DNA from: Gemmatimonadaceae bacterium
Lineage (GTDB): Bacteria; Gemmatimonadota; Gemmatimonadetes; Gemmatimonadales; Gemmatimonadaceae
Direction of reading: 5' to 3'
Length of the DNA: 64,000 bases
NCBI GenBank assembly: GCA_025934775.1
Contig: JAICWO010000009.1
Span: 1 to 64,000 of the forward strand
The notes beneath the pieces are model-generated. The model searched no databases. It was given only the letters and a program-made list of their open reading frames with translations, and was not told the DNA's origin. Below, piece after piece: positions 1 through 64,000 of the stretch (positions are counted from its first letter, which is position 1; each line of letters opens with the position of its first letter). The position numbers were made by a program, and so were the translations under genes.

Positions 1-15
1 CGAGCAACTTGCTCG
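1..15. repeat. Short perfect inverted repeat at window edge
   Basis: The first bases read CGAGCAACTTGCTCG, two 7-base arms around one central base. It lies just downstream of the first pseudopilin gene (minus strand) and could be part of a terminator stem cut by the window edge. Nothing else supports a function. Confidence 0.25.
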
Positions 16-54
16 CGCGCCCTCTCTGGTATTACGAACTTCTGACGACTTGGA

Positions 55-636
55 TTACTTGCTGATCGGCGTGAGGCGAAGCGCCATGCCGTCGCGCGTG
101 CCGGTCGCCGTGTTCTGCGCGCAGGTGCCGGTCCACACCACCGAGCCGCTCGATGCACCGTCCGCGTTGTCCAGCAGCGTATCGAGCTGCAGAAGCCCCG
201 GGCAGCTGTTCGGCGTGGTCGTCGTGATCGAGTCCTGCAGCCAGTTGTTCAGCTGCTTGATCGTGTCGCTGATCGAGAACTGAAGGCCGCCGCTGGTGAA
301 CGTGCCGCCAACGGTAACGGGCGTGGAGAAGTACGGGCCCTTCCAGCTCGCGACCTGCCCCGTCGAGAACGCCGGTCCGATGGTCGTGCCGGCGGCGCTG
401 TCGCTCGCGCTGATCGCCGTCGAGAGCTGATTCAGGGCGCCGGGGAACGCGCGCACGTCAGCCGTGAAACCGGAAATGCCGTTCTGAAGCGCCTGGATAT
501 CCTGCTTCGAGGCCGGCGCGTTGCCCTTCGTCACGAACTGCGTCACCGCCGGCACCACAACCGCGGCGAGCACCGCGACGACCGTCACCGTCACCAGGAC
601 TTCGGGAAGCGTAAAACCGCGAACTTTCTTCTTCAT
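55..636 (-). CDS. GspG-like pseudopilin / type IV prepilin 1
   Basis: A 193-residue prepilin-like protein. It has a six-residue basic leader ending in Gly7, then FTLPE with the conserved Glu at mature position +5, then a hydrophobic helix to about residue 31. This is the class III signal cut and N-methylated by a PilD-type peptidase. A W-x-G-P-Y motif at 98-102 matches the conserved core of GspG major pseudopilins, but the DPWG calcium-loop motif that normally follows is absent. The start is firm: AGGAG lies 6 bases before the ATG. It follows a second pseudopilin gene by 73 bases on the same strand and belongs to a six-member paralogous set. Pilus or type II-like secretion is inferred; no assembly ATPase or secretin lies in the window. 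Confidence 0.85.
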   Translation of the reverse strand: MKKKVRGFTLPEVLVTVTVVAVLAAVVVPAVTQFVTKGNAPASKQDIQALQNGISGFTADVRAFPGALNQLSTAISASDSAAGTTIGPAFSTGQVASWKGPYFSTPVTVGGTFTSGGLQFSISDTIKQLNNWLQDSITTTTPNSCPGLLQLDTLLDNADGASSGSVVWTGTCAQNTATGTRDGMALRLTPISK

Positions 637-709
637 TGTCTTCTCCTAAATGAATGCCGAGCTCTCGTCGGCGGGGGTGAATGGGATCTATGTGAAATCG
701 ACCAGTGGT

Positions 710-1285
710 CTACTGGATGGGGATTGCCAAATACTTGAGCGTGTCAGTGCCGGTCGCGCCTTTCTTCTTCCAGCGGAAAGAGCCCGTCGTGAGGACGCCG
801 TCGTCGAACATCCCGTCGATTTTCGTCGCGGAAAGCGAGTCGACGCCGGGGACAGAAATCAGCAGGTAGGTGATACCAGCGCCAGCGGAGACGCCACTGA
901 TCGGCATCGTCGACGTATCGAACGGCTGCTTGAACGCCAGGCTGTAACCGGTCGAATCGGTCGCCACAGAGTCTTTCGTGAGATACGGACCGCGCCAGCG
1001 AACCGAGTCCGCCTTTCCATAAACCCCGATCAACGGGGTTTCAGAAGTCTTGATGACGTTTGTCAGTTGTCCGAGGCTCGTCGGGTACTTCCGGACGTCG
1101 GAAAGGAACTGCTCGCTCGCGCCGCGAATCGCCAACAGGTCGTTCCCAATACGCGTCGGGTCGCTCTTTTCTACCTGACTCGCGATCGCCGGCACTACCA
1201 CCGCCGCGAGCACCGCCAGCAGCGTGATCGAAACCAGGATCTCCGGGAGCGTGAAGCCCCGTCGGCTGATTGTGGTACTTCTCAT
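710..1285 (-). CDS. GspG-like pseudopilin / type IV prepilin 2
   Basis: A 191-residue prepilin-like protein. A ten-residue leader with RRG ends at Gly10, followed by FTLPE and a hydrophobic helix to about residue 34. The W-x-G-P-Y motif is at 97-101. Like its neighbours it lacks the DPWG motif of classical GspG, and its C-terminal half is predicted soluble and divergent. The ribosome site is weak (GAGAAC). It is upstream of prepilin 1 on the same strand, so the two probably share a transcript starting in the 343-base gap that separates them from the divergent SARP-type regulator. Confidence 0.85.
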   Translation of the reverse strand: MRSTTISRRGFTLPEILVSITLLAVLAAVVVPAIASQVEKSDPTRIGNDLLAIRGASEQFLSDVRKYPTSLGQLTNVIKTSETPLIGVYGKADSVRWRGPYLTKDSVATDSTGYSLAFKQPFDTSTMPISGVSAGAGITYLLISVPGVDSLSATKIDGMFDDGVLTTGSFRWKKKGATGTDTLKYLAIPIQ

Positions 1286-1628
1286 GTCGGTTCTCGCAGA
1301 TTGAGTTTGCGGCGTGTCGCGCGCTACTCAAGACGATGTTGTTTGCTACAGGTTACGAGTCGTTATTCACGTCAGGAGAGGGTCACGGCTTCGCTATCGC
1401 CAAACCAGACAACCCTTTACCGATTTGCTCCCGACGATCGAATCACAAAAACGGGGGCTTCCACACGGATTACGCGAACGAATATCGGCCGCAAGCGTTA
1501 CTCCCCCGTTAGGCGGTCGCTCGCACGTGTTACGGCAACCCGAATTATCTGTCATTATTGAGCTTAGACGCTTCAAGCCACTCTCGGCCCATTCGCCGAG
1601 TAACGGCTGCGAAGCCGCTATATGACAG
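1286..1628. promoter_or_regulatory. Divergent control region between prepilin genes and SARP regulator
   Basis: This gap of 343 bases holds no convincing gene. For the plus-strand regulator, TTACGG (1530-1535), 17 bases and CATTAT (1553-1558) form a plausible promoter. A small GCGA-loop hairpin (1604-1617) lies just before the start codon. GTTACG-type hexamers recur at 1352, 1496, 1529 and, inverted, 1600; a similar pair occurs upstream of the distant prepilin pair at 11593-11620. They could be operator half-sites, but this is unproven. Confidence 0.35.
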
Positions 1629-4600
1629 ATGAACGATTCGTCTGAGAGCCAGGTTTTCACACTCAAACTGCTCGGCACGCCGTCGCTGTCCGCGCAGGGC
1701 GCGGCAAGCGTCCCAGGCCTCGGGCCGGGTAAGTCGCTGGCGATGCTGGCGTTTCTCGCCGTTCGCGGGACCGCTCGACGGGACGAGCTGATCAGCCTGC
1801 TCTGGGGTGAGATCGAGGAGGACAAGGCCAGGAACGCCTTCCGCCAATCGCTTCATCGGCTCCGCTCATCGTTGGGCGACGAGATTCTGCCGCAGGACCG
1901 GGACGTCGTGTCGATTGGCAATCGCACGCTGCTCCGTTGTGATCGCGACGCGTTCGTACGGGCATGCGACGAGCAACGATGGCTCGCTGCGGTCGCCGCG
2001 TACGACGGCGACTTCCTCGAAGGGTTCGAGGTCCGCGAGCCGGCGTTCGACCGTTGGGCGGATGCTGAACGCATCAAGCTGCGATCCCGGCTGGAGACGG
2101 CGCTCCGAAACGCCGCCAACGAAACGCTCGAGGCCGGCCAATTCGGCGAGGCCGTCAAGCTATGTGAACGATTGTCGGCCGTCGCGCCGTTCGATGAGCA
2201 TGCTGCGATACTCGAGGCGACCGTGCTCGTGTCCGCCGGACGCAGCGAAGAGGCCGCACGCGCGCTGGGACGGTTCATTGACCACCTCCAGGAGGAGCTC
2301 GAGCTCGACGCTTCTCCTGAGATTCGCGCGCTGTTCACGCGGCTCCAGCGGGCGGAATCGCGGCGAACGCCCACGTCGGGCGATCCTGCGGCGATGCGCC
2401 CGGCGCCGTTCGTCGGCCGGGAGGCGGAGCTCTCGCGTCTGCTCGCGGCACTCAACGACCTGAGCGCCGAGCACGGTGCGCTCGTCGTGGTCGAAGGCGA
2501 GGCCGGCATCGGCAAGACCAGGCTCATTCAAGAATTCTCATCACGGGCGCGGCGCCTCGGCGGCGTGCATCTGCTGCACGGGCGCGAGCACTCGCTCGTA
2601 TCCACGATTCCATTCGCCTCGCTCGCCGAAGCGCTTCGCCCGTTGGTTCGTGCGCCGGGCGTTGCGGGCACGAGCAAGCACCTGCTCGCTGAAGCCGCGC
2701 GGCTCCTCCCCGAGTTGCGCGACTCGTTCGAGCTACCCGATGTGCCCTGGGTCGAGGACGACGCCGGCAGGCTCCGATTCTTCGAGGGCGTCGCGGCGCT
2801 GATCGACGGCGCGGCGTACGAGCGCCCGGTGTGCATCGCGCTCGACGACGTGCAGCATGCATCGGCATCGACGCTCGAGTTGGTGGCCTACCTCGCCGGC
2901 CGGCTGCGCACGTCGCCCGTCCTGCTCGTCGTCGCGTATCGTCCCCAGGATCTCGGCGCGCAGACAGCTGAACGCGTGCGTCGGCTTGCGGAGTCCGCGA
3001 GCGAGGACGAGCGGTATTTGCGGCTCACGCCACTCACCACGGCAGAGAGCGAGCAGCTCGTTCGCGCAATTGTGATGCGCGGCGACCGCCTGCCCGAGCG
3101 TGTCATTGACCGGATCGTGCACACCGCGGGTGGAAGGCCGTGGGCTGTTCACGACCTCACGCGGCGGGTGCTCTCGGGCGAAGCCGCGACGACGGCTCCG
3201 ATTCCGATCAAGGAAGTACTGTGGGCGCGCTTGCAGGCCGCCTCGCCATCGCAGCGACGTGTCTTCTTCGCCGCATCCATCTTCGAGCGCCACGCGTCCA
3301 CGACCCTGCTGGCCGCGGCAGCGCATTTGCCGCAACCTGCCGCAGCCGATGCCGTCGCCGCGTTGATCGCAGCGGGATTGCTGACCGAATCGGAAGCAGG
3401 CTGCACCATCGCGCACGACGTGACGGCGTCATTCATTCACGACGCGAGCGGAATCGCGGGCCGCGCGATGCTTGCCGACTGGGCCGCGGAAGCGTTGTCG
3501 CACCAGGGCGACGCAACGCACGCGGAGCTCGCGAATCTCTATGCACTCGCCGGTCGGACAGTGCAGGCGTTCGAACATGCGAGGCGCGGCGCGTTCGACG
3601 CCGCGAGCATGGGCGCGCTGCCCGAGGCGATGCGGCTGTTGAACGCGGCGCTCACGTTCGCACCGGACGAGGAGTCGCGGAGCCAACTCGAATCGCTCAT
3701 CACCGCATTCGGGCAGCCGCAACTGCGCCTCGCCGCTGCCGCGGAAGCATATGCGCCGGCCTCCGCGAGCGAGAGCGATGATTCGACGCGAGCGCACGAT
3801 GTGGACGACACTGGCATCGAATCACCGCCGGCATCGGCGCCCGGTCCAGCGCCGCACGCGCCCCAACGCGTGGGCTTGTCGCACGCGACGGCCCGTCAGT
3901 GGATGACGTCGATCGCGCTCTCGCTGCTGATCACCGTGCTCGGACTCACGACGCGTCGCGAGCTCCTCGCGAGGCGCCCGAGCGCCGAGCCGATCGATTC
4001 ACTCGTACTCGTGGAGCGCGGAACCGGCGATGACGACTCGCTCCGGATTGCGCACGGCTCCCTCGGCACCGATCCGCTCGATCTGCAGCGCATTGCGAGC
4101 GCCGGCCCGGCGCCGGCGTGGGTGCGCTCGCTCCGCTCGCCGTGGACGAATCCGCGCATGTCGCCTGACGGCCGGTACGTCAGCGTCGAACGCGTCACGG
4201 AACACGGGACCGACGTATACGTCGTGAGCACGAACGCCCGCGACACGATTCCGATCGCCGTCGGCGGCCGCGACAACACTGTGCTCGACTGGTCGCCCGA
4301 CAGCCGGTTTCTGCTGGTGTCGCGCGCACGCATGCTGCCGCCGCCCGACGGTGGGTTCGACTCGGACTTGTTCGCGTGCAGCATCGACGGAAAGCACGTC
4401 GTGCCGATCGACACCGCCGCGACCCGCTCGATCGTCGACGCGCGCTGGTCGCCCGCGGGGACGCTGGTGGCGTGGGTGGCGCGGCTCGCGGCCGGACGAC
4501 AGCAGGAGATTTACGTCAGCGCGCCTGATGGCTCCAACATGCGCGATGTCTCGTCGAACCGCGCCGACGATTTTCATCCGGCATGGTCGCCCGATGGGAC

Positions 4601-5738
4601 GCTGCTGGCGTTCACGAGCATGCGCACCGGCGCGCGGCGGATCTTCGCGTACGACTTCGAGAATGCGCGTGTTTGGCCCGTCACCGATCGCGATGGCGAC
4701 GATCGCGCGCACTTCTCGCCGAACGGTCGGTATCTCGCCTTCGAGTCGACACGCGACGGCGACGCGGCGATCTATGTCTCGAGACCGCTCGGCGGCTCGG
4801 CGACGCGCATCACCCCGCGCGGGCGGCAATTCTCGATTCTGGATTGGCGCGGGACGCGGCCGCCGTACGTCGATCGCGTTCGCATCGTCGGGCCGGCCAA
4901 CGCGACGATTGGCGACATCACACAATACTCATTGATCGCAATCGACCAGTACGGCGCTCCGGTGCGGGACGTCGGCGCCGCATGGCGGCTCGATCCGCGT
5001 GGACCGCTCTTGCCGACCGACAGCACCCAGTCGGACACATCGGTGGTGCGCACGTTGGTCGCGTCGCGCCTGGGCGACGCGAATCTCGTATCGACCATCG
5101 CCGGATGGCGGGCGGACACGCTCGACGTTTCGGTGAGTCCCACGCAGCCGCTCGAGTTGCGCGACGATTTCAATCGCGGGCTGAACGCGGCCACGTGGCT
5201 CTCACTTGGCGCGCCGCTTCCCTTCATTGCGCGATCCGCCGCGCTCGGCGCCAGCGCTCTCTACCCGAATGGTGATCTCGAGTGGGACAGCGGCATTCTC
5301 TCCCGCGCGACGTTCGAGCTCGCCCCAGGGCTCTCGGTATCGACCCGGGTTGCCGCGCCGTTCGGAGGCCGGCCCTCGTCCGCGACATTCGCGTTCGCGC
5401 TCGTTCCCGCGCAGAGCAATGCCGCCGTCGATCACGTCGCGCCGCGCTTTTCGCCGCTCCTCGGCATCGGCTGGGATGGTCAATCTGGCGCGCTCACCTA
5501 CGCCGTCGGCGCGCAGAGCACGACAGACCAGCCAAGCCCCGGTTCGAGCCACACGCTACGGATCGCGGTCGGAGGCGAAGGCGCCGTGACGTTCGCGGTG
5601 GACGGCGCGGTGCGCTGGAAGACCTCGCTCCGGTATTTGGGCGAGGTACACGGCACGCGTGTGCGACTTTGGATTGGGGGGCGAGCGACGGATTCGACGA
5701 TCGCGGTCGGCGAAGTGGATGCCCGGATGCGCCGCTAG
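1629..5738 (+). CDS. Membrane-anchored SARP-type regulator with AAA ATPase and TolB-like propeller
   Basis: A 1369-residue fusion. Residues 8-100 are an OmpR/SARP-like winged helix and 105-240 a bacterial transcriptional activator (BTAD) helical domain. A STAND/AAA-type ATPase follows, with Walker A GEAGIGKTR at 290-298 and Walker B near 401-409. A single hydrophobic segment lies at about 758-775. After it come TolB/WD40-like blades (repeated SPDG and W-S-P motifs, about 830-1080) and a C-terminal beta-rich, concanavalin-like region to the end. The predicted layout puts the DNA-binding ATPase in the cytosol and the propeller outside, as in CadC/ToxR one-component sensors. It is divergent from two prepilin genes and its stop overlaps that of a third prepilin gene, so it may control the locus; this is inference. 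No strong ribosome site precedes the ATG. Confidence 0.8.
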   Translation: MNDSSESQVFTLKLLGTPSLSAQGAASVPGLGPGKSLAMLAFLAVRGTARRDELISLLWGEIEEDKARNAFRQSLHRLRSSLGDEILPQDRDVVSIGNRTLLRCDRDAFVRACDEQRWLAAVAAYDGDFLEGFEVREPAFDRWADAERIKLRSRLETALRNAANETLEAGQFGEAVKLCERLSAVAPFDEHAAILEATVLVSAGRSEEAARALGRFIDHLQEELELDASPEIRALFTRLQRAESRRTPTSGDPAAMRPAPFVGREAELSRLLAALNDLSAEHGALVVVEGEAGIGKTRLIQEFSSRARRLGGVHLLHGREHSLVSTIPFASLAEALRPLVRAPGVAGTSKHLLAEAARLLPELRDSFELPDVPWVEDDAGRLRFFEGVAALIDGAAYERPVCIALDDVQHASASTLELVAYLAGRLRTSPVLLVVAYRPQDLGAQTAERVRRLAESASEDERYLRLTPLTTAESEQLVRAIVMRGDRLPERVIDRIVHTAGGRPWAVHDLTRRVLSGEAATTAPIPIKEVLWARLQAASPSQRRVFFAASIFERHASTTLLAAAAHLPQPAAADAVAALIAAGLLTESEAGCTIAHDVTASFIHDASGIAGRAMLADWAAEALSHQGDATHAELANLYALAGRTVQAFEHARRGAFDAASMGALPEAMRLLNAALTFAPDEESRSQLESLITAFGQPQLRLAAAAEAYAPASASESDDSTRAHDVDDTGIESPPASAPGPAPHAPQRVGLSHATARQWMTSIALSLLITVLGLTTRRELLARRPSAEPIDSLVLVERGTGDDDSLRIAHGSLGTDPLDLQRIASAGPAPAWVRSLRSPWTNPRMSPDGRYVSVERVTEHGTDVYVVSTNARDTIPIAVGGRDNTVLDWSPDSRFLLVSRARMLPPPDGGFDSDLFACSIDGKHVVPIDTAATRSIVDARWSPAGTLVAWVARLAAGRQQEIYVSAPDGSNMRDVSSNRADDFHPAWSPDGTLLAFTSMRTGARRIFAYDFENARVWPVTDRDGDDRAHFSPNGRYLAFESTRDGDAAIYVSRPLGGSATRITPRGRQFSILDWRGTRPPYVDRVRIVGPANATIGDITQYSLIAIDQYGAPVRDVGAAWRLDPRGPLLPTDSTQSDTSVVRTLVASRLGDANLVSTIAGWRADTLDVSVSPTQPLELRDDFNRGLNAATWLSLGAPLPFIARSAALGASALYPNGDLEWDSGILSRATFELAPGLSVSTRVAAPFGGRPSSATFAFALVPAQSNAAVDHVAPRFSPLLGIGWDGQSGALTYAVGAQSTTDQPSPGSSHTLRIAVGGEGAVTFAVDGAVRWKTSLRYLGEVHGTRVRLWIGGRATDSTIAVGEVDARMRR

Positions 5739-6301
5739 CAGGCGCCGTTGCGAATTGGAATCTTGAAGAAGATGCGCGTGCCCGCTCCGCGTGTTTGCCA
5801 CGTCAACGTGCCGTTCGACGCGTCGGACGTCCCATCGATTTTGAGATCGACGTCGTTCGCGGTCGTCTGATCCGCGCCGTCGAGCAGCAGCTCGAGGGCT
5901 TTGGTCGATCCGCCGCTCGTCGTCGCGATGCTGCCCGTCGCGATGATGTCTTCGACCGTGTCATCCTCGCCGATGACGTAGTTCGAGCCCGAAATCGTTC
6001 GCGCGATGTACGGCCCGTGCCAGTTGGCGACCTGCGCGTTGGTCAGCGCGTTCCCGCAGTAGTCCGTGGCGCCGGACGGAAGTGCGGTGAGATAGTCGAG
6101 CGACGCTGGATATTTCCCGACATTCTGCTGATACGCGATGATCGCCGAGCTCAGGTCGTCGAACTCTTGCACGACGGCATCGTTGTAGCCGTCGCGCATG
6201 CGCCCGCGGATCGTGGGAATCGTCACCGATGCGAGAATCGAGATCAGCGCGACCGAGACGAGCACTTCGGCGAGCGTGAACGCACTGCGCGAGCGAAGCA
6301 T
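5735..6301 (-). CDS. GspG-like pseudopilin / type IV prepilin 3
   Basis: A 188-residue prepilin-like protein with a short basic leader. It has an unusual Ala rather than Gly before the cleavage point (RSA then FTLAE), then a hydrophobic helix to about residue 29. W-x-G-P-Y is at 94-98 and no DPWG follows. Its start codon shares one base with the stop of the upstream prepilin gene (TGATG), so translation is probably coupled. Its stop overlaps the stop of the convergent SARP-type regulator by three bases. Confidence 0.8.
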   Translation of the reverse strand: MLRSRSAFTLAEVLVSVALISILASVTIPTIRGRMRDGYNDAVVQEFDDLSSAIIAYQQNVGKYPASLDYLTALPSGATDYCGNALTNAQVANWHGPYIARTISGSNYVIGEDDTVEDIIATGSIATTSGGSTKALELLLDGADQTTANDVDLKIDGTSDASNGTLTWQTRGAGTRIFFKIPIRNGAC

Positions 6302-6900
6302 CAGCAGTTGCTCGCGTGTGGCACGAGGTAGGTGATGTTCGCCTTGTGCGTGCTGCCCGACACGACCCAGGATCCTTGCACCGTGCCCTTCGTGAGGCCG
6401 TCGCCGCCGTCCACGACGAGATCGAGATCCACCGCGTCCAAGGAGTCGACGCTCAGCAGCACGATCGAGAGCGTGCCTACGCCAGTGCCGGTCGGGCTGC
6501 GCACCATCGTGTCTTGCACCATTCCAATCGGCGTGCTGAAGCTGTCCGCCGGGATATAGAAGCTCACGAACGGGCCGTTGCTGTTCCAGCTCGTCACGGC
6601 CGTCGCTCCGAACGTACCCTTGCAGCTCGTGGAATTCGTCGAGACGATCGCGTTCGCCAGGTAGGAGATGCGAAGCGGATACACCATACTCGTCGCCGCC
6701 GTTGTCGTATGCACTGCGGCCTTGAACGCCGCGATCCCCGTCGCAATCGCGGAGAGTTTGTCGGCGGTGGTCTGCGCCTTCTGCTTCTGCAGAAAGTCGT
6801 TGAGCACCGGCGTCGTGACCGCCGCCAACACCGCGATCAACACCGCCGCGACAGCAACTTCAGCGAGGGTGAATCCGGATCGGCGTCTGGAGGTGAACAT
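6301..6900 (-). CDS. GspG-like pseudopilin / type IV prepilin 4
   Basis: A 199-residue prepilin-like protein starting at MFTSRRRSG. Cleavage is expected after Gly9, followed by FTLAE and a hydrophobic helix. The family motif is altered: Trp105 is followed by an insertion before GPF (109-111) in place of W-x-G-P-Y. A start 14 codons upstream is open, but the shorter form gives a normal basic leader. It sits 84 bases after the large repeat lipoprotein gene and overlaps the next prepilin by one base, so all three minus-strand genes likely form one operon. Confidence 0.75.
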   Translation of the reverse strand: MFTSRRRSGFTLAEVAVAAVLIAVLAAVTTPVLNDFLQKQKAQTTADKLSAIATGIAAFKAAVHTTTAATSMVYPLRISYLANAIVSTNSTSCKGTFGATAVTSWNSNGPFVSFYIPADSFSTPIGMVQDTMVRSPTGTGVGTLSIVLLSVDSLDAVDLDLVVDGGDGLTKGTVQGSWVVSGSTHKANITYLVPHASNC

Positions 6901-6984
6901 GGAAGTCTGCTCTGCTCGGATACTGGAAACGCGCCATCTCACGAAGACGATTTGGTGAGATGGCCCGTTTCCACGCCGCCGCTG

Positions 6985-9789
6985 TTACGGCGCGGGGCTC
7001 TGGACCTGAGGCAGGCTCACCTGCGTGTCGTTGCTCCACTGGCCGCCCGCAAAATGCGGAAGCGGGATCGGCACCGTCACGAGGGCACTCACTCCGTCGG
7101 TCACGTTACCGAGAGCCAAGTGGTAGTTGAGCACGATCTTGAACTGCGCTGTGCCGCTGAACAGCGGGTAGCTCGCGTTGAAGATCGACCCCGCCAGGGA
7201 CTGCGTGTAGTCCACGGTGATCACCTGGAAGCCCGGCTGGCTCGTTGCGGGGGCGGAGCAGATCGCCACCGAGTACCGCAAGTTCGGATCGAGCGCGGCG
7301 CTTGGCACGAGGCCCGTCTGCGCGGAGCGGTAGCACGTCTTTCCGTTGTCGCTCTCGAAGACCTCCGTCGAGTACGTCCCCGTGCCGTAGGTCGTGCCGT
7401 TGCTCATCACGGTGCCGGTCAGTGTGAACGAGCCGAGATCGGCGTTGTTCGGGACCACGAGCAGCGCGAGCTGGTCGACTTCGGCGCCCTGTCCCGTCAG
7501 TTCGCTGAATGGCGACGATGAGAGTGAGCCGCTTGTCGTGAGCCATTCCTGCGTGATCACGGCGTCCGTCGCTTTGACGTCCGTGAACGCACCATTCGAT
7601 TTCACCGTGAGCACGCCGGCGGCCACGTTATTCGATACGATCGGGTCGCCCGGGCTCGAGGCCGTCGGCGTTCCGATCACCGCGAGCGGAATCGCACCGA
7701 CTGCAAGATTGCTCGGCAGCACCACCGTGTAGGAGCAGACGCTCGTCCCGCCGGCGCCGATGCTCACCGTTCCAGTCGTCTGTGTCTGCGTGAAGGCATC
7801 CGCCGCGGTGTCCACCGCGGGTGCCGTGAGGCTCGTGATGGCACTGTGATTCACGAGGAGACTGCCGCATGTCAGGCTGGTGCCGATGGTCGTGTTGCCG
7901 TTCGTGAACGGCGCCTGAACCGTGACCGTGGCGCCCTGCTTGATCGTGGCCACCGTATCGAGGCTGGCGGGCTGACCGTTGACCAGCACCAGGAGCGAGC
8001 TGCCCTGCACGTCGGCTCGGCGGATGTCGTTGATCGTGCCGCTGATCGACGTGTTCGCGACCGGTGCGTCGTTCTTGATGCCGGTGCTGATCGAGAAAGC
8101 GACGGTATGCGGATGCAGCGCGTTGTCGGTCTCGACGAACGCCTGGTTGATGCTGCACATCGCACTGCCCGCCGCCACGTTCGACAGCGTCGGACCGCTC
8201 ACCCACGACGCGGTGCTCGTCTTGTCGACGCCATCGATGAACACTTTGCACGAGATCGTGTTCACTGAAGACGTATTGAGCAGCGAGCTCACGGTGAGTC
8301 TGGCCGCATAGGTCGCCACATCGCCGGAGTGCACGGTGTCAGCGGCCGACACGAGGCCGATCTGCTGATTGGTGATCGACTCCGCGGCATCGGTGAAGCT
8401 GATCGCATCCGCCGTCACCGTCGCTTCGGGAATCGGCGGTGCAACCGTGATCGTGATCGTGCTGCCGGTGTTGTTCGCCGCGTTCGCGTCCGTGCCGCCG
8501 GCCGGGAGGGAAATCACCGGCGTGATGCTGTACGTGCCGGCTGCCGCGAAGGTGTATGGAATCTTGCACGCGTCGGACGGAGCGCCCGGCGACACCGTCG
8601 CCGTGCCGCTGATCGTCTGGGTCGCGCTGGTCCCCGTGTTCACGATCGTGAGCGTGCACGTCACCGGACCCGTGGGCGCCTGGCCCCCGAGCAGCGTCGT
8701 GTACTGATACAGCGTGATCGGCTCCTGCGCGCGAAGCGAGAGGAGAGTCAGATTGTGCGGCGCGCCGCTGCCGGTATCCGCCTGCGTGAGCCCCGCCGAG
8801 ACGTCCGGGTCTCCGGTCGCCGGCGCCGACAGGATCGTGAAATCCGCGGTGGTATTGTTGGCCGGATCGTAATCGCCCGGATAGAGCGGCATCGCGGTCA
8901 CGTGAACCGTGTGCGATCCGAAGCCGAGCGTGAGGGTGAAGACGCACGGCACGGTCTGCCCCGGCGCGATCGCGATGTTCTGCGGGCCCGAGTACGCGAA
9001 CGCGTTGGCGTTGCCGGGCGTCTGCTGCGCGCCGTCGACGAAGACCGCGCACATCATGTTCGCGCCGACGACCGGCGGCTGGCCGTTGATGCTTTTGGTA
9101 TTAGGAAAGTCTACCGAGAACATGGTCGCCGCGCCCGAGACGACCGACAGCGTGGCAGTCCGGTTGCCGCCGAGTCCTTTCCAGACCTGCTGCGACTGAA
9201 TGTCCACGTCCGGCAGCGACACTCCCGGCTGCTGATCCCGCACGACATCCGTCTTGCTGCCGTCGCCACCGACGCCATTCAGATTGGCCTGGACCAGCAC
9301 CGTCCATCCGGCGCCCCACTTCGTCGTGCACGCCTGATCGTCCTTGTCGCCGTCGGTGTCGCCCGCGTCACCCTTGCCGGTCGAGCACAGGTCGACCGGC
9401 GTGGTGTAGACGTTCACGCCGTCGGTTTTGAAATTCACGTTCTCGACGGCGACCTGCTTGCTGTTCGCATCGAGAATCTTGTATTGGATTTTCTGGAAAT
9501 ATCCGGCGCTCGCCGGCGGAGTCGCGGGCGAGTTCGTCGCGTCGTCGTAGGTGCCGGTCCGGATCTCGAGCGTCGCGTTACCGCTCGCGTCGACGAGGAC
9601 GCGGGTCGCGATCGAGCCTTGTTTCGCCGAGTTGCCGACGTCGCCCGGTCTGCCGTCGAGGTTCGCACTTCCCGGCGTCACACCATTCGGTGCCACCGGA
9701 GCGTCGATGTCGCGGCCGCACCCGATGAGGGCGATGGCGGCGACGGCAAGGGTTGTGAATGAAGATGAGAACGAACGGAGAGAGATCAT
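6985..9789 (-). CDS. Large secreted lipoprotein with CARDB-like repeats
   Basis: A 934-residue protein starting at MISLRSF. It has a hydrophobic signal and a lipobox LIGC at about residues 21-24, so it should be lipid-anchored after export. The mature part is low in charge and rich in Thr, Ser and Val. It contains several beta-sandwich repeats with the D-x-x-A-N-N or V-S-N-N turn seen in CARDB/DUF11-type adhesion domains (three copies are visible). A start 15 codons upstream exists, but the lipoprotein signal favours the internal ATG. It lies between prepilin genes on the same strand, so a role as a surface component or substrate of that system is plausible. I do not recognise a named family. 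Confidence 0.7.
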   Translation of the reverse strand: MISLRSFSSSFTTLAVAAIALIGCGRDIDAPVAPNGVTPGSANLDGRPGDVGNSAKQGSIATRVLVDASGNATLEIRTGTYDDATNSPATPPASAGYFQKIQYKILDANSKQVAVENVNFKTDGVNVYTTPVDLCSTGKGDAGDTDGDKDDQACTTKWGAGWTVLVQANLNGVGGDGSKTDVVRDQQPGVSLPDVDIQSQQVWKGLGGNRTATLSVVSGAATMFSVDFPNTKSINGQPPVVGANMMCAVFVDGAQQTPGNANAFAYSGPQNIAIAPGQTVPCVFTLTLGFGSHTVHVTAMPLYPGDYDPANNTTADFTILSAPATGDPDVSAGLTQADTGSGAPHNLTLLSLRAQEPITLYQYTTLLGGQAPTGPVTCTLTIVNTGTSATQTISGTATVSPGAPSDACKIPYTFAAAGTYSITPVISLPAGGTDANAANNTGSTITITVAPPIPEATVTADAISFTDAAESITNQQIGLVSAADTVHSGDVATYAARLTVSSLLNTSSVNTISCKVFIDGVDKTSTASWVSGPTLSNVAAGSAMCSINQAFVETDNALHPHTVAFSISTGIKNDAPVANTSISGTINDIRRADVQGSSLLVLVNGQPASLDTVATIKQGATVTVQAPFTNGNTTIGTSLTCGSLLVNHSAITSLTAPAVDTAADAFTQTQTTGTVSIGAGGTSVCSYTVVLPSNLAVGAIPLAVIGTPTASSPGDPIVSNNVAAGVLTVKSNGAFTDVKATDAVITQEWLTTSGSLSSSPFSELTGQGAEVDQLALLVVPNNADLGSFTLTGTVMSNGTTYGTGTYSTEVFESDNGKTCYRSAQTGLVPSAALDPNLRYSVAICSAPATSQPGFQVITVDYTQSLAGSIFNASYPLFSGTAQFKIVLNYHLALGNVTDGVSALVTVPIPLPHFAGGQWSNDTQVSLPQVQSPAP

Positions 9790-10096
9790 CGTCGAAGTCT
9801 CTACCTGGTAAGGTATTTGGAACAGCGCAGCCACTGATTCGCGAGGCAGCAGGGAATGATGCCGCGCCCTGCGCAGTGGTGCCGTGATGTGGATTACAGC
9901 GAGGAATGCGAAATCGCAGGGCGGCCGTGCCGCTACCTGGGGTTAGCCTTTCCCTGTGAGCATGATACAGTCGCGGTTAACAAGATCGTACGCAAGCCAA
10001 AATTTGTTTCACCCCAATGCGACTGCGACGGAAAAGGGGCGGCCGTTGAAGTATCGGCCGCCCGGCTCTGGAGCGCGACTGATGCTGTCGTCGCCG
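9790..10096. other. Intergenic stretch between prepilin 5 and the repeat lipoprotein
   Basis: About 307 bases without a credible gene. It contains the terminator of the upstream prepilin pair (10032-10063) and must carry the promoter of the lipoprotein operon. A TATCAT hexamer on the minus strand near 9962-9967 could be a -10 element, but I see no matching -35. Confidence 0.4.
10032..10063 (-). terminator. Rho-independent terminator of the prepilin 6-prepilin 5 transcript
   Basis: On the minus strand GGGCGGCCG, a 9-base loop and CGGCCGCCC form a perfect 9-bp stem, followed by CTTTTCC. It starts about 34 bases after the stop of prepilin 5. Confidence 0.75.
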
Positions 10097-10768
10097 TCAC
10101 GGAACTGGCGCTGCGAGGAAGTAAGCTGGTGTCGCCAAAGCAGTTGGGCTCGTTGGCGTGGGAAATCGGAACCGCCCCTGAAGCCCTGGTTGCGCCTCGT
10201 TCGGTCCATCGATGATGCCATTCACGATGAGCGCCTGCTGAAGATTCAGGCTGTCTACCCGAACGGCTATGAACAGCGGGTTCGTCGCGATGAAACCCGC
10301 GCACGGTACCATCTGCGTCCCCACGCCGGCACAGAGCTCCGGAATCCCGCTGATCGCGTCGTACCGGACGAGCGTATTCTCGATGTCGGCGACATACCCG
10401 CTACGAATCGTTGCGCCCGGGTCCGCGCTGATCGACGCCGCCAGATACGGTCCCTTCCAGAGTCGCACCTGCTGCGGGGTGTAGATGTCCGTGTGTGTGA
10501 TTGTGGAATCACACGGATTGAATGTATTGCACGAGCTGTTCGTGAGCAGCGGCTCCGTCAGGTCTTCGATATCACCCGGAAGCGCGCCTTTGACGTCTGA
10601 GGCAAACTGCTGCGCGGCGGTCGAAATCGAATTCAGATCGTTCGCGACCTTCACCGGGTCCGCGGCATCGGCCTTCTTGAGCACCGACGGCACCACGAAT
10701 GCCGCCATCACCGCCAGAATACCAACGGTGACCACGGTCTCCACGAGCGTGAAGCCGCGACGCTGCAT
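10097..10768 (-). CDS. GspG-like pseudopilin / type IV prepilin 5
   Basis: A 223-residue prepilin-like protein from MQRRG; GAGG lies 9 bases before this ATG, which decides the start over an upstream in-frame one. Cleavage is after Gly5, then FTLVE and a hydrophobic helix to about residue 30. W-x-G-P-Y is at 104-108. Two cysteines (80 and 86) before the motif could form a disulfide. Its first 45 residues are almost the same as those of the next gene upstream (shared DPVKV-x-NDLN stretch), so the two are recent tandem duplicates. A strong terminator follows. Confidence 0.85.
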   Translation of the reverse strand: MQRRGFTLVETVVTVGILAVMAAFVVPSVLKKADAADPVKVANDLNSISTAAQQFASDVKGALPGDIEDLTEPLLTNSSCNTFNPCDSTITHTDIYTPQQVRLWKGPYLAASISADPGATIRSGYVADIENTLVRYDAISGIPELCAGVGTQMVPCAGFIATNPLFIAVRVDSLNLQQALIVNGIIDGPNEAQPGLQGRFRFPTPTSPTALATPAYFLAAPVP

Positions 10769-10819
10769 CGGTGATCGCCTCGGGGGCATCGGAGCTGATC
10801 TCATCCGGCCGCTCGCTCA

Positions 10820-11482
10820 CTAGTGCGTGACAGGGACGGCCATGTAGTAGGCCGTTACGGTGCCGCTCACCGGTTTCGTCCATCGAAACCGTCCCGTCGT
10901 GTTCGAGCTGTCGGCCTGATTCAGATCGCTCGATCCGTCGAAGTTCGTGTTGAGCTGCGTCGCCTGCGTATACGTCAGGCCATGCACCTGGACCGACACG
11001 AAAAGCTGCGCGGTTTTCGAGAACGTCGCGTTCACCACGCCCGATGAATTGTGCTCCGGCGTGTTGTGATCGACATCGTACCGATCCAGGAAATTCATGA
11101 TGAACGACGTGAACCCGGTCGCGAGACTGTCGTGCGGATTGCTCGTGATCGTCGCTCCCATGTACGGTCCGTTCCACACCGCTGCCTGGTTCACGTTGAT
11201 CAACGTGCTGTCGATCAGCGCGTCCACGTTCGCCGTGGGTCGTGCGATCAGGCTCGAGAGCTGGTGTGGGATGCCCGCCTTCGTATCGCCCACGAAGCTC
11301 TCAATCGCGGTGCCTACGGTGTTCAGGTCATTCTGGACCTTCACCGGGTCACCCGCGCCAGCCTTCTGGATGACGGTGGGCACCACGAATGCCGCGAGCA
11401 CCGCGAGGAGTCCCACGGTCACCACGGTCTCGATCAGCGTGAATCCGGAGCGGCGTCGCATCCGAAGTTGAGTCGAACTCAT
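10820..11482 (-). CDS. GspG-like pseudopilin / type IV prepilin 6
   Basis: A 220-residue prepilin-like protein starting at MSSTQLR, with GAGAG 7 bases before the ATG. A start codon further upstream is possible but would place a long charged tail before the leader. Cleavage is after Gly13, then FTLIE and a hydrophobic helix. W-x-G-P-Y is at 103-107. It is the first gene of a two-prepilin transcript and a close paralogue of prepilin 5. The 299-base region upstream holds a bulged palindrome that may be an operator. Confidence 0.85.
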   Translation of the reverse strand: MSSTQLRMRRRSGFTLIETVVTVGLLAVLAAFVVPTVIQKAGAGDPVKVQNDLNTVGTAIESFVGDTKAGIPHQLSSLIARPTANVDALIDSTLINVNQAAVWNGPYMGATITSNPHDSLATGFTSFIMNFLDRYDVDHNTPEHNSSGVVNATFSKTAQLFVSVQVHGLTYTQATQLNTNFDGSSDLNQADSSNTTGRFRWTKPVSGTVTAYYMAVPVTH

Positions 11483-11781
11483 TGCAATACTCTCGAAATC
11501 TGGTTCACCCGCGGAGGCGACGACGTCACCGCCGTCGCGCTCTGTTTCATTAGCTCCTTCGCGCGCATCGTAGAGAATGCGCATTATTCGCCCGTTACGC
11601 ACGCACTGCGTGCCGTAACGCACGTCGTGACATACACCGCAAACTTTATATATACCAGTTGGTTAGCTGGCTGTCGCTTGGCACCACGAGTCCTCCGCGG
11701 CACGACCGCTATGCAAGGACGAGCGGCCCGCCCACCGCGTCATCAAGCTGTAAACAAATGAAGACCGCGCCTGGGACCAAG
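11483..11781. promoter_or_regulatory. Upstream region of prepilin 6 with bulged palindrome
   Basis: No gene is visible in these 299 bases. At 11593-11620 CGTTACG and CGTAACG flank GCACGCA-C-TGCGTGC, a nearly perfect palindrome interrupted by one extra base. A TATATATA-rich patch lies at 11647-11655 and could hold a -10 element. Either could serve the minus-strand prepilin pair. Confidence 0.35.
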
Positions 11782-12894
11782 TCACAATCCCAGGTTTTCG
11801 CTTACGTGCTCACGCCGCTTCATACCCACCAGCGCGCTCGTCACGCCCGGCACGCCGCGCGCGAACGCGAGCGCCCGCTGCGAGTCGCTCTGGAGCCCAG
11901 GAAACGCCTCGACCACCGCGGTCGGTAGACCCGACGCGAGTCGACCCTGCATGAGCGACGCGCTCGCAACCACCATCAAGCCCAACGCTTCGGCCGCTTC
12001 CACAGCCGTCACCATCTTGCCGCCCATGCTCTGTGTGGGAACGCGGACCGCCTCAGGCATCGCCAGGTTGATTGGCATCTGTACCACCCGGAACCGGTGA
12101 TCGCGGCCGCCAACGTCGTGCGCGAGCGTCACCAGCTCCTCGATCGACAGGTAATCGCGCGCGTCTGGCGCGACGCGGAACGCGTCCCAGGTGGCGCAGC
12201 CGTACACGCCGATCTCATCGCGCGAGGCTGATTCCTCGAGCGCCGCCATCGCGCCGCGAAGGCGGTCCTTCAGATCCTCATGGTCGAGCGTCGCGGCCTG
12301 CTGCTCCGGATTGTGGAGATAATACACGTCGATGGTGCGCAGGCCGAGGTTCTGACGGCTCTTCGCGATACAGTACCGGAGGAATCTCGGCGCGAGACTG
12401 TGCCCGCCAGCCACGATCTCGTCCGGCCGCAGGATCTCGGGATCGATGAACTCTCGCTGGACGTAGTCCCGGTACGCCTCCCGGCTGGCCGGCGGCGTCA
12501 CGTCGAGCGGGATGTATCCGCCCTTCGAGCACACGACGAGCTGATCGCGCGAAACCGCGCCGCCTGCGATTACGCGCTGGATCGCCGATCCGGCCGTCCG
12601 TTCCGAACGCTGACACCGATAGTTGATCGCGGTGTCGACGAGATTGATCCCGTGCTCGATGGCATGGGTGATGGCCGACTCGTACAGGTCATCGTCCTCG
12701 TCGGTGGAGTCGCCCAGGTAGGTCCCGATGCCAATCGAGGATACGCGAAGATCGAATGGCGTCGTGCGGTAGAGCTCCTCGAACGGCGAGCCGAACCGTT
12801 GCGCATACCTCGCCGTGGCCTCGGGTGTCGCGCGGAGTTTGGTCGTGTCCACACCAGGCGCGGCTGTAGCGTTGGATCGTGATCTGTTGGTCAT
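11782..12894 (-). CDS. Aldo/keto reductase family oxidoreductase
   Basis: About 370 residues. It has the aldo/keto reductase TIM-barrel pattern: IGIGTYLG near the start, an HGINLVDTAINY segment with the catalytic Asp and Tyr, a later VYYLHNPE strand and an IGVYGCATW strand. It probably reduces a carbonyl with NADPH; the substrate is not evident. The ATG chosen begins MTNRSRS; an upstream TTG would add 13 residues. It is divergent from the desaturase gene and no partner gene lies on its strand. Confidence 0.85.
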   Translation of the reverse strand: MTNRSRSNATAAPGVDTTKLRATPEATARYAQRFGSPFEELYRTTPFDLRVSSIGIGTYLGDSTDEDDDLYESAITHAIEHGINLVDTAINYRCQRSERTAGSAIQRVIAGGAVSRDQLVVCSKGGYIPLDVTPPASREAYRDYVQREFIDPEILRPDEIVAGGHSLAPRFLRYCIAKSRQNLGLRTIDVYYLHNPEQQAATLDHEDLKDRLRGAMAALEESASRDEIGVYGCATWDAFRVAPDARDYLSIEELVTLAHDVGGRDHRFRVVQMPINLAMPEAVRVPTQSMGGKMVTAVEAAEALGLMVVASASLMQGRLASGLPTAVVEAFPGLQSDSQRALAFARGVPGVTSALVGMKRREHVSENLGL

Positions 12895-13066
12895 GTCGAA
12901 ATCAGACTTATGCGACTCGTGGCGGCGCTGCAAGCCGCGAGATCGTGATTGCCGCGGCCGGTCCGTGTCGCGAGCGGCCGGCGATCGTCCGATAGCAGCG
13001 ACCCTGCGGCACGGTTAGATTCCGCAGCTTCGGGAGCTGTATCGTCTATTAATGTGGAGTCAGGCA

Positions 13067-13819
13067 ATGCCAGGTTTTGGAGTCGGGGTAGCGCGATGGT
13101 GGATCCCTGTCCTGTTCATCGTGGTCGCCGGACATTTCACGAACGTCTGCGTCACGTTGTTCTTGCACCGGGCGCAGACCCACCGCGGCGTGCGGCTGCA
13201 CTATCTCGCTGCGCTCCCGATGCGGCTTTGGCTCTGGCTGACCACCGCGATCGTCACGAAGGAATGGGTCGCCTGTCATCGCAAGCATCACGCATTCGCC
13301 GATCGTGAAGGGGATCCGCACAGCCCTCTGCTCGAAGGCCTGCGCAACATTGTCTTCAAGGGCGCATTCTACTATCGCCGGGCCGTCCGGCAGCCGGGCA
13401 TGCTCGACAAGTACGGCAAAGGTACGCCGAACGACTGGATCGAGCGCCATCTCCTGAGCCGCCTCAATTGGCTGGGCATCTTGCTCATGCTCGGGATCGA
13501 CATCTACATCTTTGGTTTCTTCATCGGCCCTGTCGTCTGGGGCGTGCAGATGATGTGGATTCCGTTCTGGGCCGCCGGTATCGTGAATGGGGTGGGCCAC
13601 GCACTCGGATACCGCAATTTCCAGGTGAAGGACGAGAGCCGGAATATTTCGCCGATCGCGATCTGGCTTGGGGGCGAAGAGCTCCACAACAACCATCACG
13701 CCGATCCGAAGTCCGCGCGATTCGCCGCGCGGTGGTTCGAGTTCGATATCGGCTGGGTCTACATCCGGATGTTGCAGTTCTTTCGGTTGGCGAAAGTCGA
13801 TTACGCGCGCGGGCACTGA
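13067..13819 (+). CDS. Acyl-CoA/acyl-lipid fatty acid desaturase
   Basis: A 250-residue membrane di-iron desaturase with all three histidine boxes: HRAQTH (34-39), HRKHH (71-75) and HNNHH (207-211). At least four hydrophobic segments surround them, as in the delta-9 desaturase family. It should introduce a double bond into membrane acyl chains and adjust fluidity. The second ATG is chosen because GGAG lies 7 bases before it; the first ATG, 15 bases upstream, has no ribosome site. The gene ends at a strong terminator and appears monocistronic. Confidence 0.9.
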   Translation: MPGFGVGVARWWIPVLFIVVAGHFTNVCVTLFLHRAQTHRGVRLHYLAALPMRLWLWLTTAIVTKEWVACHRKHHAFADREGDPHSPLLEGLRNIVFKGAFYYRRAVRQPGMLDKYGKGTPNDWIERHLLSRLNWLGILLMLGIDIYIFGFFIGPVVWGVQMMWIPFWAAGIVNGVGHALGYRNFQVKDESRNISPIAIWLGGEELHNNHHADPKSARFAARWFEFDIGWVYIRMLQFFRLAKVDYARGH

Positions 13820-13842
13820 GCGGCTCGTCCACAGGCAACACA

Positions 13843-13874
13843 ACGGGGCAGCGCGAGAGCGCTGCCCCGTTTTC
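13843..13874 (+). terminator. Rho-independent terminator after the desaturase gene
   Basis: ACGGGGCAGCGC, GAGA tetraloop and GCGCTGCCCCGT form a perfect 12-bp stem followed by TTTTC, 24 bases after the stop codon. Confidence 0.9.
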
Positions 13875-14002
13875 GTATCGGTGCGCCGCTGGTGCGTTGC
13901 TGGTGTGTTGCGCCGACGTGAGCTCGTTCGAGACGACACCATGAGCTCACCGCGCGCGGCGCTCGGTCCTCGTCACTAAATTTCGAATCCACGAGGAACA
14001 TC

Positions 14003-14281
14003 ATGTCCGAGATCACTTGCTCCCGCTGTGGCCAGACAAAGGCCGCCTTCGACCGTCCGCCATTCCCGGGCGCACTCGGTCAACGCATCGTCGAGAACAT
14101 CTGCCAGGATTGCTGGGCCCAGTGGCTCAGGCAGCAGACGATGTTGATCAATCACTACGGCCTGAACGTGATGGACCCGCAGGCCCGCAGTTTTCTCAAG
14201 GGCAATATGGAGGCGTTCCTCTTCAAGTCCGGTCAGCAGGAGGACGTGGACACCACGAAGAAGGGAACGATTCAATGGTGA
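14003..14281 (+). CDS. YggX-like Fe(2+)-trafficking / oxidative damage protection protein with four cysteines
   Basis: A 92-residue protein matching the YggX family: FDRPPFPG, ALGQRI, then QQTMLINHYGLN and DPQARSFLKGNMEAFLF. The family protects Fe-S enzymes and may move ferrous iron. Unlike the classical proteins with one N-terminal Cys, this one has two CxxC pairs (6/9 and 34/37), as in a zinc or iron knuckle. GAGGAACATC precedes the ATG. It overlaps the next gene by seven bases, so the two are probably co-translated. Confidence 0.85.
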   Translation: MSEITCSRCGQTKAAFDRPPFPGALGQRIVENICQDCWAQWLRQQTMLINHYGLNVMDPQARSFLKGNMEAFLFKSGQQEDVDTTKKGTIQW

Positions 14282-16149
14282 GCCGTCTCGCCGTCGTGGC
14301 GCTGTGCTCAGGTGCAGCGCTCGCCGGTTGCGCGTCACTGCCCCGCGGCACGGCTCCCGCCGCCAGCAACGCGCGCGATTGGGCCGATTCCGTGCTCGCG
14401 ACCATGACCCCGCGCGACAAGGCCGCGCAGCTGGTGTGGCCGCAGCTGTATGGCGACTACACGCCCGCGACGAGCGCCGGATGGATTCGCGTCCGCGACC
14501 TCATCGCGCAGCAGCACGTCGGCGGATTCATCATGTCCATTGGCTCGCCGATCGAGACGGCGGCAAAGCTCAACGACATGCAGCGACTCAGCGCGCTGCC
14601 GCTCATCGTCGGCGCGGACTACGAGACGGGAGTCGCCTTCCGCCAGCGCGGCGGCTACTTCCTGCCCAACGACATCTATCTCGGCGGCGGAACGATGTTC
14701 CCGCCACAGATGGGCATTGGCGCGACGCGGGACACCGCGCTCGCCTATCGCGAGGGCGAGATCACCGCGCTGGAAGGCCGCGCGATCGGCGTGCACATGG
14801 CGTTCGCGCCGGTATTGGACGTCAATAACAACCCGGCCAACCCGGTCATCGGCGTCCGATCGTTCGGCGAGAATCCGCATCTCGTCGCCGACATGGGCGC
14901 CGCGTTCATTCACGGTCTGCAGTCGCACGGCATGTTCGCTACGGGAAAGCATTTTCCCGGTCATGGCGACACGGATGAGAATTCTCATCTGACGATCAGC
15001 ACGGTACACTCGAGCCGTGCGGAGCTCGACACGGTGGAGCTCGTGCCGTTCCGGCGCGCGATCGCGGCCGGCGTGCAAGGGATCATGACCTTTCATGGCC
15101 TCGTCCCCGCACTCGACTCCACGCCCGTGCCGGCGACGCTCAATCCCGCGATCATGACCGGGCTGCTGCGCAAACAGCTCGGCTTCAAGGGGCTTCTCGT
15201 CACGGACGCGATGGACATGAGCGGAGTACTGTCACGCGTCTCTCGCCCGGGTGCCGCGGCGAGCAAGGACGTGCAGGGGGATTACGGAACGATCAAGAAC
15301 GCACTCAGCATCGGGGAGGCCTGCCAGTTGGCGATCGCCGCCGGCGCCGACATCCTGCTCATGCCGAGCGACGTACCGGGTGCGATCGATGCCGTCGTCG
15401 ACGGGGTTCGCGACGGCCGTTTCACGCAGGGGCGCGTCGATTCGTCGGCGCGGCGTGTGCTCGAGATGAAGGCGCGCCTGGGCTTGAATCGGCGGCGTGT
15501 CGTCAGCTTGGACACTCTTCGCGCGATCGTCGGCGACACGGCGCATCTTGCGGTAGCCGCGACCGCGGCGGAGAAGTCGATCACGCTCGCCAAGGATTCG
15601 CTCCATCTCGTGCCGCTCGTGCAGCCGGGCGAGTCGTCAGCACCGCGCGTGCTGTCGATCACGATCGCGACACGCACCGATTTGCCGGCCGGCGCGACCT
15701 TCAACGCCGAGCTTCGCCGCGCCGCCAAGACTCTCCACACCGAGTTGATTCACCCTGAAGACCCGTCGCCGAATTTCGAGCGCCTGCTCGCGCTGGCCGA
15801 TTCGTCGGACGTCGCCATCGTGAGCTCGTATCTCACGACGGGTACCAACGTTTCGAACCCGAGCGCGCCGGAGCCGATCGCCAAATTCATGCGCGACTTG
15901 GTCGCGCGGCATCCGCGCACGCTGCTCGTGGCATTCGGGAATCCGTATCTTCTCCAGCAAGTCCCCGCGGTTTCGAGCTATCTCGTCGCGTGGGGCCCGT
16001 TCCCGGTCTCGCAGACGGCCGCGGGCCTCGCGGTGATCGGCGCCGCACCGATCACCGGGCGGCTCCCGATCAGCATTCCGCCACTGTTGCGCTTTGGGGC
16101 TGGCGAGGATCGATTCAACGCAGCCCGCAGCCCAACGCCGTCGCGGTAG
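14275..16149 (+). CDS. Glycoside hydrolase family 3 lipoprotein (beta-N-acetylhexosaminidase-like)
   Basis: A 624-residue exported protein. The N-terminus has a hydrophobic signal and lipobox LAGC. The GH3 barrel shows KHFPGHGDT, the following D-E-N-S-H loop with the acid/base dyad typical of NagZ-type enzymes, and TDAMDMSG with the nucleophile Asp. A C-terminal alpha/beta domain of about 200 residues follows. Length and layout resemble extracellular N-acetylglucosaminidases such as Bacillus YbbD/NagZ rather than short cytosolic NagZ, so a role in muropeptide or amino-sugar recycling is likely. The start inside the yggX-like gene gives the lipoprotein signal; longer starts are out-of-frame readings of that gene. 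Confidence 0.85.
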   Translation: MVSRLAVVALCSGAALAGCASLPRGTAPAASNARDWADSVLATMTPRDKAAQLVWPQLYGDYTPATSAGWIRVRDLIAQQHVGGFIMSIGSPIETAAKLNDMQRLSALPLIVGADYETGVAFRQRGGYFLPNDIYLGGGTMFPPQMGIGATRDTALAYREGEITALEGRAIGVHMAFAPVLDVNNNPANPVIGVRSFGENPHLVADMGAAFIHGLQSHGMFATGKHFPGHGDTDENSHLTISTVHSSRAELDTVELVPFRRAIAAGVQGIMTFHGLVPALDSTPVPATLNPAIMTGLLRKQLGFKGLLVTDAMDMSGVLSRVSRPGAAASKDVQGDYGTIKNALSIGEACQLAIAAGADILLMPSDVPGAIDAVVDGVRDGRFTQGRVDSSARRVLEMKARLGLNRRRVVSLDTLRAIVGDTAHLAVAATAAEKSITLAKDSLHLVPLVQPGESSAPRVLSITIATRTDLPAGATFNAELRRAAKTLHTELIHPEDPSPNFERLLALADSSDVAIVSSYLTTGTNVSNPSAPEPIAKFMRDLVARHPRTLLVAFGNPYLLQQVPAVSSYLVAWGPFPVSQTAAGLAVIGAAPITGRLPISIPPLLRFGAGEDRFNAARSPTPSR

Positions 16150-16181
16150 CGGGGCCGCCCAGCGTGGCGGCCTTGACTTAT

Positions 16182-16194
16182 TATCATTTTGATA
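16182..16194. promoter_or_regulatory. Dyad TATCA-TTT-TGATA before the NrtR-like regulator
   Basis: A perfect 5-base inverted repeat with a 3-base spacer, 15 bases before the ATG and just after a TTGACT hexamer (16173-16178). It is AT-rich in a GC-rich genome, so it may be an operator for the regulator it precedes. Confidence 0.4.
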
Positions 16195-16208
16195 CTAATT
16201 CGCGTGCG

Positions 16209-16913
16209 ATGCCCGATCGCCCGTCTTCCGCACGTGCCGCCGCACGCGGCGTGACCGTCAGCCTCGACGTCGTCCTCTTCACCGCGCGCGGCTCGGAGCT
16301 CGCGGTACTTCTCACGCCCGCGGCGCCAAGCCGGACGCGCGGCGCGGGACGCGATCGCTGGGCGCTCCCGTCCGACGCGCCCCGAGCCGACGAGTCGCTC
16401 GACGATGCGGCCGAGCGTATCGCTCGCGATGCGTTCGGTAGCGCGCCGTCGATGTTGGAACAGTCGGGCGCGATCGGCGGCGGCCGTCGTCACAACGAAG
16501 GACCGCGGGTCACGATCGCGTATTTTGGCCTCGTGCCCGAAGGAACCGCGTCGACCAAGCGCGGCGCGTCATGGTTCGCGATGTCAGAGCTGCCGCCGCT
16601 CTCACAGCGCCAGCGCGAGTCGGTCGATGCGGCGGTGGCCGCGATGCGCGCGCGCGTCGATCAGCAACCCATCGCATTTCGTTTGCTGCCGGCGGCGTTC
16701 ACGCTCAGCGAGCTCCAGGCGATCTACGAGCTGCTGCTCGGTCGTCGGTTGCACAAAGCGAGCTTTCGCCGATCGCTGCACGCATCGGCGCTCGTCGAGG
16801 CGACGGACGAATGGCGGAGCGAAGGTCGCGGACGTCCCGCGCAACTCTTTCGCTTCGCGCCGCCGCGGCGCCGGCGTCAGCGGCGCGGCATTCGATTCGA
16901 CCTGCTCGGCTGA
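16209..16913 (+). CDS. NrtR-like regulator: Nudix domain plus winged helix
   Basis: A 234-residue protein. Residues 12-140 form a Nudix-like fold whose catalytic box is degraded (no intact GX5EX7REUXEEXGU). The C-terminal 80 residues carry the winged helix typical of NrtR-type repressors: FTLSELQAIYELLLGR, then a FRRSL recognition region and GRGRPAQLFRF. Such proteins bind a nucleotide metabolite, often ADP-ribose, and repress NAD or sugar genes. No NAD gene is adjacent. A short AT-rich dyad before the gene suggests autoregulation. The ATG at MPDRPSS is the first one after that dyad. Confidence 0.8.
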   Translation: MPDRPSSARAAARGVTVSLDVVLFTARGSELAVLLTPAAPSRTRGAGRDRWALPSDAPRADESLDDAAERIARDAFGSAPSMLEQSGAIGGGRRHNEGPRVTIAYFGLVPEGTASTKRGASWFAMSELPPLSQRQRESVDAAVAAMRARVDQQPIAFRLLPAAFTLSELQAIYELLLGRRLHKASFRRSLHASALVEATDEWRSEGRGRPAQLFRFAPPRRRRQRRGIRFDLLG

Positions 16914-16917
16914 TTCC

Positions 16918-17214
16918 TCAGTCCGCTCGCTGCGGACCTTCGATCGACAGGATCGCGCGCGCGATCGCCGCGTTGTCCGCGGCCATGCGGTACAACTCTC
17001 CGAAGCTGGGCGACTTTTCGTCGCCGTCGGCTTCGGCGATCACCACGGGTGCGTGCCCGTCCCGCCGCTCATGTCGTGCCCGCCGCTCGACTGAGACACG
17101 CACGCGCGGTACCTCGCGCTCGAGTCTCACGTCGATGGCCACGTACCCGCCGCCCGGCAGCTCGCGCCGGTATACGGGCGCGACATCGGCAGCGTGCTCT
17201 GGCTCCATCACCAT
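16918..17214 (-). CDS. Hypothetical protein
   Basis: A 98-residue charged protein I do not recognise. It has two predicted beta strands (YVAIDVRLE, RVRVSVER) and a helix at the end. The start MVMEPEH has AGGAG 7 bases upstream; an ATG 18 codons earlier lacks one. It is convergent with the NrtR-like gene with a four-base gap. No signal peptide or membrane segment is present. Confidence 0.55.
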   Translation of the reverse strand: MVMEPEHAADVAPVYRRELPGGGYVAIDVRLEREVPRVRVSVERRARHERRDGHAPVVIAEADGDEKSPSFGELYRMAADNAAIARAILSIEGPQRAD

Positions 17215-17420
17215 CCGCCATCTCCTGCTGGGAGCGTCCTTTCGAGAACGCGATCGGTCATCGGCCATCGCGGCGCGTCATCGCGGCGCCTCGAGCTGTG
17301 ACGCAGGGAGCAGGCCGCGACTGATACGCGCTGTTCCCTGAACACCGTGCTACTGCAATAGTGCGTCGCGGACGTTGCATGTCAAGCTCGGCAGAATCAG
17401 TGACTCGCGTCGCCTCACAC

Positions 17421-17453
17421 AAAAACGCCTCGACGATGTGCCGAGGCGTTTTT
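17421..17453. terminator. Bidirectional terminator of the first cold-shock gene
   Basis: AAAAACGCCTCG and CGAGGCGTTTTT form a perfect 12-bp stem with a 9-base loop and end in a T5 tract on either strand. It lies about 20 bases after the stop of the minus-strand cold-shock gene. Confidence 0.9.
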
Positions 17454-17471
17454 GCTACCGTCCGCGCGGGA

Positions 17472-17681
17472 TCACGACAGTTTTGTCACATCGGCGGCTT
17501 GTGGTCCCTTTTGGCCTTGCACGATCTCGAATTCGACGCGATCGCCCTCGGCCAAGGACTTGAAGCCGTTCCCCTGGATGGCGCTGAAGTGAACGAAGAC
17601 GTCCGGTCCTCCCTCGCGGGAGATGAAGCCATAGCCCTTGGCGTCATTGAACCACTTCACGGTGCCGCTGAGACGAGCCAT
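17472..17681 (-). CDS. csp: Cold-shock protein (CspA family)
   Basis: A 69-residue CspA-type OB-fold protein with the RNP1 (KGYGFI) and RNP2 (VFVHFSAI) motifs and the usual GTVKWFND opening. It binds single-stranded nucleic acid and acts as an RNA chaperone. The start MARLSG follows GAGGT by 8 bases. A T-tailed terminator follows. A second cold-shock gene lies at 38833-39048; the two proteins share most core residues. Confidence 0.95.
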
Positions 17682-17892
17682 TGAACGTACCTCTTGCAAG
17701 AAGCTGTGACCCTGATCCCGCGCTCGAGGCCGTATTCACCAGACCTCGGGACGTGATCGTATCCTCGCCTCGCAAGTCTCGCCGCAAAAAAAATCGGCGA
17801 GGCCGCTTACGGGGCGGTCGAGGCAAGTTTTGTGCACGTCGGAGACAATGCGACGCGCGTTCGATGGAGGCAGAGCGCGGCGCTGAAGGGAG

Positions 17893-18102
17893 CTACGCGG
17901 CGCCAGCGATGTACCGGGCGATCCGGCCGCACTGGCAGCAGCGCAGCGTTACGTGCGAGCGCGGCGGCGGCGGAATTTCAGCCGGTGTTCGTTCGATCGG
18001 GCCAGAGCACGAGGGACAGGCGAGCGGTGAACCGCTTCTGTCGTTCGAAATGAGATGCAGTGCCTGCGCGGGATTGTACGTGACCGGGCGTGGCTTGCGC
18101 AT
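17893..18102 (-). CDS. Small zinc-ribbon-like protein
   Basis: A 69-residue protein with CPSC (29-32) and a CCQC pair (55-58), spaced like a zinc ribbon, separated by a proline-rich linker. AAGGAGGG lies four bases before the ATG, one of the strongest ribosome sites in the window, which supports a real gene. No family is recognised; nucleic-acid or protein binding is possible. Downstream (17778-17801) CTCGCCG and CGGCGAG flank a run of eight T on this strand, which may help end its transcript. Confidence 0.6.
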   Translation of the reverse strand: MRKPRPVTYNPAQALHLISNDRSGSPLACPSCSGPIERTPAEIPPPPRSHVTLRCCQCGRIARYIAGAA

Positions 18103-18200
18103 TTGCCCTCCTTCAACAGCTGACAGCCCCGGATGCGACGGCGCCGGTACGCCTGAAACGAATAACCTTCTAGTTCTCTAAGACTGGCCAGGGTACTGAT

Positions 18201-18914
18201 TTGTCACGGAGACGCCATAGTACGGCTGTGCTCGCTTCGATCATGTGCGCGGCGTGCGGACCCCGCGCCCACATTCCGCCGGTGCCCGCCGTTGTTCCGG
18301 GAGCAGTGCAGCCGACCGACAGCGTGGCGCAGCTCGCGCAGACTCTCGCGCCACTCTTGTACGTTCAGAAAGACGAATGGTTCCCACTCGAGCGCGTGGT
18401 GGCGGTGGTGAATCCCACGCGCCCCGTGATCGCGTACCATCTCCTCTGGAAGGACGATGTCGACGGGAGCTGGATTCCGTTCACGGTGCCGACCGACGAG
18501 GAGGTCGTGTGGGTCGGATACGACTCCACGCGCGCGCCAACGGACGTGTGGACGTACTGGCACGGTACGCTGCTCCACACGGATTGGCACGGTCGCGGTC
18601 AGGTCGCGATCGACGTGCAATGGGGCAAACACGGCTCGCTGCCGCACGGCGTGGTCGAGAGCGATCTGCCCTGGAACCGCAAGCTGAACGTCTTCTACGC
18701 CCTCACCTGGATCGGACTGCCTGACATCTGGCTGGGCGATCTCACGCGAGCCGGTCCGTTATGCTTCTGCCACGGTTACGGACGCTATAGAGACTTCTCT
18801 AAAGTCATTCCACTCGGCGGCCGCCTGGATGCGATCGTGCACGCCACCGACGCGACACCGGCGCTGATGGATGTGTTCGGGAAGCCGTACTCCAAGAAGC
18901 GCGCGTGGCCGTGA
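18201..18914 (+). CDS. Exported protein of unknown function
   Basis: A 237-residue protein with a short N-terminal hydrophobic signal ending near a Cys (CAAC), so possibly a lipoprotein, though the lipobox is poor. The rest is rich in Trp, Tyr and His, with recurring D-x-W-x-x-W-H-G motifs. The chosen start is a TTG preceded by AGGG at 7 bases; a GTG nine codons later is an alternative. It converges on the OB-HD gene with a 4-base gap. Function unknown. Confidence 0.6.
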   Translation: MSRRRHSTAVLASIMCAACGPRAHIPPVPAVVPGAVQPTDSVAQLAQTLAPLLYVQKDEWFPLERVVAVVNPTRPVIAYHLLWKDDVDGSWIPFTVPTDEEVVWVGYDSTRAPTDVWTYWHGTLLHTDWHGRGQVAIDVQWGKHGSLPHGVVESDLPWNRKLNVFYALTWIGLPDIWLGDLTRAGPLCFCHGYGRYRDFSKVIPLGGRLDAIVHATDATPALMDVFGKPYSKKRAWP

Positions 18915-18918
18915 GCGG

Positions 18919-19911
18919 TCATTCCCACGAGTGCGGACGCCGCCAGATGCGGCGTCCCAGTCGCCAATTCGGGCGGTCGGAATACTCACGGCCGCCGGCG
19001 AACAGCTCCTCGTCGGCGAGCAACTCGATCATGTCCGTCGCCTTCGCCGATGCTTCGTCGGCCCAGTGCACGATCTCCGCTTCGGTGGTCATCGGCTGCA
19101 CGGGACTGCCGAACTCGAGCGAGCCGTGGTGCGAGAGAATCATGTGATGCAGCTCGGTGAGCTGTGCGTTGGTGCAGATCGGCTGCCCGGTCGCGGCCAG
19201 GCGACGTTCGAGCATTAGAGTTCCTAGTACCACGTGGCCGACGAGTAGTCCGCATGGCGTGTAGGTGAACCCGCCCGGACCGATTTCGTACGCTTCGACT
19301 TTGCCGACGTCGTGCAGCAGCGCGCCGGTGACCACGAGGTCGACGTTCGCCTGCATCGTGCGGGCACTCTGCTTCGCGATGTTCGTCACCTCGAAGACGT
19401 GGAGCAACAAGCCACCGAGCTTCGCGTGATGGCCCGCCGTTGACGCAGGCGTGCGCTCGAAACGGACGCGAAAGTCGTCGTCTCCGAAGAAGAGATCGAG
19501 CACGCGGCGCAGCGTCGCGGATTCCACGTCCGCGCGCACACGATCGATCCACGCCCACAGCTTGTCGTAGTCTCCCTCGATCGCCGGCAAGAACTCCTCG
19601 GGACGGAACATCTCGTCGGGGAGAATGCTCACCGGTCCCGTGAGCTCGAGCTGCTTCTTGGCGGGACCGCTCTTGGCGTAGACCGTGACGTTGCCGATCG
19701 CCTGCACCACTTTGCCGGACCGTGCTCCGTCGGCCCATTCCAGCTTGTCCGACCAGATCGGCGCCGTCTCGATCTTGCCGCTGGAGTTGCCAAGCGTGAG
19801 AACGACGAACGGCGAACCGTCCTTCGTCCTTCGCTCGGCGCGATCGAACACGAGGAGCTCGCCGGTCACGCGCTCGCCCGGCGCGAGTCGTGGGATCATG
19901 AGTGGAGGCAT
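18919..19911 (-). CDS. OB-fold plus HD domain protein (YhaM/CBF1-like 3'-5' exoribonuclease)
   Basis: A 330-residue protein. Residues 8-95 form an OB nucleic-acid-binding fold (opening GERVTGELLV). An HD hydrolase domain follows, with tandem His at 161-162, HD at 200-201 (LLHDVGK) and a later HHMILSHHG. This architecture is that of YhaM, a 3'-5' exoribonuclease that also acts on single-stranded DNA. The C-terminal tail is rich in Trp and Arg. An ATG four codons later is an equally possible start; neither has a clear ribosome site. Confidence 0.8.
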   Translation of the reverse strand: MPPLMIPRLAPGERVTGELLVFDRAERRTKDGSPFVVLTLGNSSGKIETAPIWSDKLEWADGARSGKVVQAIGNVTVYAKSGPAKKQLELTGPVSILPDEMFRPEEFLPAIEGDYDKLWAWIDRVRADVESATLRRVLDLFFGDDDFRVRFERTPASTAGHHAKLGGLLLHVFEVTNIAKQSARTMQANVDLVVTGALLHDVGKVEAYEIGPGGFTYTPCGLLVGHVVLGTLMLERRLAATGQPICTNAQLTELHHMILSHHGSLEFGSPVQPMTTEAEIVHWADEASAKATDMIELLADEELFAGGREYSDRPNWRLGRRIWRRPHSWE

Positions 19912-20000
19912 GCTGGATAAATGCGGTATGGTTCTGCTTGTGTCCAGTTCTTGCTGTGCTCGCGTGCGCGGTGCTCACGTCAACCTGCGGAGAGGGTCAC

Positions 20001-20366
20001 ATGGCGGCCAAGAAGAAGAAGCCGGCGACACGAGCCGGGAAGCGCAGTCAGGCGAAGAAGACCGCATCGGCGTCACGCGGTGCATCGAAGACCGCCGGCG
20101 CCCGGAAAGCTTCCAAGGCCAAGTCAAAACGGCCAACGGCAAAACGTTCGACGACGAAACGCTCGGCGGCGAAGCGCCCCGCCACGAAGCGTCCCGCGGC
20201 AAAGAGCGGAGCCGCAAAACGGACCGGGGCCAAGCGATCGTCGCCGATCGCACGCGTGACTCGCGTGGCGAAGGAAGTCGCCGAGCAGGCGACCCACGCG
20301 GTTGCCGAAGGCGTCGGCGCGCTCAAGGAGTTGAGCGAATCGCTAGTCGACCGCGTCGGATCCTGA
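20001..20366 (+). CDS. Histone H1-like Lys/Ala-rich DNA-binding protein
   Basis: A 121-residue, very basic protein. Residues 1-82 are almost entirely Lys, Ala, Arg, Ser and Thr, with repeats of the type KRP-x-AK and KRS-x-AK. A short amphipathic helix follows (VTRVAKEVAEQATHAV). This is typical of bacterial H1-like nucleoid proteins such as AlgP/Hc1. GGAGAGG lies just before the ATG. Its last 24 bases overlap the 3' end of the convergent hydrolase gene. DNA compaction is the expected role. Confidence 0.75.
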   Translation: MAAKKKKPATRAGKRSQAKKTASASRGASKTAGARKASKAKSKRPTAKRSTTKRSAAKRPATKRPAAKSGAAKRTGAKRSSPIARVTRVAKEVAEQATHAVAEGVGALKELSESLVDRVGS

Positions 20367-21236
20367 ACGGCTGATCCAGCGCTCGATCCAGTCAGCACTG
20401 TCGCGAATGACCGCGTCACGGCCGTAGTCGACCGTAATAACGTGGCCCGCTCCTGTCGTCCAATCCAATCGCTTCACCGGCGCGCCCAGGCGAGCGAACG
20501 CACGCTCGGTGTCGGCGCTGGTGATGCGATTGTCTCCGCGCGATTGAATCACGAGCGTTGGTGCGCGCACTCGATCGAGCACGGCGTTCGCACGCACCAT
20601 CGTGTCGCGAAGCGCCCGAAGTGCGGCCGGCGTGAACACGCCGTACGCGAGTCCGAGCTCTCGCTCGGCGGGATCCAAGATCGACGCGCCATCTCCCGAA
20701 CGAACCGCGGTGAGGAGAGGACCCCAGAACCATGCCCAACGCACTGCTCGCTCGACGCGAGTCGGCATCGCGAGATAAGGCGCCAGCAGGACGAGCGCCG
20801 GCAGCTCCGGGTGCTCGGCGGCGATTTGCACGGCGAGCGCGCCGCCCATGGACAAGCCCATGACGGCCGCGGTTCCGTGTGACCGGCGAAGTGATTCGTA
20901 TGAATTCCGAGCGCACGCGGTGAGCTCGTCAGCCGTGACACGCGCAAACTCGCGCAGCGAGCGTCCGTGCCCGGGGAGCAGAGGCGCTTCCACGTGGTAC
21001 CCGCGTGCGTAGAGCTCGTCACCGAGGTAGCGCATGCTCTGCGGCGTATCGCCGCCGCCATGGAGCAGGAGAATGGCTGGCGCGCTGGGGCGGTGAAGTG
21101 TGAACGGCTCACCGCCGACGACGATGCCCCCGGGTCCCAGTCTTCGGTGCCGCTGCGTGACCGCACGCATGGCGCTCGCGCGACGCCGGCGAAGTACGAG
21201 CACGATGACGACCGCGGCCGCGAGGACGATGAGCAT
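20343..21236 (-). CDS. Membrane-anchored alpha/beta hydrolase
   Basis: A 297-residue protein. An N-terminal hydrophobic anchor (1-16) is followed by a serine hydrolase fold: oxyanion HGGGDT near 59-64, nucleophile Ser129 in GLSMGG, likely Asp235 and His265. It resembles monoglyceride lipases and carboxylesterases (lid-type cap from about 150 to 215). The substrate is unknown. The 3' end overlaps the convergent H1-like gene. Confidence 0.8.
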   Translation of the reverse strand: MLIVLAAAVVIVLVLRRRRASAMRAVTQRHRRLGPGGIVVGGEPFTLHRPSAPAILLLHGGGDTPQSMRYLGDELYARGYHVEAPLLPGHGRSLREFARVTADELTACARNSYESLRRSHGTAAVMGLSMGGALAVQIAAEHPELPALVLLAPYLAMPTRVERAVRWAWFWGPLLTAVRSGDGASILDPAERELGLAYGVFTPAALRALRDTMVRANAVLDRVRAPTLVIQSRGDNRITSADTERAFARLGAPVKRLDWTTGAGHVITVDYGRDAVIRDSADWIERWISRSGSDAVD

Positions 21237-21255
21237 TCACGACTTGTGGAGATTT

Positions 21256-21300
21256 GAAAACAATATACGCGCCCGTCCGAATGCTCGGACGGACGCGTAT
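21256..21300 (-). terminator. Terminator of the Crp/Fnr-type gene
   Basis: Arms ATACGCG-x-CCGTCCG and CGGACGG-x-CGCGTAT pair over 15 positions with a single mismatch and a 6-base loop. On the minus strand it is followed by ATTGTTTTC. It starts 16 bases after the regulator's stop codon. Confidence 0.75.
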
Positions 21301-21315
21301 TCAGCGCGCAGCGGA

Positions 21316-22053
21316 CTACTGCAACGCTTGCTCGGATCCGTCGGCGACGGTGGGGAATGCGATTTCGTTATCCGCCGCGGCGCTCTCGAGTCGCTCGGCC
21401 AGTTCCGCTGGAGGCGCGATGATCAGGGTCGTGCCCTTGCGCTCGACGAGACCTTCACCGGTGAGCCGGCCAAGCACGAGCGATACGGACTCTCGCGTCG
21501 CACCAACGAGCTCGCACAGCAGACGATACCGGTTCGTGCACAGGACGACACGACCATCTTCGCGCGTGAACGTATTGTTGCTCGCCATGCGAACGAGGGT
21601 CGCGATGAGCCGCTGCTCGACGCTGAGCGTCGTGAGCTCACGAAGTTTGTCGAGCAGAGCAGTACGCTCGAGCATGAGCTGATTCATGAGCGCGAGGGCG
21701 TGCTGCGGCTGCTCGCGGACGAAGGAGCGGAATCGCCCCGAGCTGAGGAAAAGGGTTTCGCTCTCTTCGTCAGCGCGCGCGTCGGTGGCGTACCGCGCGT
21801 TCTGCGCGAGCCCTTCCGACCCAAACGTTTCGCCAAGCGTCGAGATCCAGGGAACGAATCCGCGGCCGGCTCTCACGCGACTTCGCAGCACAATACGACC
21901 GCGAATCACGACGAAGATGCCATCGGCGGCGGCGCCGCGCTGATAGATCGCGAATCCCGCGGGCCACGACGCCCGTGCGGCGTAGGTCGCCAGTGCTTCC
22001 CGTTCGGACTCTGTCAGACGCGCGACTCCGGACACCGTCTCCCCCACAACCAT
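21316..22053 (-). CDS. Crp/Fnr family transcriptional regulator
   Basis: A 245-residue protein. A cyclic-nucleotide-binding-type beta roll comes first (about residues 10-120), then the dimer helix and a C-terminal winged helix with the recognition stretch GATRESVSLVLGRL. It has no N-terminal cysteine cluster, so it is not an Fe-S FNR, and the residues that bind cAMP are not clearly kept. The start MVVGETV is taken; a GTG 16 codons upstream is open. It is divergent from the hydrogenase-like gene, which it may control. Confidence 0.85.
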   Translation of the reverse strand: MVVGETVSGVARLTESEREALATYAARASWPAGFAIYQRGAAADGIFVVIRGRIVLRSRVRAGRGFVPWISTLGETFGSEGLAQNARYATDARADEESETLFLSSGRFRSFVREQPQHALALMNQLMLERTALLDKLRELTTLSVEQRLIATLVRMASNNTFTREDGRVVLCTNRYRLLCELVGATRESVSLVLGRLTGEGLVERKGTTLIIAPPAELAERLESAAADNEIAFPTVADGSEQALQ

Positions 22054-22101
22054 CCTCACATCCGGCAACCAGCGGCCGGGGTTGCAATGTCCGGGCCGCA
22101 C

Positions 22102-22130
22102 TTGACAGTTTGCAAATTTGTGCCTCTGTT
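22102..22130 (+). promoter_or_regulatory. Possible promoter and operator between crp-like and hydrogenase-like genes
   Basis: TTGACA (22102-22107) resembles a -35 element, with a weak TCTGTT 17 bases later. Overlapping palindromes TTTGCAAA (22109-22116) and CAAATTTG (22113-22120) lie in the spacer and could bind the adjacent Crp/Fnr-type regulator. They do not match the E. coli CRP or FNR consensus. Confidence 0.3.
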
Positions 22131-22205
22131 GTTTCGTCTCGCCGGCGCCCTGAGCCGTGACAACCGTCGCGCGCTTCCGGTGATTCGTCGAAGGCGCACG
22201 CGTTC

Positions 22206-23573
22206 ATGACACTCGCTGTGGCAGCTTCGATATCAATCCAGCAGACTCTGCCGCAATCGGTTCCCGTCGTGATTCTCGGGACCGATGCAATGCTCGCTGC
22301 AACGCCGGCTACGCCGGTGCAGCTCGCGCACGCCTGCATGCGCGCCGGATACGCGAACGTCATTCCGGCGAGCTGGGGCGACGAGCTCATCGCCGCGACG
22401 GTGATTCGCCATTTGGCCGAGGCGGGCGCGGGACCAGCCATTCAATGCAGCTGTCCGATTGTCGCGCATCGCCTGTTGAGCACCGGCGCTGATTTGCGCC
22501 CTGTGATGGTGACGCTCGTCTCTCCGCCCGTCGCGATCGCGCGCTACGTGCGCGCGTTGTCGCAACCGCACGTCACGCGCGTCACCTACGTGGGCGCATG
22601 CCCGGGTGCGCTCGACGACTCGATCGACATTCGAATGAGCCCTGACTCCTTCATCTCGCTGCTGGCGGAACGAAACATCGCCATCGACGAGCAGCCGCGG
22701 GTCTTCGAGTCGGTGATTCCACCCGATCGTCGTCGCTATCGTTCGCAGCCCGGGGGAGTGCCGAACGCCGAGACGCTGTGGAGTGAGCTCGGCTCTCGAA
22801 CGCTCGTCGAGATCGAGGGTGAGGACTTCGTCGCCGAAATCGCGCAGCACCTGCTGAACGGCAAGAACGCCCTGATCGACGCATCGCTCCGATTGGGTTG
22901 CGTGTGCAGCGGCGCGCGCGTGAGTGCCACGCCTGCCGAGGCGCGCGCCGCGGTGCTGGCGATGGAGCCGCCGCGCGCAACGACGCCGATTGTCGAAGAG
23001 GCGGCTCCGATCGACCTCGAGTTGCCGCTCCCCGCCGCGCCTCGAACTCCCATCGATGTCGTGGCGGTCCCCCCGGATTTCGCCGCCGAATCCGGTCCGC
23101 CAGCCGTGCAACTGTTCGCGAACGATTCGTCGCGCGGACATCGGATCAGTCCCGTGCGCGGCGTGAGCTCCATTCCGGAGCCGCGGATCACGCGAACGAC
23201 GTCATCGATTGGAGTACGTCCCATTGCCGCGAGTGCCGCGCCGGCACGGCCGAGCGAAAGCAAGACACTGCCGCGCACGTATGTCTCTCGTCGGCGGTCT
23301 TCGCCAAAGGGCATGCCCGCCCTAGCAGTTTCCGATGACCCGCCCGCGCCGCCGCGCGTCGCTGCGGCGTCGGCGCCGCAGCAGCTGGCGCATCATGATC
23401 TAACGCCCAATGCCGCTCCCGAGCGATCGGCGCTCGATGCCTCGCTCACGCTGCGCCAGGTGATTCTCATTCTCGTCGCGACGGCGGCGATCGCGATCGC
23501 CGTGAGCACGGTCGTGAGCGTCGTCGTCGGCCGGTTGTTGTCGCGATCGGCCGACGCCGCCGCGAGCCGGTGA
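22206..23573 (+). CDS. [FeFe]-hydrogenase-like (Fe_hyd_lg_C/Nar1-type) protein with C-terminal membrane anchor
   Basis: A 455-residue protein. Residues 15-165 follow the pattern of the iron-only hydrogenase large-subunit C-terminal domain. This includes GYANVIPASWGDEL, a C-S-C-P motif at 81-84, VTLVSPPVAIARYV, VGACPGALDD with Cys132, and a further C-V-C at 232-234. No N-terminal ferredoxin domain is present. Residues 245-420 are Pro/Ala-rich and probably unstructured, and 424-446 form one transmembrane helix. The H-cluster motifs are incomplete, so a true hydrogenase is unlikely; a sensory or Fe-S scaffold role is possible. It is divergent from a Crp/Fnr-type regulator. The family assignment is by motif reading only. 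Confidence 0.55.
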   Translation: MTLAVAASISIQQTLPQSVPVVILGTDAMLAATPATPVQLAHACMRAGYANVIPASWGDELIAATVIRHLAEAGAGPAIQCSCPIVAHRLLSTGADLRPVMVTLVSPPVAIARYVRALSQPHVTRVTYVGACPGALDDSIDIRMSPDSFISLLAERNIAIDEQPRVFESVIPPDRRRYRSQPGGVPNAETLWSELGSRTLVEIEGEDFVAEIAQHLLNGKNALIDASLRLGCVCSGARVSATPAEARAAVLAMEPPRATTPIVEEAAPIDLELPLPAAPRTPIDVVAVPPDFAAESGPPAVQLFANDSSRGHRISPVRGVSSIPEPRITRTTSSIGVRPIAASAAPARPSESKTLPRTYVSRRRSSPKGMPALAVSDDPPAPPRVAAASAPQQLAHHDLTPNAAPERSALDASLTLRQVILILVATAAIAIAVSTVVSVVVGRLLSRSADAAASR

Positions 23574-23577
23574 TCGC

Positions 23578-25671
23578 TTACCTGCCGAAGGCGGCGCGGG
23601 CCTCCGAGACGGCCTGAGCGGCGTGCTCGAAGCGCGACGCGAGATCGGCGATCTCGCTTTTCGTCAATTCTTCGTCGCCCGCACGGATCGCTTCGTTGAT
23701 CGACGGCAGCGCCATGTTCGCGTAGCCGTTGTTCTCGTCAGCCACGTAGATCAGGTTGCGGAACCACGGCCGGGTGCGCAGGCCCTGCGGTCGCGTGAGC
23801 GCGCGCTCGACCTGCATCAGCGCGCCGTTCACGCGCTGCAGCGTTGACGGCGGGACCGGCGAATTCAGCGCGGCGTCGCGCGCGCCGTTGAACTGCTCGG
23901 CCTCGCGCTCGAGACGATCGATCGCCAGACGCAGGGCGGTTGTCGGCGCACTCCAGTGCTTCTCCGCAATGCTGCGGTCGATCGGGTCGAGATAGCGCCG
24001 CATCGTGCGCGCGAATTCCACGTAGTCGTACGGCAGCACGTCGGCGTTCGCGATCCGGAGCACCATCGCCGCGGCGATGCGCCCGGCCGCCGCGTGATAC
24101 TTGAACCCCGGGTCGCCGAACGCGGACATCCAGTGGTAGTCGTCGTATTGCGAGTGGTACACGCCGCTCGGACCACTGAAGCCCCATTCCACAATTGGAA
24201 TTCCAAGATGATTATAAAACCCTGCGAAATCAGAGCCGCCGCCGGGATCACCCATCGGCGGCTCCGCGCTGTCCGGGATCGCGCTCGCGCGGCGCCACAT
24301 CGCGTACACGCTTCCGCTATCGTTCGGGTCGGGCACCTCGCGCGCGATGTCGCGCAGCATGGGCCGAAGCGACGGCGAGCCGCCTCCGCCAAAGCGTGAG
24401 CCCTGCGCCGCGACGTCCTGATTGAAGTAGGCGACCGCGTCGCGCATGAGTCGCAGCGTGTCCTGCTCGGCGAACTCCGTCGAGCCGAGGAGGCCCCACT
24501 CCTCCGCGTCCCAGGTCGCGAAGATGATCGTGCGCTTGGGTCGCACGCCCGCTTTGAGCTGTTCGGCGACCGCGTGCGCGGCTTCGAGCACGCTCACCGT
24601 GCCGCTCACGTTGTCCGCGGTACCAGGGCCCCACGCATCCCGGTGCCCACCGATGATCACGAGCTCATCGGGAAATTCGCTCCCGCGGACCATGCCGAAC
24701 GTGTCATAGATCTGCTTGAATGGCTTGGTGGCGCGATCATCGGCGACGGCGACCCGCGCGCGGACCGGACCAGGGCCGACGTGATAGTGAAAGGACAAGC
24801 CGCCCTGCCACCCGCGCGGCGCACTCCGCCCGCCGAGATATTCGAGCAACTCACGCGCGTTGTCGTAGCCGATCGGCACGACCGGAATGTGCGAGATCTC
24901 CATCTTGTCCTGCGGCACTCTTGGCACGCCGGGCAGGCTGGCATAACCGGGCGTGGACGGATCGCCGTCCGGATTGAGAATGCTTCCCCGCTGCACGCCA
25001 TTCGCGTTGCGCATCGGACCCTTGGGGTACACGTCGCCGGCGACATAGCCGTCGTCCTGCGGGTCGCTGTAGATGAGCAGCGCGATCGCACCGTGCTTCT
25101 CGGCCTCGCGCGCCTTGATTCCGCGGTATGATCGCCCGTAGCGGGCAATCGCGATCTTGCCCTTCACCGAAATGCCCATGGAGTCGAGCTGCGCGTAATC
25201 CTCGATGAGCCCGTAATTCACGTACACCACGTCACCCGTTGCGTCGCCTTGACCGCTGTAGCCGTTCACAGTGGGATACTGGGCGAGCTTCGAGGTTGGG
25301 TCGCCCGGCACGGGAGGCTCGGCAAGCGAGAACATCTTGGGATTTGGTGAAACGCGCGCGACGTGCACCGAGGTCGGGTGCGGCATGAACACGTCGTAGG
25401 TGCGCGATTCCGTCTCGAGCCCCCACTCCTTCATCAACGACAGGACGTAGTCACGCGTGCGCGCCTGCGCGGGTGTCCCGGCGACGTGCGTCTCCTTGGA
25501 GAGATCTTTAGAATACTCTGAAGCCGACGACGGGGTGGGCCGCTTGATCGCGTCCGTCTCGATCTGTCGCTCGTGCGCTGCATCCGCCGGGGAATAGCCC
25601 GGCGTGGATTGTTGACCGGTAGCCGACCCGCCGACGACGAGCAGCATGGCGAGCGCAATGCGTGTCTGCAC
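23578..25671 (-). CDS. Exported M28 metallopeptidase (glutamate carboxypeptidase II / transferrin-receptor-like)
   Basis: A 697-residue exported zinc peptidase. The GTG start gives a clean signal peptide ending near GSATGQQ, with AGGG 6 bases before it; a start 20 codons upstream adds a non-signal stretch. A protease-associated domain comes first (about 130-300). The M28 catalytic core shows GGHRDAWGPGTADN (metal His and bridging Asp), WDAEEWG (catalytic Glu pair) and a later YHSQYDDYHW (metal His). A C-terminal helical dimerisation domain ends the protein, as in PSMA. It should cleave terminal residues from peptides outside the cytosol. Confidence 0.85.
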   Translation of the reverse strand: MQTRIALAMLLVVGGSATGQQSTPGYSPADAAHERQIETDAIKRPTPSSASEYSKDLSKETHVAGTPAQARTRDYVLSLMKEWGLETESRTYDVFMPHPTSVHVARVSPNPKMFSLAEPPVPGDPTSKLAQYPTVNGYSGQGDATGDVVYVNYGLIEDYAQLDSMGISVKGKIAIARYGRSYRGIKAREAEKHGAIALLIYSDPQDDGYVAGDVYPKGPMRNANGVQRGSILNPDGDPSTPGYASLPGVPRVPQDKMEISHIPVVPIGYDNARELLEYLGGRSAPRGWQGGLSFHYHVGPGPVRARVAVADDRATKPFKQIYDTFGMVRGSEFPDELVIIGGHRDAWGPGTADNVSGTVSVLEAAHAVAEQLKAGVRPKRTIIFATWDAEEWGLLGSTEFAEQDTLRLMRDAVAYFNQDVAAQGSRFGGGGSPSLRPMLRDIAREVPDPNDSGSVYAMWRRASAIPDSAEPPMGDPGGGSDFAGFYNHLGIPIVEWGFSGPSGVYHSQYDDYHWMSAFGDPGFKYHAAAGRIAAAMVLRIANADVLPYDYVEFARTMRRYLDPIDRSIAEKHWSAPTTALRLAIDRLEREAEQFNGARDAALNSPVPPSTLQRVNGALMQVERALTRPQGLRTRPWFRNLIYVADENNGYANMALPSINEAIRAGDEELTKSEIADLASRFEHAAQAVSEARAAFGR

Positions 25672-25727
25672 GTGGATCCCTGTGGTGGAGTTGTGCGTGG
25701 AACATACGGCGTAATCCCAGGCGCTGC

Positions 25728-26342
25728 TCACTCGTACTGATCGAGCGCGGTGCGAATCGCCTGCTTGAGTCGCTCCTCCCGGCCGGGAACGTCACCGACC
25801 GTCGCGGCGATCGCGCCGAACTGCCGCAGCATCTCACCCGCGAGAAAAGTCTCGGTGTCCTTGAGGCCGAGCCCCTCGAGCGAGCGCTCGGCCAGGTTGC
25901 GCAGCATCGCGCGCGAGTCGGCATCGAGCTCGTCGAGCGACGGAGGCGTACGGGGCGGCGGCGCCACGCCGCGGCCGCCGTTGCGTTTGGGAGAATCCCA
26001 AAGCGCCGACACCGGCGCGAGCGTCACGACGAAGGAGCCTGGCGTGTGCTCTTCGTGAGAAGCGACGACTCCACGACGCCGCAGCGCATAGAGAAGTCGC
26101 ATCACGGCCTCGCGCACGACCGAGACGCCGCCTTCGCTCTGATTTCCGCGTCCCGTGATGATCAACACTTCGTCGGCGCGCTCGACTTGCTGCTGCCTGA
26201 GCCACGCCTCCGCGCGCGTGCTGGCCTCGTTCGCCGTCGGGAGCGATTCACGGAGATTCAGCGTCCGCTGCGGGCCGAAACGGAGCTCGTCGAACGCTTG
26301 CTTCAGTCCTTTCAATCCGACTCGGCGGTCCGGACGACGCAT
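25728..26342 (-). CDS. Smr-like domain protein
   Basis: A 204-residue protein. Residues 25-85 read like an Smr domain: TLNLRESLPTANEASTRAEA, EVLIITGRG, then GVSVVREAVMRLL. The usual LDLHG signature is replaced by LNLRE, so the nuclease function normally linked to that His is doubtful. The C-terminal half is helical, with a proline-rich linker near 130. It is followed by the M28 peptidase gene on the same strand. Nucleic-acid binding is inferred from the fold only. Confidence 0.6.
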   Translation of the reverse strand: MRRPDRRVGLKGLKQAFDELRFGPQRTLNLRESLPTANEASTRAEAWLRQQQVERADEVLIITGRGNQSEGGVSVVREAVMRLLYALRRRGVVASHEEHTPGSFVVTLAPVSALWDSPKRNGGRGVAPPPRTPPSLDELDADSRAMLRNLAERSLEGLGLKDTETFLAGEMLRQFGAIAATVGDVPGREERLKQAIRTALDQYE

Positions 26343-26370
26343 GACGAGAATCTATCCGTCGCGACGGCGA

Positions 26371-27603
26371 TCAGGCCACGCGCCGCCGTCGCTCGAGCAG
26401 AACCGCGAGTCCCAGTCCGGCGAGGAGCGCCGCGGTCCCCGCGGCGAGCGCAGTCGCCGGCAAGCTCGGCCCCGTCGGTATGCGACCGTACGTCCGCCGC
26501 GCCCAGTCGCGCACCCAATCGTCGAGAGTGCGGCCCGAGGCTTCGCTGAACGCCTGCGCCACCGGCTTGTCGGAGCTCCAGAACCGCCGGAACGCGCTAT
26601 CGCCGAGCGTGCGAACCATATCCGATACGAGCCACCCTTCGTCCGCACCGAGCGGTGACGGTTTGGTCGCGAAGAGGAGGAAGTACGCACTCGCGCCTTG
26701 TGTGCTCACAACGTTGTTCGCCCACGCGGTATCTGCACGTGCGGAGTGGATGTGGGTGCCGGCGGCTTCGGCACACCGGCCCCGTTCGCCGGCGATGCAC
26801 GCCAAGCCTGATAGCGCGATTAGTGCGCGCGTTTGCCAGTTGGGATCGCCGATCGTCGCGAGCTGATCGCGAAACCAATACGCGCGGGCGTCCGCACGCG
26901 GCGTCCATGCCGGGGACGGCGAATCCCAGCCGGCGATGTGTGCGAACGACCAGCCGCCGCCCTGAAGCCATTCTTTGATGTGCTCTCCCGGCGGGCCGAA
27001 GCGCGCGATGTAGGCGCAAGCTCCGAGTACCGCGTCGATCGTTTCCGGCGCTTTGAGATTCTGCGCAACGGTGCCGCGCACCTGCACGGGCATCTTGCTG
27101 AACGATTCATTGATTCGAAGAATCGAAAGGCATGGTGAATCGGCCGCACGCGGTAGAAAAACGCTGATCGGATTCAAGAACGGGCTGGCGTACCGACGGG
27201 GATATCCATGCGCGGTCGTCGCCGAGTCGAGTACGATCGCCACGATCACCGGAATGCTCGAATGGACCCCGAGACGCGACCATTTGCCGCGCGCGAGTCG
27301 CGCCATCGCGGTGGTCACTCCGGGCGGCACGGAGCTGTCGATCTCGATCGTAAGCCCAGGCGGCGCGTGCGCGCCGTACCGCGCGATGAGAGAATCGCGA
27401 ATTTCGAGCTGACGCACTTGGTCGTTCGTCCGCGACATCCGACCCGCCACTTCGTTGAGGTGCCGCCGCGCGGGTGGGATGTGGAGATCGAGCGGTGAGC
27501 TCGCCGTGACGGACGGCATCGCGTGACCGCGAACGATTCCAACCCACACGATCGCGCACGCGAACACTGTCATCCCGAGCCACCGCCAGAGCTTTAGCGC
27601 CAT
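26371..27603 (-). CDS. Exported protein of unknown function, last gene of an ABC cassette
   Basis: A 410-residue protein. AGGAG lies 6 bases before the ATG. A signal or anchor helix at about 8-27 is followed by a large extracytoplasmic region. A C-terminal helix at about 382-402 ends in RRRR, so both ends seem membrane-associated. Within the middle part, PETIDAVLGACAYIARFGPPG and repeated W motifs suggest a helical domain. I recognise no family. It overlaps the previous gene by ten bases and is the last member of the GntR-ABC operon. Confidence 0.65.
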   Translation of the reverse strand: MALKLWRWLGMTVFACAIVWVGIVRGHAMPSVTASSPLDLHIPPARRHLNEVAGRMSRTNDQVRQLEIRDSLIARYGAHAPPGLTIEIDSSVPPGVTTAMARLARGKWSRLGVHSSIPVIVAIVLDSATTAHGYPRRYASPFLNPISVFLPRAADSPCLSILRINESFSKMPVQVRGTVAQNLKAPETIDAVLGACAYIARFGPPGEHIKEWLQGGGWSFAHIAGWDSPSPAWTPRADARAYWFRDQLATIGDPNWQTRALIALSGLACIAGERGRCAEAAGTHIHSARADTAWANNVVSTQGASAYFLLFATKPSPLGADEGWLVSDMVRTLGDSAFRRFWSSDKPVAQAFSEASGRTLDDWVRDWARRTYGRIPTGPSLPATALAAGTAALLAGLGLAVLLERRRRVA

Positions 27604-28703
27604 CGTGAGCTCCTGAGCGATAAGCCAGCGAACAACCCGGCCCACGCGATGGACGCGAGCGCCGTTTCGACGTCGATCGTACTGCTTGCGTTCCTGGTTC
27701 GAAGGGCCATCGCTCGCCATTTCGAGACGAGCGAGTCCGCCGGCATTCGTGCGGCGGCTTCGAGTTGTTGGCGTGGCGTGCCTTGCGTGCCAACGAGCCG
27801 ATCGAACGCGCCCGCGCCGCCGATGGAGAGCGCATAGCGCACGAGGCTCTGTCGCAGGCTTGCGGGAAGCGGTTGCGGAATCGCGTCGACCGGCATGCTG
27901 CGCAGCAGCTTGTCGCAAGCAGCGCGCACGCCGTGGGTCATGCAAGCGTCGTACGCGGTCGGATCGCTCTGACGGAGCAGGTAGCCGTGCGCATTGATGA
28001 TTCCGCGTTGACCGGCATCATCATACAACTCGAATGCGGGATCAGCGACCGGAAGGAGTGAAAACGCCTCGAGACATCCGGTCAAGTCGCCACGCACACA
28101 TGTCTGCGACACACGAGAATCAGCGAGCACCAGTTGAATGCGGTCGCTGTTCCAGTCGCTCGCGCTCGGCGTACCCGTCGGAATCGTGGCGCGGAGCCAT
28201 TTCTGCAGTGCGGCGGACGACAGGGCCGTCATCACCGCGTCGAGCTTGTTGTGCCAAGAGTTCGTCAGCGCCTTCTCATTGGGAAAATCGCTCGACATGA
28301 AGTGAACGACGCCCATGGAGTCGGCCACGCCCGTGACGACGACGGCGGTATCGCGCTCGTTCGTGCGAATGACAAAGGGACGCCTCGTCAACGCGCGCGC
28401 CGATGCGCCGTACGCGCTATCGACTTCGGGTGCCAAGCGCGCGAGCGTCGAGCGGGCGAGCGAGACATGCGCGCTGTCGCTGATCGCCAGGAGTTGGCCC
28501 GCGTGAATCGTGTCGCCGGGCAACGCATGGATCTGCGCGCTATCGGCTTTGACCACCGTCCCGATCGCCGCGTGCCACTCCCCGCCGAGTGAGTCGAGCC
28601 TGCGGTGATACTCGGCGGCATTCTGCGCCATTCCGGTGCGCAGCGCGCCGAGTGACAGCGCGAGCGCGGCGAGTGCGGCGCGCGCAACGCCGGCGTCAAA
28701 CAT
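27594..28703 (-). CDS. Exported protein of unknown function linked to an ABC transporter
   Basis: A 369-residue protein with a signal peptide ending near GMAQ (residues 24-27), a long helical extracytoplasmic part with four cysteines, and a short C-terminal hydrophobic stretch. Its ATG overlaps the stop of the permease gene by eight bases, so it is translationally coupled to the transporter. No family is recognised. It may be a periplasmic accessory or substrate of the transporter; this is a guess from context. Confidence 0.65.
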   Translation of the reverse strand: MFDAGVARAALAALALSLGALRTGMAQNAAEYHRRLDSLGGEWHAAIGTVVKADSAQIHALPGDTIHAGQLLAISDSAHVSLARSTLARLAPEVDSAYGASARALTRRPFVIRTNERDTAVVVTGVADSMGVVHFMSSDFPNEKALTNSWHNKLDAVMTALSSAALQKWLRATIPTGTPSASDWNSDRIQLVLADSRVSQTCVRGDLTGCLEAFSLLPVADPAFELYDDAGQRGIINAHGYLLRQSDPTAYDACMTHGVRAACDKLLRSMPVDAIPQPLPASLRQSLVRYALSIGGAGAFDRLVGTQGTPRQQLEAAARMPADSLVSKWRAMALRTRNASSTIDVETALASIAWAGLFAGLSLRSSRWR

Positions 28704-29373
28704 CGATCAGCGTCCAGCGGCCGCTGAAGACCGCGAGCACGCCCGGGGTGGCGAAGACGATATCCGACACGCGGCCGATCACGTTCACCCCGCTGCCCGC
28801 GGACGACAGTACGACTTGCGCGATGATGATGAGTGCGATCACGCCAAGGACGTAGCCGGCCGTGCGCGCCGTTGCCGACGAGATCCCGAAAAAAATCGAG
28901 TACGCGACCAGCGTCGCGAACGCGAAGCGTAGCGTCAGCGCGAGAGGGTAGGCGTGTAGCGTCGCGGGCACCGCGGCGCTGTGGGCGGCCAGCTCCGCGC
29001 CAGCCAGGAGCGCGAGCGTCGGCAGCGCGAGCAGCGCAAGCCCAGCCGTGTATCGCTGTAGCACGTATCGCCAACGCGCGATCGGCAGCGAAAGCGCGTA
29101 CACGTGGCGTAACCGGTGGTCGTACGACCACGCGGCGATCGCGATGAGCAATCCTATTCCCGCCGCCGTGAGCGCGTAGCCGATGCTCCACGCCTGCATC
29201 GTCCCGATGAATGCGACTTCCTTGGCGCTCGCCGCGTCCGCGGCCCCCGCCGCCGTCTCGAGCGAGACGAGCGGCACCGTGAACGCGACAATCGATCCGA
29301 GGAGCAGTATTCCGCGCGTCCAGGTCCACTGCGTCTCGAGCAACACACGCCATTGACTCGGTCGCTGGCTCAT
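28696..29373 (-). CDS. ABC transporter permease (ABC-2-like)
   Basis: A 225-residue integral membrane protein with about six hydrophobic segments. It has the short cytoplasmic SYDHRLRHVYALSLPIARWR loop between the second and third, as in ABC-2-type permeases. It starts four bases before the end of the ATPase gene (ATGA). With the ATPase it should form an exporter for an unknown substrate. Confidence 0.8.
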   Translation of the reverse strand: MSQRPSQWRVLLETQWTWTRGILLLGSIVAFTVPLVSLETAAGAADAASAKEVAFIGTMQAWSIGYALTAAGIGLLIAIAAWSYDHRLRHVYALSLPIARWRYVLQRYTAGLALLALPTLALLAGAELAAHSAAVPATLHAYPLALTLRFAFATLVAYSIFFGISSATARTAGYVLGVIALIIIAQVVLSSAGSGVNVIGRVSDIVFATPGVLAVFSGRWTLIDV

Positions 29374-30263
29374 TTCACCTCCCGGAAGGAGCGCAACAGC
29401 TCCACGAAACCATCCTCGAGATCGAGATCGATGACCTCGCGCAGCGTGCTTCCCGCAGCGGGGAAGAAGTCGCGCATGTCATCCGTCCAGCCGCGCACCA
29501 GCCATTGTTCTCCGCTGCCATTGAACGACGTGCGGCGCAGCACGGTGAACGGCACGTCGGTGAGTTGATCGGGCGCGTTGTAGACCGAGAGCCGCTTGAT
29601 ACCAGCCTTGAATTCCTGCATCGGCAGCTCCGCGATCATGGCGCCGCGGTCCATCACCGCGATCCAGTCGCAGATGCGCTCCAGCTCGTGAACGAGGTGG
29701 CTCGAGATCAGCACAGTGGCCTGATGTGTCGACACGTACTCGAGCAGCGCTTCGAGAACGTCCCGACGAACCACCGGATCGAGGCCGTCGGTCGGCTCGT
29801 CGAGCACGAGCAGCTCGGGTTGTTGCGCGAGCGCGAGTAGCATCATCAGCTTTCCCGTCTCGCCCTTCGAGAGCGCGCCGACCTTCCGGTCGCCAACGAG
29901 CCCGAATTGGCGAAGCAGCTCCGCCGCCCAAGCGCCGTCCCATCGGTCGTGATACGCCGCATGGAGTCGCAGCGCCTCGTCCACCGTGAGCGTGGGATAG
30001 ACGTGGGGCCGCTCTGGCACGTAGCCAGTGCGCGACATGACGGCGACGTGCTCCGCCGGCATCGTTTGCCCGAGCACGGTGATACGGCCGGCCTGCGCGG
30101 GCAGCAAGCCGAGCAGAAGGCGGATCGTCGTCGTTTTACCCGCGCCGTTGGGCCCGAGGAAGCCGTACAGCGCGCCGCGGGGAACGTGCATACTTAAATT
30201 AGATATCTGGAAACCGTTGCCGGGCCGGTAGCGCAGGTCCCGAGTCTCGATGGCGAGCGACAC
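29370..30263 (-). CDS. ABC transporter ATP-binding protein
   Basis: A 297-residue ATPase. Walker A GPNGAGKTT is at 37-45, a signature-like LSKGETGK at about 135, and Walker B LLVLDEPTDGLD with its Glu at about 153. It is of the CcmA/YtrB type common in drug or peptide export. It lies one base after the GntR-family gene and overlaps the permease gene by four bases. The C-terminal 70 residues form an extra regulatory region. Confidence 0.9.
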   Translation of the reverse strand: MSLAIETRDLRYRPGNGFQISNLSMHVPRGALYGFLGPNGAGKTTTIRLLLGLLPAQAGRITVLGQTMPAEHVAVMSRTGYVPERPHVYPTLTVDEALRLHAAYHDRWDGAWAAELLRQFGLVGDRKVGALSKGETGKLMMLLALAQQPELLVLDEPTDGLDPVVRRDVLEALLEYVSTHQATVLISSHLVHELERICDWIAVMDRGAMIAELPMQEFKAGIKRLSVYNAPDQLTDVPFTVLRRTSFNGSGEQWLVRGWTDDMRDFFPAAGSTLREVIDLDLEDGFVELLRSFREVK

Positions 30264-30264
30264 G

Positions 30265-30645
30265 CTAGTCCTCCCCTCCGTTGAGCTCCTGATCGATGGC
30301 CGCGCGAAGGTCCGGCGCCGAGATGCCGAGCCGCCCCGCTTCCGCGAGCAGCTCGCGCACGAGTCGGCGCGCTTCGTTCGTCCGCTCCACGTCGCGCCGT
30401 TGCGCGGTCACGTCGAGCACGAACGTCCCGGCGCCATGCCGCGTCGCGACCAGCCCCTCGCCCTCGAGGTCCCGGTACGCTTGCACCACCGTCGCCGGGT
30501 TGATGCGGAGCTGCGCGGCCAGCTGTCGGACGGACGGGAGCGCGTCGCCCGGGCACAACTCGCCGGCCGCGATCGCAACGCGAAGGCGGGTAGAGATTTG
30601 CGCGTAGAGCGGCGTCGGGCTACGCGGGTCGATTCGGTCGAACAT
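30265..30645 (-). CDS. GntR family regulator (YtrA subfamily)
   Basis: A 126-residue protein. A GntR winged helix (PLYAQISTRLRVAIAAGEL, LPSVRQLAAQLRINPATVVQAYRDLEGEGLV) is followed by a short helical tail, the YtrA type that usually controls its own ABC operon. A perfect 10-bp dyad overlaps its promoter. It is the first gene of a five-gene operon ending at 26371. Confidence 0.9.
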   Translation of the reverse strand: MFDRIDPRSPTPLYAQISTRLRVAIAAGELCPGDALPSVRQLAAQLRINPATVVQAYRDLEGEGLVATRHGAGTFVLDVTAQRRDVERTNEARRLVRELLAEAGRLGISAPDLRAAIDQELNGGED

Positions 30646-30655
30646 GCGAGCTGGT

Positions 30656-30705
30656 GTACTGTATCATTGTTGCGATACAGTACGACGGGCTCTGGTGTTC
30701 GTCAA
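30656..30705 (-). promoter_or_regulatory. Promoter and operator of the GntR-ABC operon
   Basis: On the minus strand TTGACG (30705-30700), 17 bases and TACTGT (30682-30677) form a promoter. The dyad GTACTGTATC-N8-GATACAGTAC (30656-30683) is perfect, covers the -10 element and the expected start site, and lies just before the GntR-type gene. It is a strong candidate site for YtrA-type repression. Confidence 0.8.
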
Positions 30706-30742
30706 TAGCTGATTTTGGCGCGCGCGCGGCCTCGCAACAGAC

Positions 30743-31234
30743 TCACGCCGCGGCGAGCGCCTCGGCCCGCAGATTTTTCGCGAAGCAGATCTCGTTGCAC
30801 GCGAACCGGCGCGCGCAGGAGAGACAGTCGCGCCGAATCTTCTCGGGATAACGCGCGCGATCGACGCGCTGGTAGCCGATCGCCGCGAAGAACGCCGGCT
30901 GCAGAGTCAGCGCGAACACGTCGTAGATGTCCCGCTTGCGCGCGAGCGCTTCCACCGCCGCGACGATCGCCTTGCCGACGCCGCATCCGTGCACCTCGCG
31001 GGACACGGCGATCGCCGCGACTTCCGCGACTGACGGCGAGTACTCCTTCAGTGCGCCGCAGGCGACGATGTCGCCGCTCGCCTTCACAGCCACCACGTAG
31101 TCGTCGATCGCGAGCTCCACCATCTCGGGCGTGCGCCGAAGCATGAGCGCCTCGTCGGCGAACACCGCGATCAAGCTCGCGATCGCCGCCGCGTCCTCGG
31201 GACGCGCGCGGCGGATGACGACATCGACGGTCAT
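30743..31234 (-). CDS. argA: GNAT acetyltransferase, probably short-type N-acetylglutamate synthase
   Basis: A 163-residue GNAT protein with the acetyl-CoA loop V-H-G-C-G-V-G-K near residues 82-89. The pattern resembles short N-acetylglutamate synthases: EVAAIAVSREVHGCG, then VFALTLQPAFFAAIGYQRVD. It would make N-acetylglutamate, the first step of arginine synthesis. A Cys-rich tail (CLSCARRFACNEIC) is unusual and might bind metal. The start shares one base with the stop of argD (TGATG). The arg-cluster location is the main reason for the argA call; another acetyltransferase is possible. Confidence 0.7.
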   Translation of the reverse strand: MTVDVVIRRARPEDAAAIASLIAVFADEALMLRRTPEMVELAIDDYVVAVKASGDIVACGALKEYSPSVAEVAAIAVSREVHGCGVGKAIVAAVEALARKRDIYDVFALTLQPAFFAAIGYQRVDRARYPEKIRRDCLSCARRFACNEICFAKNLRAEALAAA

Positions 31235-32469
31235 CAGAGAATCTCTTCGAGAATCCCGAGGCCGAGCACGAGCTCATCGCGCGTGGCAACCAGCGGCGGC
31301 AACAGGCGAACCGTGTACTCGCCGGCCGTGCACGTCAGGAGTCCCGCCGACATCGCCTCGTTCACAACGTGCGACGCGGTCCCCATCACGTCGATGCCCC
31401 ACATGTAGCCGATGCCGCGAACGGCGCGAATCCGGCCGGTGCGCCGCGCGATCTCCTGAAGCTGGCGTCCGAACCAGGCGCCATTCTCGCGCACGCTCTC
31501 GAGCAGCGCCGGGTCGGAGACGCGCGACAGCACGTAGTTCGCGACGGAGGCGAGGAACGGTCCGCCGCCGAACGTCGTCCCGTGGTCGCCGGGCTTGATC
31601 GTCGACGCGATCGCCTCCGTCATCAGCACCGCGCCCATCGGAAGCCCGCCGGCGATCGGTTTGGCGAGCGTCAGAATGTCCGGCGTCACGTCGAACTGCT
31701 CGTAGGCGAACAGGGTTCCGGTGCGCCCAAGACCACACTGAATCTCGTCGAAGATGAGCGCGACGTTCCGCTCCTTGGTGAGCGCCCGCACTTCGCGTAC
31801 GAATCCGGCGTCGAGCACGCGAACACCACCCTCGCCTTGCACGGGCTCGAGAATGACCGCCGCGGCGGTCTCCTCGTTCAGCGCGACCGACAGATCCTCG
31901 ATGTCGCGCTCGACGATGCCGATGCCCGGCGCGAGCGGGCGGAACGGCATGCGGTACGACGGACGGTCCGTCGCCGCCAGCGTTCCGAACAGCCGGCCGT
32001 GAAACGCACCACGAAGCGCGAAGATCTCGTGCTTCGCATCGCCCTGCGCACGCGCCCACCGCCGCGCGAACTTGAACGCGCCCTCGTTCGCCTCGCCGCC
32101 GGAGTTGCAGAAGAAGATCTTGTCGGCGAACGACTTCTCGACCAGCGTCGCGGCGAGCTGCTCACCCGGGCTCGTCGCATAGAGATTCGAGACGTGAACG
32201 AGGCCGTCGGCCGCGGCGTGCAGTGCGCGTTGCAGCCCCGCGTCGGAGTAGCCGAGCGCGTTCACCGCGATGCCGCTCACGAAGTCGAGGTATCGCTGAC
32301 CCTTCTCATCGATCAGGTACACCCCTTCTCCCCTGGCGAATCGCCCCGGCGCGCGCTTGTAATTGCCGAGCAGGGCATCGCTGTCGGAATGGTTTGCGGT
32401 CGCACCGGCCGGCCGTGCGCCGGTGCTCGATGCGCTGTCGCCGAGCGACGGCTCGATTGAAATCGTCAT
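31234..32469 (-). CDS. argD: Acetylornithine aminotransferase
   Basis: A 411-residue class III PLP aminotransferase with FFCNSGGEANEGAFKFAR, LEPVQGEGG, FDEIQCGLGRTG and the lysine motif TLAKPIAGGLPMG. It converts N-acetylglutamate semialdehyde to N-acetylornithine. The first 35 residues are a low-complexity extension. The start overlaps argB by four bases and the gene is followed by the argA-like gene with one shared base. The family also contains GABA and succinylornithine aminotransferases, but the arg context settles the role. Confidence 0.92.
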   Translation of the reverse strand: MTISIEPSLGDSASSTGARPAGATANHSDSDALLGNYKRAPGRFARGEGVYLIDEKGQRYLDFVSGIAVNALGYSDAGLQRALHAAADGLVHVSNLYATSPGEQLAATLVEKSFADKIFFCNSGGEANEGAFKFARRWARAQGDAKHEIFALRGAFHGRLFGTLAATDRPSYRMPFRPLAPGIGIVERDIEDLSVALNEETAAAVILEPVQGEGGVRVLDAGFVREVRALTKERNVALIFDEIQCGLGRTGTLFAYEQFDVTPDILTLAKPIAGGLPMGAVLMTEAIASTIKPGDHGTTFGGGPFLASVANYVLSRVSDPALLESVRENGAWFGRQLQEIARRTGRIRAVRGIGYMWGIDVMGTASHVVNEAMSAGLLTCTAGEYTVRLLPPLVATRDELVLGLGILEEIL

Positions 32470-33236
32470 GAGAGTTCTCCAACAGAGCGAAGGATGGTGC
32501 CGCGCGCCGGATCGGCGATCGCGGCAATGTCAGAGATCCGCACCCGCGCCACGCCGCCGGCGAGCGCCGCGAGCGCGGCCTGCAGCTTGGCTTGCATTCC
32601 GCCCACCGCCGTGCCATCGGCCATGAGCGCGCGTGCGTCGGCCGTGGTGACCTCAAGAATGACGGCGCCATTCCGCATCACACCCGGTACGTCGGCAACC
32701 AGCAGCAGATCGGCAGCGCCCAAGGCGACGGCGATCGCCGCCGCGGCATCGTCGCCGTTCACGTTCAACGCGCTGCCCATGGTGCCGCTCCCGTCACGGC
32801 TCACCGGCGACACCACGGGCAGAAAGCCGCCCGACAAGAGATGTCGCAGAAACGCGACGTTCACGTGCTGCGGCGTGCCGACGAAGCCGAGGGTGGCCGC
32901 GTCCAATGGCGCGGCCGCAATGAGGGCCGCGTCCTCACCCGACAGGCCGACCGCATCCACGCCTTCGCCGACCAAGCTCGAGACGAGACGCTTGTTCGCG
33001 CTGCCCGAAAGACCCATACGAACGAGCTCGATGTCTTTCTCGGTGGTGACGCGGCGTCCATTGACGAAACTCGTACTGCCGCCGAACGCCGCCTGGAGCG
33101 CACTCACTTCGTCGCCGCCGCCGTGCACGAGCACGAGGCCGCCGTTGCGACGCGCGGTCCCCCATCCCGAGGCGAGGATCTTCGCGAGCGAGGGATCGCT
33201 CTGTGGGCGACCCCCGATCTTGATGACCCAGGTCAC
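32466..33236 (-). CDS. argB: Acetylglutamate kinase
   Basis: A 256-residue amino-acid kinase with VIKIGG at the start, LVLVHGGGDEV, GLSGEDAALI and NVNGDDAAAAIA. It phosphorylates N-acetylglutamate. The length matches the short, E. coli-type enzyme and it lacks the extra N-terminal helix of arginine-inhibited forms, so control is probably transcriptional. It overlaps argC and argD by four bases each. Confidence 0.92.
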   Translation of the reverse strand: MTWVIKIGGRPQSDPSLAKILASGWGTARRNGGLVLVHGGGDEVSALQAAFGGSTSFVNGRRVTTEKDIELVRMGLSGSANKRLVSSLVGEGVDAVGLSGEDAALIAAAPLDAATLGFVGTPQHVNVAFLRHLLSGGFLPVVSPVSRDGSGTMGSALNVNGDDAAAAIAVALGAADLLLVADVPGVMRNGAVILEVTTADARALMADGTAVGGMQAKLQAALAALAGGVARVRISDIAAIADPARGTILRSVGELS

Positions 33237-34192
33237 GCCGGCAATCCCGCGGTCTCCTCGAGACCGAGCATCAGGTTGGCGTTCTGCAGCGCCTGGCCCG
33301 CGGCGCCTTTCACGAGATTGTCGATCGCAGATGTCACGAGCAGCATCGGCGCGCGCGTGCCGGCAATCGGCGCGGCTGAAATGCGCACGACGTTTCGGTA
33401 CGCCACGTCGTGCAGCGTCGGCGTCCTCTCAGAGATCTCTATAAAGGGCTCCGTGGCGTATGCGTCGCGCCACGGAGTGAGCGGATCGCCGATCGGCTCC
33501 TTCAACGGAACGGTGATCGTCGACAGGATTCCGCGGGCGACCGGCAGCAAATGCGGCGTAAAGACGAGATCGGCGTTGGCACCCCACGACTGCAAAGTTG
33601 CAGTCATCTCCTTCAAGTGTCGGTGCGTGTTGCCGACGCCGTACGCGCGGAAATCCTCGGACACTTCGGCGAATAGGTACTCGCGCTTTGGCGAGTTGCC
33701 CGCGCCGGTTACACCGCTCGCGGAGTTGGCGATGATCGCGGCCCCGTCAACGATGAGCCCGCGCTGGATGAGCGGCGCGAGCGCGACGAGGATCGACGTC
33801 GGATAGCAGCCGGGATTCGCGACCAGCGACGCGCCGGTGACGGCTTCGCGGTTGATCTCCGTGAGGCCATATGCGATTCCTTCGCATCCGTGGCCGGGGC
33901 GCAGGTCGGACGACAGATCGACGGCCCGCGCACCCACTTCACGCGAGCGCGTCACCCATTCCTTGGAGGCTCCATGCGGCAGCGCGCTGAAGATGAGCTC
34001 AGCGTCGTTCAGCCGCACATCATCGGGCCCGGCAAAGGTCACGTCGCGGCCGGCGACGCGCACGGTTGCACCTCGCTGCTCGTTCGCGGTAGCGAACGCC
34101 AGCATGAGGTCGGGATGCCGTAGAATGAGTGCACAGAGCTCGCGGCCCGCATATCCGCTGGCCCCGAGCACGCCGACTGGTATTTTATTCAC
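33233..34192 (-). CDS. argC: N-acetyl-gamma-glutamyl-phosphate reductase
   Basis: About 319 residues from the chosen GTG. VGVLGASGYAGREL is the NADP-binding loop, ANPGCYPTS holds the catalytic Cys, and HRHLKEM and TPHLLPVARG follow. It makes the semialdehyde used by ArgD. A start nine codons upstream (ATG at 34219) is possible. I prefer the GTG at 34192 because a TTGACA-N17-TATGCA promoter ends six bases before it, implying a leaderless message. First gene of argC-argB-argD-argA-like. Confidence 0.88.
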   Translation of the reverse strand: MNKIPVGVLGASGYAGRELCALILRHPDLMLAFATANEQRGATVRVAGRDVTFAGPDDVRLNDAELIFSALPHGASKEWVTRSREVGARAVDLSSDLRPGHGCEGIAYGLTEINREAVTGASLVANPGCYPTSILVALAPLIQRGLIVDGAAIIANSASGVTGAGNSPKREYLFAEVSEDFRAYGVGNTHRHLKEMTATLQSWGANADLVFTPHLLPVARGILSTITVPLKEPIGDPLTPWRDAYATEPFIEISERTPTLHDVAYRNVVRISAAPIAGTRAPMLLVTSAIDNLVKGAAGQALQNANLMLGLEETAGLPA

Positions 34193-34227
34193 GACGAATG
34201 CATAATAATGCACATGCATCGTGTCAA
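34178..34227 (-). promoter_or_regulatory. argC promoter with two ARG-box-like operators
   Basis: On the minus strand TTGACA (34227-34222), 17 bases and TATGCA (34204-34199) precede the GTG by six bases. TGCATAATAATGCA (34199-34212) is a perfect dyad of the TGNAT-WWWW-ATNCA type expected for ArgR. A second site TGGTATTTTATTCA starts 21 bases away (34178-34191), the same spacing as tandem ARG boxes in E. coli. Confidence 0.75.
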
Positions 34228-34289
34228 TGCCGCCGCGCCTCCACGCGTGCGCGCGCTCGACATCACCCAGCCATCTCACGCACCCGGGA

Positions 34290-34748
34290 ATGACCAATAA
34301 GCAGCAGCGACAGAATACGATCTTGCAGCTTATCGGGGCGCATCAGATCGCTAACCAGGAGGAGCTCAAGCGGCTTCTCGTCGAGCGGGGCCTTCGGGTC
34401 ACGCAGGCGACGCTGTCGCGCGATCTGCGCGAGCTCGGCATCGTCCGCGCTCCGACAGATTCCGGCGCTCGATATCTCCTGCCGGAGATGGTGTCGGACG
34501 AGGCCAAGCCTTCTATTGACATTCTGTTACCGCAGCTGTTCTCTCGGATCGACGGCGTCTCGGAACTCATCGTGCTCCACACGCTGCCGAGCGGCGCGCA
34601 GCCGATCGCGGAAGCGATCGATTCCGAGGCGTGGCCCGAGGTGATGGGGACCCTTGCCGGCGAGAATACGATCTTGATCGTCTGTCGCTCGGTCGATGCG
34701 CGAACGACGCTCACACGCCGCTTGCTGCAGCTCGCGAAACGCGGCTGA
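34290..34748 (+). CDS. argR: Arginine repressor
   Basis: A 152-residue protein of normal ArgR length. The N-terminal winged helix shows QEELKRLLVERGLRVTQATL and SRDLRELGIVR; the C-terminal oligomerisation and arginine-binding domain includes SGAQPIAEAID and a G-T-L-A-G-E-N-T region. It binds ARG boxes with arginine as corepressor. It is divergent from argC and precedes argG. ARG-box-like sites on both sides support a local regulon. The start MTNKQQR has only a weak GGGA before it; earlier codons would add a tail not seen in the family. Confidence 0.92.
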   Translation: MTNKQQRQNTILQLIGAHQIANQEELKRLLVERGLRVTQATLSRDLRELGIVRAPTDSGARYLLPEMVSDEAKPSIDILLPQLFSRIDGVSELIVLHTLPSGAQPIAEAIDSEAWPEVMGTLAGENTILIVCRSVDARTTLTRRLLQLAKRG

Positions 34749-34780
34749 TATCCGGCGGACGACAGTCAGCGTTGCAACTA

Positions 34781-34834
34781 TTGACGCGCGCGAAGCGTAT
34801 GATTAAATATGCAGACACACTGCATAACTACGTG
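34781..34834 (+). promoter_or_regulatory. argG promoter with tandem ARG-box-like sites
   Basis: TTGACG (34781-34786), 17 bases and TAAATA (34804-34809) form a promoter. TGATTAAATATGCA (34800-34813) covers the -10 and shares ATGCA with the argC site. TGCATAACTACGTG (34821-34834) begins 21 bases later. A perfect dyad TATGCAG-N5-CTGCATA spans 34808-34826. Confidence 0.7.
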
Positions 34835-34849
34835 AATCTAGGAGTGCCA

Positions 34850-36121
34850 ATGCCCCGCACGATCGTCCTCGCCTACTCTGGCGGACTCGACACCTCCATC
34901 ATCGTTCCTTGGCTCAAGGAGAACTACGGAGGCGCGCGAGTCATTTGCGTCGCCGCCGACATCGGCCAGGGCAGTGAAGAGCTCGCGGGCGTGCGCGCCA
35001 AAGCGCTCGCCTCCGGCGCCGACGAGTGCTACGTCGAGGATCTGCGGCAGGAGTTCATCGAGTCGTTCATCTATCCGACGCTCCGGGCTGGCGCGATCTA
35101 CAACCGCAAGTACCTGCTCGGCACCTCGATGGCGCGCCCGCTCATCGCGCGCCGCCAGGTCGAGGTCGCGCGCCAGGTCGGCGCGGACGCGCTCGCGCAC
35201 GGGTGCACCGGCAAGGGCAACGATCAGGTGCGTTTCGAGCTCACCTACGCCGCGTTCGCGCCGGATCTCCCGGTCATCGCGCCGTGGCGCGAGTGGGACA
35301 TCCGCAGCCGCGAGGACGCGATCGCGTATGCCGAGTCGCACGGCGTTCCCGTCGCGGCAACGCGGCAGAAGATCTATTCGCGCGACGCCAACATCTGGCA
35401 CCTCTCGCACGAGGGCGGGATCCTCGAGGATCCGAACGCCGCTCCGCCCGACGATCTCTACATGCTCACCAATCCGGTCACGAAGGCGCCCGACGCTCCA
35501 GAGGCGGTCGTCGTTGGCTTTGAGCAGGGTACGCCGGTGTCGGTCAACGGAGAGCGCCTGGGCGCGCTCGATCTGCTGACGACCCTCAACCAGATCGGCG
35601 GCAAGCACGGCTGCGGCGTCGTGGATCTCGTCGAGGATCGATTGGTCGGCATGAAGTCGCGCGGCGTGTACGAGACACCGGGCGGCTCGCTGCTCTACAC
35701 CGCGCACTCGGAGCTGGAGCAGCTCGTCCTCGACCGCCGCACACTCGCGGCGAAAGACATGATTGCGCCGCGCTACGCGGATCTCGTCTACGAAGGACGT
35801 TGGTGGACGACCGAGCGCGAGGCGTACGACGCGTTCGTTGGTATCACGCAGCAGCGTGTCTCGGGCACCGTGACGCTTCGCCTGTACAAGGGTTCGACAG
35901 CCGTGGTCGGCCGGCAGAGCGAGCACGCGCTCTACGACGAGCGCTTCGTCACGTTCGGGGAAGACGATGTGTACGAGCAGAGTGACGCCGCCGGCTTCAT
36001 TCGGTTGTTCGCGCTGCCGTCGCGGGTTCGTGCGCTCAAGGATCAGGAGATGGGTCTTACGCCGGCGCCCGTCGTTGCTCCCGCGGAAGCCGCCGCCCAG
36101 CCGGCGCTTCAGATCGCGTGA
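34850..36121 (+). CDS. argG: Argininosuccinate synthase
   Basis: A 423-residue protein with the ATP-pyrophosphatase loop AYSGGLDTS near the start. It also has ADIGQGSEEL, YLLGTSMARPLIA, HGCTGKGNDQVRFE and DANIWHLSHEGG. It joins citrulline and aspartate. The ATG is preceded by GGAG at 5 bases and lies downstream of an ArgR-type control region. argH follows with a GTGA overlap, so argG and argH form one operon. Confidence 0.97.
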   Translation: MPRTIVLAYSGGLDTSIIVPWLKENYGGARVICVAADIGQGSEELAGVRAKALASGADECYVEDLRQEFIESFIYPTLRAGAIYNRKYLLGTSMARPLIARRQVEVARQVGADALAHGCTGKGNDQVRFELTYAAFAPDLPVIAPWREWDIRSREDAIAYAESHGVPVAATRQKIYSRDANIWHLSHEGGILEDPNAAPPDDLYMLTNPVTKAPDAPEAVVVGFEQGTPVSVNGERLGALDLLTTLNQIGGKHGCGVVDLVEDRLVGMKSRGVYETPGGSLLYTAHSELEQLVLDRRTLAAKDMIAPRYADLVYEGRWWTTEREAYDAFVGITQQRVSGTVTLRLYKGSTAVVGRQSEHALYDERFVTFGEDDVYEQSDAAGFIRLFALPSRVRALKDQEMGLTPAPVVAPAEAAAQPALQIA

Positions 36122-37518
36122 CGACGGTGGCGGTCACGTCCGCGACGGAGAAGTCGCACAAGCTGTGGGGCGGGCGGTTCGCGACCGGGCCCGCCCCGGC
36201 CTTCGAGGCGCTCAACAGCTCGATTGGCATCGACTTCCGACTCTGGCCGTTCGACGTGCAGCTCTCCAAGGCCTGGGCGATGGCGTTGTACAAGGCCGGC
36301 GTGCTGACGCTCGACGAATGCAGTGACATCGAAGACGGCCTCGACTCGGTGGGCGCGCGGCTCGCCGCCGGCGAACAACCGTCGCCGAGCGACGAAGACG
36401 TGCACACGGTGATCGACCGGCTGCTGCACGATGAGATCGGCGATGTTGCATCGAAGCTGCACACTGGGCGAAGCCGAAACGATCAAGTCGCGACGGCGAC
36501 GCGCATGTGGTCGATGGAAGCCGCGGCGCGTCTGGATGACGCCGTTCGCGGCTTTCAGCAGGTGATGGTCGACCACGCGCGTGCGCTCGAGAGCGTGCTC
36601 ATGCCGTCGTACACCCACATGCAGCGCGCAATTCCCGTGTCGGCGGCGCATTGGCTGCTGTCGCACTTCTGGCCGCTGGAGCGCGATCGCGCGCGCCTGC
36701 GCAGCGCCAGAGCCGCGGCCGGCGTTCTGCCACTCGGCTCGGGTGCGGTCGCCGGGTGCGCGTACCCGATCTCGCGTGTGCTGCTCCAGGGCAGCCTCGG
36801 GTTCGCGGCCTTGAGCCAGAATTCGATCGACGCGGTGAGCGATCGCGATTTCGTCGCCGAGCTCCTGTTCACGGCGACGATGATCGCAACGCATCTATCG
36901 AGGTTCGCCGAAGATCTCATCATCTACGGCTCGAGCGAATTTGGCTTCGTGCAATTCGGCGATGCGTTCACGTCGGGATCGAGCATGATGCCGCAGAAGC
37001 GGAATCCCGACGTGCTGGAGCTCGCACGCGGCTCGGCGGCCCGCCTCCTCGGCGATCTCACGACGCTCGTCGCGACGCTCAAAGGTCTACCGACGAGCTA
37101 CAACAAGGACCTGCAGGACGACAAGCGGGTGCTGTTCGACGCGGTGGACACGCTGCAGCTCGTGCTTCCCGCGCTCGCCGGCGCGCTCGCGGAATGCACG
37201 TTCAAGCCGGAGCGTATGCGCGCCGCGCTCTCCAGCACGATGATGGCGACGGATCTCGCCGATTATCTCGTGCGCAAGGGCGCGACATTCCGCGAGGCGC
37301 ATGGTGCCGTCGGTCGACTCGTGCGCAAATGCGAGGAGACCCAGCTCGAGCTGCACACGCTGCCGCTTTCCGCGTTCGCCGAGGCGCATCCGCTCTTCGG
37401 GCAGGATGTGTTCGACGCCCTGTCGGCGCGCCAGTCGGTGGAAGCGCGCGATCTCGAGGGGGGCACCGGGCCGCGCGCCGTGCACGCGCAAATCGAAGCG
37501 GCGCAACGCGCGCTCTGA
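36118..37518 (+). CDS. argH: Argininosuccinate lyase
   Basis: A 466-residue fumarase/aspartase-superfamily protein with KLWGGRF at the N-terminus, HTGRSRNDQVAT, TYMQRAIPVS-like YTHMQRAIPV and the signature GSSMMPQKRNPD. It cleaves argininosuccinate to arginine and fumarate. The GTG start overlaps the argG stop by four bases. A stem-loop lies about 30 bases downstream. Confidence 0.97.
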   Translation: MTTVAVTSATEKSHKLWGGRFATGPAPAFEALNSSIGIDFRLWPFDVQLSKAWAMALYKAGVLTLDECSDIEDGLDSVGARLAAGEQPSPSDEDVHTVIDRLLHDEIGDVASKLHTGRSRNDQVATATRMWSMEAAARLDDAVRGFQQVMVDHARALESVLMPSYTHMQRAIPVSAAHWLLSHFWPLERDRARLRSARAAAGVLPLGSGAVAGCAYPISRVLLQGSLGFAALSQNSIDAVSDRDFVAELLFTATMIATHLSRFAEDLIIYGSSEFGFVQFGDAFTSGSSMMPQKRNPDVLELARGSAARLLGDLTTLVATLKGLPTSYNKDLQDDKRVLFDAVDTLQLVLPALAGALAECTFKPERMRAALSSTMMATDLADYLVRKGATFREAHGAVGRLVRKCEETQLELHTLPLSAFAEAHPLFGQDVFDALSARQSVEARDLEGGTGPRAVHAQIEAAQRAL

Positions 37519-37549
37519 CGGCCGGCGCGGCCGGCGGCCGGGTCCGAGG

Positions 37550-37580
37550 ACGGGGGCGCTTCCGAGAGAGGCGCCCCCGT
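37550..37580 (+). terminator. Stem-loop after argH
   Basis: ACGGGGGCGC and GCGCCCCCGT form a perfect 10-bp stem with an 11-base loop. No T-tract follows (TTCCGG), so termination may be weak or assisted. It lies between convergent argH and an outer-membrane protein gene. Confidence 0.55.
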
Positions 37581-37610
37581 TCCGGTGTTATTAATATGTG
37601 AATTGTCGAA

Positions 37611-38147
37611 CTAGAACATCAGGCCGAACGTAATTGGGACGAAGCTGAAGTCGGCGTTGCTGACGTGGTGGTACCGTGCTTCCACGTACGCGGAGAAGCC
37701 GGTGAGCGGGAATCGGAATCCGCCGCCGATGTTCCAGCCGACATTCGATTGGCTCGACGTGTCGAAGAAGACTGGATCCTTCGTGCTGTAGTAACCGATG
37801 CCGCCGATCGCGTACAGCGAGCTCCCTGGCGCGAGCGAGATCTGCGAGAGGCTGTAGATCGCGTTCGCGATCACGCCGGCCGCGTGCGCCTTGTCGTTTC
37901 CGTTGCTCTGATTGAATTCGTTGTACATGCCCTCGACCCGAAAGCCGAGCGGCGAGAGGGGCGGTCTCAGTTCGATGCCGACAGTCCCATGGTAACCGAC
38001 GTCGTGATTGTCGCCGAAGGTGCCGGTGGGGATCGTCGCGCCGGCCGCGATCACGAAGTGGGCTCCGGTTTGGGCGAGAGACGCGGCAAGGGGGGCGGCC
38101 AGGAAGAGGCCAGCCATTGCCGGGAGAAGGCGAGCGGATCGAATCAT
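37611..38147 (-). CDS. Outer-membrane beta-barrel protein
   Basis: A 178-residue exported protein. A signal peptide is cut near SLAQ (residue 26). The rest alternates polar and hydrophobic residues, with Gly/Tyr-rich strands, and ends in Phe (ITFGLMF), the usual signal for barrel insertion. It resembles OmpW/OmpA-like porin domains. The ligand is unknown. Confidence 0.75.
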   Translation of the reverse strand: MIRSARLLPAMAGLFLAAPLAASLAQTGAHFVIAAGATIPTGTFGDNHDVGYHGTVGIELRPPLSPLGFRVEGMYNEFNQSNGNDKAHAAGVIANAIYSLSQISLAPGSSLYAIGGIGYYSTKDPVFFDTSSQSNVGWNIGGGFRFPLTGFSAYVEARYHHVSNADFSFVPITFGLMF

Positions 38148-38274
38148 GGAATCTCCGAAAGTTCTGTTCGCGTGGTGGCCTTCCAGAATTGTGCCAGCCT
38201 CAGGCGGGGATGTTTCCGAAGACCCGTACGACGAGGAGCAGGTTGGCCTAGCAGCGGTCAGGCTGATAGTTTAT

Positions 38275-38341
38275 TATCCTCGCTCAAAAGGATATTTCCG
38301 GATCGATACACCGTCGATAAATATCCTTTTTACCGAGGATA
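38275..38341. promoter_or_regulatory. Four-half-site nested palindrome before a small DNA-binding protein gene
   Basis: TATCCT-N8-AGGATA occurs twice (38275-38294 and 38322-38341). The copies are arranged so that the whole region is also one large interrupted palindrome: 10-bp outer arms (38273-38282/38334-38343), 12-bp inner arms AAAAGGATATTT and its complement (38286-38297/38319-38330), and a 5-bp core. The right outer arm contains the GAGG ribosome site of the next gene. It is the most AT-rich intergenic stretch nearby. Confidence 0.8.
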
Positions 38342-38344
38342 ATT

Positions 38345-38722
38345 ATGTCAAGGCACTATCATGTTGATATAGCCAGACATGCGTCTGATGCTGACGCGAA
38401 ATGGACTGACAATCTCCTGTCCAAGCACCGCATTCCCGGCGTCGAACACGGAACGCAGGGGGTCGCCAGGCGCCTCTCGGTCCACGCGATCTACCATGTG
38501 GCGCTCGTCCGCCGGCTCGCCCAGCAACTGAGCCTTCCGCTGGACCGTGCCGTCGCCATTGCGACACAACTGCTCGCGACCGACGTTCGACATGTGTCAC
38601 TCGGCGATGGGCTCGAGATTCGACTCGAACGACACGACTTCGCGCGGCACGTCGACGAGCGGATCGCGGACGCGGTCGAGTCTTCGGCGCCGGCGCGGCG
38701 AGGCCGCCCACCGGTGCGTTGA
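38345..38722 (+). CDS. Small putative DNA-binding regulator with AT-hook-like tail
   Basis: A 125-residue protein I cannot place in a family. Helices at about 15-26, 46-62 and 66-79 and a likely beta hairpin at 81-94 suggest a compact helix-turn-helix or winged fold. The last residues read RRGRPP, matching an AT-hook core. It follows an AT-rich four-half-site palindrome whose right arm carries its ribosome site (GAGG), which points to autoregulation. A perfect 20-bp terminator hairpin closes the unit. The function is inferred from layout, not homology. Confidence 0.6.
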   Translation: MSRHYHVDIARHASDADAKWTDNLLSKHRIPGVEHGTQGVARRLSVHAIYHVALVRRLAQQLSLPLDRAVAIATQLLATDVRHVSLGDGLEIRLERHDFARHVDERIADAVESSAPARRGRPPVR

Positions 38723-38751
38723 CCGCAGTAGGCTGGAAGGAAGTGGTGTAC

Positions 38752-38795
38752 GAAACTGAACGGGGCGCCTCGTGAGAGGCGCCCCGTTCAGTTTC
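38752..38795. terminator. Bidirectional terminator with perfect 20-bp stem
   Basis: GAAACTGAACGGGGCGCCTC, GTGA loop and the exact complement form a 20-bp hairpin between two convergent genes, ending in GTTTC on either side. It lies about 40 bases past the stop of the minus-strand cold-shock gene and 30 past the plus-strand regulator. Confidence 0.85.
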
Positions 38796-38832
38796 AATGC
38801 GTTGTCGTGCGTCTGTGCGTTTGCGCTCCAGC

Positions 38833-39048
38833 TTAGCGAGCGGCGGCCTTGCTTACGTTCTCGGCGGCCGGACCCTTCTGGCCCTGCACGAGATCGAACT
38901 CGACGGCGTCGCCTTCAGCGAGCGTCTTGAAGCCAGAGCCCTGGATGGAGCTGTAGTGGACGAAGCAGTCCTTGTCTCCGCCATCCGGCGTGATGAACCC
39001 GAAGCCCTTGGCGTCGTTGAACCACTTCACCTTTCCGGTCGTGCGCAT
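38833..39048 (-). CDS. csp: Cold-shock protein (CspA family)
   Basis: A 71-residue cold-shock protein with KGFGFI and [11 protein letters not shown]-binding motifs and [16 protein letters not shown] lies 6 bases before the ATG. A promoter about 90 bases upstream implies a long leader, as in cold-inducible csp genes. It has one Cys in the second motif, unlike its paralogue at 17472. Confidence 0.95.
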
Positions 39049-39140
39049 GTCCCACTCCTGAAAGAACCAAATCCGCTACAACACCATGTTGCGCGGGCGA
39101 TGATGCCCCACCGGACGCAGCCGTCGGTCGGGCGACGGCG

Positions 39141-39169
39141 AAAGTAGTAACGCCTGAGAACCTCGTCAA
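39141..39169 (-). promoter_or_regulatory. Promoter of the second cold-shock gene
   Basis: On the minus strand TTGACG (39169-39164), 17 bases and TACTTT (39146-39141). The expected start near 39134 leaves a leader of about 85 bases before the cold-shock ATG. Confidence 0.65.
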
Positions 39170-39247
39170 GCGTGGAGCAGCCGGCGTCATGGGTGGCAGC
39201 GCTCGCGGGCTATCTTTCGGCTAGCCTGAATCATCGAGGACCGAGAC

Positions 39248-40486
39248 GTGGCATTTGAAATCCGTCGCAAGACCGTGACGACGCTCGTCGGAGACGTGCC
39301 GGTCGGTTCGTCGGCCCCGGTGGCCGTGCAATCCATGACGAACACCGACACCGCGGATCCCCGCGCGACGGCCGAACAGGTGCTCGCGCTCGCTCGCGCG
39401 GGCTCGCAATTGGTTCGCGTGACCGTGAACAACGAGGAAGCGGCGGCCGCCGTGCCGGAGATCGCGCGCCGCACGGCCGATGCCGGTGTGACCGTCCCGA
39501 TCGTTGGAGACTTCCATTACAACGGGCACCTGCTGCTCGCCAAGTACCCGGAATGCGCGCGCACGCTCGCCAAGTACCGTATCAATCCCGGCAATGTCGG
39601 CGGCAAGCGGCGCGATGAGAATTTTCGAACGATCGTCCAGATCGCGGGCGACAACGGCAAGCCGGTCCGGATTGGCGTGAACTGGGGATCACTCGACCAG
39701 GATCTCCTCACGCAAATGATGGACGCGAACGCCGCGTCGCCGACGCCGCGCGACGCGAAAGACGTCTACATCGAGGCGATGCTCGCGAGCGCTCTTCGCT
39801 CAGCCGAGCTGGCCGAGGAGGTGGGGCTGGGGCACGACCGCATCATCATCTCGGCAAAAGTCTCCGGCGTGCAGGATCTCGTGGACGTCTACCGCCTCCT
39901 CGCGGCGCGTTGCGATTATCCGCTGCATCTCGGACTCACCGAAGCGGGAATGGGCATGAAGGGTATTGTCGCGAGCACCGCCGGGCTTTCGATTTTGCTC
40001 GCGGAAGGGATCGGCGACACGATCCGCGTATCGCTCACGCCCAAGCCGAACGGCGATCGAACAGAAGAAGTCCTGGTCGCGCAACAGATCCTCCAGTCGC
40101 TCGGACTTCGGAGCTTCGCCCCGCAGGTGACGGCATGTCCGGGCTGCGGCCGTACCACGTCGACGTTCTTCCAGCACATGGCGGAAGACATTCAGACGTA
40201 CATTCGCGAGCAGATGCCGGTATGGCGCGATGAGCGTCCCGGTGTGGAAGAGTTGAAGGTCGCGGTGATGGGGTGTGTGGTGAACGGCCCGGGTGAGTCC
40301 AAGCACGCGAACATTGGCATCTCATTGCCTGGCACGTTCGAGGAGCCGAAAGCGCCGGTATACGTGGATGGGAAGCTCTTCACCACGCTGCGCGGCGACA
40401 CCATCGTCCACGATTTTTTGGGAATACTCGAGGAGTACGTGGCGTCGCATTACACACTCCGCGCGCGGGAGACGGCGGGCGTGTGA
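39248..40486 (+). CDS. ispG: 4-hydroxy-3-methylbut-2-en-1-yl diphosphate synthase
   Basis: A 412-residue protein with [11 protein letters not shown] at the N-terminus, VGDFHYNGH, the Cys pair in [13 protein letters not shown] and [10 protein letters not shown], the ligands of a [4Fe-4S] cluster. It catalyses the penultimate step of the MEP isoprenoid pathway. It has the short, non-plant architecture. The GTG start is preceded by GAGGACCGAGAC. It converges on the HD-hydrolase gene. Confidence 0.95.
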
Positions 40487-40501
40487 ACCGGCGCGTCGAG
40501 C

Positions 40502-41131
40502 TCAGCTCGACGCGTGCGCCGGATCGCCGGCTGTGATCTCGAGGTCGGCGACCACGTCGCTCAGCTCGCGCATGATCTCTCCGTTGAAGCCGATCTCGTT
40601 CAACCGATCATAGACGCGGCGGTACCAGCGAACCGTCGCCCGTTTTCCGCCGTTGAACCGATTCCACACCGTATCGGGGTCGATGGTGCGGCGCAGGTCG
40701 GAGAGAATCGCGCTCGCGTTGTGCAGCTTGTCGGCCGCACAGACCCAGCGCGCCGGCTCGCTCGCCGCCACCAAGCGCTCGAGGTAATCGTCCCGGCGCT
40801 CCTCGTGTGAGAGCTCGACGCCGTCATCGTCGACGCGACGGTGTGTGACCGCGAGTACCGTCTCGAGGACCTCGCTCCCGAATTTGTCGCCGATGCGCCG
40901 CTCGAGCATGTCGCGGGTGTACGCTTCGCGCACGCAATCCTCGATCACGTCGTGCAGAATTCCGGCGACCACAGTCTGATCATCGCGCTGGTAGCGCGTG
41001 AGAATGATCGCGACGTTGGCGGGATGCGTGACGTACGGTAGCCGCGTGCCTTTCCGCACCTGCTGATCGTGGTGCTTCGCGGCGAACGCGAGCGCGTGAT
41101 TGATCCGGTCGGAGTATCCGGTGGTCGTCAT
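40502..41131 (-). CDS. HD-domain hydrolase of the SpoT/MESH1 type
   Basis: A 209-residue protein. HDVIEDC is an HD motif, preceded by RKGTRLPYVTHPANVA and followed by the later ADKLHNA motif. This is the layout of ppGpp hydrolases such as MESH1/SpoT HD domains. No synthetase, TGS or ACT domain is present. It could lower (p)ppGpp or act on another phosphorylated nucleotide. No ribosome site is obvious. Confidence 0.75.
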   Translation of the reverse strand: MTTTGYSDRINHALAFAAKHHDQQVRKGTRLPYVTHPANVAIILTRYQRDDQTVVAGILHDVIEDCVREAYTRDMLERRIGDKFGSEVLETVLAVTHRRVDDDGVELSHEERRDDYLERLVAASEPARWVCAADKLHNASAILSDLRRTIDPDTVWNRFNGGKRATVRWYRRVYDRLNEIGFNGEIMRELSDVVADLEITAGDPAHASS

Positions 41132-41168
41132 GGGGAGAACTTCAGCCTATAGGCCGCAGCGAAGCGCG

Positions 41169-41663
41169 TCAACCACGACCTTCGCCCAAGAACCATCGCA
41201 TGATGCGTTCGAGACCAGCGGCGTCCTGTTCGTCGAAGGTCGCGCGGCGCTCGGAGTCGATGTCGAGGACGGCGATCAGATCACCTGAGCGGTCGAACAC
41301 GGGGACCACGATTTCCGATTTCGACCGGGCGTCACAGGCAATGTGTCCAGGAAAGCGCTCGACGTCGGGCACGATGACCGTTCGACGCTCGGCTGCCGCC
41401 GTTCCACAGACGCCCTTTCCGATTGTGATCTCGAGACAGCCGACGGTTCCTTGATACGGCCCGACACGAAGGAGCTGTGGCCCAACGACGCGATAGAATC
41501 CGGTCCACAGATGCCGGAAGCCGTAGTGCAGGATCGAGCTCATCGTCGACATCGCGGCGACGTCGTCGTCGATGCCGGCGAGCACGAGGAGGATTTGCGT
41601 ATGCAACTGTGCGTACGCGCGGTCTTTGGGCTGGTGGCGCACGTCCAGAACGACTTCAGCCAT
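41169..41663 (-). CDS. msrC: Free methionine-(R)-sulfoxide reductase
   Basis: A 164-residue GAF-domain protein. Three cysteines at 76, 86 and 110 (GCLEI, GVCGTA, HIACDARSKSEIVVP) have the same spacing as the catalytic set in E. coli fRMsr (84, 94, 118). It reduces free methionine sulfoxide with thioredoxin. Its ATG lies three bases after the stop of the upstream membrane-protein gene, so co-transcription is likely. Confidence 0.88.
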   Translation of the reverse strand: MAEVVLDVRHQPKDRAYAQLHTQILLVLAGIDDDVAAMSTMSSILHYGFRHLWTGFYRVVGPQLLRVGPYQGTVGCLEITIGKGVCGTAAAERRTVIVPDVERFPGHIACDARSKSEIVVPVFDRSGDLIAVLDIDSERRATFDEQDAAGLERIMRWFLGEGRG

Positions 41664-41666
41664 GTG

Positions 41667-42095
41667 TCATCTCGAAATGGCGGCGGCGAGCTGCAGGTGC
41701 AACACGAGTAGAGCCATGCCCTGCACCATGATGCCTACTCCGGCGCCGACCGCGCTCAGGCGCTTGGCAAGCACCCACGCCGTGAGCGCGAGCGTCGCGC
41801 CAATCGCGACGTACCCGGCGTCGAATCCGATGTTCAACCACGTCATCCGATCGAGCCGCGTCGCGGCGGTGAGATCGAGAAGCGAGAGCCCGCGCCATTC
41901 GATTTCGGCGATCGCGCCGATCACCACGCCCCAGCCGGCCAGTTGCGCCGCGAAATGCGCGAGCAGGGGCGAGCGAGCTCGGCGGACAGCGAGTAGCACC
42001 GCGAGCACCGTCCCCGCCACGATCGAGAGTCCCGCCCACGTGAGCATTCGAAGCAGGTGCAACTGCTCCGCGTGAAGAAGGGATTCGGCGAGCAC
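41667..42095 (-). CDS. Four-helix membrane protein of unknown function
   Basis: A 142-residue protein with four hydrophobic segments (about 17-37, 46-64, 91-111 and 115-137) and a WLN-x-GFDAGY motif before the third. The chosen GTG has no clear ribosome site, so the exact start is uncertain. It sits between the BY-kinase-like gene and msrC on the same strand. I do not recognise it. Confidence 0.6.
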   Translation of the reverse strand: MLAESLLHAEQLHLLRMLTWAGLSIVAGTVLAVLLAVRRARSPLLAHFAAQLAGWGVVIGAIAEIEWRGLSLLDLTAATRLDRMTWLNIGFDAGYVAIGATLALTAWVLAKRLSAVGAGVGIMVQGMALLVLHLQLAAAISR

Positions 42096-42152
42096 GCGTG
42101 TGATGCTAGCCGCGTACGGCTGCCGCAGGAAGTGGCGCGAAGCCGCGCGGCG

Positions 42153-43877
42153 TCAGGGCGTCGTGAGTGCGCGCATCTCCGCGGTACGCACAGGTCGCTG
42201 TGCGCGGGCGAGCCGCTCCGACGAAGGCAGTACCGGCGCCGCCGCGTTCCACAGCACAATACCGGCGGGGTTGCCACCCGCCGCCCGGACAGCTTCGATG
42301 GCGGCTTGGAGATCGCGTACGCGCGTATGCCCGATACGTGCGCACAAGATCGTGTCGGCGATAGGCAGCGCGCCGGGCAAACCGGCCGCCGTTTGCGCAA
42401 TGGTCGCCACCACGATCATCGCGTCGTAGTGCCGTGCGAGCCGTGCGCCGTCCTTGCGTAGCAAGTCGGTCGCTTCGGCGATTCGCGGCGCTTGCGATAT
42501 ACCACTCGGCACGACGTCGATCGTCCGATCTCGACCGATGCGAGCTTCGGTGGCGACTTCCGACCACTCGAGCTCCCGACTCATGAGATCCGCGAATCCA
42601 GGCTCGGCGTGTGTGCGGAGGGCCGCGGCGACGGGCGCGGTGTGCGCGTCCGTATCGATGAGAATGGTGCTCCGTGCTTCGTCCGCGGCGATCGCGGCGA
42701 TGTTCATCGCGACGACCGCGGCGAGGCGCGTGTCGTCGCCGGTGATCGTGAGTACCAGCCGGCTCGCGCCCGTGCGTGCCACGTGCAAGTACGACAATTG
42801 GTATCCGTCGGCGCCTGGATCGAAGTACGGAGGTGCCTCACGATCCGCGCTGCGGCGAACGCGATCGGGCGCGCGGGGGCGAGGCTGCACCGTGGCGAGC
42901 ACGCGAACTCCGGTGAGCAGCTCGAGCTCGTGTTCATCGCTCACGCGTGGACGCCGTATCTCGTCTGCCAGTGCCCACGCGAATCCGAGAACGATTCCGA
43001 ACACGAGAGCCGCACCGAGCATCGCGATCGGCGGCGCGTCGAGCCGCGCTTCTTCCTTCGCTTGTTCGACCTCGTGGTCGTAGTCCTTCGCTTTGTTGCG
43101 CGCGTCGCTCAGCGCCGCCGCCGCTTGCGTTTCCAAGGACTGCGCGGAATCGCGTTCCGCGATCCACGACGCGGTGTCGGCTGCTGGATTGGCTGCCACG
43201 ACTTGCCGCGGCGTGGGGGCGGTCAGCCGCGCGATCTGCGCGCGCAGCGAATCGCGCTGCGCCTGACCGACGACCTGGATCGAACGTCCGATGTCGTCGG
43301 CGCGACCGGAGAGCGCCACGTACACGGGATCGGCCGCGCCGGTGGCGCCCAGCGCATCGCGGTCGCGCTCTACCGCGGACAGAGAATCGAGCAGCCCTTT
43401 GGCGCGTGCATTCCCCGCGAGCTGCGGCGACTCGCCGAGCGCGCGATAGCTTGCGCTCACCGGCGCAGTCTCCACTCGCGCGAGGAGCGCGTCGAGATCG
43501 TTGACCGCGTTGACGAGCGAGTCGCGCCGTGCCGTAACGATCGGGCCGAGCGTGTCGACTTTCGGCGCAGGTGCGGTTGCCGCGGTGCTGCGCGCGACGG
43601 CCAGCGACGACTCCGCCGCAGCGAGCCGGGTGCGCGCTTGTACGAACGCCGCGGTTAAGGGAGTTGTATCTGGCCGAACGGCCGCTGGAATGACCGGCGC
43701 CGGCGCGGCGCGACGAATTTGATGAGGGGCAACAATGAGCGCGACCGCTGCCGCGATCAATGTTGCGGTGGTCGCCGCACCGACGAAGAGAGGACGGCGC
43801 ACTGCATTCCGTGCTCGGGCGGTGAGCCACGCGGGACGCGGAATTGGCTTCGGGAACTCGCCCGTCATCTGCGGCAT
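42153..43877 (-). CDS. Wzz/BY-kinase-like membrane protein with degenerate ATP site
   Basis: A 574-residue protein with the layout of Wzc-type polysaccharide co-polymerases. It has an N-terminal membrane helix (32-50), a long helical, coiled-coil extracytoplasmic part (70-280), a second membrane helix (284-304) and a cytosolic Rossmann-like domain. The P-loop position reads TGDDTR (379-384) instead of GxxGxGKS/T, while the following strand ILIDTDAH resembles Walker A' of BY-kinases. ATP hydrolysis is therefore doubtful, and no Tyr-rich tail is present. A structural or regulatory role in surface polysaccharide export is likely. Confidence 0.6.
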   Translation of the reverse strand: MPQMTGEFPKPIPRPAWLTARARNAVRRPLFVGAATTATLIAAAVALIVAPHQIRRAAPAPVIPAAVRPDTTPLTAAFVQARTRLAAAESSLAVARSTAATAPAPKVDTLGPIVTARRDSLVNAVNDLDALLARVETAPVSASYRALGESPQLAGNARAKGLLDSLSAVERDRDALGATGAADPVYVALSGRADDIGRSIQVVGQAQRDSLRAQIARLTAPTPRQVVAANPAADTASWIAERDSAQSLETQAAAALSDARNKAKDYDHEVEQAKEEARLDAPPIAMLGAALVFGIVLGFAWALADEIRRPRVSDEHELELLTGVRVLATVQPRPRAPDRVRRSADREAPPYFDPGADGYQLSYLHVARTGASRLVLTITGDDTRLAAVVAMNIAAIAADEARSTILIDTDAHTAPVAAALRTHAEPGFADLMSRELEWSEVATEARIGRDRTIDVVPSGISQAPRIAEATDLLRKDGARLARHYDAMIVVATIAQTAAGLPGALPIADTILCARIGHTRVRDLQAAIEAVRAAGGNPAGIVLWNAAAPVLPSSERLARAQRPVRTAEMRALTTP

Positions 43878-43895
43878 GCGAAGATACTCTCGGCG

Positions 43896-44381
43896 CTATT
43901 GGACCGTGATCGTGCCTTTCATGCCCATCGCGAGATGCGGTGTGCAGTGGAACTCATACACGCCGGGTTTGATACCGCCGAATGAGATGGTATACGTCTC
44001 GCCCGGGTTCATGAGCAGCGGACTCGAGAGCTCCGAGATCTTCTGATCCATGTTGGCGTCGAGCTGCGCCTTCGATTCGGGTGGAACCGTTGCCGGGTCG
44101 AATGAAATGTTGTGCGGACCGCCGCTCACCATGACGAACTTCACGGCGTCGCCGGGCTTGATGGTCACTGCGGTTGGCTCGAAGCGATAATTCTGTCCAT
44201 CGTCGCCCAGCAGCTTGATCTCCACTGTTTGCCCGGTCGCGGGAATCTTGGACACGATTCCAGTCGCGGTCGCGGTCGGAGCGTGTGGAGTGGTCGTCGT
44301 ATCCGACGACTTACGTTCGCCGCCTCCGCATGCATCGAGCACAAGGGCGGAAACGACAAGGGCAACAGCGTATCGGCGCAT
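43896..44381 (-). CDS. Lipoprotein-type plastocyanin-like cupredoxin
   Basis: A 161-residue exported protein starting at MRRYAVAL, with CAGGG about 6 bases before the ATG. A signal ends at a Cys (DACGG) that may be lipidated. The cupredoxin domain has the copper ligands His in GGPHNISF and Cys-His-Met in FHCTPHLAMGM. It probably transfers electrons in the periplasm. Longer upstream starts carry no signal. Confidence 0.85.
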   Translation of the reverse strand: MRRYAVALVVSALVLDACGGGERKSSDTTTTPHAPTATATGIVSKIPATGQTVEIKLLGDDGQNYRFEPTAVTIKPGDAVKFVMVSGGPHNISFDPATVPPESKAQLDANMDQKISELSSPLLMNPGETYTISFGGIKPGVYEFHCTPHLAMGMKGTITVQ

Positions 44382-44493
44382 GCTCGGCCCTGGTGACACG
44401 CGTTTCGCTCCCGCCATGCGCGTGAAGACTCCTCCGTTCGTGAATCGGTGTACGAGCGCACACCGCATACTGATGCACTGACTTTCCTGATGG

Positions 44494-45795
44494 TCAGAAC
44501 TGTGCCAGGAGCGACTGGTCGAGTGCGGCAGGATTCCCGAGGTACACAAAGCGGAAATCGTGCATGTACGTCACGGCCACGCGGCGGACGTCGTCGGGCG
44601 TGACCCGGCGCAGATCGTCCACGAATCGGGATGCCGCGCGATAGTCGCCATCATAGATCTGCGCGCGCGCGAGGAAAGCCGCCTGGTCGTGGTCGGTCTC
44701 GTTCTTCAGGAAATAGTCGGTGATGAATTGCTGAACCAGGCGCTCGAGCCCCGTCGGATCGATGAGCTCGCGCTGCAGGCGGTTGATCTCGGTTCGCATG
44801 AGACTGAGCGTCGTGTTCGGATCCACTGCCGTGACATAGACACCGCCATTCGCGATGGCGCGCTCGACGAACGGCGCATCGACTTCGTACGACAGATTTC
44901 GACGCGATCGGATCTCGGTGAAGAAGCGACCGGACAATACCGCAGTCGCAATCCGCAGCGCCCGGTAGTCGGGCGTCCCGGCGCGCGGACCGACATAGTA
45001 GCCGAGGATGTAGTTCGTCGGAAGCTGTGCCTGACGGAGGACGAGCGCCCGCCCTGTCTGCGCCGGCCCGCCGGGCGCGCGCCACGTGTAACTGCCGTGC
45101 GGCAATTGGGCGAGGGTGCGCTGCACGAGCGGCTCGAGGTGTTGCCGATCAATGTTGCCGACGACGACAAGGAGCATCCGCGACGTCACCATCTGCGTCG
45201 ATTCGTATCGTCGCAACGCGCTGACGCTGATCGATCGAAGTGTGCTCTCCGTTCCGGTCGGATCGAAGCTGTACGGATGGCCGACGTACGCCAAGCTGTC
45301 GGCGAGGTGATTCACGAGCGGATCGGGATCGCTCAACTCGCCGCGCGCTGCGGTAATCAGGCGCGCGCGCACGAGCTCGACCTCGTTGGAATCGAGAGTC
45401 GGGGCGGTGATGCGATCGGCGAAGATCGCCCACGTCGAATCGAACCTCGTCCGGATGCAGGTGAATCCGAACGCGGTCCAGTCAGCGGACGGATCGATCG
45501 TGAACGTGCTGCCGAGCGCCGCGGTGATTCGACGAACCGCGGCTCCGGGAAACTGCCGCGTGCCACGCTCTGACGCTTCGAGCAAGAAGGACTCGATTCC
45601 CTGCGTGGCAGGCGAGAGCTGCTGGGTCCCGCCGAGGAGAAAGAGATTCGCCGAGACGACTTCATTCGAAGTATTACGTCTCAGAATGACCATGAGACCG
45701 TTGTCATTAAAGCTCGTTGTCTCCGTATCCGCCTGCGCGGCGAGGAGCGTCGGCGCGGCGCAGAGCGCAGCGATCGCCAGGAAGCGCGCGATCAT
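44494..45795 (-). CDS. M16 peptidase family protein, apparently non-catalytic partner
   Basis: A 433-residue exported protein with a signal peptide ending near LLAAQ. It has the two-lobed M16 fold, but the zinc motif HxxEH is absent: the corresponding segment reads TQGIESFLLEA. This matches the inactive partner seen in mitochondrial processing peptidase and in many bacterial M16 pairs. It overlaps the active M16 gene by four bases, so the two should assemble as a heterodimer. Confidence 0.85.
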   Translation of the reverse strand: MIARFLAIAALCAAPTLLAAQADTETTSFNDNGLMVILRRNTSNEVVSANLFLLGGTQQLSPATQGIESFLLEASERGTRQFPGAAVRRITAALGSTFTIDPSADWTAFGFTCIRTRFDSTWAIFADRITAPTLDSNEVELVRARLITAARGELSDPDPLVNHLADSLAYVGHPYSFDPTGTESTLRSISVSALRRYESTQMVTSRMLLVVVGNIDRQHLEPLVQRTLAQLPHGSYTWRAPGGPAQTGRALVLRQAQLPTNYILGYYVGPRAGTPDYRALRIATAVLSGRFFTEIRSRRNLSYEVDAPFVERAIANGGVYVTAVDPNTTLSLMRTEINRLQRELIDPTGLERLVQQFITDYFLKNETDHDQAAFLARAQIYDGDYRAASRFVDDLRRVTPDDVRRVAVTYMHDFRFVYLGNPAALDQSLLAQF

Positions 45796-47240
45796 GGGCG
45801 AGTTCCCGGCATGTCGAGCTCGATGAGCATGGCGGGCGTGAGCTTGAGGAGGCGCTCCGCGTCGGGGGAAAGCAGCACGCCAAGCACGTGCGGCTTTCCG
45901 ATGATGTACGTCGTCGCGTAGTGGATCAGGTCTGACGGCGTCTGCTTCGCCATCGTATCGACGTAGCCATAGAAATAGTCGAGTCCAGTCACCGCCCACC
46001 AAAAGCCGAGTTGGTGCGCGAAGCCGGATGCCCGCTCGAGACTCAATTCGGTGCCGACGATTCGATTCTGCTTTGTGCCTCGGAGCTCCTCGGCGCTGAA
46101 GTATCCAGCACTGGTCACGCTGGCGAGCTCCGCGTTCAATGCCGCGATTGCCCGCTGCAATTTTTCCGGTGTCGTCTCGCCTTCGATGGTGATCGGACCG
46201 ACGTGATTCTGCGTGTAGTAATTGACGCTGATCGATTGAAAGAGGCCGCTGTCGACGAGCTTCCGCTGAAAGCGGGACCCGGGCTGGTTGAGCACATCCG
46301 AAAAGACGTCGGCGGCGTACGTGGACGCGGGGTCCTGGCCGGCACTCGGCCCCTGCCACTGGAGCATGAGCACAACCGTGCCGCCGATTGGCTGCTCGAC
46401 GACGACTGCGGTGTCGTGTGTCAGCGGCGGAATCGGCGGGACGGGGTCGACCACGAAGGGGTCAGGAGCTTTCTGCCATGCGCTGAACGTCCCACGAGCG
46501 AGCGCGAAGGCCTTGTCCGGCGTGACGTCCCCCGTGACGATGATGGCCGTGTTGTTGGGGACGTAATAGCGCTGTTGGATCGCGTGCATCTTCGCCGGCG
46601 TGGTGCTCTCGATGACGCTTCGTTCGCCGAGCGGGTTCTTGCGACTCCAGGCCGTCGTCCACAGCGCTTTCCCCATGGCCGTGGTGAACGTAAAGAAGGG
46701 GTTCGATTCGTTCCGATCATACTCGCCGATCACAACCTGCCGCTCGCGCTCGAGCTCGTCTTGCCGAAACAATGGCCGGATCAGCGCATCGGCGAGAAAC
46801 GTCATCGCGCCGGCGATGCTGTCCGCCGGGACCGTGAGATAGTAATTGACGCGTTCTTCGGTGGTCGTTCCGTTGAATTCCGCGCCCAGCTCTGAGGCGC
46901 GGGCCACGAAGTCGTCCGGGTTGGGGTACGCTTGGTTGGCCTTGAAGAACATGTGCTCGTACAGATGCGAGAGTCCGGAGAACTCGGGGCTCTGCGTGAA
47001 CGAGCCATTCTTCACGTCAGCCTCGATGGTCACGAGCGGAACGGCGTGGTTCTCGACGACCATGACATCGAGCCCGTTGGGCAGCGTGAGGCGTTTGATG
47101 TGCTGCTCCAACTCCGCGCGCTGTGCTGGCAGCGCGGCGGCGAGGACGAGCAGCGCGGCGGCGCGCGCGCGAATCGTGCGAAATGGGCTGCGCCGCCGTG
47201 GCGGCGTTGGACGGTCCGATATTTCTTTCACCATTGACAT
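45792..47240 (-). CDS. M16 zinc peptidase (active subunit)
   Basis: A 482-residue exported protein. Basic residues then a hydrophobic stretch (about 27-39) form the signal, ending near LPAQ. The zinc motif HLYEH is at 92-96, with the third ligand Glu in TTEERVNYY. Its stop overlaps the start of the inactive partner by four bases. The ATG at 47240 shares two bases with the murB ATG on the other strand; an ATG two codons later is an alternative. Confidence 0.88.
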   Translation of the reverse strand: MSMVKEISDRPTPPRRRSPFRTIRARAAALLVLAAALPAQRAELEQHIKRLTLPNGLDVMVVENHAVPLVTIEADVKNGSFTQSPEFSGLSHLYEHMFFKANQAYPNPDDFVARASELGAEFNGTTTEERVNYYLTVPADSIAGAMTFLADALIRPLFRQDELERERQVVIGEYDRNESNPFFTFTTAMGKALWTTAWSRKNPLGERSVIESTTPAKMHAIQQRYYVPNNTAIIVTGDVTPDKAFALARGTFSAWQKAPDPFVVDPVPPIPPLTHDTAVVVEQPIGGTVVLMLQWQGPSAGQDPASTYAADVFSDVLNQPGSRFQRKLVDSGLFQSISVNYYTQNHVGPITIEGETTPEKLQRAIAALNAELASVTSAGYFSAEELRGTKQNRIVGTELSLERASGFAHQLGFWWAVTGLDYFYGYVDTMAKQTPSDLIHYATTYIIGKPHVLGVLLSPDAERLLKLTPAMLIELDMPGTRP

Positions 47241-48195
47241 GACGAGTTCCGATTCTCGAGCTATCTCACGACTCGCGACCGCGCTCGATCCGGCACATCT
47301 GCACCGGAACGAGCCGCTCGCTCCATACACCACCTTCCGCATCGGCGGCCCCGCCGACCTGCTGTTCGAGTCGACCTCGGCCGACGCTCTTGCGAATGCC
47401 GTGCTCGCGGCACGACAGACCGGTGTACCCTACTTCGTCCTGGGACTTGGCGCCAATGTACTCATTGGCGATCGCGGGTTCCGTGGTCTCGTGATCCGGA
47501 ACGTCGCCGCACACCACGAGTTCCGTGAAGCGGGGGAGTCGTGCTCGGTGCGCTCGGAGAGCGGCGCGACGATCAAGGCTCTGATCCAAGAATCGGTGGC
47601 TCGCGGCTGGTCGGGATTGGAGCACTACGTTGGAATTCCGAGCACCGTCGGCGGCGCGATCTGGCAGAATCTGCATTTCCTTTCGCCGGCGCCCGAGCGC
47701 GAGCGCACGATGTTCATCGCCGAAGTGTTCGAGTCGTGCGAGATCGTCTCGCAGGAGAACGAACGGAAAACGGTGGATGCGGCGTACGTGCGGTTTGGCT
47801 ATGACGATTCCGTCTTTCACCACCGTCGTGACGTGGTGCTCGCCGCCACGTTCAAGCTCCAGCGACAGGATCCCGCGGTGCTGCACCGCATCCTGCAGGA
47901 AAATCTCAGTTGGCGCGGCGCGAAGCATCCGTGGCTCGACTGGCATCCGAGCGCGGGCTCGATCTTCAAGAAGATCGAGGGTGTCGGCGCCGGGCGGCTC
48001 GTCGATCAGTGTGGACTCAAGGGCTTTCGTCACGGCGGCGCGCAGATCTCACACCTGCACGCAAACATCATCGTCAACTTGGGCGGCGCGACGGCGAAAG
48101 ACGTCCGGGAACTGATCGACATCGCGCAGGCCACCGTCGAGCGCGAGTGCGGCGTTCACCTGGATCCCGAAATCGGGTTCATTGGCGAATTTTAG
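47239..48195 (+). CDS. murB: UDP-N-acetylenolpyruvoylglucosamine reductase
   Basis: A 318-residue flavoprotein. YTTFRIGGPADLL begins the FAD-binding domain, VLGLGANVLIGDRGFRG and VGIPSTVGGAIWQN follow, and the C-terminal domain has WHPSAGSIFKKIEG. It makes UDP-MurNAc for peptidoglycan. The catalytic proton-donor Ser region is kept. The ATG gives the family's usual short N-terminus, but no ribosome site precedes it, and it overlaps the divergent M16 start. Confidence 0.93.
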   Translation: MTSSDSRAISRLATALDPAHLHRNEPLAPYTTFRIGGPADLLFESTSADALANAVLAARQTGVPYFVLGLGANVLIGDRGFRGLVIRNVAAHHEFREAGESCSVRSESGATIKALIQESVARGWSGLEHYVGIPSTVGGAIWQNLHFLSPAPERERTMFIAEVFESCEIVSQENERKTVDAAYVRFGYDDSVFHHRRDVVLAATFKLQRQDPAVLHRILQENLSWRGAKHPWLDWHPSAGSIFKKIEGVGAGRLVDQCGLKGFRHGGAQISHLHANIIVNLGGATAKDVRELIDIAQATVERECGVHLDPEIGFIGEF

Positions 48196-48201
48196 AGAAC
48201 A

Positions 48202-50340
48202 CTAAAAGGACGCGCCGAAGCCGAACACGAGCCGCCAGCGCGCCGGATGATCGATCGGCCGGGCGACTCCGAGGTGAAGGATGTCGGAAAAGAGCGTGAT
48301 GCCGGCGCCGACTGTCGTGCGGACGCCGTTCGTCGCCGTGGACACGGGCATCGTGTCGCCGGGCGCTCCGAGCGCGCGAACAGCGGCGATCGCGCCCGGC
48401 GACGAGAGCTCAGTCCATCCACCCTGCACGCTCGTCGCGATTCCCGGACTGAATCCCGGGATGTAATAGTTGCGCCAGACGTGATTCGGCGTTTTCCACA
48501 GCGGAAATCGGTAGCTCGCGAAGCCGCGGAAGAGCGCCGCGCGATCGCCGGCGAACTGCTTGTAGTCGTATCCCGGCAACGCTTCGTTGCCGCCGATCTC
48601 GAAGAGCTGCTGTGGCGGAGGATGTGCCCCGAGCAACAAGCCGCCGTCCGCGTGCATCGCGAACGACACCGGACCCACGTAGCGCCGCGCCGCGAGCGAG
48701 AGTTGCATCCGCTGCCAATCGAGATCGCCGCGGCCAATTTCATAGTGCAGGTGAGCACCGTATCCCGGCTCGACGAAATCGCCCGAGACATTCGGATGAA
48801 ACTCGAAGTCCGCGGCGCCGAGCGCATAGTGGCCATCGAAGGCGCCACGGTTCAGGCGAAACGGAGTGGCGCCAGGGACGATGCCGCGTGTGAGGCGTGC
48901 GCGCTCGGCGCGATCGCTTCCGAAGCCGACCTGCGTCGTGACGAGTCCTGTGTTCACCGACCCGAGGATACGCGTGGCGGAGAGCATCGCCGAGCGGCGA
49001 TCCACGTAGTCGAAGTTGTCGACGGAGCCCAGGAGCGCGACGATGCCCGGGTCATCCTCGAGCGGAAGCGTGAAGTCGTTGGTGTTCGCCAGCGCGCGTT
49101 CGCCGCGCGCCGTGATGATCCAATCGGCGGGCTGATACGTGACGAAGCCGCCGCCGCGCGGCGTCGATTCGGTCCACGCCCAGCCGAGAAATCCGCCGAT
49201 GCTGAGTCCCGGCGCCAAGCTGCGAAAATCCAGCGACGGCGCGACACCGGTGAAGAGGCCCTCAACACGGTTGAACCTGAGAATGCGGCTGGTCGTCGCC
49301 GGGAACAGATTGACGCGCGGCGGCCCATCCGTCCGCCAGACGTCGGGCGCCATGTCCGCGAAATCGTCCGCGTGAACCGATTCGGTTTGCTGGCCGATTT
49401 CGCGGTCCCAGTCATGGAACGCCGAGATGCTATCCGATGGAGCCCAGCTCACGGTGATGCGCCGCCACATCGTCGAATCGGAGTTCGTCGCGCCGGTATC
49501 GGTGACCGAAAGATCCGAGAACGTCGACACGAGCCGGAGAATCGGGCGGTTCTGCGACATGATCGGAAAGGCCGCTTGAAACTCGCTTCGTTGGAACGCC
49601 GGCAGCCAATACGCTCCGCCGACTTCAGCATTTACGAATTCCACGTACGCGACGGCCACCACACCGGACGTGCGCAGCACTCTTTCGCTCACGCTCGGTC
49701 GGCCGCCAAGGATCACGAACTGACCGCGCATGCGGATGATCTGATGGCGCGTCGCATCCAGGTCGATCTCGCCATCGAAGGCGCCGAGCCGTGTCGCGCC
49801 GCGAAAGTACGGATGAACGCGCACACGCACGATCGGAATTGATCGTGCACCCTCGTGCAGCGTGGCGATCGTGTCCCCGCCCGAGTAGCGGTAGAATCGG
49901 TCACGGTCCGATGCGAACGGGTGCACCGCCGTCAGCGTATTGTTGATTCGCCGCCGATCGGAGAAGTACGCGCCGAGCGTCAGGCGATCACCGTAGAGCG
50001 TTGGCACCGTCCACGCGTGCACGATGCTGAGAATCGAATACGGAACGCCGATGCTCTGTGATCGGTAGCCCACGACGTGCAGGTCGTACACGCCGCCGCG
50101 TGTCCATTGTGCGTTCGCGGCGAGCTGCTCGATTTCGGCGGCATGCTCGCGCCCGAGCGTGTCTCGAACCATCAGCGACATCTCCGTTTCGACGCGGCCG
50201 TCATAGCCCCGAAGTGCTGGCGGCGGCTCGCGGTTCGCGGCCGCGGCGGCCGCGACGAAGTCGCGAAGCGCCGGGGTGGCGTACACGGACTCCGCGCTCG
50301 TTGCTGTCGCGAGTTGTGCAATGAGCAGGAGTGTCAACAT
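48202..50340 (-). CDS. Large outer-membrane barrel protein of unknown function
   Basis: A 712-residue exported protein. A short signal (MLTLLLIAQLATAT) is followed by a mixed alpha/beta N-terminal domain and many Gly/aromatic amphipathic strands. The C-terminus ends in Phe (FGFGASF) and resembles BamA-type surface antigen barrels. A GNEALPGYDYKQF motif lies near residue 596. The start gives the signal; an upstream in-frame stretch does not. It ends seven bases from the murB stop. Confidence 0.65.
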   Translation of the reverse strand: MLTLLLIAQLATATSAESVYATPALRDFVAAAAAANREPPPALRGYDGRVETEMSLMVRDTLGREHAAEIEQLAANAQWTRGGVYDLHVVGYRSQSIGVPYSILSIVHAWTVPTLYGDRLTLGAYFSDRRRINNTLTAVHPFASDRDRFYRYSGGDTIATLHEGARSIPIVRVRVHPYFRGATRLGAFDGEIDLDATRHQIIRMRGQFVILGGRPSVSERVLRTSGVVAVAYVEFVNAEVGGAYWLPAFQRSEFQAAFPIMSQNRPILRLVSTFSDLSVTDTGATNSDSTMWRRITVSWAPSDSISAFHDWDREIGQQTESVHADDFADMAPDVWRTDGPPRVNLFPATTSRILRFNRVEGLFTGVAPSLDFRSLAPGLSIGGFLGWAWTESTPRGGGFVTYQPADWIITARGERALANTNDFTLPLEDDPGIVALLGSVDNFDYVDRRSAMLSATRILGSVNTGLVTTQVGFGSDRAERARLTRGIVPGATPFRLNRGAFDGHYALGAADFEFHPNVSGDFVEPGYGAHLHYEIGRGDLDWQRMQLSLAARRYVGPVSFAMHADGGLLLGAHPPPQQLFEIGGNEALPGYDYKQFAGDRAALFRGFASYRFPLWKTPNHVWRNYYIPGFSPGIATSVQGGWTELSSPGAIAAVRALGAPGDTMPVSTATNGVRTTVGAGITLFSDILHLGVARPIDHPARWRLVFGFGASF

Positions 50341-50365
50341 GTGCGCGTGGTCCGACGCGGCCGTG

Positions 50366-52312
50366 CTACGACGCGGGTGCGCTGAGTGCGTCCAGCCGTT
50401 CGCTCGCCGTACCCCATGCGTCGAGCGCGCGTTCCAGCTCGCTCTTTCGGCGTTCCAGCTCCGCTCCGAGATCAGAGGCACGCGTCACGCCGTCAGCATC
50501 CATGTAGAGATGTGGGTCTTCCAGAACTCGCGTGATCTCGTCAATACGGGCTTCGATCGACTGAATCGTGGCCTCGATCTCCTCGACGTTTCGCTGTAGC
50601 GCGCGGAGGGCGGTTCGTGCCTCTCGATTGGAATCGTCCCGTCGAGCGGTTTTTCTCTTCTCCGCCACGCGCCGGAGCGACTCCTCTTCCGCTGAACGTA
50701 TTGCGGCGGCGTGCTCGCGCTCCGCGGACACCGCTTCCCACTCCGCAAAGTTTCCGTCGAAATCGATGATGTGGTGGTCGTGGAGCACCCACACGCGGCT
50801 CGTCAACGCACGGAGCAGCTCACGGTCGTGGCTCACGAGCAGCACCGTGCCCTCGTATCGCTCGATCGCGTCCTCGAGCGCCTCGATCGATTCGACGTCC
50901 AGGTGATTCGTCGGTTCGTCGAGTATCAGGAGGTTGGCGCCGCTGAGCATCAGCATCGCCAGCGCCACCCGTGCCCGTTCGCCGCCGGAGAGGGTATCCG
51001 CGCGACGCTGCACTTCGTCGCCCGAGAACCCAAAGCGCCCCAGGTGACCCTGCACGAGACGGCGATCCCACGTCGGCCGCAGGTCGTTGATCACATCAAA
51101 CAGCGTTTGATCGAGCGGTACCTGCGCGAGATCCTGCCGATAGTACCCGACCGTGATCCCGCCGCCGACGCGAAGCGTGCCCGAGGCAATCGCGTGCTCG
51201 CCGAGCAGTGCGCGAATGAACGTCGACTTGCCGGCGCCATTCGGCCCGATCAGGCCGACGGTATCGCCGCGCATGATCGTGGCAGTCGCGTCCTGCACGA
51301 GCACACGGTTCTCGACCGCGACCGTCGCGTGCTCCGCGATCAGGACACGATCACCGCCACGCTCACCGGGCTCGAACCGCACCGACATCGTGGCATCATC
51401 AGTGGCCGGGGCACTCAGTCGCGGCAGCCGATCGAGCCGCTTGCGACGACCCTTCGCCTGCTTGCTGTTCTGACCGGCGATGTTGCGCGTGATATAGTCC
51501 TGCTCGTTCGCGATCTTGCGCTGCTGTTGATCGAACTGCCGCTGCTGCGTGAGGCGGCGAAGCGCCCGCTGCTCGACGAACGGCTCGTAGCCGCCGGCAT
51601 ACGGCATCGCGGTGTCGCCCTCGAAATGCAGCACGTGATCGACGACCGCCGCGAGGAACGCGCGATCATGGCTGATCACGAGTACGGTCGCCGGCGACGA
51701 CGCGAGGTATTCCTCGAGCCAGCGCGTGGTCTCGAGGTCCAAATGATTTGTCGGCTCGTCGAGCAACAACACATCAGCGGGGCTGACGAGCTGCCGCGCG
51801 AGACCGAGCCGGCCGCGTTCGCCACCGCTGAGATGCGCGATCGGCGACTTGCGCGCAGCCTGCGGGTCGAAGCCCAGGCCGTGAAGGACGGCATCTACGC
51901 GAGGCGCGATCTCGTAGCCTCCCTCGCGCTCAAATCGCTCCAGATCGCGACCGTAGCGGGCGAGCGCCGACTCGCTCGAGTCGTGTTCCAGGCGCGCGGC
52001 CTGGTCCACGAGTGAACGTTCGAGCGCCAGAAGTTCCGCGAACTGGCCCGCCGCCGCTTCCCAAACCATGGTCACGTCGCCGAAGTCGCGGTGCTGCTCG
52101 AGGAGCGACACCCGAATACCGGGCTGCCTCGCGATCTGTCCTTCCGTCGGCGCCATCTCGCCGGTCAGCAGTCGGAACAGAGTCGTCTTTCCGGTGCCAT
52201 TCCGGCCCACGATGCCCCAGCGCTCACCAGCCCCTACTGTGAACGTGATGTCGCGAAACAGTAGCGTCGCGCCGAATTCGACCGAGGCACTCGAGACCGC
52301 GAGCTGCGTCAT
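50366..52312 (-). CDS. ABC-F family ATPase
   Basis: A 648-residue soluble protein with two ATPase cassettes: Walker A GRNGTGKTT and GPNGAGKST, signatures LSGGERGRL and LSGGERARV, and Walker B LLDEPTNHLD in both. A linker between them and a coiled-coil C-terminus match Uup/EttA-type proteins, which act at the ribosome rather than in transport. The ATG overlaps the ArsC-like gene by four bases. Confidence 0.92.
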   Translation of the reverse strand: MTQLAVSSASVEFGATLLFRDITFTVGAGERWGIVGRNGTGKTTLFRLLTGEMAPTEGQIARQPGIRVSLLEQHRDFGDVTMVWEAAAGQFAELLALERSLVDQAARLEHDSSESALARYGRDLERFEREGGYEIAPRVDAVLHGLGFDPQAARKSPIAHLSGGERGRLGLARQLVSPADVLLLDEPTNHLDLETTRWLEEYLASSPATVLVISHDRAFLAAVVDHVLHFEGDTAMPYAGGYEPFVEQRALRRLTQQRQFDQQQRKIANEQDYITRNIAGQNSKQAKGRRKRLDRLPRLSAPATDDATMSVRFEPGERGGDRVLIAEHATVAVENRVLVQDATATIMRGDTVGLIGPNGAGKSTFIRALLGEHAIASGTLRVGGGITVGYYRQDLAQVPLDQTLFDVINDLRPTWDRRLVQGHLGRFGFSGDEVQRRADTLSGGERARVALAMLMLSGANLLILDEPTNHLDVESIEALEDAIERYEGTVLLVSHDRELLRALTSRVWVLHDHHIIDFDGNFAEWEAVSAEREHAAAIRSAEEESLRRVAEKRKTARRDDSNREARTALRALQRNVEEIEATIQSIEARIDEITRVLEDPHLYMDADGVTRASDLGAELERRKSELERALDAWGTASERLDALSAPAS

Positions 52313-52668
52313 TTGCCAATCCAGGACTTCCAGTCCTGCTCGGCGAGTCCCACCGTGAGCGCGTTCCCGTTGCGCACGAGAGGCATGCGAAGCAACTGCG
52401 GCTCGTCGCACAGCTTGTTGAACCAGCCCTCATCCGACAGCCGCGCAGCGCGCAGTCCGAGCTCGTCATATCGCCCGGACTCGCGATCGATCAGTTTATC
52501 GAGACCGAATTTCTGCACGAACCGCTTCAGCTCGCCCGGCGATGCCGCACGCTCATTCAGGTCGACGAAATGCGTCTTGACGCGACGCTCCGAGAAAAAG
52601 CGAAGCGCCTTCCGCGTGTCGGCGCTCTTTTTCACGCCGAATACCTGAACTTCGATCGCTGATGTCAC
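52309..52668 (-). CDS. ArsC/Spx-like protein lacking the catalytic cysteine
   Basis: A 119-residue thioredoxin-fold protein of the ArsC/YffB group. VQVFGVKKSADTRKALRFF aligns with the family's GIKNCDTxKKA, but the Cys is absent (KS). It keeps the RRVKTHFVDL and MPLVRNG segments. The only Cys is at 87. It cannot reduce arsenate by the usual mechanism, so a regulatory role like Spx is possible. The GTG start lies six bases after a TATACT element and overlaps the divergent hydrolase gene. Confidence 0.75.
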   Translation of the reverse strand: MTSAIEVQVFGVKKSADTRKALRFFSERRVKTHFVDLNERAASPGELKRFVQKFGLDKLIDRESGRYDELGLRAARLSDEGWFNKLCDEPQLLRMPLVRNGNALTVGLAEQDWKSWIGK

Positions 52669-53651
52669 GCAGCGAGTATACCTATCGCCCCGCGTGGTGG
52701 GTACCGGGAGGCCACGCGCAAACGCTTTGGGGCAAGTTCTTGCGCCCCAGGCCGCCGCTCGCGACGCGCGTGGAGCGTTGGGAAACTCCGGATGGTGATT
52801 TTCTCGACGTGCATCGGCTCGACGCGCCGAATGCGACGCACGACGCGCCGCGCCTGTTTTTCTTGCACGGCCTCGAGGGGACGATTCGCTCGCACTACGT
52901 CGCCGGTTTCTTCGCAGAGGCGCAGCGACGCGGCTGGGCGGCGGACCTCATGATCTTCCGCGGCTGCGGCGACGAGCCGAATCGCGCGCCGCGCTTCTAT
53001 CACTCCGGCGAGACGACCGATCTGGCGTTCGCACTCGATCGCGTGATCGCGGAGTCGCCCGAGCGGCCCATCGTGCTCGCCGGTGTTTCGCTCGGCGGCA
53101 ACGTTATGCTCAAGTTCCTCGGCGAACGTGGAGCCGGCGCGCCACCGCAGATCCGTGCCGCGGCTGCGATCTCCGTCCCGTTCGATCTTGAACGCGGCGC
53201 AAGACATATCTCGACCGGATTCTCGCGCATCTACGATCGCCATTTCCTCCGTTCGCTTCGCGAGAAGGCGCTCGCGAAGCTGCAGCGCTATCCGGAGCTG
53301 TTCGACCCCGCGGCGCTCGAGCGCGCGCACTCGATCTACGAGTTCGACGACGCGGTGACCGCGCCGGTGCACGGATTCGCCGACGCGCACGACTATTACG
53401 TTCGCTCGAGCTCTCTGCGCTTTCTGAGCGCGATTCGAGTGCCGACATTTTTGCTCAGCGCGATCGACGATCCGTTTCTGCCGAGCGACGTACTCGACGA
53501 GGTGCGGACGATCGCGGCCAGTAATCCGAGTCTCTCGGTCGAATTCACCAAGCGGGGCGGGCACGTTGGGTTTGTCAGCGGCCGCATTCCGTGGCGGCCG
53601 TTCTATTACGCGGAGTGGCGGGCATGCGAATACTTGCAGCGCACGCTGTAG
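52662..53651 (+). CDS. YheT-type alpha/beta hydrolase
   Basis: A 329-residue protein of the YheT/ABHD1 group. WWVPGGHAQTLWG is the signature near the start, LFFLHGLEG the oxyanion region, and Ser143 in GVSLGGN the nucleophile. A DDPF motif with the Asp and a GGHVGF motif with the His complete the triad. It likely hydrolyses esters. The start overlaps the ArsC-like gene by seven bases. Confidence 0.88.
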   Translation: MSRSEYTYRPAWWVPGGHAQTLWGKFLRPRPPLATRVERWETPDGDFLDVHRLDAPNATHDAPRLFFLHGLEGTIRSHYVAGFFAEAQRRGWAADLMIFRGCGDEPNRAPRFYHSGETTDLAFALDRVIAESPERPIVLAGVSLGGNVMLKFLGERGAGAPPQIRAAAAISVPFDLERGARHISTGFSRIYDRHFLRSLREKALAKLQRYPELFDPAALERAHSIYEFDDAVTAPVHGFADAHDYYVRSSSLRFLSAIRVPTFLLSAIDDPFLPSDVLDEVRTIAASNPSLSVEFTKRGGHVGFVSGRIPWRPFYYAEWRACEYLQRTL

Positions 53652-53747
53652 TCGGCCCATGCTGACCAATGGCAGACGAGGCCTTCTCGCGAGAGCGTTA
53701 AATTGCGAGCCGCGGCCAGCACACTATTTCAGGACCCAGGACACCAT

Positions 53748-53837
53748 ATGGCGGCAGCACAGTTCCGACACACCAAGCGCGGTCCATTCCATCAGCACGA
53801 GAGGATGAGCATCGTCGCTCACGAGGGTGGCGCGTGA
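53748..53837 (+). CDS. Possible 29-residue small protein coupled to the next gene
   Basis: ATG with AGGA 6 bases before it opens 29 codons, giving a basic, His-rich peptide (begins MAAAQFRHTKRG, five His in all). The stop TGA overlaps the GTG start of the membrane-protein gene (GTGA), the usual coupling layout in this genome. A TTGCGA-N16-TATTTC promoter-like pair lies about 24 bases upstream. It could be a leader peptide or a real small protein. Confidence 0.45.
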   Translation: MAAAQFRHTKRGPFHQHERMSIVAHEGGA

Positions 53838-54364
53838 CCGCCGTTTACCTCATGACCTTCATCGCCGGACTGTTGCTCGGCGTTCTGGTGATGATCTACG
53901 GCGTCGAGCGACCGCGCGAAGAGAACCCGGCCAGCGAGCGTTCATTCCGGCTCTCTCCGGCGGTTGCTGTACCGTTCCTGGTGATCTTCGGCGCGGTGGG
54001 ATACATCCTCACGGGCCAGCAGACGAGCTCGGCGGCATCTCGGTTTGCTATTTCCATTGCCGTGGCGATCGTCGCAGCCGTCGTCGCGGCACGGCTCGTG
54101 AGGAAATGGTGGGCTGTAACCCCCGAGCACGACGTCGACGATGAACGGTACGTGCTCCAGGGCCATTTGGCTTGCGTGACCAAACCCATCGCCGACGGCG
54201 TTGAAGGAGAGGTGTCCTTCGAGATCGGCAATGAGCATCGGGTCCTCCGCGCGCGCGGCGTCGATCAGAGCGCGCTTGCGCCTGGCACGGACGTGGTCAT
54301 CGAACGAATCGAGGATGATCTCGCTTTCGTCGAGGATTGGAAGGAAGTCGAGAAGCGGCTGTAA
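53834..54364 (+). CDS. Membrane protein with C-terminal OB-like domain
   Basis: A 176-residue protein. Three hydrophobic segments (about 4-22, 47-62 and 72-90) precede a soluble domain at 105-176 that reads like the OB fold of NfeD proteins. The match is weak. The GTG start has GAGG 7 bases upstream and overlaps the small ORF. The gene is followed 18 bases later by a second small membrane protein gene. Confidence 0.6.
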   Translation: MTAVYLMTFIAGLLLGVLVMIYGVERPREENPASERSFRLSPAVAVPFLVIFGAVGYILTGQQTSSAASRFAISIAVAIVAAVVAARLVRKWWAVTPEHDVDDERYVLQGHLACVTKPIADGVEGEVSFEIGNEHRVLRARGVDQSALAPGTDVVIERIEDDLAFVEDWKEVEKRL

Positions 54365-54382
54365 GCTGCGGAGGCGGACGCG

Positions 54383-54682
54383 ATGTGGGACGCAGTCCTT
54401 TGTATTCTGATCATCGGAGGATTCTTCGTTCTCCGAGCGGTCTTCGCGACGATCTTTTTCCTTCTGCTGATTCCCGAAGGAGACCGGTGTCCAAACTGTG
54501 ACGCGGTCACACTCCGCATCGAATCGCGCGGCTGGAATTTTCTGCTGCCCCGCATGCGCACGAGCTGGTGCTTCGAATGCGGGTGGCACGGTCTCCTGCG
54601 AAACGGGCCTCTCTCGCCGACCCAACCGCTCCCGTCTTCGGCCGAGCGACAGTCACCGCGCGCTGGCGGCGTGCAGCCTTAG
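54383..54682 (+). CDS. Small membrane protein with zinc ribbon
   Basis: A 99-residue protein: one or two hydrophobic helices in residues 3-30, then a zinc ribbon with CPNC (36-39) and CFEC (63-66). GGAGG lies about 8 bases before the ATG. It follows the OB-domain membrane protein. Its last 30 bases overlap the convergent gene. Function unknown. Confidence 0.6.
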   Translation: MWDAVLCILIIGGFFVLRAVFATIFFLLLIPEGDRCPNCDAVTLRIESRGWNFLLPRMRTSWCFECGWHGLLRNGPLSPTQPLPSSAERQSPRAGGVQP

Positions 54683-54943
54683 CCACTCCGGCCAATTGCC
54701 GGTGAGCTCGAAGAAGTCGTCGAAGTAGACGAGTCCTCTCGACTCCAACTCGCCAATGAGGTCGCCCAGCCCGTCGCCCTCGCCGTAGATCGGACCAACC
54801 GCGATCAGATCTCGTTCGACGCGAAATTCGTCAGCCGTGAGGCCGAGCCGTTCATCGACCTGCTCGCGCGTGAGGCCGCTGCGCTCGTACGCCTCTCGAC
54901 GAATGAATAGCGTCGGCGCGCCGTTCGCGATCTCGAGTGCCAT
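54653..54943 (-). CDS. Hypothetical protein
   Basis: A 96-residue soluble, acidic protein. It has a helix-turn-helix-like stretch AYERSGLTREQVDERLGL followed by an acidic C-terminal half ending in NWPEWLRL. GGAGGG lies 8 bases before the chosen ATG. No family is recognised. It is divergent from mnmG and its 3' end overlaps the zinc-ribbon gene. Confidence 0.6.
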   Translation of the reverse strand: MALEIANGAPTLFIRREAYERSGLTREQVDERLGLTADEFRVERDLIAVGPIYGEGDGLGDLIGELESRGLVYFDDFFELTGNWPEWLRLHAASAR

Positions 54944-55038
54944 GCTTCGACCCTCCGTGCTTCTGATGGTGGCGGCTGAATATACCACCGTCTCGAGAGC
55001 GCTCCCTCCAATCGAAGTACGCCCGTAGCTTTCCTCGC

Positions 55039-56985
55039 ATGAGCGCTCCCGCCGACCCGCTGTTCACCGAAGCAACGTTTGACGTGATCGTCGTCGGCGC
55101 CGGTCACGCCGGCGCGGAGGCGGCCACCGGTGCAGCGCGGACTGGAGCGCGCGTTGCCATCGTGACGAGCGCGCTCGAGACCATCGGTCAAATGTCGTGC
55201 AATCCGGCGATCGGCGGCATCGCGAAGGGAACCGTCGTGCGCGAGGTCGACGCGCTTGGCGGAATCATGGGCCGCGCGACGGATCTCGCGTCGCTCCAGT
55301 TCCGCATGTTGAATCGGAGCAAGGGGCCGGCGGTCTGGGCGCCGCGTGCCCAGTGCGATCGTGGGTTGTACCGGCGCGCCGTCCGGACGCTGCTCGAGGA
55401 GCATGAGAACATCCAGACCATCCAAGGCACCGTGGCTCGCCTGATCCTCGACGAAGCGAACGGGCGCGTCTCCGGCGTCGAAACGCTCGAGGGTCGCCGC
55501 TTCGAAGCGCGCGCTGTGGTCATCACGACAGGCACGTTCCTCCGCGGCCGCATACACATCGGCACGGAGACGAAGATCGGCGGCGGCCGCGCCGGTGAGT
55601 CGGCGGCGACGCATCTCGCCGAGCAGCTCGACCGGCTGGGGCTCGTCGTTGAGCGATTCAAGACCGGCACTCCGCCGCGCATCGACGGACGTTCCGTCGA
55701 TTTTAGACAACTCCAAAGGCAGGACAGCGAGATCGAACAGTTCGACTACTCGTGGTCCCACTTCTGGAGCGCGCCGCGCCGAACGTCTTCCGACACTCGG
55801 CATCCGGAGCAGATGCCGTGTTGGATCGCGTTCCTCGGCGAGCCGGGCAAGCGAATCATTCAGGAGAACATTGGGAAGTCCGCGATGTACGGCGGCGCGA
55901 TTTCTTCGCGCGGCCCGCGGTATTGCCCTTCGGTCGAAGACAAGATCGTGAAGTTCCCAGCGGCGGAACGGCATCAGCTTTTCCTCGAGCCCGAGGGGCA
56001 CGATACGTCGGAGCTCTACGTCAACGGGCTTTCGACGTCGCTCCCTTCGGCCGTGCAGATCGAGATCCTGCGATCGATCCCTGGCCTCGAGAATGCGCGC
56101 ATGACGCGCGCCGGCTACGCGATCGAGTACGACTACTACCCGCCCACGCAGCTCGACGCGACGCTCGGCCTGAAGGCGCTCGCCGGTTTGTACTTCGCCG
56201 GGCAAATCAACGGCACGACCGGGTACGAGGAAGCCGCGGGGCAGGGCATCGTCGCCGGAATCAATGCCGGCCGGTTCACTCGCGAGGAGTCGCCGCTCGT
56301 CCTCGGCCGCGAGACGTCGTACATCGGCGTGCTCGTCGACGATCTCGTCACGCGAGGCGTCGACGAGCCGTATCGACTATTCACGTCGCGGTCGGAGTTT
56401 CGCCTCACGGTGCGACAAGACAACGCGCTGCGGCGGCTCGCGCCCATCGGAGCGGAGCTCGGGATCTATGACAGCGCGGAGCGTGCGACGATCGATCGGC
56501 GCTTTGCGCACGAGGATGAAGCGCGGAGACTCGCCGAGACGACGAGCATCCTCCCGTCGCAAGCCGAGCTGCTGCTCGATGCGGCGGGCAGCGCGCCGTT
56601 GCCGCATTCCGTGAAGGTCGCCGAGGTCGCGCGCCGGCAGAGCGTCTCACTCGCGGAATTGTTGGTGGCCGCGGGCGTGGAGCACGAGCTCGCACCGGAT
56701 GCGATCATCACGACGGAGCTCGAGCTCAAGTACGAGGGCTATTTCGCGCGCGAGCGGGATCAGGCGGCGAAGCTGCGGCGGATGGGGCAGTTCGCGCTGG
56801 GCACCGACACGCCGTACGGCGAGATGCAGTCGCTGTCGTTCGAGGCGCGGCAGAAGCTCGCGCACATTCGGCCGTCGACGCTCGCGCAGGCCGCGCGCAT
56901 TCCCGGCGTGAGCCCGACGGATCTTCAAAATCTCGTAATAGAGATCGAGAAGCGCCGCCGGCGTCTGGCGGACGCCGCATCATAG
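55039..56985 (+). CDS. mnmG: tRNA uridine-5-carboxymethylaminomethyl modification enzyme
   Basis: A 648-residue FAD protein. VVGAGHAGAEAA is the dinucleotide loop, and QMSCNPAIGGIAKG and AQCDRGLYRRAVR are family signatures. YCPSVEDKIVKF and G-Y-E-E-A-A-G-Q-G follow. With MnmE it modifies wobble uridine of certain tRNAs. The gene (gidA) is typically near the origin, and here it lies about 1.1 kb before parA-parB. The usual rsmG neighbour is not present. Confidence 0.95.
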   Translation: MSAPADPLFTEATFDVIVVGAGHAGAEAATGAARTGARVAIVTSALETIGQMSCNPAIGGIAKGTVVREVDALGGIMGRATDLASLQFRMLNRSKGPAVWAPRAQCDRGLYRRAVRTLLEEHENIQTIQGTVARLILDEANGRVSGVETLEGRRFEARAVVITTGTFLRGRIHIGTETKIGGGRAGESAATHLAEQLDRLGLVVERFKTGTPPRIDGRSVDFRQLQRQDSEIEQFDYSWSHFWSAPRRTSSDTRHPEQMPCWIAFLGEPGKRIIQENIGKSAMYGGAISSRGPRYCPSVEDKIVKFPAAERHQLFLEPEGHDTSELYVNGLSTSLPSAVQIEILRSIPGLENARMTRAGYAIEYDYYPPTQLDATLGLKALAGLYFAGQINGTTGYEEAAGQGIVAGINAGRFTREESPLVLGRETSYIGVLVDDLVTRGVDEPYRLFTSRSEFRLTVRQDNALRRLAPIGAELGIYDSAERATIDRRFAHEDEARRLAETTSILPSQAELLLDAAGSAPLPHSVKVAEVARRQSVSLAELLVAAGVEHELAPDAIITTELELKYEGYFARERDQAAKLRRMGQFALGTDTPYGEMQSLSFEARQKLAHIRPSTLAQAARIPGVSPTDLQNLVIEIEKRRRRLADAAS

Positions 56986-56992
56986 CGAACGT

Positions 56993-57013
56993 GCACGGAA
57001 CTTCTCTCCGTGC
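56993..57013. other. Short hairpin after mnmG
   Basis: GCACGGA, a 7-base loop and TCCGTGC form a 7-bp stem just after the mnmG stop. No T-tract follows. Confidence 0.35.
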
Positions 57014-57024
57014 GTGTGGTAGGC

Positions 57025-57049
57025 AATAAGTAGCAACATGCTACTTATT
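57025..57049. promoter_or_regulatory. 25-base near-perfect palindrome before the SIMPL gene
   Basis: AATAAGTAGCA-ACA-TGCTACTTATT has perfect 11-base arms around three bases. It is AT-rich, lies about 50 bases before the next start and has no T-tract, so an operator is more likely than a terminator. Confidence 0.5.
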
Positions 57050-57100
57050 CCGCGCACGACCTTTGCGGTCACGTGTCTGCGCTTTTTCGTACGGAGATTC

Positions 57101-57826
57101 ATGATGCTGAACTTTCGATCGGTGCTTGCAGTCATCGCCATTGCGTTCGGAATCGCGACGACGGCCAACGCCCAGATAGCGACGTCGATGCGTCCCGGCC
57201 CGCAGATCGCGACCACAGGCCGTGGTGAGGCGCGGGTCACGCCGGATCGCGCCACGATCTTCATCGGCGTGCAGAGTCGGGCAGTCACCGCGGCAGTGGC
57301 GGCGGCGGAGAACGCGCGCAAGCAACGCGCAGTGCTCGACACGCTCAAGTCGCTGGGCTTCGCGGCGAATCAACTCTCTACCGCGAACTACAATGTGTCC
57401 CCTGAGATGACGTACCCGAGCGCCCCGGGCCAATCGCCACGGGTGACCGGCTACACCGTGACAAACACGGTGCGCGTCGATGCGCGTCGAATCGAGGACG
57501 TTTCGAAGGCGATTGACGGCGCGCTCGCTAAGGGTGCGAACGAGATCTCGAGTCTGCAGTTCTACTCGAGCGTGGCGGATTCGGCGCGCAAGGCAGCGCT
57601 GGCGGACGCCGTCGCGAACGCTCGCGCGGACGCGGAGGTGCTCGCCCGCGCAGCGGGAGGTTCCTTGGGACCGCTCCTGGAGCTTTCGACTGGCTCTCTA
57701 CCGGTTCAGCCACTGGATGCGCCGGCAGCTCGCGTCATGGCCGCGGCGCGGCCGACACCAATCGAACCGGGTGAACAGACGGTAGACGCGACGGTGAGCG
57801 CGCGCTGGGCGTTCGTTTCGAAGTAA
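57101..57826 (+). CDS. Exported SIMPL (DUF541) domain protein
   Basis: A 241-residue protein with a signal peptide ending in TANAQ. The SIMPL domain shows TTGRGEARVTPDRATIF and a V-x-NTVRVDARRI stretch. The family occurs in periplasmic stress-related proteins; its function is unclear. GGAG lies 4-7 bases before either of two adjacent ATGs (57101 or 57104). A palindrome at 57025-57049 precedes it. Confidence 0.8.
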   Translation: MMLNFRSVLAVIAIAFGIATTANAQIATSMRPGPQIATTGRGEARVTPDRATIFIGVQSRAVTAAVAAAENARKQRAVLDTLKSLGFAANQLSTANYNVSPEMTYPSAPGQSPRVTGYTVTNTVRVDARRIEDVSKAIDGALAKGANEISSLQFYSSVADSARKAALADAVANARADAEVLARAAGGSLGPLLELSTGSLPVQPLDAPAARVMAAARPTPIEPGEQTVDATVSARWAFVSK

Positions 57827-57875
57827 GTCCAAGCCTTCAGGGGTCCGTCGAACGTCGCACGTCGAGCGGCTGCGA

Positions 57876-57891
57876 CGTGCCACGTGGCACA
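57876..57891. promoter_or_regulatory. parS-like site 1
   Basis: CGTGCCACGTGGCACA carries the CACGTG core and symmetric GC/GC flanks of a parS-type 16-mer, with one end mismatch. It lies about 190 bases before parA. The usual parS is TGTTTCACGTGAAACA, so it differs symmetrically at the TT/AA positions. Confidence 0.65.
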
Positions 57892-57914
57892 TTCGAGTTT
57901 CGGCGAGATGCGCG

Positions 57915-57930
57915 TGTGCCACGTGGCACA
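57915..57930. promoter_or_regulatory. parS-like site 2
   Basis: TGTGCCACGTGGCACA is a perfect 16-base palindrome, 39 bases after site 1. Both sites share GTGCCACGTGGCACA, suggesting that ParB here recognises a GC variant. Confidence 0.7.
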
Positions 57931-58065
57931 TCATGGGATACCCGTCGCATCGCGGCAGAATCGTTGTATACCGCCCCTGGCGGGAATAGATTGGCGCGAC
58001 TGGCATAGTCCGCCGGGAGATGTCTCTCCGCGCGACGGAGTCAGTCGACCTCCAGCCTCACCATC

Positions 58066-58833
58066 GTGGCACGCGTTATCGCGATTGCGAACCAGAAGGG
58101 CGGCGTCGGCAAGACCACCACGGCCGTGAACCTCGCCGCGAGTCTCGCCGCTGCCGAACAACGCACTCTCCTGATCGACGGCGATCCGCAGGGCAACGCG
58201 ACCAGCGGAATCGGCGTTCAGAAAGACCAGATCAGCGGAACCGTCTACGACGTGCTGATCGGCGAGCGCAGTCTAGCCGACTCCACAATACATCACGTCC
58301 ATTTCAAGGCGCTGGACGTCGTGCCCGCCACCCCAGACCTCGCCGGGGCGGAAATCGAGCTCGTGGAGCGGCGTGACCGCGAACGCGCGATGCGGCATGC
58401 GGTAACGGCAGTCAAGAATCGCTATGACTTCGTGCTGATCGATTGTCCGCCGTCGCTCGGGCTGATCACCCTGAACATGCTTGCCGCCGCTGACGCGCTA
58501 CTGATCCCGCTCCAATGCGAGTATTACGCATTGGAAGGCCTCTCCCAGTTGCTCAACACGGTGCACCTGATCCAGCGCAGTGTGAATCCAGAGCTGGCGA
58601 TCGATGGCGTGTTGCTCACCATGTACGACGCGCGGCTCAACCTGTCTCGACAGGTTGCCGCCGAAGCTCGAGAGTACTTCGGCAATCAGGTGTTCGACGC
58701 CGTCATCCCGAGAAACGTACGTTTAGCCGAAGCCCCCAGCTTCGGGAAGCCGATCATCCTATACGATGTCGCGTCCGTCGGCGCGCAAGCGTACGTAGCC
58801 GTGGCCAAAGAGCTGCTCGCGAGGCGCAAATGA
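58066..58833 (+). CDS. parA: Chromosome partitioning ATPase ParA (Soj)
   Basis: A 255-residue protein with the deviant Walker A KGGVGKTT near the start, Walker A' LLIDGDPQGNA and Walker B LIDCPPSLG. It has the short, chromosomal Soj form without an N-terminal DNA-binding domain. It uses ATP to position ParB-parS complexes on the nucleoid. The GTG start has no strong ribosome site. It overlaps parB by four bases, and two parS-like sites lie upstream. Confidence 0.96.
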   Translation: MARVIAIANQKGGVGKTTTAVNLAASLAAAEQRTLLIDGDPQGNATSGIGVQKDQISGTVYDVLIGERSLADSTIHHVHFKALDVVPATPDLAGAEIELVERRDRERAMRHAVTAVKNRYDFVLIDCPPSLGLITLNMLAAADALLIPLQCEYYALEGLSQLLNTVHLIQRSVNPELAIDGVLLTMYDARLNLSRQVAAEAREYFGNQVFDAVIPRNVRLAEAPSFGKPIILYDVASVGAQAYVAVAKELLARRK

Positions 58834-59747
58834 GTGCTGACAAACCCCGGCGGCTCGGACGCGGGCTCGAAGCGCTCATTCCCGGGTCCGCTGCGCCAAC
58901 GAGCGCGCCAGCCAGCGACCTTCAGCGAATTCCGCTCTCCCGCATCAGACCGAATCCCTTCCAGCCGCGACGAGAATTCGACCCGGCGGAGCTCGGAGAG
59001 CTCGAGGCATCGCTCAAGGCGAGCGGGCTCTTGCAGCCGATCAGCGTTCGCCGCAACGGCGATGCGTACGAGCTCATCGCCGGCGAGCGTCGGTTCCGCG
59101 CCGCAAGCAACCTCGGCTGGACTGAGATATCGGCAATCGTCCGCGAGTACGATGACCGAACCATGCTCGTCCTCGCGCTCGTCGAGAACCTCCAGCGCGC
59201 GAACCTGAACGCCATCGAAGAAGCACGCGGCTACCGGCGGCTCATCGACGATTTCCAGCTCACGCAGCAGCAAGTCGCGGATGCCGTCGGAAAGGACCGC
59301 ACGACAGTGACCAATCTGCTTCGCATCCTCACGCTGCCAGAGTCGGTGCAGCGCCTGGTTGAAGACGGTGTCTTCTCGCCGGGTCACGCGCGAGCGCTGC
59401 TCGCTTTGACGGGCGACACCTCGCCGATCGCGGTTGCGAACGATGCGATCGCACGCGGATTGTCCGTTCGAGAGCTGGAGCAGCTCGTGCGCGAGCTGAG
59501 CGGTGCCGTTGAGCGCTCCTCTGAGTCGTCGTCGCGGTCACCGTCGTCCAGACCCACGCTTCCCAGTGGCGCATCCGATCCGGCGGTTCGCCGTATCGAG
59601 GATGACCTGCGCCGCTACCTCCAGACCGACGTTCGCGTTCAGCTCTCGGCGGCCGAAAAGGGGAAAATCGAAATCTCGTTTTATTCGACTGAGGACTTGG
59701 ATCGCGTTCTAGAGCTGGTCCTGCGTGAAGGCAGGAAAGATTTCTGA
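58830..59747 (+). CDS. parB: Chromosome partitioning protein ParB (Spo0J)
   Basis: A 305-residue protein. RRLGRGLEALIPG is the ParA-interacting N-terminus. GERRFRAA is the CTPase motif, and a helix-turn-helix (LTQQQVADAVGKDRTTVTNLLRI) binds parS. The C-terminal dimer domain ends in a Leu-rich helix. GAGG precedes the ATG, which overlaps the parA stop. Confidence 0.96.
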   Translation: MSADKPRRLGRGLEALIPGSAAPTSAPASDLQRIPLSRIRPNPFQPRREFDPAELGELEASLKASGLLQPISVRRNGDAYELIAGERRFRAASNLGWTEISAIVREYDDRTMLVLALVENLQRANLNAIEEARGYRRLIDDFQLTQQQVADAVGKDRTTVTNLLRILTLPESVQRLVEDGVFSPGHARALLALTGDTSPIAVANDAIARGLSVRELEQLVRELSGAVERSSESSSRSPSSRPTLPSGASDPAVRRIEDDLRRYLQTDVRVQLSAAEKGKIEISFYSTEDLDRVLELVLREGRKDF

Positions 59748-59761
59748 TCATTCTCTGATCA
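59745..59761 (+). terminator. Weak hairpin at the end of parB
   Basis: TGATCA at 59745-59750 (it includes the parB stop) and again at 59756-59761 form a 6-bp stem, followed by GTTTC. It may weakly terminate parAB. Confidence 0.3.
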
Positions 59762-59843
59762 GTTTCGCGCCATTATGCCGCCAGCCACCACTTGAGTAAT
59801 CGGCTCTGCCGGCACCGAGCAGCAACCCCGTTCATCCGATTTA

Positions 59844-59871
59844 TGCACATGATGCAACTATTTGATGTGCA
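59844..59871. promoter_or_regulatory. Inverted repeat before the BMP lipoprotein gene
   Basis: TGCACAT, 14 bases and ATGTGCA form a perfect 7-base dyad ending about 18 bases before the ATG. It may be an operator for the transport operon. Confidence 0.45.
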
Positions 59872-59889
59872 ACGTTTAAGGAAAATCTC

Positions 59890-60924
59890 ATGAGCCGCGC
59901 TCGTCCGTTCTCCACAGCTCTCAACATCGTTGCTGCCCTAGCGCTCCTCGCTTGCGGCCACGACCGCGCGTCGCAGGCCATAGACTCAACTCATGCAGGG
60001 TCGAGCTTCAAGGTCGCACTGCTCACGCCCGGACCCATCTCCGATCAGTCATGGAACGCCGGCGCCTATCAGGGCTTGCTGCGGATCCGCGACAGCCTCG
60101 GCGCGCAGGTCAGCCACATTCAGACCAAGACACCGGCGGATTTCGAGGAAAACTTCCGGCAATACGGCGCGCAAGGATACACGCTCGTCATTGGTCACGG
60201 GTCGGAGTTCCAGGATGCGGCAAAGCGCGTCGCGCCGGAATTTCCGAAGACGACCTATGTGACGACGTCAGGCGCGACGACGGGTCCCAACCTCGCGGGT
60301 CTCTCGTTTGGCTTCGCGGAGCCGTCGTACTTCGCAGGTATGCTTGCGGCGTCCGTTTCAAAGACCGGGAAGATCGGTGCGATCGCGGGGCAGGAAATAC
60401 CGCCCGTAGCCGAGAGCTTTCGCGCGTACGCCCAGGGAGCACGCGCCGTGAATCCCGCGATCAAGATCGTCACATCGTACATCGGGAATTGGGACGACGT
60501 GAGCGCGGGGAAAGAACAGGCTCTCGCGCAGATCGCCCAAGGTGTCGACGTCATATTTCAGAATGCTGATGCCGCCGGGCTGGGTGTGTTTCAAGCCGCG
60601 CGGGAACACGCCGGCACCTACGTGATCGGCTCCAACTCCAACCAGAACGGCGTCGCGCCGGATGTCACGCTCGGGAGCGTGGTGATCGATCTGCCGCTGG
60701 CGTTCCTCACCGTGGCAAAAGAAGTCAAAGACGGAACGTTCAAACCGGGGCTCGTCGTGTTGGGATCGGGCACGCGCGTCGTCACGCTGGTGCTCAACCC
60801 GACGCTCGCATCGAAGATTCCGAACACGATGCGATCGCGCATCGATTCGCTCCAGGCGGAGATGGTCGCGGGCAAGTTCCAACTTCCGGCGGCGAGCGAC
60901 AGTAGCGCGCACGCAAAATCCTGA
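59890..60924 (+). CDS. BMP-family substrate-binding lipoprotein
   Basis: A 344-residue exported lipoprotein with lipobox LLAC at 20-23. The mature part follows the BMP/Med/PnrA fold: VALLTPGPISDQSWNAGAYQGL, VIGHGSEFQDAA, GNWDDVSAGKEQA and NADAAGLGVFQAA. Members bind purine nucleosides and feed an ABC importer. AAGGA lies just before the ATG. It is the first gene of an operon with a Nif3-like protein and a double-ATPase. Confidence 0.88.
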   Translation: MSRARPFSTALNIVAALALLACGHDRASQAIDSTHAGSSFKVALLTPGPISDQSWNAGAYQGLLRIRDSLGAQVSHIQTKTPADFEENFRQYGAQGYTLVIGHGSEFQDAAKRVAPEFPKTTYVTTSGATTGPNLAGLSFGFAEPSYFAGMLAASVSKTGKIGAIAGQEIPPVAESFRAYAQGARAVNPAIKIVTSYIGNWDDVSAGKEQALAQIAQGVDVIFQNADAAGLGVFQAAREHAGTYVIGSNSNQNGVAPDVTLGSVVIDLPLAFLTVAKEVKDGTFKPGLVVLGSGTRVVTLVLNPTLASKIPNTMRSRIDSLQAEMVAGKFQLPAASDSSAHAKS

Positions 60925-60925
60925 G

Positions 60926-61699
60926 ATGGCGTCGCTCGCGCAACTCGCAGACTATTTGGACCGTACGCTCGACATCGCGAACGTCCCGGACTATCCGAGC
61001 GCCGTGAACGGCGTGCAACTCGCGAATGTGGGCGACATAGAACATGTCGCGACCGCGGTCGACTTCTCGAGCGCGACCGTCGCGGGCACGGTCGAGTCGG
61101 GCGCACGCATGCTGCTCGTGCACCACGGAATGTTCTGGGGCAGCGCACAGCCGATCACCGGGCATCGCCACGAGCGATTGCGCGCGTTGATCACAAACGA
61201 CGTCGCGGTGTACTCCGCGCATCTTCCACTCGACATTCACCCGCAGCTCGGCAACAACCGACTGCTGGCGCAGCGGCTCGGACTCACACCATCGGGCGGC
61301 TTCGCGCGATATCAGAATATCGACGTCGGATTGAGCGGAACGAGCGAGGTGCCTACGGCACGACTCGTCCAGTCGGCCGGCGAGCTCGCGCGCGAGTTCG
61401 GCGGCGTGCTCGTCACGACGCCGTTCGAGAACGATCGCACGACGCGCGCGTGGGGAATCTGCACTGGCGCCGGAGCGGATTCCTCGACGCTCCGCGAAGC
61501 CGTGCAGCGTGGCCTCGATACGCTCATCGTCGGCGAAGGGCCGCACCACACGGCGGTCGAAGCACGCGAGTTGGGCATCGTCGTGTTGTACGCCGGCCAT
61601 TACGCGACCGAGACACTCGGCGTGCGCGCGCTCGGCGACGTGCTCGCCGCACGCTTCAACGTGACGACCACATTCATCGACGCGCCAACCGGCCTGTGA
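60926..61699 (+). CDS. Nif3-like dinuclear metal center protein
   Basis: A 257-residue protein of the Nif3/YbgI group (GTP cyclohydrolase I type 2-like). LLVHHGMFWG and a later GEGPHH/Y-A-G-H-Y-A-T-E motif contain the metal ligands. The biological reaction is not established. Its ATG begins one base after the BMP stop, and it overlaps the ATPase gene by four bases. Confidence 0.85.
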   Translation: MASLAQLADYLDRTLDIANVPDYPSAVNGVQLANVGDIEHVATAVDFSSATVAGTVESGARMLLVHHGMFWGSAQPITGHRHERLRALITNDVAVYSAHLPLDIHPQLGNNRLLAQRLGLTPSGGFARYQNIDVGLSGTSEVPTARLVQSAGELAREFGGVLVTTPFENDRTTRAWGICTGAGADSSTLREAVQRGLDTLIVGEGPHHTAVEARELGIVVLYAGHYATETLGVRALGDVLAARFNVTTTFIDAPTGL

Positions 61700-63150
61700 C
61701 AACGACGCGCGACGACGACGCGCTCGCGCTCGAGAGCATCACCAAGCGGTTCGGTGCGGTCGTGGCGCTCAACGACGTGTCATTGCATGTGCGTCGCGGA
61801 ACGGTGCACGCGTTGCTCGGCGAGAACGGCGCCGGTAAGACCACGTTGATGCGCATTGCGTTCGGGCTGATCGCGCCCGACTCGGGACGCGCTCTCGTTC
61901 CCGGGCGAACGCACGCGATTCGGTCTGCCGCGGACGCGATCGAATCCGGCTTGGGCATGGTGCACCAGCATTTCACGAACGTGCCGGCGATGACCGTCGC
62001 GGAAAATGTCGCGCTGGGCGGGCACGGGTCTTTTCACGCGAATGCCGCGCGCGCGCTGGTGGCGCGGATCGGCGCGCAGACTGGACTGGTGCTCGATCCA
62101 GACGCGCGAGCGGGCGACCTGCCAGTCGGGGCGCAGCAACGTCTCGAGATCGTGAAAGCGCTCGCGCGCGAGGCGCGGTTGCTCATTCTGGATGAACCAA
62201 CCGCGGTGCTTGCGCCCGCGGAGGCGAAGGAGCTTCTGCGCTGGCTCAGTGATTTCGCGAGCCGAGGGAACTCGGTGGTGCTGATTACACACAAACTGCG
62301 CGAGGCGCTCTCTGTCGCTGACGACGTGACGATCTTGCGTCGCGGTGAGCGTGTACTCTCGGCGAGTGCGTCGACGCTGGACGAGAGCTCGGTCGCGGAC
62401 GCATTGCTCGGAGAAGCGATGGAACGCGGCGAGACCAGTGCGCATCATCGCCACGCACCGCGCGGTGACGCGTGCGTCGTAGCCGCCGAGGAAATCGAGC
62501 TGCGCGATGATCGCGATATCGTGACGATTCGGGGAGCGTCATTCGAGATTGAGAGCGGGGAAATCCTCGGAATCGCGGCCGTGGAAGGCGCCGGACAGCA
62601 CGAGCTGCTGCGTGCACTCGCTGGCCGCCTAGCGCCGAGCACCGGCCGGCTTCGCATTCCCAATCGCATCGGCTTCATTCCGGAGGATCGTCATCGCGAC
62701 GCGCTGGTGCTCGAGTTCGAATTGACCGACAACGTGGCGCTCAACGGCGCGGGACAACGGAGCGGCGTCATGAACTGGGGTTCGATCAGTGAGCGGACCG
62801 ACGTGATGATTCGTGAATTCGACGTTCGTGGCGGGACGCACCGCAGCAGGGCGAGCGAGCTCTCAGGCGGCAACCAACAGAAGCTCGTGTTGGCACGCGA
62901 GCTCGATGGGTCGCCGCCACTGGTCGTCGCGGAGAACCCGACTCGCGGGCTGGACATCCGGGCCACGGACGCGGTGCACGGCAGGCTGCGTGCGGCGTCG
63001 GTGAGCGGCGCGGCCGTCGTTGTGTACTCGAGCGACTTGGACGAAGTGCTCTCGCTGGCGACGCGCGTCCTGGTGGTGCACGCCGGCGTCGTGCGCGAGT
63101 GCCCGCTCGACCGCGAGGTGGTGGGTCGAGCGATGCTGGGGGTGGCATGA
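61696..63150 (+). CDS. Double-cassette ABC ATPase of a nucleoside/sugar importer
   Basis: A 484-residue protein with two ATPase cassettes. The first has Walker A GENGAGKTT and Walker B LLILDEPTAVL. The second has the degenerate Walker A (AVEGAGQHELL) normal for this family, signature LSGGNQQKLV and Walker B VAENPTRGLD. This is the NupO/YufO or RbsA type that works with BMP-family binding proteins. The GTG start overlaps the Nif3 gene by four bases. No importer permease lies in the window. Confidence 0.9.
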   Translation: MTTTRDDDALALESITKRFGAVVALNDVSLHVRRGTVHALLGENGAGKTTLMRIAFGLIAPDSGRALVPGRTHAIRSAADAIESGLGMVHQHFTNVPAMTVAENVALGGHGSFHANAARALVARIGAQTGLVLDPDARAGDLPVGAQQRLEIVKALAREARLLILDEPTAVLAPAEAKELLRWLSDFASRGNSVVLITHKLREALSVADDVTILRRGERVLSASASTLDESSVADALLGEAMERGETSAHHRHAPRGDACVVAAEEIELRDDRDIVTIRGASFEIESGEILGIAAVEGAGQHELLRALAGRLAPSTGRLRIPNRIGFIPEDRHRDALVLEFELTDNVALNGAGQRSGVMNWGSISERTDVMIREFDVRGGTHRSRASELSGGNQQKLVLARELDGSPPLVVAENPTRGLDIRATDAVHGRLRAASVSGAAVVVYSSDLDEVLSLATRVLVVHAGVVRECPLDREVVGRAMLGVA

Positions 63151-64000
63151 CGTCGGCGGCACTGGAGGATCGCGTGCTGGATTCGCATCCGGCGCGCTGG
63201 CGGGTTCTCGCGATTCTGTCGGCGGCCGAGCTGCTGGGTATGTCGCTGTGGTTCGCGGCGAGCGCCGTGGCGCCGCAATTTGCCGCGCGGTGGTCGTTGA
63301 CGCCCGGCGAGACCGCCTGGCTCACCACGATCGTGCAGCTCGGGTTCGTGTGCGGCACGGCCGCGGCGGCGCTGTTGAATCTCGCCGACGTGCTGCCGTC
63401 CAAATCCTATTTCGCCATGGCGGCCGTGCTTGGCGCACTCGCCAACGCTGCGCTCGTGAGGAGCCCGAGCTACGGCACGGCGCTCGCGCTGCGCTTCATT
63501 ACCGGATTCTCATTAGCAGGCGTGTATCCGCCGGCGATGAAAATGGCGTCGACGTGGTTTCGCGCGCGCCGAGGTTTGGCGATCGGCACCGTCGTGGGCG
63601 CCCTGACGGTTGGCAAGGCGACGCCGTACCTGGTCCACGCGATTCCGAATGCGGGCGCCTCGACCGTCGTGCTCACGGCGTCGGCGTGCGCCTTCGTCGC
63701 CGCGCTGCTGGTCGCATCCATGTACGTGGATGGACCGTACCCTTTTCCGCCGCGGCCATTCTCGTGGGGGCTCGTCAGCGCGGTATTCGAGCGGCGCGCC
63801 TGGCGGCTGGCGACGGGCGGATATCTGGGCCACATGTTCGAGCTGTATTCGTTCTGGACCTGGATCCCGGTGTTCATCGGCGCGAGCGTCGCCGCGAACG
63901 GTGCACCACGCACCGTGAGCACCGACAGCGGCGTGTCGCTCATCGCGTTCGGCACGATCGCGATTGGTGGAATCGGCTGCGTATGGGGCGGGCTCGCCGC
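63147..64000 (+). CDS. MFS transporter, truncated by the window end
   Basis: At least 284 residues are visible, without a stop. At least seven hydrophobic segments occur, with the major facilitator loop RARRGLAIGTVVGAL after the fourth or fifth. Its ATG overlaps the ATPase gene by four bases, so it is in the same operon. The substrate is unknown. Permeases for the ABC ATPase may follow beyond the window. Confidence 0.8.
   Translation, partial: MTSAALEDRVLDSHPARWRVLAILSAAELLGMSLWFAASAVAPQFAARWSLTPGETAWLTTIVQLGFVCGTAAAALLNLADVLPSKSYFAMAAVLGALANAALVRSPSYGTALALRFITGFSLAGVYPPAMKMASTWFRARRGLAIGTVVGALTVGKATPYLVHAIPNAGASTVVLTASACAFVAALLVASMYVDGPYPFPPRPFSWGLVSAVFERRAWRLATGGYLGHMFELYSFWTWIPVFIGASVAANGAPRTVSTDSGVSLIAFGTIAIGGIGCVWGGLA

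Follow-up and report, generated by a model that had tools for sequence, protein, structure and literature searches.

The window, a 64,000-nucleotide stretch of Gemmatimonadaceae DNA, contains a 125-residue open reading frame preceded by two copies of the palindrome TATCCT-N8-AGGATA, and the question raised by this locus is what the small protein does and whether the palindromes serve its own control. A sequence-only reading had taken the unit for a compact self-regulated switch, in which a repressor might loop the DNA between two operators or an mRNA hairpin might hide the ribosome site. The comparative analysis reported here makes it rather probable that the gene encodes an orphan, antitoxin-like negative autorepressor that has no toxin, adopts a MerR fold, has a dyad operator at its own start and resides at an argH/csp address (Table 1).

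The elements on which that reading was built are present in the window: both palindrome copies, with 47 bp between their centres, the near-continuous 71-base palindrome which they jointly form, the ribosome site in its right arm and the 125-residue gene, which ends in RRGRPPVR and so includes the RRGRPP tail. The 20-bp terminator was borne out in part, since the perfect repeat exists and a hairpin stands at this place in relatives, but a T-run outside the stem is absent and the terminator scan made no call. Two further observations concern the surroundings of the gene. Genes similar to argC, argR, argG and argH adjoin the regulator (33233-37518), and Rfam gives a weak cspA thermoregulator match, largely coding, over csp (38758-39260, minus strand; 31 bits where the gathering value is 78, E 5e-6).

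Table 1. Positions of the regulator, its candidate operators and neighbouring features in the window
Feature	Position	Strand	Basis and remarks
argH, conserved upstream neighbour	36118..37518	+	argH-like; same strand, upstream in 66/90 loci
Outer-membrane beta-barrel (OMP) gene	37611..38147	-	Pfam PF13505; divergent, often between argH and regulator
71-nt nested inverted repeat formed by O1 and O2	38273..38343	.	Arms 38273-38297 and 38319-38343, 25 nt each, 92% complementary, 21-nt gap; this genome alone, not conserved
Distal operator copy O2, TATCCT-CGCTCAAA-AGGATA	38275..38294	.	Second upstream N8 palindrome in a subset of relatives only
Proximal operator O1, TATCCT-TTTTACCG-AGGATA	38322..38341	.	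Orthologue footprint about 38319-38344, AAWTATCCT-N8-AGGATWATT
AGGA, likely Shine-Dalgarno, in right half of O1	38336..38339	+	Sequence; position conserved in orthologues; 5 nt to ATG 38345
125-aa predicted repressor, MerR-fold, CvkR-like, antitoxin-like	38345..38722	+	AlphaFold2 model, CvkR structural match, 90 orthologous loci
RRGRPP tail, residues 118-123, AT-hook core RGRP	38696..38713	+	Orthologue alignment; Pfam AT_hook weak
Perfect 20-bp inverted repeat between convergent regulator and csp, probable shared terminator	38752..38795	.	Arms 38752-38771 and 38776-38795; no T tail called
Cold-shock protein gene csp (CSD), conserved convergent neighbour	38833..39048	-	Pfam PF00313, E 3e-31

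Locus and operator across the Gemmatimonadaceae

The window protein or its profile found matches in 96 of 179 Gemmatimonadaceae genomes, a few of which match through a longer paralogue only, and an orthologue set of 90 loci from 89 Gemmatimonadaceae genomes was fetched and oriented. Among the near relatives are two Gemmatimonadetes/Gemmatimonadaceae metagenome assemblies, and tblastn with the window protein gave no match in plasmids and phages. The neighbours met across the orthologous loci are argH, the OMP gene, csp and ispG; csp lies convergently downstream of the regulator in 85 of the 86 informative loci, and a hairpin with 9 or more pairs stands between the two genes in 79 of 81. The fixed argH and csp neighbours and the kept hairpin therefore mark the regulator as an old gene at a fixed address and as a real reading frame.

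A search of other genomes for the protein together with the AGGATA arrangement, as proposed in the sequence-only reading, showed that the proximal palindrome recurs at these orthologous loci. Amongst the 89 scorable loci, 33 have all 12 half-site positions (12/12) with a spacer of exactly 8 within ~45 nt of the start, and 42 reach 11/12 or better, with a spacer of exactly 8 in 42/42; only 0.02% of shuffled upstream regions reached 11/12. About half of the loci (47/89) have operators below 11/12, and the consensus operator has largely been lost in clade g13 and part of clade g44. The left edge of O1 usually lies 21-28 nt upstream of the start codon, so that the right half-site overlaps the ribosome site. 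Alignment of the orthologues gives a footprint of AAWTATCCT-N8-AGGATWATT, with little conservation further upstream. In the 4.88-Mb genome to which the window belongs TATCCT-N8-AGGATA occurs exactly twice, both times before the 125-residue gene, and a whole-genome scan allowing at most one mismatch returned O1 and O2 alone, so the scan suggested earlier for further copies yielded nothing beyond the pair in the window. The sites are not due to chance, because the genome holds only these two near-exact sites and the proximal one recurs in orthologues.

An exact-motif scan of the 179 family genomes gave 37 sites in 33 genomes, 35 of them directly before the regulator gene and the remaining two inside one sensor histidine kinase coding sequence in two sister genomes, and the reversed-motif control gave a single site. 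All genomes with an exact site carry the regulator gene and none of the gene-less genomes has one; the operator is thus private to the regulator gene. The absence of another strong site is odd for a regulator and counts against reading the protein as an autorepressor, as do the many loci with operators below 11/12. Self-repression might instead be homeostasis for a wider regulator or nucleoid-type protein, the main work of which would be done at degenerate or AT-rich sites via its RGRP tail. The almost invariant AT-hook core speaks for such a role, as does the retention of the gene in about half of the family's genomes, where it must have some use; against it, no other exact non-coding operator site exists in the 179 genomes, and the near-matches within the genus look like chance. 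We consider this explanation unlikely, if still a serious one. A regulon beyond the gene itself was rejected as a candidate on the same near-matches, which have 2-3 mismatches and of which five were examined, none being convincing as a shared target. A single further candidate site has an operator-like spacer, an AT-rich near-match in a sister genome, ATAATCCT-N8-AGGAAAAT (L142:982-1005; G004:C9:206881-206904), which lies near transporter-like reading frames.

The two halves of the operator, and possibly the protein with them, appear to have changed jointly. At half-site position 11, A/T swaps were paired in 53 of 75 cases (71%, against 48% expected), and 0/2000 shuffles gave a value as high. 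Both half-sites are altered symmetrically in G063 (TATCCG..CGGATA) and in G123 (TATCGA..ACGATA), and both are altered in G163 (AAATAATTTC..GAAATTATTT). Eight proteins have an altered D22-N23 pair in the predicted recognition helix, and an operator of at least 11/12 accompanies 0/8 of these compared with 41/80 of those with D22-N23 intact (Fisher p 0.006, a value that overstates independence as the sequences are related), an association between the two sequences which is suggestive. Loci with the consensus operator are found in each of the two deep halves of the protein tree, and hence a single proximal operator is probably ancestral.

Predicted fold and toxin-linked paralogues

The window protein matched no real family in Pfam, NCBIfam, PHROGs or PADLOC, nor in a profile search of PDB sequences, where the top matches were designed repeat proteins. 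Matches of some orthologues to HTH_17, MerR_1 and excisionase families were weak (for MerR_1, E 0.029 in 1/70 orthologues). The earlier description of the protein as of unknown family hence holds for sequence libraries but not for its predicted fold, which is MerR-type and closest to CvkR. The AlphaFold2 model (pLDDT 89.6, pTM 0.81) comprises a winged helix, two strands, a long helix and a flexible tail; a coiled-coil dimerisation helix and a ligand-binding domain are not in the model, in which the winged helix-turn-helix (wHTH) is followed by two strands and one helix and then the tail. The best structural match in the PDB was CvkR (7xn2; Z 11.3, rmsd 2.4 over 109 residues, covering residues 2-112), which Foldseek matched with an E value of 0.0035 and a probability of 1.00. 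Nearly all of the top structural matches were MerR wHTH domains, and MerR proteins other than CvkR match mainly the winged helix, the CueR match covering the wHTH alone; the model has both the wHTH and the strand/helix region in the CvkR arrangement. From this model the protein is predicted to combine a winged helix of MerR type and a beta-hairpin/helix domain, and to resemble CvkR most.

G39 and R42, the latter in the predicted wing, are invariant in the 90 orthologues. The AT-hook tail noticed in the sequence-only reading is likewise a feature of the family, as R119, G120 and P122 occur in 90/90 orthologues and R121 in 89/90, with the RGRP core standing in a basic/proline context in 89/90; Pfam AT_hook gave a weak match in 2/70 orthologues (E 0.086). 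Through this tail the protein may touch the AT-rich flanks of its operator in the minor groove.

Weaker profile matches proved to be longer paralogues within the same family and order. Nucleotidyltransferase similarity (E<=0.01) was found at 26 of 29 paralogue loci versus 0 of the 90 orthologous loci, with none in the window. At 13 of the 29 a ~160-aa nucleotidyltransferase gene follows the paralogue gene, mostly overlapping it by a few bases, and for other paralogues the similarity falls inside a longer, fused frame at the locus. Two of the coupled nucleotidyltransferases were tested against PF08843 (AbiEii), one scoring above the cut-off and matching PADLOC AbiEii as well; the operon structure and this AbiEii match make the first genes of the toxin-linked pairs putative antitoxins. 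The group of the window protein aligned with the toxin-linked group by hhalign over 115 columns, including RGRPP (probability 99.0, E 7e-18), and the best structural match of a model for the antitoxin-like group was again CvkR (Z 9.3). When the antitoxin-like profile was run against the window's genome, its sole match was the window gene itself.

Several paralogue genes have start-abutting palindromes of their own, for example AAATATATCTAG-tcg-CTAGATATATTT and AAAATATATATGAT-a-ATCATATATATTTT, about ten of them at a shuffle p<=0.01 and with right arms that lack AGGA. The wider family thus tends to carry private operators close to the gene start, as would be expected of antitoxin autorepressors.

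The paralogues are also of interest in their own right. Putative two-gene toxin-antitoxin operons of the Gemmatimonadota (loci L114, L115, L116, L117, L120, L121, L157 and L159-L164) pair a MerR-fold, RGRPP-bearing first gene, which no curated family names, with an AbiEii-type nucleotidyltransferase. At L112, L113, L118, L119, L147-L156 and L158 the MerR-fold part is apparently fused to a nucleotidyltransferase-like C-terminal part, and several of these fused paralogues precede a gene that has the hydrolase-like motif VVVVHEIFGL. A search of one literature collection for a Gemmatimonadota MerR or nucleotidyltransferase toxin-antitoxin family found none.

Proposed control at the gene start

Negative autoregulation is strongly supported by the sequence comparison. 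A dimer of the MerR-fold protein would bind AAWTATCCT-N8-AGGATWATT over its own transcription and translation start and, at O1, would block transcription initiation, ribosome access or both, such that its own level would be held constant. In the window's genus O2, 47 bp upstream, would add a second, possibly graded, binding event flanking the promoter region. The protein belongs to the same family as the putative AbiEii-linked antitoxins, to which its homology is clear, minus their C-terminal tail and toxin gene, and we infer an antitoxin origin, with the change running from antitoxin to orphan; as an antitoxin-like autorepressor it has probably been domesticated. A fuller account, which we hold tentatively and at somewhat short of even chances, is that of a domesticated antitoxin whose toxin-free DNA-binding half has been kept at argH/csp with a private operator co-varying with the recognition helix, either for a cellular signal or partner of its own or as protection from newly arriving toxin modules of the same family. 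What endures of the compact switch is the conserved, near-exclusive operator and the RGRP tail, and not its loop and hairpin switching modes.

Most orthologous loci have the proximal site alone. A distal copy of at least 10/12 is present in ten genomes, at spacings of 47 bp (the window's genus), 49, 53 and 28 bp, and weaker distal copies occur at 36 and 45-52 bp. The suggested looping of a repressor between two operators finds little favour in this distribution, in which single sites prevail and the spacing varies (28, 36, 45-53 bp). Moreover, a separation of 47 bp, or some 4.5 helical turns, leaves very little DNA for a loop, and on this geometry looping is unlikely. A tie between the distal operator and the divergent OMP gene was ruled out, the distal copy being present also in the OMP-less loci G001, G003, G006 and G131.

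Another explanation places the element in the mRNA, where the leader palindrome would fold and UCCU would hide AGGA in a translational switch or thermosensor, the two copies making a 71-nt hairpin. AGGA does sit in the right arm, and paired changes occur, although RNA pairing and DNA dyad symmetry coincide. The 71-nt fold in this genome is very stable, at -29.8 kcal/mol where shuffled sequences have a mean of -8.9, and the mean for single sites is -7.9 kcal/mol. The 22-pair arm-to-arm stem is, however, found only in the window's genome; in 10 of the 20 two-site loci the arms do not pair with each other at all, and complementarity of the spacers is 6/8 in the window versus a mean of 3.4/8 over the 20. 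The nested stem, not being conserved, therefore results incidentally from the symmetry of the two operators and a chance likeness of their spacers, and as an accident of this genome it argues against the hairpin that had been proposed to hide the ribosome site. Conservation of sequence besides pairing, the invariant spacer of the 42 best sites, the lack of a ribosome site in the distal copy and of AGGA in the start-abutting palindromes of the related antitoxin-like genes, and the lack of an Rfam match at the leader all weigh on the same side, and we judge an mRNA element to be improbable.

The promoter scan of the window gave TCGATA-N18-GATAAT around the proximal site, and that -10 would place the RNA start after the ATG. 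Convincing -35/-10 pairs were seen in a minority of relatives only, and no conserved promoter position relative to the operator was found among them; in those with better promoters (G166, G063-G065, G141 and G142) the -10 lies upstream of the operator. Two loci of genus g13 (L036 and L053, in G141 and G142) have a perfect TTGACA-N17/18-TATAAT upstream of diverged operators. A classical MerR mechanism, in which the protein sits between the -35 and -10 of a long spacer and an effector switches the protein's own promoter from repression to activation, has the predicted MerR fold and the TCGATA-N18-GATAAT arrangement in its favour but is very improbable, as its candidate -10 would start the RNA downstream of a conserved ATG, the protein resembles CvkR in having no predicted effector domain, and the better promoters of relatives lie elsewhere with respect to the operator.

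Comparison with known systems

An autorepressor of this kind would turn an anonymous reading frame into a defined family with a candidate operator, that is, a CvkR-type MerR fold outside CRISPR transposons and linked to nucleotidyltransferase toxin-antitoxin operons. Its proteins, sites and toxin-linked relatives would form a series for studying both the passage from antitoxin repressor to stand-alone regulator and the joint change of a repressor and its private operator.

HiNmlR-type proteins (5d8c, 5e01) have a MerR fold without a sensor domain and bind palindromic promoter DNA, as the window protein would, but are less similar (Z 7.1) and have another C-terminal region. Classical MerR proteins (CueR, BmrR, SoxR; PMC9909328) share the winged helix (for CueR, Z 9.0 over 76 residues) and a long dyad operator; unlike them the window protein has no predicted coiled-coil dimerisation helix or ligand domain, and the classical operator lies inside a 19-20 bp -35/-10 spacer, whilst the one seen here is placed only by its position at the gene start.

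The antitoxins AbiEi and Rv2827c occupy inverted repeats that overlap the promoters of their own genes, AbiEi binding 23-bp repeats as cooperating monomers, and AbiE-type antitoxins show negative autoregulation through one or two pairs of repeats (PMC7319586). The likeness lies in repeats over the own start and in the coupling of the paralogues of the window protein to an AbiEii-type nucleotidyltransferase, whereas the window protein stands alone, toxin-less and without the C-terminal tail of its toxin-linked relatives. The window protein gave no sequence match to AbiEi, and the absence of AbiEi and Rv2827c from the structure matches counts neither for nor against kinship.

The closest counterpart is CvkR (Alr3614), a MerR-type repressor of type V-K CAST systems (PDB 7xn2), which controls cas12k and tnsB, self-repression not being reported in the part of that paper drawn upon here (PMC9938897), a point against the autorepressor reading. 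Strands and a short helix make up the dimer interface of CvkR, which has no recognisable effector domain and whose DNA binding depends on R42 in the wing (PMC9938897). The two proteins differ in that they share about 12% identity, in the operator (AnnACATnATGTnnT in CvkR versus TATCCT-N8-AGGATA in the window), and in that the only strong site of the window protein is its own gene, with an RGRPP tail on the protein and no CAST or cas12k nearby. They are alike in the MerR wHTH with a strand/helix dimerisation region in place of the coiled coil, in having no recognised effector domain, in palindromic operators at promoters and in the wing R42, to which the invariant arginine 42 in the predicted wing of the window family would correspond. 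The unusual architecture of CvkR would thereby gain a wider family.
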